Positions 1 to 20,230 of a stretch of DNA of 20,230 nt are shown here, one piece after another; within the stretch, counting starts at the first letter, position 1, and every line of letters begins with the position of its first letter. The notes beneath the pieces are model-generated. The model made no database searches, had not been told where the DNA came from, and saw only the letters and a program-made list of their open reading frames with translations. The translations under genes were made by a program, and so were the position numbers. This DNA comes from a virus, in IMG/VR virus record IMGVR_UViG_3300013102_000088, positions 1-20,230 of that record; one strand, written 5' to 3'.

Positions 1-12
1 ATCGGCGGTGTC

Positions 13-21
13 GATCAATAG
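13..21. promoter_or_regulatory. Possible edge of the gtr phase-variation region (GATC next to ATAG)
   Basis: A single GATC at 13-16 is followed by ATAG at 18-21, about 50 bases before gtrA. Phage-type gtr operons are known to be switched by Dam methylation of GATC sites that overlap OxyR half-sites (ATAG/CTAT). Only one GATC is visible before the window ends, so this may be a fragment of such a switch or a chance tetramer. Confidence 0.25.
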
Positions 22-70
22 CGTTTGTGGTGCTACACTTCAGACCTTTCCGAATTCACTGATTTCTATA

Positions 71-433
71 ATGTTAAAGTTATTCGCCAGGTACACATCG
101 ATAGGTGTTATTAACACGCTCATTCACTGGGTTGTTTTCGCTATTTGCATCTATGCATTCCACACAGGTCAAGCACTTGGCAACTTTGCCGGGTTCGTTG
201 TAGCTGTATCATTCAGCTTCTTCGCCAATGCCAGATTCACCTTCAAGTCTTCTACTACGACCATGCGCTACATGCTCTACGTTGGCTTTATGGGTACCTT
301 AAGTGCGGCTGTAGGTTGGTGTGCTGATGAATCAGGAATGGCACCTGTCATCACGTTAATCGTTTTCTCCGCCATCAGTCTGGTGTGCGGCTTTATCTAT
401 TCAAAGTTCATTGTCTTTAGGGATGCGAAATGA
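71..433 (+). CDS. gtrA: GtrA, bactoprenol-linked glucose flippase
   Basis: This 120-residue integral membrane protein is the first gene of the O-antigen glucosylation operon. GtrA proteins are thought to flip undecaprenyl-phosphate-glucose to the periplasmic face of the inner membrane. Four hydrophobic segments are visible at about residues 9-29, 35-56, 67-86 and 91-113. The sequence begins [12 protein letters not shown] and ends [10 protein letters not shown], as in GtrA of P22 and of E. coli gtr prophages (recalled, not searched). The reading frame is open further upstream, to a GTG at 8, but the ATG at 71 gives the family's usual 120-residue length, so I chose it although no clear Shine-Dalgarno precedes it. 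The stop overlaps the gtrB start by 4 bases (ATGA), which suggests translational coupling. Related phage gtr operons are phase-variable through Dam and OxyR. That control region would lie mostly beyond the left edge. Confidence 0.93.
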
Positions 434-1356
434 AAATTTCTCTGGTCGTTCCGGTGTTTAATGAAGAGGAAGCGATTCCTATCTTCTATAAAACAGTTCG
501 TGAGTTTGAGTCGTTACAGCAGCATGAAGTCGAAATCGTTTTCATCAATGATGGTAGCAAAGACGCTACAGAATCAATTATTAAAGCCATTGCTATTGCT
601 GACCCGCTTGTAGTTCCGTTGTCGTTTACTCGTAATTTTGGCAAAGAGCCTGCTCTGTTTGCTGGACTGGACCATGCTACCGGCGAAGCGATCATACCGA
701 TTGACGTTGACCTCCAAGACCCGATTGAAGTCATTCCGCACCTGATAGATAAATGGCAGGCCGGGGCAGATATGGTGCTGGCTAAACGCTCTGACCGCTC
801 TACAGATGGAAGGTTAAAACGCAAAACCGCCGAGTGGTTCTACAAACTGCATAACAAAATAAGCAACCCGCAGATCGAAGAGAATGTCGGTGACTTTCGC
901 CTGATGTCTCGCGAAGTTGTGGAAAACATTAAGCTCATGCCAGAACGCAACTTGTTCATGAAGGGAGTTTTGAGCTGGGTTGGTGGGCGTACCGATGTTG
1001 TTGAGTATGCTCGCGCAGAACGCGTAGCCGGCAGTACCAAATTTAACGGATGGAAGCTATGGAACCTTGCTCTTGAGGGGATAACCAGCTTCTCGACCTT
1101 CCCGCTGCGCATGTGGACTTATATCGGCCTGTTCGTTGCAGGGTTCGCTTTCATGTATGGCGCATGGATGATTTTTGACAAATTATTTCATGGCAATAAC
1201 GTGCCGGGTTATCCATCGCTTCTTGTTTCGATATTATTCCTTGGTGGAATTCAACTGATAGGCATCGGTGTTCTGGGAGAATATATAGGAAGGATTTACA
1301 TGGAAGTTAAGCGTAGACCACGTTACTTACTGAAGAGGGATGGAAATGGAAAATAA
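430..1356 (+). CDS. gtrB: GtrB, bactoprenol glucosyltransferase
   Basis: This 308-residue family 2 glycosyltransferase moves glucose from UDP-glucose onto bactoprenyl phosphate at the cytoplasmic face of the inner membrane, making the donor that GtrA flips and GtrC uses. Visible motifs are VPVFNEEE at 7-14, NDGS at 40-43, the RNFGK segment at 68-72, the metal-binding DVD at 92-94 within DVDLQDP, and GDFRLM at 154-159. Two C-terminal membrane helices lie at about 230-250 and 262-285, followed by a basic tail ([10 protein letters not shown]). Length and architecture match P22 GtrB and other DPM1/GtrB-type enzymes. An AGGG lies seven bases before the ATG at 430. The gene overlaps gtrA by 4 bases and gtrC by 11. 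GtrA and GtrB are interchangeable between serotypes, so they do not predict the antigen made. Confidence 0.95.
1332..1338 (+). promoter_or_regulatory. Ribosome binding site deciding the gtrC start
   Basis: GAAGAGG lies inside the end of gtrB. Its GAGG core is one base from the ATG at 1340 but seven bases from the in-frame ATG at 1346, so initiation at 1346 is favoured. Confidence 0.5.
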
Positions 1357-2734
1357 ATGGATTAACGTAGCGCTACAGTGTGTTAGTGCTGTTGTAATGG
1401 GTGTTATTGCTTATAAGTATTTGCCATTCCCATTTACGAATCATGATGTCGTAATTTATAAGATTATTGGCGAAGGGATCCTGTATCACGGGCAATTTCC
1501 TTATACATACGCTTTCGATCACAAACCAGCGTTTTTGTTTTACATTTATGCAATAGCAACAGCCATCTACCCTTTCAAAATGGGATTCTTCGTATTCCTT
1601 TCATCTATATTTTACATAGTTTCAGGTGCTGTTCTTTCAAAATATGCAGATGGTACATATCGCAATACTATGCTTTATGCATTATCTGTAACAGTTCTTT
1701 CTCTTCCGTTCGTTGACTTCTCTGGAAATACGGAGATTCTTTACAATTCAATGATTCTCATTTCATTGTATGCGTTGAGGTCAGATCGCGGTGGTCTTAT
1801 CTTCATCTCAGGACTGGTGGCGATACTTAGTGTTAACACTAACTATCTGTCCGGTGTGATATTATCACTGCCTACGCTATATCTTCTTTTCTCAGATGGG
1901 ATTCATAGTGCATTACGAAAATGCATCATCTACTCATTAGGGGTAATAGTGGGTCTTTCGGTGGTTTTTGTTCCAATAATAGCCACATCGAGTATTACTG
2001 AAAATTATTTCGGCCCGCAGATATCTTTCCTTTCTGTGTACGGTTCTGAGGGAACTTATACAGATACACTTATGCATTTCCTTCCAGGTATATTACTTTC
2101 CTCAATATTCATGACTCCTGCGATTGTCGCTTGCATTATCAATAATCGACGCAAAGACGCTATAACTAGCTTACTCTTATTTTCTTCCGTTATCATATCA
2201 ATGATAGCCCCAAGGCAAATGGCTCCTCACTATTTCGCAATGGTAGTAGTGCCAATCTGCATGTCGCTCGTGATAATAAATAAAATACGTGTTATGGGGG
2301 TAGTAATTGCGATGTCAATTTTCTCATATACATTTAGCAATGATGTAAGAACAATGCGTAGAATAAATAATGACAATGCGGTCAAGTTCAGAGAAGGTGC
2401 TAGTGCAAAATTTGATGAACTTAAACGGATTGTTGATGGCAGAAAGGTCCTTTCTATCAGATCTTCTCATGTTCCCGTATATATGGCTGACATTTATCCG
2501 GTTATGCCATTTATCTGGAATGCGCACACTAAGTTAGTCTTTCGTGACAAGGAAGAAGAATTCTTTGTCGCCGAGCTTAAAAAATCTCCTGAACTGGTCA
2601 TGACATCAAACTTTTACTGTGATAAACCCACATCAATGCAGAGGGTGTGCTCAATCCTGAAGAATGATTACACCCTCATTTATCGCATCGAATGGGGTTT
2701 TGGGTTTGGCTCTGACCTATATCAATATAAATAG
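1346..2734 (+). CDS. gtrC: GtrC, serotype-specific O-antigen glucosyltransferase
   Basis: This 462-residue polytopic membrane protein has about ten hydrophobic segments and takes the third position of a gtrABC operon. Enzymes in this position transfer glucose from bactoprenyl-P-glucose to a particular sugar of the O-antigen repeat in the periplasm. The first periplasmic loop carries an acidic residue in NHDVVIY (Asp34) and a DHKP motif at 58-61 after HGQFPY, as in GT-C enzymes of the ArnT/PMT type. An ATG at 1340 is in frame, but the GAGG at 1335-1338 lies too close to it and sits seven bases before the ATG at 1346, which I chose. The coding DNA is visibly more AT-rich and uses more A/T-ending codons than gtrB or the late genes, consistent with a separately acquired serotype cassette. 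Which sugar and linkage it modifies cannot be told from the sequence. Confidence 0.85.
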
Positions 2735-2738
2735 TAAA

Positions 2739-2763
2739 ATGGTGGGATTATATCTCCCACCAT
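2739..2763 (-). terminator. Hairpin ending the late operon, tailspike stop codon in its loop
   Basis: A perfect 9-base inverted repeat, ATGGTGGGA (2739-2747) and TCCCACCAT (2755-2763), is separated by a 7-base loop. In the minus-strand transcript the stem is followed directly by UUUU (complement of 2735-2738), which suits an intrinsic terminator for the late operon. The loop contains the tailspike stop codon (complement of 2748-2750). In the plus direction, for the gtr transcript, no U-run follows immediately; a T5 run lies at 2776-2780. Termination there is less certain. Confidence 0.65.
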
Positions 2764-4949
2764 CCATCTGACATCTTTTTATATGATTTTGACCAGTTAT
2801 TACCAGTCATTGTCTGGTCCGCTAACGTTTTATTAACGATACGTTGATCTGAAGACACTCCGCTAGCGCTGTTTAAGAATGCAACGCTGGCACCACCTGT
2901 TGTTCCACGGAAAGTAACCACTTGCCCAGTCTTTCCTCCTATTATCCTGGATACCGATAAGCTTGCGGCATTGCAGTTCCAAAAGTCACTGATTTCAAAA
3001 TTAACAGTAGATGCCCCTACAGCACTGAGTAGTTTAGGGGCGCTGTCATCACCAATAACTCGATAAGCGGTAACTGCACTGTCTGTTAGACTTGCAATAA
3101 CAGACGCTGATGAGCCATATGGTCTGTTTCTCGAACCAAACATACGGTTAGTAGACGTTATTGCATAGTCAGCGCCTGATTTCATATAGAAAGTATTATT
3201 TTCAATTGTGACATCAGACGACGCATTTTTGATGTAAGGAAGACCAGATACTAAAATCTCATCAAAAAGACAGTTTTGTATTGTCAGCCCTTGGCATCCG
3301 CTACCGATCTCGAATGGATTCAGCGTTGTTGATTCACCACTTTTAAATGTACAGTGATCAAATAAAGCACCGGTTTCTCCCACAATGATTACATCCTGGA
3401 AGTTATCCATGAAAATGCAATCACGGAATGAAAGACCATTCTTGGAATCATATGTTGGGTTGGTCGATGGTTGGGCGTTGACACCATAATAAGAGTTTTT
3501 AAATATACACCCTATAAATGTCGTCTTTCCTTTATTGCCCATAAAACGCAGGCCTGAGCTCCCAAGCACGTGGTTATTCCAAAACTCACAATTAATAAAT
3601 TGAACCGTGAAGTTCTGATTTGACCATGAAGGAAGATCTTCTCCTGTTGAACCGTCCTTGTTTGTTACTATAACCCATACATTATTATTAGCCTGCGTCA
3701 GACCTGGGTTTTTACATTTGCAGTTCTCAAACACTACGTTCTGACTGTACCTGGTTATTCCTCTATCACCACTGTAGAAAACAATGAAGTTAGGGGTGTT
3801 ATATGCAGTGCAGTTGAAATATTTGACATTATAACATGATGCAACCCTGAGCCAGGCATCCATGTTTGGTAGATTTTCGCAATGAAAATCTTCAACATAA
3901 ATATTGTATGGGTGTTTGCCGTTATTCAGTGTTGTGTCTACGGAAGGGTCAACAGGTTGCCTTCCGTATTCGGGATTCATTCCGAATTTCCATGACCCAT
4001 TCTTGATCAGGAATCGACGTACTGTGAGTCCATCACACTCGCCAAGGTTCGCAATGACAAACCCATGATAAATAGCGTGACCATCTGCGCTTACATCGTG
4101 CAATTCTACATCCCTGGTCATTAGCGTTCCAAGATACTGCCCGCCTATCCAGAATAGACAGGTTGAATTACCATTGGTATCAAATGAGTTAGCGCGGGTT
4201 GAAACAGTGGTGTATTTAAATCCTCCGATTCTTACTGGTCCGGTGTTATTGTAAACTACAAAGGTATGGTTTCCTCTGTTGCCTGCATCAGGAATATAAC
4301 CCTGAACGTTATCAATGATTATTGCACCATTGAAGTCAAGATCTATTCTACCGAAACCAATAAAACTAATAGTACTTTCTAGGCGATATGTACTTGAAGC
4401 ATTTCCTATTAATTTAACACCTGTTCCGGTGTAATTAGAGATAGCCGTGTTCAGCGCGGCAGAACTATCGAGAACACCCGTCTTGTCTACACCAGGCAGA
4501 TCGTCGATAAACATGAATACGCGATCGAGGTATTGCGTGAGATTAACGCCGCCCTTTGTGCCAATCAGGTTTGTTCCAGGTGGGTCAAATGAAGCTAATT
4601 GCGGCCTGAACTGGTCAGGGTCATATTTGAGAACGTCAGCTATGTAATCGACTTGTGAGCCATATGCATCGTAGATAGCCATGCTATGGCCTGCTACGGT
4701 AACCACTTTCACAAGTTGGCCGCCGTACACTATTTTACCGGCAGCGTTAACAATCAGTGGCTGCGGGATTTGAACGAGACTCTCATCTTCGTTTTCGATG
4801 TAAACTGGGATCTGATTGGCCGGAATTGTCGGGTCTGTATCAATCAGGCCGATATATATGCGCCCGTTAGCCACTGCGCGAAATGTGCGCGAGTCAGTGA
4901 AAATTGGGCGCGGGTTCGTTACCACTACATTTGCGGTGATATCTGACAT
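2748..4949 (-). CDS. 9: Tailspike, P22-type head-binding domain with a different receptor domain
   Basis: This 733-residue tailspike subunit is expected to form a trimer on the tail hub and to bind, usually also cleave, the host O-antigen. Residues 1-113 are the P22 head-binding domain (starts [10 protein letters not shown], ends [13 protein letters not shown]). Residues 114-170 form a linker widely shared by enterobacterial tailspikes ([34 protein letters not shown]), the usual entry to a pectate-lyase-like right-handed beta-helix. The rest does not resemble the P22 endorhamnosidase that I recall and is longer (P22 has 667 residues), so it should recognise a different O-antigen. Rungs repeat an FxxCxF-like motif between 380 and 560. 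A C-terminal beta domain ends in DGWWEI. GGAG lies eight bases before the ATG. Catalytic residues cannot be assigned by eye. The gene is the last of the late operon and converges with gtrC. Confidence 0.93.
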
Positions 4950-4976
4950 TTACTGTGCTCCGGGCGCAGCAAAGCC

Positions 4977-4996
4977 GCACAAGCTAAAACTTGCGC
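4977..4996 (-). other. Hairpin in the tailspike leader
   Basis: In the minus-strand RNA, GCGCAAG and CUUGUGC pair (one G-U) around a 6-base loop, 27 bases before the tailspike ATG. No U-run follows, so this is not a convincing terminator. It could be an mRNA-stabilising or processing structure, or chance. Confidence 0.3.
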
Positions 4997-5016
4997 AGCG
5001 TTGCATTAAGGTCGGT

Positions 5017-5022
5017 TATAAT
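5017..5022 (+). promoter_or_regulatory. Perfect TATAAT -10 element for the micro-gene
   Basis: TATAAT stands 22 bases before the ATG at 5045. Transcription would start near 5029, just ahead of the GGAGGG ribosome binding site at 5036-5041. No good -35 hexamer lies at 16-18 bases; TTGCGC at 4991-4996 is at 20 bases. The promoter is therefore inferred mainly from the exact -10 and the compact arrangement. Confidence 0.5.
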
Positions 5023-5044
5023 TAGTTAAATGAATGGAGGGTTT

Positions 5045-5116
5045 ATGGAACGTGACTGGTTGAACTTTGCTTTCTTAATCTTTGGCATCTGTGTAGGTGT
5101 TGCCCTATTCACTTAA
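5045..5116 (+). CDS. 23-residue single-pass membrane peptide (possible moron)
   Basis: This tiny plus-strand gene sits between two minus-strand late genes. It encodes MERDWLNF followed by a hydrophobic stretch, AFLIFGICVGVALF, and ends in Thr-TAA. A short charged head followed by about 17 hydrophobic residues is typical of one-helix inner-membrane micropeptides. A strong GGAGGG at 5036-5041 and a perfect TATAAT at 5017-5022 precede it. An in-frame ATG at 5030 would add five residues but has no ribosome binding site. The last 12 bases overlap the 3' end of gene 16 on the opposite strand. P22 keeps prophage-expressed immunity and exclusion genes at this locus, so expression from the prophage is plausible. 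I do not recognise the family. The function is unknown, and a chance ORF cannot be excluded. Confidence 0.5.
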   Translation: MERDWLNFAFLIFGICVGVALFT

Positions 5117-7093
5117 TGCCTCAGATTTCGCACCCTGAGCGAATGAATTAACTACTCGCTCAACATCAGATAACGCTTTCTCAAATGCTGTAGAGCCGCG
5201 TGGAGTATTAGCCAGGCGCAGCATTGCATTACGTGCTGGCTCGCTCTCATACATTCTTGCAAGCAGCCCATAGCCACCACCAACACCAATCAAAGCAGGG
5301 TTAGTCACAGTGCCAATACCCATAATGAATGGGATAGTCTGTTGTCCGGTTGGTGTTGTAACTCCTGCCTGCCCTGCTCTCTTCGTTGACTCAAGATAGT
5401 TCTTCAGCCCTTTAAGATACGCCGCATCTCTCCCTTTGAACGCGATTCCCGTCTGGTTAGACATCAGATTAACTTGTCTCAGGAACTGGTCAGGCGAACC
5501 GCCAGATTTCTCCATTGCTTTACCGATAATGCCGTTACGCATTTGGGCGCGACCAATCTGGCCGACTGAGTTGTAGAGGTTCTGCACTTCAGACTTGTTC
5601 TTACTGAAAAGCATGTTGTTAACTACTTCTGGAGTAAGGTCGCCTTTCATCAGCACATTCTTCAGGCGGGTATTCTGGAGTTTGCTGGCCTCATCTGCGT
5701 ATACAGCGTTGGCCTGCTTGTAGCGGCGTAGAGTGTCGTCGCCAAGGTTCTTACCAATGGAGCTATCAATGTCTCCGGTCATAGCCCTGTAAACGCGCTG
5801 AATAGCCGCATCAGAACGATTGGGCATGACGACCCGCTCACCCTTAACATCCTGCCTGAACTGGCTGCGCAGATTACTCAACTGCTGCAAATCAACGTTA
5901 CCGCCTGCCAGCTCATCACGATATGACTGGAGTTTACTTATTGTGTCTGTATCTGCGACCTTGCCCAGTTTCTGAAGACTGGCTATCTCATCATCAATCT
6001 GCTGCAGTGCTCTGGTGGGCTGTATGCCTACTCCAGTCATGGCATTTTGCACCTGCTCAAGGCGATTCCCCGCGGCCTGTTTGATACCGGCTGTTTTGGA
6101 TTTGAGGCTGCCAATCACAATTGACGGGTCGTAATCACCAAATCGTGAGGCATACTCATTCACCAGTTGGCTTCTAGCTTCCTGCTGCCCTGCTCGCATG
6201 GTGCTTGTACCAGCGAAAGGAATGTTTTCCGCTGTGGTCTGAGCCATTCGCCCGACGCGGGAATTTGGCTGCAGAACGTCAGTTGTATGCAGAGGAACAT
6301 CCGCAGAGTTAGCAAATCTGATCGCCTGTTGTGCCTCTGGAGAGATTGCACCTTTTACTCCACGATATGCAGCGCCAGCAACGCGTCCAAGTTGATTAAT
6401 TGCTCCTCCCAATACAACACCAGTTCCAAGGTCGGTGGCCAGTGCTGACGGGTTATTCTGTTCGCTATTCGCAGCCATAGAACCCACAACGTTCTCTGCC
6501 AGCAGTCGTGATGCTCCTTGCGCTACACGACCGGCAATCGTCGGAGCTTGAGTGACGATTCGCTCAGCACCTACAGGGGCAAGGTATGGTAATGCTTCAG
6601 CGAAGATTTTACCTTCCGTGGTCTGTGGGGTTAATGCACCTTGCTGAAGCCCTAAATCCTGCGCCAAACCTTCTGTTGTCACGCGTGGTGCTGGTTGGTA
6701 TGTTCCATCACCTAATCCAAGCTTGTTACCAGCCCATGCCCCTGCGCTCGCCACAGCATCAGCCATTGATGCAGGGATGTTTGCCAGGTTAACGCCAGCC
6801 TGGAGCAATCCACGCCCTGTTTCCGCTGCCGCACTCCCGAGGTCAGAAAGGAAGCCGCCTTGCTGCTGTTGTTGTGAAGAATCCTGATCAGCAGCAGGCT
6901 GTTGCTCCTGTTGTTGCTCTGGCTGTGGTGGCGGATATGCGGCATAGAACTGATCTCTTGCCTGCGCCCATTTATCACCAACCTGTGGCGCAACTACCTC
7001 ATCAAAGTATTGCGCCTGAGCTTGTGCCTTTTCAGATGGAGATAGTGCCTGATACTGTTGCGAGGCAATCACGTCTTTCCATGCCTTAGCCAT
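5105..7093 (-). CDS. 16: Gp16-like DNA ejection (internal virion) protein
   Basis: This 662-residue protein holds the gene 16 position, between 20 and the tailspike. In P22, gp16 is packaged in the head and ejected with gp7 and gp20; it is required for DNA to cross the cell envelope. The N-terminus has a compact segment (AWKDVIASQQYQALSPSEKA, then YFDEVVAPQV at 29-38), a Pro/Gln-rich linker at about 53-78, and several Ala/Gly-rich amphipathic or hydrophobic stretches (80-125, 165-235). A second hydrophobic stretch lies near the C-terminus (IPFIMGIGTVTNPALIGVGGG). Such segments suit membrane insertion. The protein is longer than the 609 residues I recall for P22 gp16, so the N-terminal part may differ from P22. 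Its start forms a TAATG overlap with the gene 20 stop. The 3' end overlaps the oppositely oriented micro-gene by 12 bases. Confidence 0.9.
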   Translation of the reverse strand: MAKAWKDVIASQQYQALSPSEKAQAQAQYFDEVVAPQVGDKWAQARDQFYAAYPPPQPEQQQEQQPAADQDSSQQQQQGGFLSDLGSAAAETGRGLLQAGVNLANIPASMADAVASAGAWAGNKLGLGDGTYQPAPRVTTEGLAQDLGLQQGALTPQTTEGKIFAEALPYLAPVGAERIVTQAPTIAGRVAQGASRLLAENVVGSMAANSEQNNPSALATDLGTGVVLGGAINQLGRVAGAAYRGVKGAISPEAQQAIRFANSADVPLHTTDVLQPNSRVGRMAQTTAENIPFAGTSTMRAGQQEARSQLVNEYASRFGDYDPSIVIGSLKSKTAGIKQAAGNRLEQVQNAMTGVGIQPTRALQQIDDEIASLQKLGKVADTDTISKLQSYRDELAGGNVDLQQLSNLRSQFRQDVKGERVVMPNRSDAAIQRVYRAMTGDIDSSIGKNLGDDTLRRYKQANAVYADEASKLQNTRLKNVLMKGDLTPEVVNNMLFSKNKSEVQNLYNSVGQIGRAQMRNGIIGKAMEKSGGSPDQFLRQVNLMSNQTGIAFKGRDAAYLKGLKNYLESTKRAGQAGVTTPTGQQTIPFIMGIGTVTNPALIGVGGGYGLLARMYESEPARNAMLRLANTPRGSTAFEKALSDVERVVNSFAQGAKSEALSE

Positions 7094-8505
7094 TAGTCAC
7101 CCCATAGTGAAGAGAAGCCTGCGCTTTGCTGTGCTTGCTGTGCTGGTTGAGATTGCTGAACCGGTCGTGATGGTTGAGACTGAGCACCTCGATTTCCAAC
7201 ATCTACGCTGTACTGCTGGTTGTAGTTGTCGGTGTATTGCTGAATATCGCGCAGAGATTGCTGCATTGCTTCCGGGCTTGAGTAGTCGACCTGCGGCATA
7301 CCCTGAAAATACATCTTCGCTTCCGCTACGGTATTGATGCCTGATGCGCCCATATCCCTTGCTGCTGCGATGCCCTGATTCTGCATCTTGCCCTGAATGC
7401 GTTTGGTGGCATTGAATAACTGGCGCTGCTCACCGCCACCAAGACGGCTACGGACTTCTGCATCCCATGATGGAGAGCCATTACCACCTGTAACACCAGT
7501 CATGAAATCTAGCTTGTCAGTTGGAGCATTCAGGATTGCGTTAAGGTCTTTAGACATTGCGTAGTTTTGAGCTGAGGCAGCCGATGTTGCTGGCGCTGCG
7601 ATTGAGCTTGCAGGAACGCGAACGGTGTTTCCTGCGTTGTCTACGCCTTCATAGAAAGCGTTCTGACCAGCACCGTGAAGCTTGCCAACGATTTGCACTG
7701 TACGACCATCTGACAATTGTACGTTGCGCCCGTCGCTACCCGCGATACCAGATGCGTTAGCTCGCTGATTTGCCATATCCTGACCACGGCGAGCTGTAGC
7801 GGCTGATATATCCTGACCACGTGCGGTGATATTCTGACCTCGCGCAGTAAGAGATTCGCCAGCCTGATTGCTGCGGATAGTTTCGTTGAGCTTGTCGCGA
7901 TCAAGGGCCTGTCCAACAATCTTGTCCTGTGCATTGAAGTAATCAACAGGACCAAGTGCAGCCATTCCGAGGTGATCCACAAATTCACCGAACTGCTGCG
8001 GGTTTTGTTGATAGGTTTGTGCGACTTCTGCAGGGTCTAACCCAACTCGCTGTAGGTCTGCGGCGTTATTCTGCAGCCATGTGCCCATTGCTTCAGGGGA
8101 TGTAGCAGCTAAACGAGCAGCGGCAGCAAGATTACCAACAGTTGATCGCTGGTCTTCATCGACAAACTTCATGCCGTTTCGTACGGCATCTACCTGGTCA
8201 GGGAATTGTGCTGCTAGTTGGCGCATGGCATTGCGATCACCTGATGCGTAGGCCTGACCATAAGCTTGCTGGAATTGCTGCTTACGTTGCGCACCTTCCT
8301 GCTGTTTGTAGATATCCATCACAGAGCCAATTCCCTGCAATGCCTGCAAGCCAATGTTGTTACGTCCTGAGCGCTCGTCTTCGTTATTCTGCCGGATGAA
8401 TGCTAGCGCTGTATTTGCATCGCTGGCTTGTGGTGCGTTTGTATTTACCCCGCCAAGACCTGCCAGCAACCCACCCGGGTTACCTGACTGCTGCCATGTA
8501 GCCAT
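7093..8505 (-). CDS. 20: Gp20-like DNA ejection protein
   Basis: This 470-residue internal virion protein matches the length I recall for P22 gp20 (471) and has the same opening style (MATWQQSGNPGGLLAGLGG, then ASDANTALAFIRQNNEDERS). Gp20 is ejected with gp7 and gp16 and helps build the conduit through the envelope. The chain is rich in Gln, Ala and Asn. A helical middle is followed by three tandem ARGQ(N/D)(I/M)-type units at 221-243 (the third reads ARRGQDM), and the C-terminus is a Gln/Pro/Ser-rich tail (SQPSRPVQQSQPAQQAQQ) ending in FSSLWGD. AAGGGG precedes the ATG. The gene 7 stop is nine bases upstream, and the gene 16 start overlaps the stop by one base. Confidence 0.92.
   Translation of the reverse strand: MATWQQSGNPGGLLAGLGGVNTNAPQASDANTALAFIRQNNEDERSGRNNIGLQALQGIGSVMDIYKQQEGAQRKQQFQQAYGQAYASGDRNAMRQLAAQFPDQVDAVRNGMKFVDEDQRSTVGNLAAAARLAATSPEAMGTWLQNNAADLQRVGLDPAEVAQTYQQNPQQFGEFVDHLGMAALGPVDYFNAQDKIVGQALDRDKLNETIRSNQAGESLTARGQNITARGQDISAATARRGQDMANQRANASGIAGSDGRNVQLSDGRTVQIVGKLHGAGQNAFYEGVDNAGNTVRVPASSIAAPATSAASAQNYAMSKDLNAILNAPTDKLDFMTGVTGGNGSPSWDAEVRSRLGGGEQRQLFNATKRIQGKMQNQGIAAARDMGASGINTVAEAKMYFQGMPQVDYSSPEAMQQSLRDIQQYTDNYNQQYSVDVGNRGAQSQPSRPVQQSQPAQQAQQSAGFSSLWGD
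7779..7848 (-). repeat. ARGQ tandem repeat inside gene 20
   Basis: Three short units encode TARGQNI, TARGQDI and ARRGQDM at residues 220-243. At DNA level the units share a CGTGGTCAGGATAT-like core on the coding strand. This is a minor coding repeat, of interest as a place for length variation. Confidence 0.5.
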
Positions 8506-8514
8506 GATATCCCC

Positions 8515-9165
8515 TTAGAAAAGTGAACCAAGCAGCCCAACACCTGCGCCGATTGCAGTGCCCCAGCCTGGCATAATCGCAGTTCCAGCCATAGCACCTG
8601 ATGCCGCACCACCAAGAGCAGACTGGAATGTTGATGGCCTGTTTGCTCCTGCCGCCGCTGCATTTGCCTGCTGCTGGTATAACTGACTAGCGTTGTTTGC
8701 GTAGTTCTGTCCTGCTGTAGCCTGACCGGTCAAGGCTCCAAGCCCAATATTTGCCAGATTCTGGTAGTTGTTCATCTGACCTGAAAGCCAGTTCTGACCG
8801 AGTGTTGGAGCAATGGCAGCCAACTGATTACTGGTTGCAGTAGAGCCAAGTCCGCCAGTTGCTTCGGCGGCATTAAGGCTTTGGTATCGAGCCTGATTAG
8901 CCAGGTCTTTATATTGCTGGGATCCGTAATACTGATTTAACGCATTACCCTGCCCTTGTAGCGTGGAAAGGTTCTGCAACTGAGAGACATACTGTTGGGC
9001 GAGTGGAGTGAACGGTGCAAGGTTCTGCATGTTCGTCTGCCACATTTCGCGCTGCAGCTCGATACCCTTCTTGGTTGCATCTGCCTGTGCGCCAGCTCCA
9101 CCATCCCCTCCCTTCTGATACACCGCATTGTTGAGGTGTTTATGGGCAATCTGATGAATTAGCAT
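8515..9165 (-). CDS. 7: Gp7-like DNA ejection protein with N-terminal propeptide
   Basis: This 216-residue protein corresponds to P22 gp7 (229), the third ejected virion protein, now thought to form part of the outer-membrane side of the conduit. In P22 the first 20 residues are removed and the mature protein begins KGGKGG. Here KGGDGG occurs at 18-23 after a 17-residue leader (MLIHQIAHKHLNNAVYQ), so processing before Lys18 is likely. The middle is helical and Gln/Asn-rich (SQLQNLSTLQGQGNALNQYY), and the centre carries AEATGGLGSTATSNQLAAIA, essentially as in P22. The C-terminus is a Gly/Ala-rich hydrophobic tail ending GLLGSLF, again as in P22. A strong GAGGAG lies seven bases before the ATG. 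The start lies inside gene 14, overlapping by 26 bases. Confidence 0.92.
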   Translation of the reverse strand: MLIHQIAHKHLNNAVYQKGGDGGAGAQADATKKGIELQREMWQTNMQNLAPFTPLAQQYVSQLQNLSTLQGQGNALNQYYGSQQYKDLANQARYQSLNAAEATGGLGSTATSNQLAAIAPTLGQNWLSGQMNNYQNLANIGLGALTGQATAGQNYANNASQLYQQQANAAAAGANRPSTFQSALGGAASGAMAGTAIMPGWGTAIGAGVGLLGSLF

Positions 9166-9619
9166 TTAATAGCTCCTCATATTTCGAGCGAGGTAATTGA
9201 TAGAGAGTGATTCCGACAGGTTTCCCATTGCTCATATACGCGTCGTCAAGGTGACCAATGCGCGTAGCACCAAGCAGACGAATCAGGGCTCGTCCATATT
9301 TTGTGGTGTCGGGAACCATCGTGACGCTGTTCAGGAATGGGGAGTTATCGAGAAGCCATTTGCAGAATAAACGGTGACCATTGAGGGCGTATTCACCACG
9401 AAAGCCAGGAGAATAGATGGCGTGGCATTCAACGACGCTGTGCCAGAAGTTTCGCACTTCGTGAACACCAGCCAGCAAGATTCCTTCGTAGATGCCGAGA
9501 TATACCGCATCAGGCTTGATGAAGTATTTGTCTCCGCTGTCTACGATATTTCCTGTGTTTTCTGGATTATTTAGAAATTCTGCAAGCTTCACCGGATTAT
9601 CGATGAGCTTTATTTGCAT
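9140..9619 (-). CDS. 14: Gp14-like assembly protein with GNAT-like fold
   Basis: This 159-residue protein occupies the gene 14 position between the tail needle gene and gene 7. In P22, gene 14 is needed to make infectious particles; its exact biochemical role is not settled. The sequence has the conserved run AGVHEVRNFWHS, CHAIYSPGFRGEYALNGHRL and LPRSKYEEL that I recall from the Sf6/P22 homologues (DUF2824). The order strand - GFRGEYA - helix - LLGATRIGHLDDAY resembles GNAT acetyltransferases, although no acetylation function is established for this family. The start forms a TAATG overlap with the gene 26 stop, and no strong Shine-Dalgarno is visible, so translation probably depends on re-initiation after gene 26. 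Confidence 0.88.
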   Translation of the reverse strand: MQIKLIDNPVKLAEFLNNPENTGNIVDSGDKYFIKPDAVYLGIYEGILLAGVHEVRNFWHSVVECHAIYSPGFRGEYALNGHRLFCKWLLDNSPFLNSVTMVPDTTKYGRALIRLLGATRIGHLDDAYMSNGKPVGITLYQLPRSKYEELLNANSSDCP

Positions 9620-10344
9620 TATGCGTTTATCAACCCGTGACCGGATGTTGCTCCTAATGCTGTCTGTAAGGCAACCGCAAGCTGTCTTACCTGCTGCAGG
9701 CCTGTAGCTATAGCCTGAACCTCTGACTGCGTGTAAGTAGCGCTCACGGTGTATGTAGTGCTGCCATTGATACCAGCCTTTGACGCTGTTCCAGTGGATG
9801 CAGTCCAGCCAGTATTGCGAGCACCTACGACCTTCGTTCCGCCTACAGAGTAAGATGATGCTACGTTAAGGGGGGATGCCAGTGTTTGCGATGCTACTGC
9901 AGATTTCGAAACGTAGTCGCCCTGAAGGGTTGTAATATTTCCCTCTGCTGTAGTGACGCGTGTATCAATCGATGAAACGTTGGACTGCAGCGTTGAAACA
10001 TCAGCCTGAAGAGTTGTGATATTTCCTTCAGAGGTCGTAACTCTTACCGATAGCGCTGAAATTGCAGAGGTGTTTCCGGTGATGCGGATTTCGTGATCGT
10101 CCACTTCAACACGTAAGGCTGAAATCCTGCTCTCGTGGTCAGCAAGGATGACGTCCTGCTCTTCGTTCTTTACCGTCGCCTCATAAGCAAGCTCACCAGC
10201 ATTGTTAGCAGCGTTAGCTATGCTGAGCATGTCGGTATTTTGCTGGATTATGTATAGGCGGTATGGCTGACTGAATGTATTGGGAAGGATTGATGAGTCA
10301 ACGCGGCGTGATTGCACGTTAACCTTTACCGGTTCATCTGCCAT
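9619..10344 (-). CDS. 26: Gp26-like tail needle
   Basis: This 241-residue trimeric needle plugs the portal/tail channel and is thought to penetrate the outer membrane during infection. The N-terminus (VDSSILPNTFSQPYRLYII) is the conserved portal-plug segment. A long coiled coil follows at about 50-145, with clear heptads and an internal duplication of the unit VTTSEGNITTLQ / VTTAEGNITTLQ at 102 and 130. The tip (YVSKSAVASQTLASPLNVAS, then YSVGGTKVVGARNTGWTAS) is of P22 type rather than the knob of Sf6. P22 gp26 has 233 residues, so this one is slightly longer. An in-frame ATG at 10365 exists, but the ATG at 10344 has AAGGA at good spacing, overlaps the gene 10 stop as ATGA, and gives the family N-terminus MAD. 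Confidence 0.94.
   Translation of the reverse strand: MADEPVKVNVQSRRVDSSILPNTFSQPYRLYIIQQNTDMLSIANAANNAGELAYEATVKNEEQDVILADHESRISALRVEVDDHEIRITGNTSAISALSVRVTTSEGNITTLQADVSTLQSNVSSIDTRVTTAEGNITTLQGDYVSKSAVASQTLASPLNVASSYSVGGTKVVGARNTGWTASTGTASKAGINGSTTYTVSATYTQSEVQAIATGLQQVRQLAVALQTALGATSGHGLINA
9921..10047 (-). repeat. 84-base duplication in the tail needle coiled coil
   Basis: The segment at 9921-9963 (starting CCTGAAG) recurs with substitutions at 10005-10047. The offset of 84 bases equals 28 residues, exactly four heptads. It encodes RVTTSEGNITTLQAD and RVTTAEGNITTLQGD. The register is therefore preserved, as expected if the needle shaft grew by an in-phase duplication. Confidence 0.6.
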
Positions 10345-11765
10345 CACTCTATCCTTACCTGGCACCCGCTAAGCGTAACAGGTGATGAGGTGATAATTCG
10401 TATCTTGAACCCGATGTTTTTTCGAATTCGACCCAGTCGTTTCCAGATAGCTCGCTGGTCATAACGGAATGGAGCGTTCCAGGGAATCATCTGCTCGCGT
10501 CCGTAGTTAATCCCATCCGTAGTGGCCGAGATAAACATGCGTTCTGCGTACTGTGATACTCCTGTGCTGGATTCAAGCTCAAAATCGAAAACGCGGGCGT
10601 TGTCTGCCTTAAACAGCGGCGTATAGAGCAAATGCTCCTGCTGCTCTGTATACTGGCTGGATATAGCTTTATCCATTACGCCCAACTGACTTGTTAGCTT
10701 ATCGCCGCAGGTGATCGTGTTACCCTCATACACGAGGTCAACCGCGCGATATACATCATCGCTGAATCCTGTTTTGAGGATTGCCCACTGAGCACCACCC
10801 TGAGTTACTGAGCCGTCATAAACCATTACGTGACGAGGAAGGTGGATAATCAGTAACTCATGAGCTTCGAAACGCGTTGTTTCCATGTATGCTGAAGCAA
10901 GTTCATCTGCACTGTAGCTCTGCAGGATCTTCTCCACGGTTGAAGTGGCTATCTGCTGGACAGCACCTGAGTTAATCAGGTAAACAGATGGTGCGCCGGT
11001 TGCCGGATGACTGATGATTGCGTGAGTATCGGCATACTTCGTTTTGCAGTACGTTCCAGCAATGCCCTTCTGAACCATCATCGAAGGCTGGCTCTGGTAT
11101 ATAGCCACGCCCACAGCAGAAGCGTTTCCTGTCAGGTTGAAATACTCAATGGTCGAAGTTCCAAAGCACACTACAAAATCACGCCAATTATCAATGCCAA
11201 TAATGCCATCTGGCTGACTTTCTGCCCGGTACTCAGCTGCGTAACGGTCGGGCTTTGACTCATCCTCCAGGTCGCTTATAAAAAATGAGTCTGTTCCGTC
11301 CTTACTCCATATATAACGCGATCTGTTTCTGCATAAATCTCGCAACAGACCCAAATCGTATTGAACATACCCTGTTGATGTTGCCCAGTTAGAAAGAGCT
11401 TTCGTCGTCCCGTCATAACGGTAGAGGATCATCGTTCCGTTTGCACCAACCGCCTGGCTATTGTAACTGCAGGCCATACTTACTCTGTCAACTCCAGTTA
11501 CATCTCCAGCATCTTCACCTGATTTATAGAGCTTAGGACCACAAACGCGATAAACAGCATTCTCATGCGTGTTATACATCGCGCCACGGCTCACCCCTGC
11601 AACATCTTGGAGCTTCTTAATGCCGGGGAATGAGCGCAGATAGCCGTTAGAGTTGAGCACCTCTTTCGGCGTTGCCAGCATGTTCACCGGCAGGAAATCA
11701 ACATAATCGGCATTGGTGAAGTCTTTGCCGACGCCCTTCATCAATGGAAGCTGCTGAACTGGCAT
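10344..11765 (-). CDS. 10: Gp10-like tail hub / packaged-DNA stabilisation protein
   Basis: This 473-residue protein matches P22 gp10 (472), the hexameric tail hub that binds below gp4 and carries the needle and tailspikes. Conserved landmarks are the start [98 protein letters not shown] and SATTDGINYGREQMI. The end SPVTLSGCQVRIE is also as in P22. The composition is beta-rich throughout, consistent with the six-bladed propeller-like fold described for this family. GGGAG lies six bases before the ATG. The start overlaps the gene 4 stop by one base (TAATG), and the stop overlaps the gene 26 start (ATGA), so the three tail accessory genes are tightly coupled. Confidence 0.95.
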   Translation of the reverse strand: MPVQQLPLMKGVGKDFTNADYVDFLPVNMLATPKEVLNSNGYLRSFPGIKKLQDVAGVSRGAMYNTHENAVYRVCGPKLYKSGEDAGDVTGVDRVSMACSYNSQAVGANGTMILYRYDGTTKALSNWATSTGYVQYDLGLLRDLCRNRSRYIWSKDGTDSFFISDLEDESKPDRYAAEYRAESQPDGIIGIDNWRDFVVCFGTSTIEYFNLTGNASAVGVAIYQSQPSMMVQKGIAGTYCKTKYADTHAIISHPATGAPSVYLINSGAVQQIATSTVEKILQSYSADELASAYMETTRFEAHELLIIHLPRHVMVYDGSVTQGGAQWAILKTGFSDDVYRAVDLVYEGNTITCGDKLTSQLGVMDKAISSQYTEQQEHLLYTPLFKADNARVFDFELESSTGVSQYAERMFISATTDGINYGREQMIPWNAPFRYDQRAIWKRLGRIRKNIGFKIRIITSSPVTLSGCQVRIE

Positions 11766-12268
11766 TATTCGCTCCCGTTATCACATGGTTCCTTGCGCCG
11801 GTAAAAATTCCAGCCGTTATAGGTGGCAAGTCTGTTTCCACTGCCAACAGGCATACGGTTTGGATAACCGGACTTACATTTAGCTCTGCTTGCGCGTGAC
11901 ATGGCTGACTGTTTGATCAGTCGCTCTTTGCCATATCTCGCAGTGGTGATGATTTTTGCAGTTGGCTCTACCGCGTAATCAGGCGCAATCCTGATCGCAA
12001 GATTGTGAAACACAGCACTGAGCTTTCCGGTTGTGAGCCCGTGGGCATCGCCTGGGTCTGGAGCAACATCATCAGCAGAGAAGATGTAACCTGCATCGAT
12101 TCCCGGCGTATCATCGCTACCTTCAAACCACTCAGCCATCATCATTTCGAGGTCATTAACCCCATCTTCCATGGACTGAGGTTCGACATCGGTTAGCGTG
12201 GCATTCGAGGCGACGCCCAACTTACGTAACGCAGCGAGAACGAGATCGCCTTTAGTCGTGAAATTCAT
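11765..12268 (-). CDS. 4: Gp4-like tail adaptor / DNA stabilisation protein
   Basis: This 167-residue protein matches P22 gp4 (166), the first factor added to the portal after packaging. It forms a dodecameric ring that closes the channel and gives gp10 its binding site. The core [60 protein letters not shown] and [11 protein letters not shown] is typical of the family. In P22, gp4 has also been reported to have cell-wall hydrolase activity; nothing here confirms that. The start lies 17 bases inside the 72-residue gene upstream. The Shine-Dalgarno is weak (AAGGCGGA), so translation coupling is likely. The C-terminus is more basic and Cys-containing ([19 protein letters not shown]). Confidence 0.94.
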
Positions 12269-12470
12269 CTGTTTCCGCCTTAGGTTTGCGACCTGGCTTT
12301 TTGCGTTCTTTCTTCTCTGGCTCTGCGTCTTCTTTCAGAAGGTCGTCAGGGTGAGCAACCCAGCCAGCATCAAGGTATTCAGCCAAATCCTCTTCTGGAA
12401 TAATTTCCCAGTCATAAGCAACGCCTTTCCAGACTCTGTTATCACCGCGGCGATATACCATTTGCGTCAT
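12252..12470 (-). CDS. Small protein of unknown function between coat and gene 4
   Basis: This 72-residue gene sits between coat and tail adaptor, a position where P22-like phages often carry a small ORF. The N-terminal half looks like a compact beta/alpha domain ([39 protein letters not shown]). The YLxxGWVxHPDDL pattern recurs in small proteins near head genes of many tailed phages. The C-terminal third is strongly charged, with a Lys/Arg cluster [12 protein letters not shown] at 53-64 that includes an AT-hook-like PGRKPK. DNA or nucleocapsid contact is possible but unproven. GGAG lies six bases before the ATG. The gene follows the coat hairpin and overlaps gene 4 by 17 bases, so its expression should be linked to gp4. 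I do not recognise a named function. Confidence 0.75.
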
Positions 12471-12487
12471 GATTTACTCCAAAGACG

Positions 12488-12507
12488 AAAGGGGCCGAAG
12501 CCCCTTT
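12488..12507 (-). terminator. cUUCGg hairpin just after the coat gene (attenuator?)
   Basis: An 8-base perfect stem, AAAGGGGC with GCCCCUUU in the minus-strand RNA, closes a UUCG loop and begins two bases after the coat stop codon. C(UUCG)G is an exceptionally stable tetraloop. The run after the stem is CGUCUUU rather than a clean U-tract, so partial termination or protection of coat mRNA from 3' decay fits better than full termination. All tail genes lie downstream. Confidence 0.65.
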
Positions 12508-12509
12508 GT

Positions 12510-13799
12510 TTACGCCTGGTCAGCCAGACCTACACCGATTGACTCTGGACGGGTGGCATTGACGCCATACCACACAGCGATACGGCACAGGCCAGACAGA
12601 GTGCTGATATCACCCTGAGTAGCGAAGATACCGTTCAGTCCAACTTCCGGGATGGTGAATGACTTGGTTTTCATGCCAGCAAACAGTTCGTGGTTAGCCG
12701 GGATTGGCTGGCTCACGATACGGATTGAGTCATCCGCCCAGAACACGTTGGTACGCGTAGTTGTGGTATTGAGCACGTTCACTACCATGCTGTTAGCCAG
12801 CGAGGTGTTCACGTTGGCATAAGCACGTTGCTCAGGTGACAGCGCGGTATCATCCAGTGCAATCGGCTTCGGCGTGATTTCGATGTGAGTGCCATCGATA
12901 ACGCGAACCACAGAGAAAGTGGCGTCATTGGTCAGAACATTCTTAGCCATCTGCGACAAGAACTTCACTCCGGTGAAGCTAATTTTGTCGCCACGCTTCA
13001 GGCCGGTAGTAGCAGACAGGGTCACTGTTGCCAGACGGTTATCCACGTTGCGCTTATTACCATCAGCATCCAAATCCCACGCAACAGGCTGGAATTTCTG
13101 TGCGCCGCTAACAGTCAGCCCGGTAGCAGTTGACGCATTCAGTACTGGAAGCTTAGGAGAGCGCAGAACGTCATCAAATCCAGCAACCTGACGTTGGATA
13201 GTGCCGTTTTTGTACGCTTCTTCAGGAATGCGGCCAAACATGTCGCGGTTAATCAGATCGTGACCGGCTGCCTTGTAGTCTTTCGGGTTGAAGAAGTACG
13301 ACAGACCTGAATCGCGATTCAGTTCGCGAGAGAACATGATTTCTTCTGCGTCTGCTACGAAATCCCAGCCACTACCTGCTGCAGTGCCGATTGGGTCATC
13401 ACTGGTAACCACCAGAGAGCCCATTTCAGCAGCCAGGTTAGCTACTTTCACTTCGCAGTTGCTCGCCAGCTTCTTGGCGGCCGCGTTGATACGACGACGA
13501 TATGAGGTTTCATCTCGCAGGTCATCAGCGCGTAACTGGAAGAAGTCGTTATCGGGCTCACCAAGACTTACCGGAACGTTAAGCTCCAGAATGCCAGTTG
13601 ATTGACCTGTCAGGTCCCAGCCTTCCTGAGTTGGTGATTCCTGCTCAACAGGCATCCAGATGGTGTTGCTTGAACGCTGCATTTCTGCAGCAGGTGGGGT
13701 GTACTTACCGGCCTTTTGAGCCATAGGGGTGAGACTGGTGATGGTTTCGATTACTTCATCGATAGCCAGAGTCACCATTTGACCTTCGTTAAGAGCCAT
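12510..13799 (-). CDS. 5: Major coat protein (P22-type HK97 fold)
   Basis: This 429-residue shell protein is closely similar to P22 gp5 (430). Recognisable blocks are [88 protein letters not shown], and the end [20 protein letters not shown]. The inserted I-domain (about 223-345 in P22) is present, including [18 protein letters not shown] and [13 protein letters not shown]. About 415 copies build the T=7 procapsid with scaffold gp8 and then expand on packaging. AAGGA lies eight bases before the ATG, which overlaps the scaffold stop by one base (TAATG). A strong hairpin follows the stop. The sequence is clearly of the P22 coat branch, not the Sf6 or CUS-3 branches as I remember them. Confidence 0.97.
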
Positions 13800-14716
13800 T
13801 ATCGGATTCCTTGTAATTGTTTCTTAATCTTGCGGTATGTCTCTACGTCGCCCTTGCTTGATGCTTCTTCCATCTTCTTCTTGAGTGCAGCCACGCTGGC
13901 AGCCACAACTTCACCAGTGATGGGCTCATCTACAGGGGGGGCGCTTGATATCTGCTTACCGCGAGGTTTGAGAGTTAAACGTTCTGAGAGTCGAGCGAGT
14001 TCAATCAGCGCTAGCTGCCCATCCATCGACATCAGTTGACGGACCTTCTCTGGGTTTGCTCCCAGGTGATAAACGAGCTCAGCGGATTTGCCGGGGAATA
14101 AACGCATAATGTCGATGCCAATCTGTGGTGGAACCAACTGCATAAATGCGTCTTCTTTTTCCTGATAATCAGGAATGTTTAGCTTCTCGGCAGAGTCGTA
14201 GTGCTGGCGGGCAGCCTCGACGTATTGCGTTGATTGCTGGGTATAGTCCTGAGTCCTGCGCCCTTGCTCAGCAACAGCATTGCTTCTGGCATCCTGTGCT
14301 TTCAGGTTCCATTCGTTATTAGCCTGTTGCAGCGCAGCCATAGCCATGGCGGTGTCGCCGTTGTACTTGCCGTACAGCGCGTCATCACCAAGGTAGTCAT
14401 TAACGTTTGGCTGGGGAGGAAGGTCTGGATTAACCCGGAGGTTCTCCGGCAATTCACCGCGCTTAACTGCTTCTGCCGCTTGCTCAAGCTCGCGTTGACG
14501 CTTGCGTTCTAGGCGGCGCTGTGCAAATTGCGCATTGGTTGCCGGGTCTTGTTTTGGTTTTGCCTCATCGTCTTTCAGGACGATCTCAAAGCCCTCATCA
14601 TGCCCTGCGTTGTCATTGGCATTATCGACAACTGAGCCATCAGCAGATGCCGCTGCTTGATTGCCGGACGTGTTTAAGCCTTCAGCTTCCTGAATTTCGG
14701 TGGTTTCTGGGTACAT
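13799..14716 (-). CDS. 8: Scaffolding protein
   Basis: This 305-residue scaffold (P22 gp8 has 303) directs procapsid assembly and exits intact before packaging. Features are an acidic disordered N-terminus ([17 protein letters not shown]), a basic stretch [14 protein letters not shown], an extended helical middle ([40 protein letters not shown]), the conserved [15 protein letters not shown], and a C-terminal helix-loop-helix ([20 protein letters not shown], then [11 protein letters not shown]). The basic C-terminus is the coat-binding site in P22. Residues around 105-135 ([20 protein letters not shown]) differ from my memory of P22 while the flanks agree, a local mosaic patch. AGAGAG precedes the ATG. 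In P22 the gp8 level is self-regulated; nothing in the DNA here shows how. Confidence 0.95.
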
Positions 14717-14727
14717 ATAACTCTCTC

Positions 14728-16899
14728 TTATTGAGGAATCTCGGCTGCTCTGCCGGAAGGTTGATTTTGTCTCTGCGATTGCAGGATGTTGGCGAAGTCC
14801 ATGCGCTGTGAGTGCTGCTGACTGTCGCCTTTCAGAAGTAATTCTGCGTTGGCTCGTGCATCGTCACTGTTTTGCTGCTGGTAACTTTGCATGAGTTTGA
14901 GGAACTCCCGGAAAGCAGACTGCTTATCCAGGTCCATATTGTTGAATATCTCTGCGACCTTAGCCGCGTTGAGCTGGTTCTGGCCTTCAGCTTTCGCTGC
15001 ATCAACCTGAATCTGCATCTGCTGGTTCTGCGCTTTGAGAAGCTCAGCCTTACCTTGCAACAGAACACCTTGAGCCTGCGTTTGTTCAGGTGAAGGCTCT
15101 TTAGGTTGCTGCTGAGCCTGTTCAACCATTTGCATCTCTTCAGGCGTCTCAGGTTTCTTCAGTCCCATCATTACAAGCTGCTTATTAGCGTACTCACGCA
15201 TCATCTCAACGCCTTTACCGTCGAGTAATGTGAAGTATTGAAGCAACAACATCTGCCATTCAGGTGTGCCAGGAGGAACCTTGGCGAGCAATTCCTGAAT
15301 CTCTGCCCGGTTCTGCTCCTTCATGCTCTGGAATGATGGCCCTGTGTCCGTGTAACACTCATAGCGACCGCGAATGTCGTTAAGTGTCACCACCGTACCT
15401 GTCTGGTAATCGACCGCCTGTGTGAGCAATTGAACCTGTTTCTCAGTGCCATCCTCAAGCGTCATCATTACCTGGCGAGGAACGTCATAAATGTCATTTA
15501 CCATTGACTGGTAAATCTCACCATCACGACGCATTGCAGTAGCGAGGTTGTCCTGAAACACAAACGTCTCAAGGTCTGCTCGCATGTTCAGTTGGTTGAC
15601 GGTATCGAAAGCCACCTGACCATTTGCCGCTTCTGCATCAACGCCCATTGTTGCGACCTGGCTAACTGAGTTAGTCGCCGCTTCGAGCATGTATGCGTTG
15701 GCCTGAGGAACTTCTGGGTTTTCCATGTACGAAATAGGCTGTACAGGAAGGTCTCCATTGTTCTCATCGGTACGGTTGAGCAGATAGTACGGGTAGTCGT
15801 CATTACCGCCGTACATATACTCGTAGCCTTCAATCTGCTCAGGCCAGAAGATAGGTTTCTTCTTCGGTGTGCGAGCTACGATGTCGGCGTTGAAAGACAT
15901 GATCATGTTACGCAGACGCTGACCGTCTTTAGTCAGGCGAACAACACCCTCATAAACCTCTTTGTCTCCAGCAAATGACCACTCGCCGTATACAGGGACG
16001 ATCGGGATGTGCTCGCCGGCGATAGGCTCACGGTTTTTCAGGATGGTTGTGCAGGTGATAATTGATTTGTAGACGCGACGACGCTTAACCTTCTTCTCGG
16101 CTACCTTGATCATGCCTTTATCGGCAAGCTCATCAATAACGTCTTTAATGTCGCGCTGGAAGTAACTTACCGGCTCACCTGTCAGTGGGTCCTGATAGAT
16201 GAATACGGTCTCTTTCTTCTCTTCTACCTCGTAATACTCACCAACATAAACAACGTCGCTGGTCAGCCAAGGGAATAACCAGTTCATATCAGGATTCTGG
16301 AATGACGGAGTTTCTTCTTCATCGAATCCGTTCTTCTCAGCAAATGCCTTCCACCCGTCACGGCTCATAGCATTTATGACTGTGCAATGCATAGCATCGC
16401 TCTTGTCCATCTGCTTGCTGTTGCTATCCCAGACTACGTGGGTGCATGCCTCATGAATCGGAACGCGGCGGATAACCTGATTGTTGCTGGTTGGGTCCTG
16501 GTCTTCGTATTCGGTGATTAAACGCCACGCCCCAACGCCTGCTTCAATCTGCTCACGAACAGCAATGTTCACAGATATCTTTGCGGTGTTGTGGCGCATG
16601 TCTGTGCGGTACATCCCCATCAGCACATCAGCACTGTTAGGGTCTGCGCCATCCTTCGGCCTGAATAGCACGTCAATGGGGTTTTTGCGCATCTCAGCAA
16701 CGAGCTTACGCACGACAGGGCGCACTACATCGAACTGACCACGGTATTGCAGGGTTGTGTAATCTGATAACCAGTCATCCCACTGCGACACCCGGCTAAA
16801 GTACAGGTCGTTTGTCGCTTCGGTTCTGGCTTCGTCGCTCGCCATCCAGTCTGCGTCGAATTTACACAGGATGGAATTGAGTCGTTCATTGTCGGCCAT
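14728..16899 (-). CDS. 1: Portal protein
   Basis: This 723-residue portal (P22 gp1 has 725) forms the dodecameric channel at one vertex. It docks terminase, senses head filling and later carries gp4. Landmarks are the N-terminus [54 protein letters not shown], and the hip/stem region with [11 protein letters not shown] and [10 protein letters not shown]. Also present are [20 protein letters not shown] and [20 protein letters not shown]. The region after residue 600 is Gln-rich and alpha-helical ([32 protein letters not shown]). It corresponds to the long C-terminal barrel that reaches into the P22 capsid and acts in headful gauging. GGAG lies six bases before the ATG, and the start overlaps the terminase stop by one base. 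The scaffold gene follows after 11 bases. Confidence 0.96.
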
Positions 16900-18398
16900 T
16901 ATCTTCTCCGTGCGACTGGTTTAATTGGGGCCGGTATTTTCTTTTCTCTTGGCGTTTTAATATCACGCATCATCTTCGCGAATCGGCGCATCATGTAGCC
17001 ATATCGAACAGCAGAAAGAACGTCATCGTTCAGTTTGACGATCTTGCCGTTTTCATCTCGGTGATAGAGGCGGAACTCTTCAAAAAATGGTTCGCAGGTG
17101 TTGAAGACTTTAAATCGCCCGTCAAGCATCAGGTCTCTAAGCTCATTGATGCCTGGCTCTACTGCGTTGCCACCATCAGGCCATGTCGCGTGATCAGATA
17201 GCATCATGAACCCAGCATCTGCGTATTGCTGCTTGAGCTGTTCACCGCCACCTTTCTCATGCTGATGTCCATCGTGAGGCCATGCTGTAGGTACTTTATT
17301 TGCCCACGGCTTTACTGCCCCCCATGCCTGAACAGCGGTTTGCTCTTTCTTCTTCCACGTTCTGGCTAGATAGAAGGTGTCTGCATCCTTATCCCACCAC
17401 AGCTGTATCTGTGCCTGCGGGTGGTCCCATCCAAAGTCCATAGCGTTAATAACGTAGAAGTGACCTGGACACTCGAATGGTTGACACTTAATGGTCTCTT
17501 CCGGTATCTGGAAGATTCGACCGCTACCCATAGTTGGGATGCCGCGAGCGCGGGCTTCACGCTCGTGTTCAGGATACGACGCGACGATTTGCTCTTTCTG
17601 CTCATCGCTATAGTGGTCAGCGTCGTAGATTGTCATGGTGACAACCTTCTGCGCTTTGCTTGGGTTCTTGATGAATTTTGTTACAACGTCTGACATACCC
17701 ATCAGAGGGGTGAACGTCAGCATTGAGAACTGGCCGTATTTGTTGGTACGGGTCAGGCCTTCTCCGTAAATGCTGTATGGAGGCTCTTCATCGAACCAGA
17801 CACCATGAATTGTGTCACCCTGCCAACGGGCTCGACCCTGTGAATACGGCTTGAAGTAGCAGATAGATATGCCGTCTTCCAAGCCTTCAGCGTTGTGGTG
17901 CTTCACCAGAAGGTGATCGACAAGGTTCGGGAAAAATGGAGACTTCTTCCAACTGATGATGTCCTCTTTCGGGATTGACCCGTAGCCAGGCTCATCATTC
18001 TCTTCGATACGACCACATAGGATTCGTTGTGTCGTCTTCGTTACGGTTTCGTTAGTCTCGCCACCTACCCAGAACACAACAGGCTCATAGAAGCGCTTTC
18101 CTCCCCACGTATCACCATACGCTCCATCGGTCGGGTACCCTTTCGTTCCGGGATAGCGACCCGTGAGATGGAATGCTACCTCTGCGCCGCCAGTGTAGGA
18201 CTTGCCAAGTTGGTTACCAGCCATGAAGCAGCGCTCTGGATATTCAGCGCCAGCCTCAATGAATTCACGCTGCTTGCCATATGGTGAGAACTCATACAGC
18301 AGGTGCGTTTCACGGTATCGCTCCTCTTCTTCCAGAAGCCCAAGCAATTCGATCTGCTCGTCTTCTGTAAGCTCATCAAGAATCGCTTCGCTTTCCAC
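16899..18398 (-). CDS. 2: Terminase large subunit (packaging ATPase/nuclease)
   Basis: This 499-residue protein has exactly the length I recall for P22 gp2. The N-terminal ATPase domain shows an adenine-binding YGKQREF at 40-46, Walker A GNQLGKS at 61-67, Walker B VWFDEE at 200-205 and a coupling motif LTFTPLMG at 227-234. The C-terminal RNase H-like headful nuclease has Asp321 in AMDFGW, the [14 protein letters not shown] segment at 374-387 and Asp459 in [10 protein letters not shown]. The enzyme cuts the concatemer with gp3 and pumps DNA through the portal until the head is full. The start codon is GTG, with AGGAG ten bases upstream, lying inside gene 3 (23-base overlap), as in P22. The stop overlaps the portal start. 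Confidence 0.97.
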
Positions 18399-18864
18399 GG
18401 TTGAGTAACTCCTGAATTCGAGAGCGACGCTTATCGCGATCTCCCTTATCAGGTGTCACGTCTTCAACTTGCGACTGCTCTTTGAGGCCCAAGTCACGGG
18501 CGATAATGTTTGCGTTGAGTAGGTCTGCTGCTGCACCAGAGAATTTCTGGTCGTAGATAATCTCTTCTGCTCGCGTGGTGATGTCAGAAAAGCCTTCCAT
18601 TGCACGGAAGGTTCCCCACGTTTGCCGAGTGATATCCAGGAAGATGCACAGGCCTGATATTGTCATGGCCCTAATCTTTGGTAGTGATTCCTGCGTAACC
18701 ACTCCCTGAAATGCGAAGGCCTTCACTTCATACAGAGGGTTGGCTTCTACCCACTCGAAGTATTCACAACATGCAGCCCACAGCGCCTCAGGAGATTCGA
18801 ATTTCGGGTTTCGCCCATGACTACTGCGGGCCTCCCAGAATCGGTTGCCCTTTGGTGCTGCCAT
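18376..18864 (-). CDS. 3: Terminase small subunit (pac recognition)
   Basis: This 162-residue protein has the same length as P22 gp3. It binds the pac site, which in P22 lies inside this same gene, and delivers DNA to gp2. The N-terminus ([20 protein letters not shown]) and the C-terminal part ([39 protein letters not shown]) agree with P22 as I remember it. The middle, about residues 45-88 ([28 protein letters not shown]), is clearly different, so packaging specificity may differ. An in-frame ATG at 18897 would add 11 residues, but the ATG at 18864 has GAGGA at good spacing and gives the family start. The gene overlaps gene 2 by 23 bases. Confidence 0.95.
18575..18597 (-). other. Candidate pac site within gene 3
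   Basis: The coding strand here reads GAAGGCTTTTCTGAC followed by ATCACCAC. It sits at the codons corresponding to P22 gp3 EDLSEVVT, where the P22 pac sequence lies, and has a similar start (GAAG..TT.TCTGA). The position is inferred from alignment by eye to remembered P22 sequence. Confidence 0.35.
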
Positions 18865-18919
18865 ATCTGTTTCCTCGTTAATCATTATCAAGCCCACCCG
18901 CAGATGAGCTTTGTAATGG

Positions 18920-19528
18920 TTACGCCGTATTACCTGCAGCTTTGATTGCAGCGTTTACTGCGTTCAGTTTTGCAGCGAGAGTTGCCACATCGTTTTTCAG
19001 TGCAGTGATGGCCGCGTTGGTAGATGTCAGTGACGCAGCGGTAGTGTCTGTGGTTGCAGCAGTAGCTGCAGGAACAGCCGGTACAGTGTTACCACCTGAT
19101 GTACCACCGGACGAATCAGTGAGTGCAGTAATTGCAGCCTGCTGAAGCACACCGCCACGTTCTGTTGAGGTCGGAACTTTGTTACCGGCCATTGCTGTAG
19201 TAGCAGTGGTTCCGATGGTTGGTGCGAATGTCGACGGCTTGCCAGTTACTGAACCCCACGCGATCGGAGTGCTTGTTGCGGTGTATTGAGCTTCGAAAGC
19301 TGATTTGCTCATGTACAGCAGTTCGCCGTACTGACTCTGGAATACGTAGCCAGTCACTACCGGCTTGAACGTAGACATGAAGAGCGCAGACAGATATTGG
19401 TCTGGGTATGGTCCGTCAAATTCGGCTAATGCTGAGCCATCCACAGCCTGTGTCAGGGTCTTAATCGGTAAGCCACGAACAAATGCGCCACTGGCATCTG
19501 AGTATGTAGGCCATGGTTGGGTGATCAT
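18920..19528 (-). CDS. Fibre-like protein, putative head fibre / decoration protein
   Basis: This 202-residue protein is encoded directly upstream of the terminase genes. Residues 1-85 form a folded N-terminal domain ([33 protein letters not shown]). Next comes [20 protein letters not shown], a tail-fibre-like [11 protein letters not shown] motif, with [20 protein letters not shown] low-complexity Ser/Thr/Gly/Ala-Pro stretch runs at about 137-165. A C-terminal coiled coil has a regular spacing of hydrophobics ([20 protein letters not shown]). The plan, shaft plus coiled coil, resembles phage head fibres such as those assigned to the phi29 gp8.5-like family, but this is a resemblance, not a match. 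Two adjacent ATGs occur; AAGGAG lies seven bases before the second (19528) and four before the first (19531). The start overlaps the stop of the basic protein upstream. It could also be a tail or lysis-region protein. Confidence 0.7.
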
Positions 19529-19671
19529 CATTTAGCTCCTTTCTTGGGTTTCTTTTTGCCAGCCTTGTTCATGGCAATTGCGATAGCCTGGTCTTTGGGT
19601 TTTCCGGCTTTCATCTCGGTAGCGATGTTCTCGCCGATAACCTTCTTCGACTTACCTTTCTTCAGTGGCAT
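19528..19671 (-). CDS. Very basic 47-residue protein of unknown function
   Basis: About a third of this 47-residue protein is Lys. It opens [20 protein letters not shown] and ends in a lysine-rich tail ([11 protein letters not shown]), with a short amphipathic helix between ([18 protein letters not shown]). Similar short [10 protein letters not shown]-type proteins occur beside structural genes in many tailed phages; their role is unknown, and nucleic acid binding is only a guess from charge. An upstream in-frame ATG at 19716 exists, but GGAG six bases before the ATG at 19671 supports the short form. The gene begins one base after the stop of the 80-residue gene, and its stop overlaps the starts of the fibre gene, so the three are probably co-translated. 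Confidence 0.75.
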
Positions 19672-19672
19672 G

Positions 19673-19915
19673 TCAGACTCCAGTAGTGAACAGGTCGAGG
19701 ACTTCTTTGGCTTCACGAATCGCCTTTTCGGTTTTAGCTAGCGCAGTCGGCTCATTGGCTGTCTTGGCATATGCATCTTTGAACAGTTCAAAGTTCAGCT
19801 CATTACCGGCGATAAACTCAATGGCCTTTTCGGTAGCGGCTGAGTCATTCATCACCAGGCGGTAGACTTCGAGCTTCAGTTTCTGTGCATCTGTCATTTG
19901 GGTAATGTCTGCCAT
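19673..19915 (-). CDS. Conserved 80-residue phage protein (DUF2560-like)
   Basis: This 80-residue soluble, largely helical protein begins [20 protein letters not shown] and ends LDLFTTGV. It has [19 protein letters not shown] in the middle and a charged C-terminal helix ([18 protein letters not shown]). It looks like the small family often annotated DUF2560 that sits between the lysis genes and gene 3 in P22-like phages; I assign it from memory of the opening motif. Its function is unknown. GGAG lies eight bases before the ATG. It lies 18 bases after the 67-residue membrane gene and one base before the basic gene. Confidence 0.75.
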
Positions 19916-19933
19916 TGTTGGCTCCGTTGGTTG

Positions 19934-20137
19934 TTATCCCGTAGTGGGGATGAACGATAAAATCAGGATGATCGATGAGGCTGCCAGTGTAATGACAGAT
20001 GCGAATGCAAACGCGTAATGCATGAACGTGATTAATCTGTCTTTTGCTGAGCGCTTTGGTAGTGGGTGGCTCAGAACGTCATCGCGTATGAGTGACATTC
20101 CGTAGAGCAGCGTTATTTCACGCTCTCGTTTTCTCAT
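19934..20137 (-). CDS. 67-residue single-TM protein of unknown function
   Basis: This small protein has a basic cytoplasmic-looking N-terminus (MRKREREITLLYGMSLIRDD, then a KRSAKDR patch at 28-34) and one hydrophobic helix at about 37-63 (YAFAFASVITLAASSIILIL). The charge pattern suggests an N-in, C-out inner-membrane protein. It lies immediately downstream of the Rz-type spanin gene, so it may be part of the lysis block, but no holin, antiholin or endolysin signature is visible. No properly spaced Shine-Dalgarno precedes the ATG at 20137; that ATG overlaps the stop of a 10-codon ORF which does have one, so translation may depend on coupling. An internal ATG (Met14) also lacks a good site. 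Confidence 0.6.
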   Translation of the reverse strand: MRKREREITLLYGMSLIRDDVLSHPLPKRSAKDRLITFMHYAFAFASVITLAASSIILILSFIPTTG

Positions 20138-20166
20138 CCTTCGCCATATCCGATCATTTCAAACAT
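20134..20166 (-). CDS. Possible 10-codon leader ORF before the 67-residue gene
   Basis: The ORF encodes MFEMIGYGEG and has GAGG five bases before its ATG. It begins inside the 3' end of the spanin gene in another frame and ends in an ATGA overlap with the 67-residue gene. It may act as a re-initiation leader, or its site may simply be a remnant of an earlier start. Confidence 0.35.
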   Translation of the reverse strand: MFEMIGYGEG

Positions 20167-20230
20167 TGTGACCTCACGTATTCCTGCAATCCGGTTAATT
20201 GCTTGGTGACTGTTTCGATTCGCTGTCTGA
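20154..20230 (-). CDS. Rz-type inner-membrane spanin, C-terminal fragment
   Basis: This open frame enters from the right edge and encodes RQRIETVTKQLTGLQEYVRS followed by QCLK and TGA. The pattern R.RI..V.KQL.G.Q.Y...QC at the extreme C-terminus is that of P22 gp15 and lambda-like Rz proteins as I recall them. These i-spanins span the periplasm with the outer-membrane lipoprotein Rz1 and fuse the two membranes at lysis. Only the last 24 codons are visible, so the membrane anchor and the nested Rz1 gene lie outside the window. The position upstream of the packaging genes agrees with the P22 order 13-19-15-3. Confidence 0.6.
   Translation of the reverse strand, partial: RQRIETVTKQLTGLQEYVRSQCLK

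Follow-up and report, generated by a model that had tools for sequence, protein, structure and literature searches.

A conserved 23-residue membrane micropeptide gene antisense to the late operon of P22-like phages and its probable role in superinfection exclusion

The 20,230-nucleotide stretch of viral DNA analyzed here (IMG/VR record IMGVR_UViG_3300013102_000088, hereafter the window) encodes, between gene 16 and the tailspike gene, a micropeptide of 23 amino acids (MERDWLNFAFLIFGICVGVALFT; positions 5045-5116, plus strand, ATG at 5045-5047 and TAA stop at 5114-5116) whose gene is, with near certainty, real, conserved and protein-coding. Its presence is associated with the type of the neighboring gene 16 product (gp16). 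The micropeptide, if translated as its gene predicts, most likely represents a minimal SieA-like superinfection-exclusion protein that would block incoming gp16 in the inner membrane. Published genetics, combined with coordinates, further suggest that it is probably responsible for the exclusion attributed to STnc6030, an RNA of phage BTP1. No earlier description of the peptide was found in the searchable literature, and large catalogues of phage small ORFs may hold it as an unnamed cluster.

The micropeptide gene is located on the strand opposite to the late operon and converges with the gene 16 homologue (5105-7093, minus strand), which encodes an ejection/DNA-transfer protein of 662 amino acids affiliated to PHROG 770 “DNA transfer protein” (E=2.7e-230). 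The 3' end of gene 16 is overlapped by 12 nt, corresponding to the final three codons and the stop of the micropeptide gene. The other flank of the slot is formed by the tailspike gene, at the gene 9 position (2748-4949, minus strand), next to which an O-antigen modification operon (GtrA-like, GtrB-like and a large membrane protein) occupies positions 8-2734 in the opposite orientation. The elements listed in the initial annotation, namely a TATAAT -10 hexamer (5017-5022, plus strand), a GGAGGG Shine-Dalgarno (SD) sequence (5036-5041, plus strand), an ATG and a 23-codon frame opposite to the late operon, were all retrieved at their described positions. The window contains a single succession of TATAAT, SD, ATG and an open frame of 15 codons or more, versus 0.01 expected according to 300 dinucleotide-preserving shuffles. 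Another in-frame ATG at 5030, which would give a 28-aa form, was rejected, and the start was set at 5045 because homologues display stops or non-start codons at the upstream position. The micropeptide displays one predicted transmembrane helix and a conserved G14-xxx-G18 motif, with G14 invariant in the L-type and Sf6-type phages.

A generic promoter scan of the window did not call the micropeptide promoter, since the position of the -35 hexamer is occupied by a TTGC-N6-TTGC box (TTGCGCAGCGTTGC; 4991-5004, plus strand), 12 nt before the -10 and the sole such site in the window, which we take to be the activator box of lambda CII / P22 C1. CII-activated lambdoid promoters combine TTGC-N6-TTGC over the -35 and a -10 located some 12-13 nt further on, and activation of the micropeptide promoter by CII is suggested by its agreement with this arrangement. 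The TATAAT of the initial annotation was confirmed, with the correction that it belongs to a promoter other than the plain sigma-70 kind, a CII-type box standing instead of a -35 hexamer. The box is present in 41 of the 48 distinct L-type upstream sequences and absent in cases of upstream DNA replacement; it is found in only some of the Sf6-type loci. Similar boxes are located in BTP1 beside cII and antisense inside Q, two places at which lambda is known to have CII-activated promoters; BTP1 has nine such sites in total versus 3.4 expected.

Scanning IMG/VR with gp16 as query retrieved 80 L-type loci with a gp16 identity of 77-95%. The frame, proposed as a conserved coding gene, is intact in all 80, with the stop at the same place, and none of these related loci presents the internal stops or frameshifts that had been put forward as refuting evidence. 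Over codons 2-20, i.e. outside the gp16 overlap, the L-type micropeptides (43 distinct sequences, 31 peptides) display a dN/dS of 0.118, a value reached by none of 300 frame-destroying column shuffles (null mean 0.86, minimum 0.41). L6, N7 and G14 are invariant in the 43 distinct sequences and position 18 is either G or A. Diverged homologues of 25 aa, e.g. MQRDLLNIAFYIVGFCTFLVFAKLF, are encoded at the same place in Sf6, 683R2 and IME10 and, more generally, in 74 of 78 Sf6-type loci, with a dN/dS of 0.25 over the non-overlapping codons (37 distinct sequences). Three of the four remaining Sf6-type loci share one common replaced sequence before the end of gene 16 and the fourth is a contig end. 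The micropeptide was not found beside 148 gp16 loci of other types (79 P22-type, 65 HK620-type and 4 Morganella-type). A profile search over 392 genomes of one bacterial family revealed four places at E <= 0.001; in five of the whole genomes searched, the strong match mapped to the junction in the prophage, and the matches ranking after it had E > 0.03.

The DNA upstream of the gene is far less constant. In ST64T and S9-5 it has been replaced and an mnt gene lies upstream of the micropeptide, while an arc/mnt-like gene or a lipoprotein gene terminates immediately before it in IME10 and in many loci of the Sf6 type. Of the signals whose retention was to be checked, TATAAT is kept in most L-type loci, and GGAGG is kept in most loci, including several whose farther-upstream DNA is unrelated. 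The constant element is therefore the micropeptide ORF adjoining gp16, and its conservation while the RNA context varies argues for a function as a protein rather than as an RNA.

This gene family has been overlooked in well-studied phages, to which it can now be added: Sf6, the L-type phages, ST64T, ST104 and MG40. The expectation that it would be unannotated in relatives agrees with its absence from the annotation of all the public phage records checked, Sf6, 683R2 and IME10 among them. Pfam, NCBIfam and PADLOC gave no match for the micropeptide. A 41-kb “plasmid” of S. Typhimurium ATCC 14028 (NZ_CP043906.1) also harbors it, together with P22-like tailspike, Arc-family and gp16 genes, a gene content that makes this replicon look like a P22-like phage genome.

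A possible function is provided by phage BTP1, in which a locus described as an antisense RNA, STnc6030, is transcribed in the lysogen (PMC7067206). Carried on a plasmid, STnc6030 confers total immunity to BTP1 and none to P22, and its overexpression leaves the spontaneous induction of BTP1 unchanged, which the authors call unexplained (PMC7067206). It starts antisense to the 5' part of the tailspike gene and was considered non-coding on the ground that it has no ORF > 60 aa (PMC7067206); a 2025 review still cites it as a case of antisense-RNA exclusion (PMC12197685). Coordinates were transferred between the D23580 chromosome and BTP1 with three gene anchors (PMC4413052 versus the BTP1 record), which gave a constant offset (D23580 = BTP1 + 390238). 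The BTP1 micropeptide gene (14082-14011, minus strand) occupies the same locus and strand as STnc6030 and, judging by coordinates, would be included in it whichever placement compatible with the paper is chosen. Speaking against a firm assignment to a given native transcript, the published Northern bands (~500 nt) are shorter than 786 nt. The micropeptide ORF is the sole ORF of the BTP1 STnc6030 transcript with both an ATG and an SD. So placed, an ORF under purifying selection belongs to STnc6030, which departs from an antisense RNA devoid of functional ORF. The transcription of this locus in the BTP1 lysogen is also in line with the idea that the gene is expressed from the prophage.

The proposal that this prophage gene acts on the membrane or on DNA entry gains support from the exclusion observed in BTP1 on expression of the locus and from the escape phages, which are altered in the DNA-injection protein gp16. 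Five escape phages carried four SNPs within 36 bp of STMMW_03891, all non-synonymous in gp16 (PMC7067206); the review places these SNPs antisense to the tailspike gene (PMC12197685). Four missense changes out of four would occur by chance in about 20% of cases in such a 36-nt segment. The SNP cluster corresponds to codons 584-595 (of 655) of BTP1 gp16, LGIGTVTNPALV, and lies within the most hydrophobic 19-mer of this protein, IPFILGIGTVTNPALVGVG. In P22, mutants escaping SieA alter gp16 at G532 and P546 (PMC10883804), which align with G576 and V589 of BTP1 gp16, the latter inside the escape cluster. The equivalent segment in the window, the proposed target, covers gp16 codons 591-602 (MGIGTVTNPALI; 5288-5323, minus strand). 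It is more variable than the surrounding gp16 C-terminus; as the candidate for the most variable part of gp16 it was rejected (rank 99 of 570 windows). Within L-type phages, no strict pairing was found between peptide subtypes and variants of the gp16 segment. The PDB contains no structure of this gp16, and its AlphaFold model has a pLDDT < 50 at 576-616.

These observations suggest the following mechanism. The prophage would express the 23-residue single-pass membrane peptide from a promoter directed against the late operon, and the peptide would be placed in the inner membrane. When gp16 is ejected by a related phage, the peptide would meet its Gly-rich hydrophobic C-terminal segment (584-595 in BTP1, 591-602 in the window), probably through close helix packing by the conserved G14-xxx-G18 face, and the DNA conduit would thereby be kept from forming or opening. 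Direct contact with gp16 and the membrane topology of the peptide are model-based parts of this scheme. Linkage and overlap with gene 16 would keep the exclusion gene with the gp16 type it recognizes. P22 differs in its gp16 and lacks the micropeptide; the failure to exclude P22 and the unreduced induction would both follow from a target in gp16 at the entry step, as phages from an induced prophage would be unaffected by a block on a protein acting during DNA entry alone. The peptide reading, if true, would therefore resolve the question left open by the authors of how induced BTP1 escapes its own immunity, and it amounts to a testable revision of an exclusion system published as antisense-RNA-based. 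It would also imply that a 23-residue helix is able to stop phage DNA entry via an ejection protein, and would provide a minimal probe for the crossing of the inner membrane by podophage gp16.

In the published interpretation, STnc6030 is a cis-encoded antisense RNA that base-pairs through its 3' part with the mRNA of gene 16 and so lowers the stability of the late transcript; the ORF would be incidental to exclusion. This interpretation agrees with the antisense orientation of STnc6030 to genes 16 and 9, its expression in the lysogen and the restriction of exclusion to a phage with sequence identity (PMC7067206), yet we regard it as unlikely. It explains neither the conserved reading frame nor the unaffected induced BTP1, and it turns into a coincidence the presence, in the escape segment, of the position aligned with SieA escape. 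Moreover, for the predicted duplex, which spans the 243 nt of overlap with gp16, a single mismatch barely shifts the equilibrium pairing energy (-495 versus about -491 kcal/mol).

Two other explanations admit a real peptide and are less probable still. Known type I toxins resemble the micropeptide in length and hydrophobicity, and a small hydrophobic toxin of this kind, acting by abortive infection or membrane damage, would fit with the antisense transcription of the locus and with a short leader folding weakly over the SD (-8.2 kcal/mol). However, this leader is short and the SD strong, no separate antitoxin RNA was found and Rfam gave no match, escape maps to one phage structural protein, and the constitutive clone had no reported defect and still allowed P22 to plate (PMC7067206), all of which makes a toxin very unlikely. 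Alternatively, the peptide could act on the gp16 of its own phage or on the membrane in the course of assembly or lysogeny establishment, exclusion being due to another part of the insert; this seems slightly less remote while still improbable. The strict linkage to the gp16 type would suit a chaperone-like partner of gp16 as well, and the CII-type box suggests expression at lysogeny establishment; but the gene, being transcribed against the late operon, lacks the usual co-expression with gp16, and the other ORFs of the BTP1 insert have no SD.

Exclusion of incoming phages by the micropeptide, the explanation that we retain, finds its closest parallel in P22 SieA. The initial annotation had pointed to immunity and exclusion genes at the equivalent place of P22, and sieA is indeed located there in the same orientation, between genes 16 and 9 and antisense to the late genes; all the sieA-like genes that Leavitt et al. 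examined occupy this same interval (PMC10883804). SieA is a prophage-expressed membrane protein, to which the micropeptide is likened on the basis of its predicted features, and in both P22 and BTP1 escape occurs through the C-terminal region of gp16, P546 of P22 corresponding to V589 of BTP1. The two proteins nevertheless differ in several respects. SieA has 164 aa and several transmembrane helices whereas the micropeptide has 23-25 aa, one helix and an unrelated sequence. The former blocks several gp16 types (PMC10883804), while the latter is tied to one gp16 superfamily. Full escape from SieA requires changes in both gp16 and gp20 (PMC10883804), against single gene 16 SNPs for BTP1. Homology with the SieA family is not indicated either: P22 SieA matches phrog_7745, whereas the FxRYPxEAxxFNK motif is absent from the micropeptide, and PHROG searches gave only E=0.03 for the 28-aa form and no match for two other members of the micropeptide family.

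The slot is occupied by diverse small genes in other phages. Beside P22-type gp16, it contains sieA of types A and B, coiled-coil single-helix proteins, lipoproteins and others; two groups of such loci encode a secreted protein (145 aa) and a lipoprotein (161 aa), the gene of the latter also immediately preceding the micropeptide gene in several phages of the Sf6 type. In HK620 and CUS-3, the gene of HkcB lies directly against gene 16 in this convergent slot; like the micropeptide this protein has a hydrophobic helix, here N-terminal, but it reaches ~108 aa with a coiled coil and shows no sequence similarity to it. A set of related HK620-type loci (L274 and relatives; L090, positions 2314-2643) likewise carries hkcB (single helix and coiled coil, phrog_5962) abutting the gene 16 stop, and these represent candidate gp16-linked exclusion genes. 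Single-helix ORFs of 31, 32, 32 and 42 aa were also identified by the gp16 stop in four loci with distant gp16 types, from Rahnella, Morganella (including a Morganella-type viral contig) and Yersinia prophages.

Among other small prophage products guarding against phages, DicB and the HK97 gp15-type proteins are both larger than the micropeptide and unrelated to it. DicB is described as acting through host inner-membrane receptor proteins (PMC6832061). HK97 gp15 acts on DNA entry, and is cited as going with long-tailed phages (PMC10883804). BTP1 STnc6030, described as non-coding, is here read instead as the mRNA of the micropeptide. As a tentative generalization, which we consider possible rather than probable, the slot could be an exclusion site paired with the ejection protein, where each gp16 type is linked to small membrane genes (SieA, HkcB, the 31-42-aa peptides and the 23-25-aa micropeptide) blocking its own gp16; the micropeptide would then be one of the smallest exclusion proteins described, with CII turning on its expression as lysogeny becomes established.
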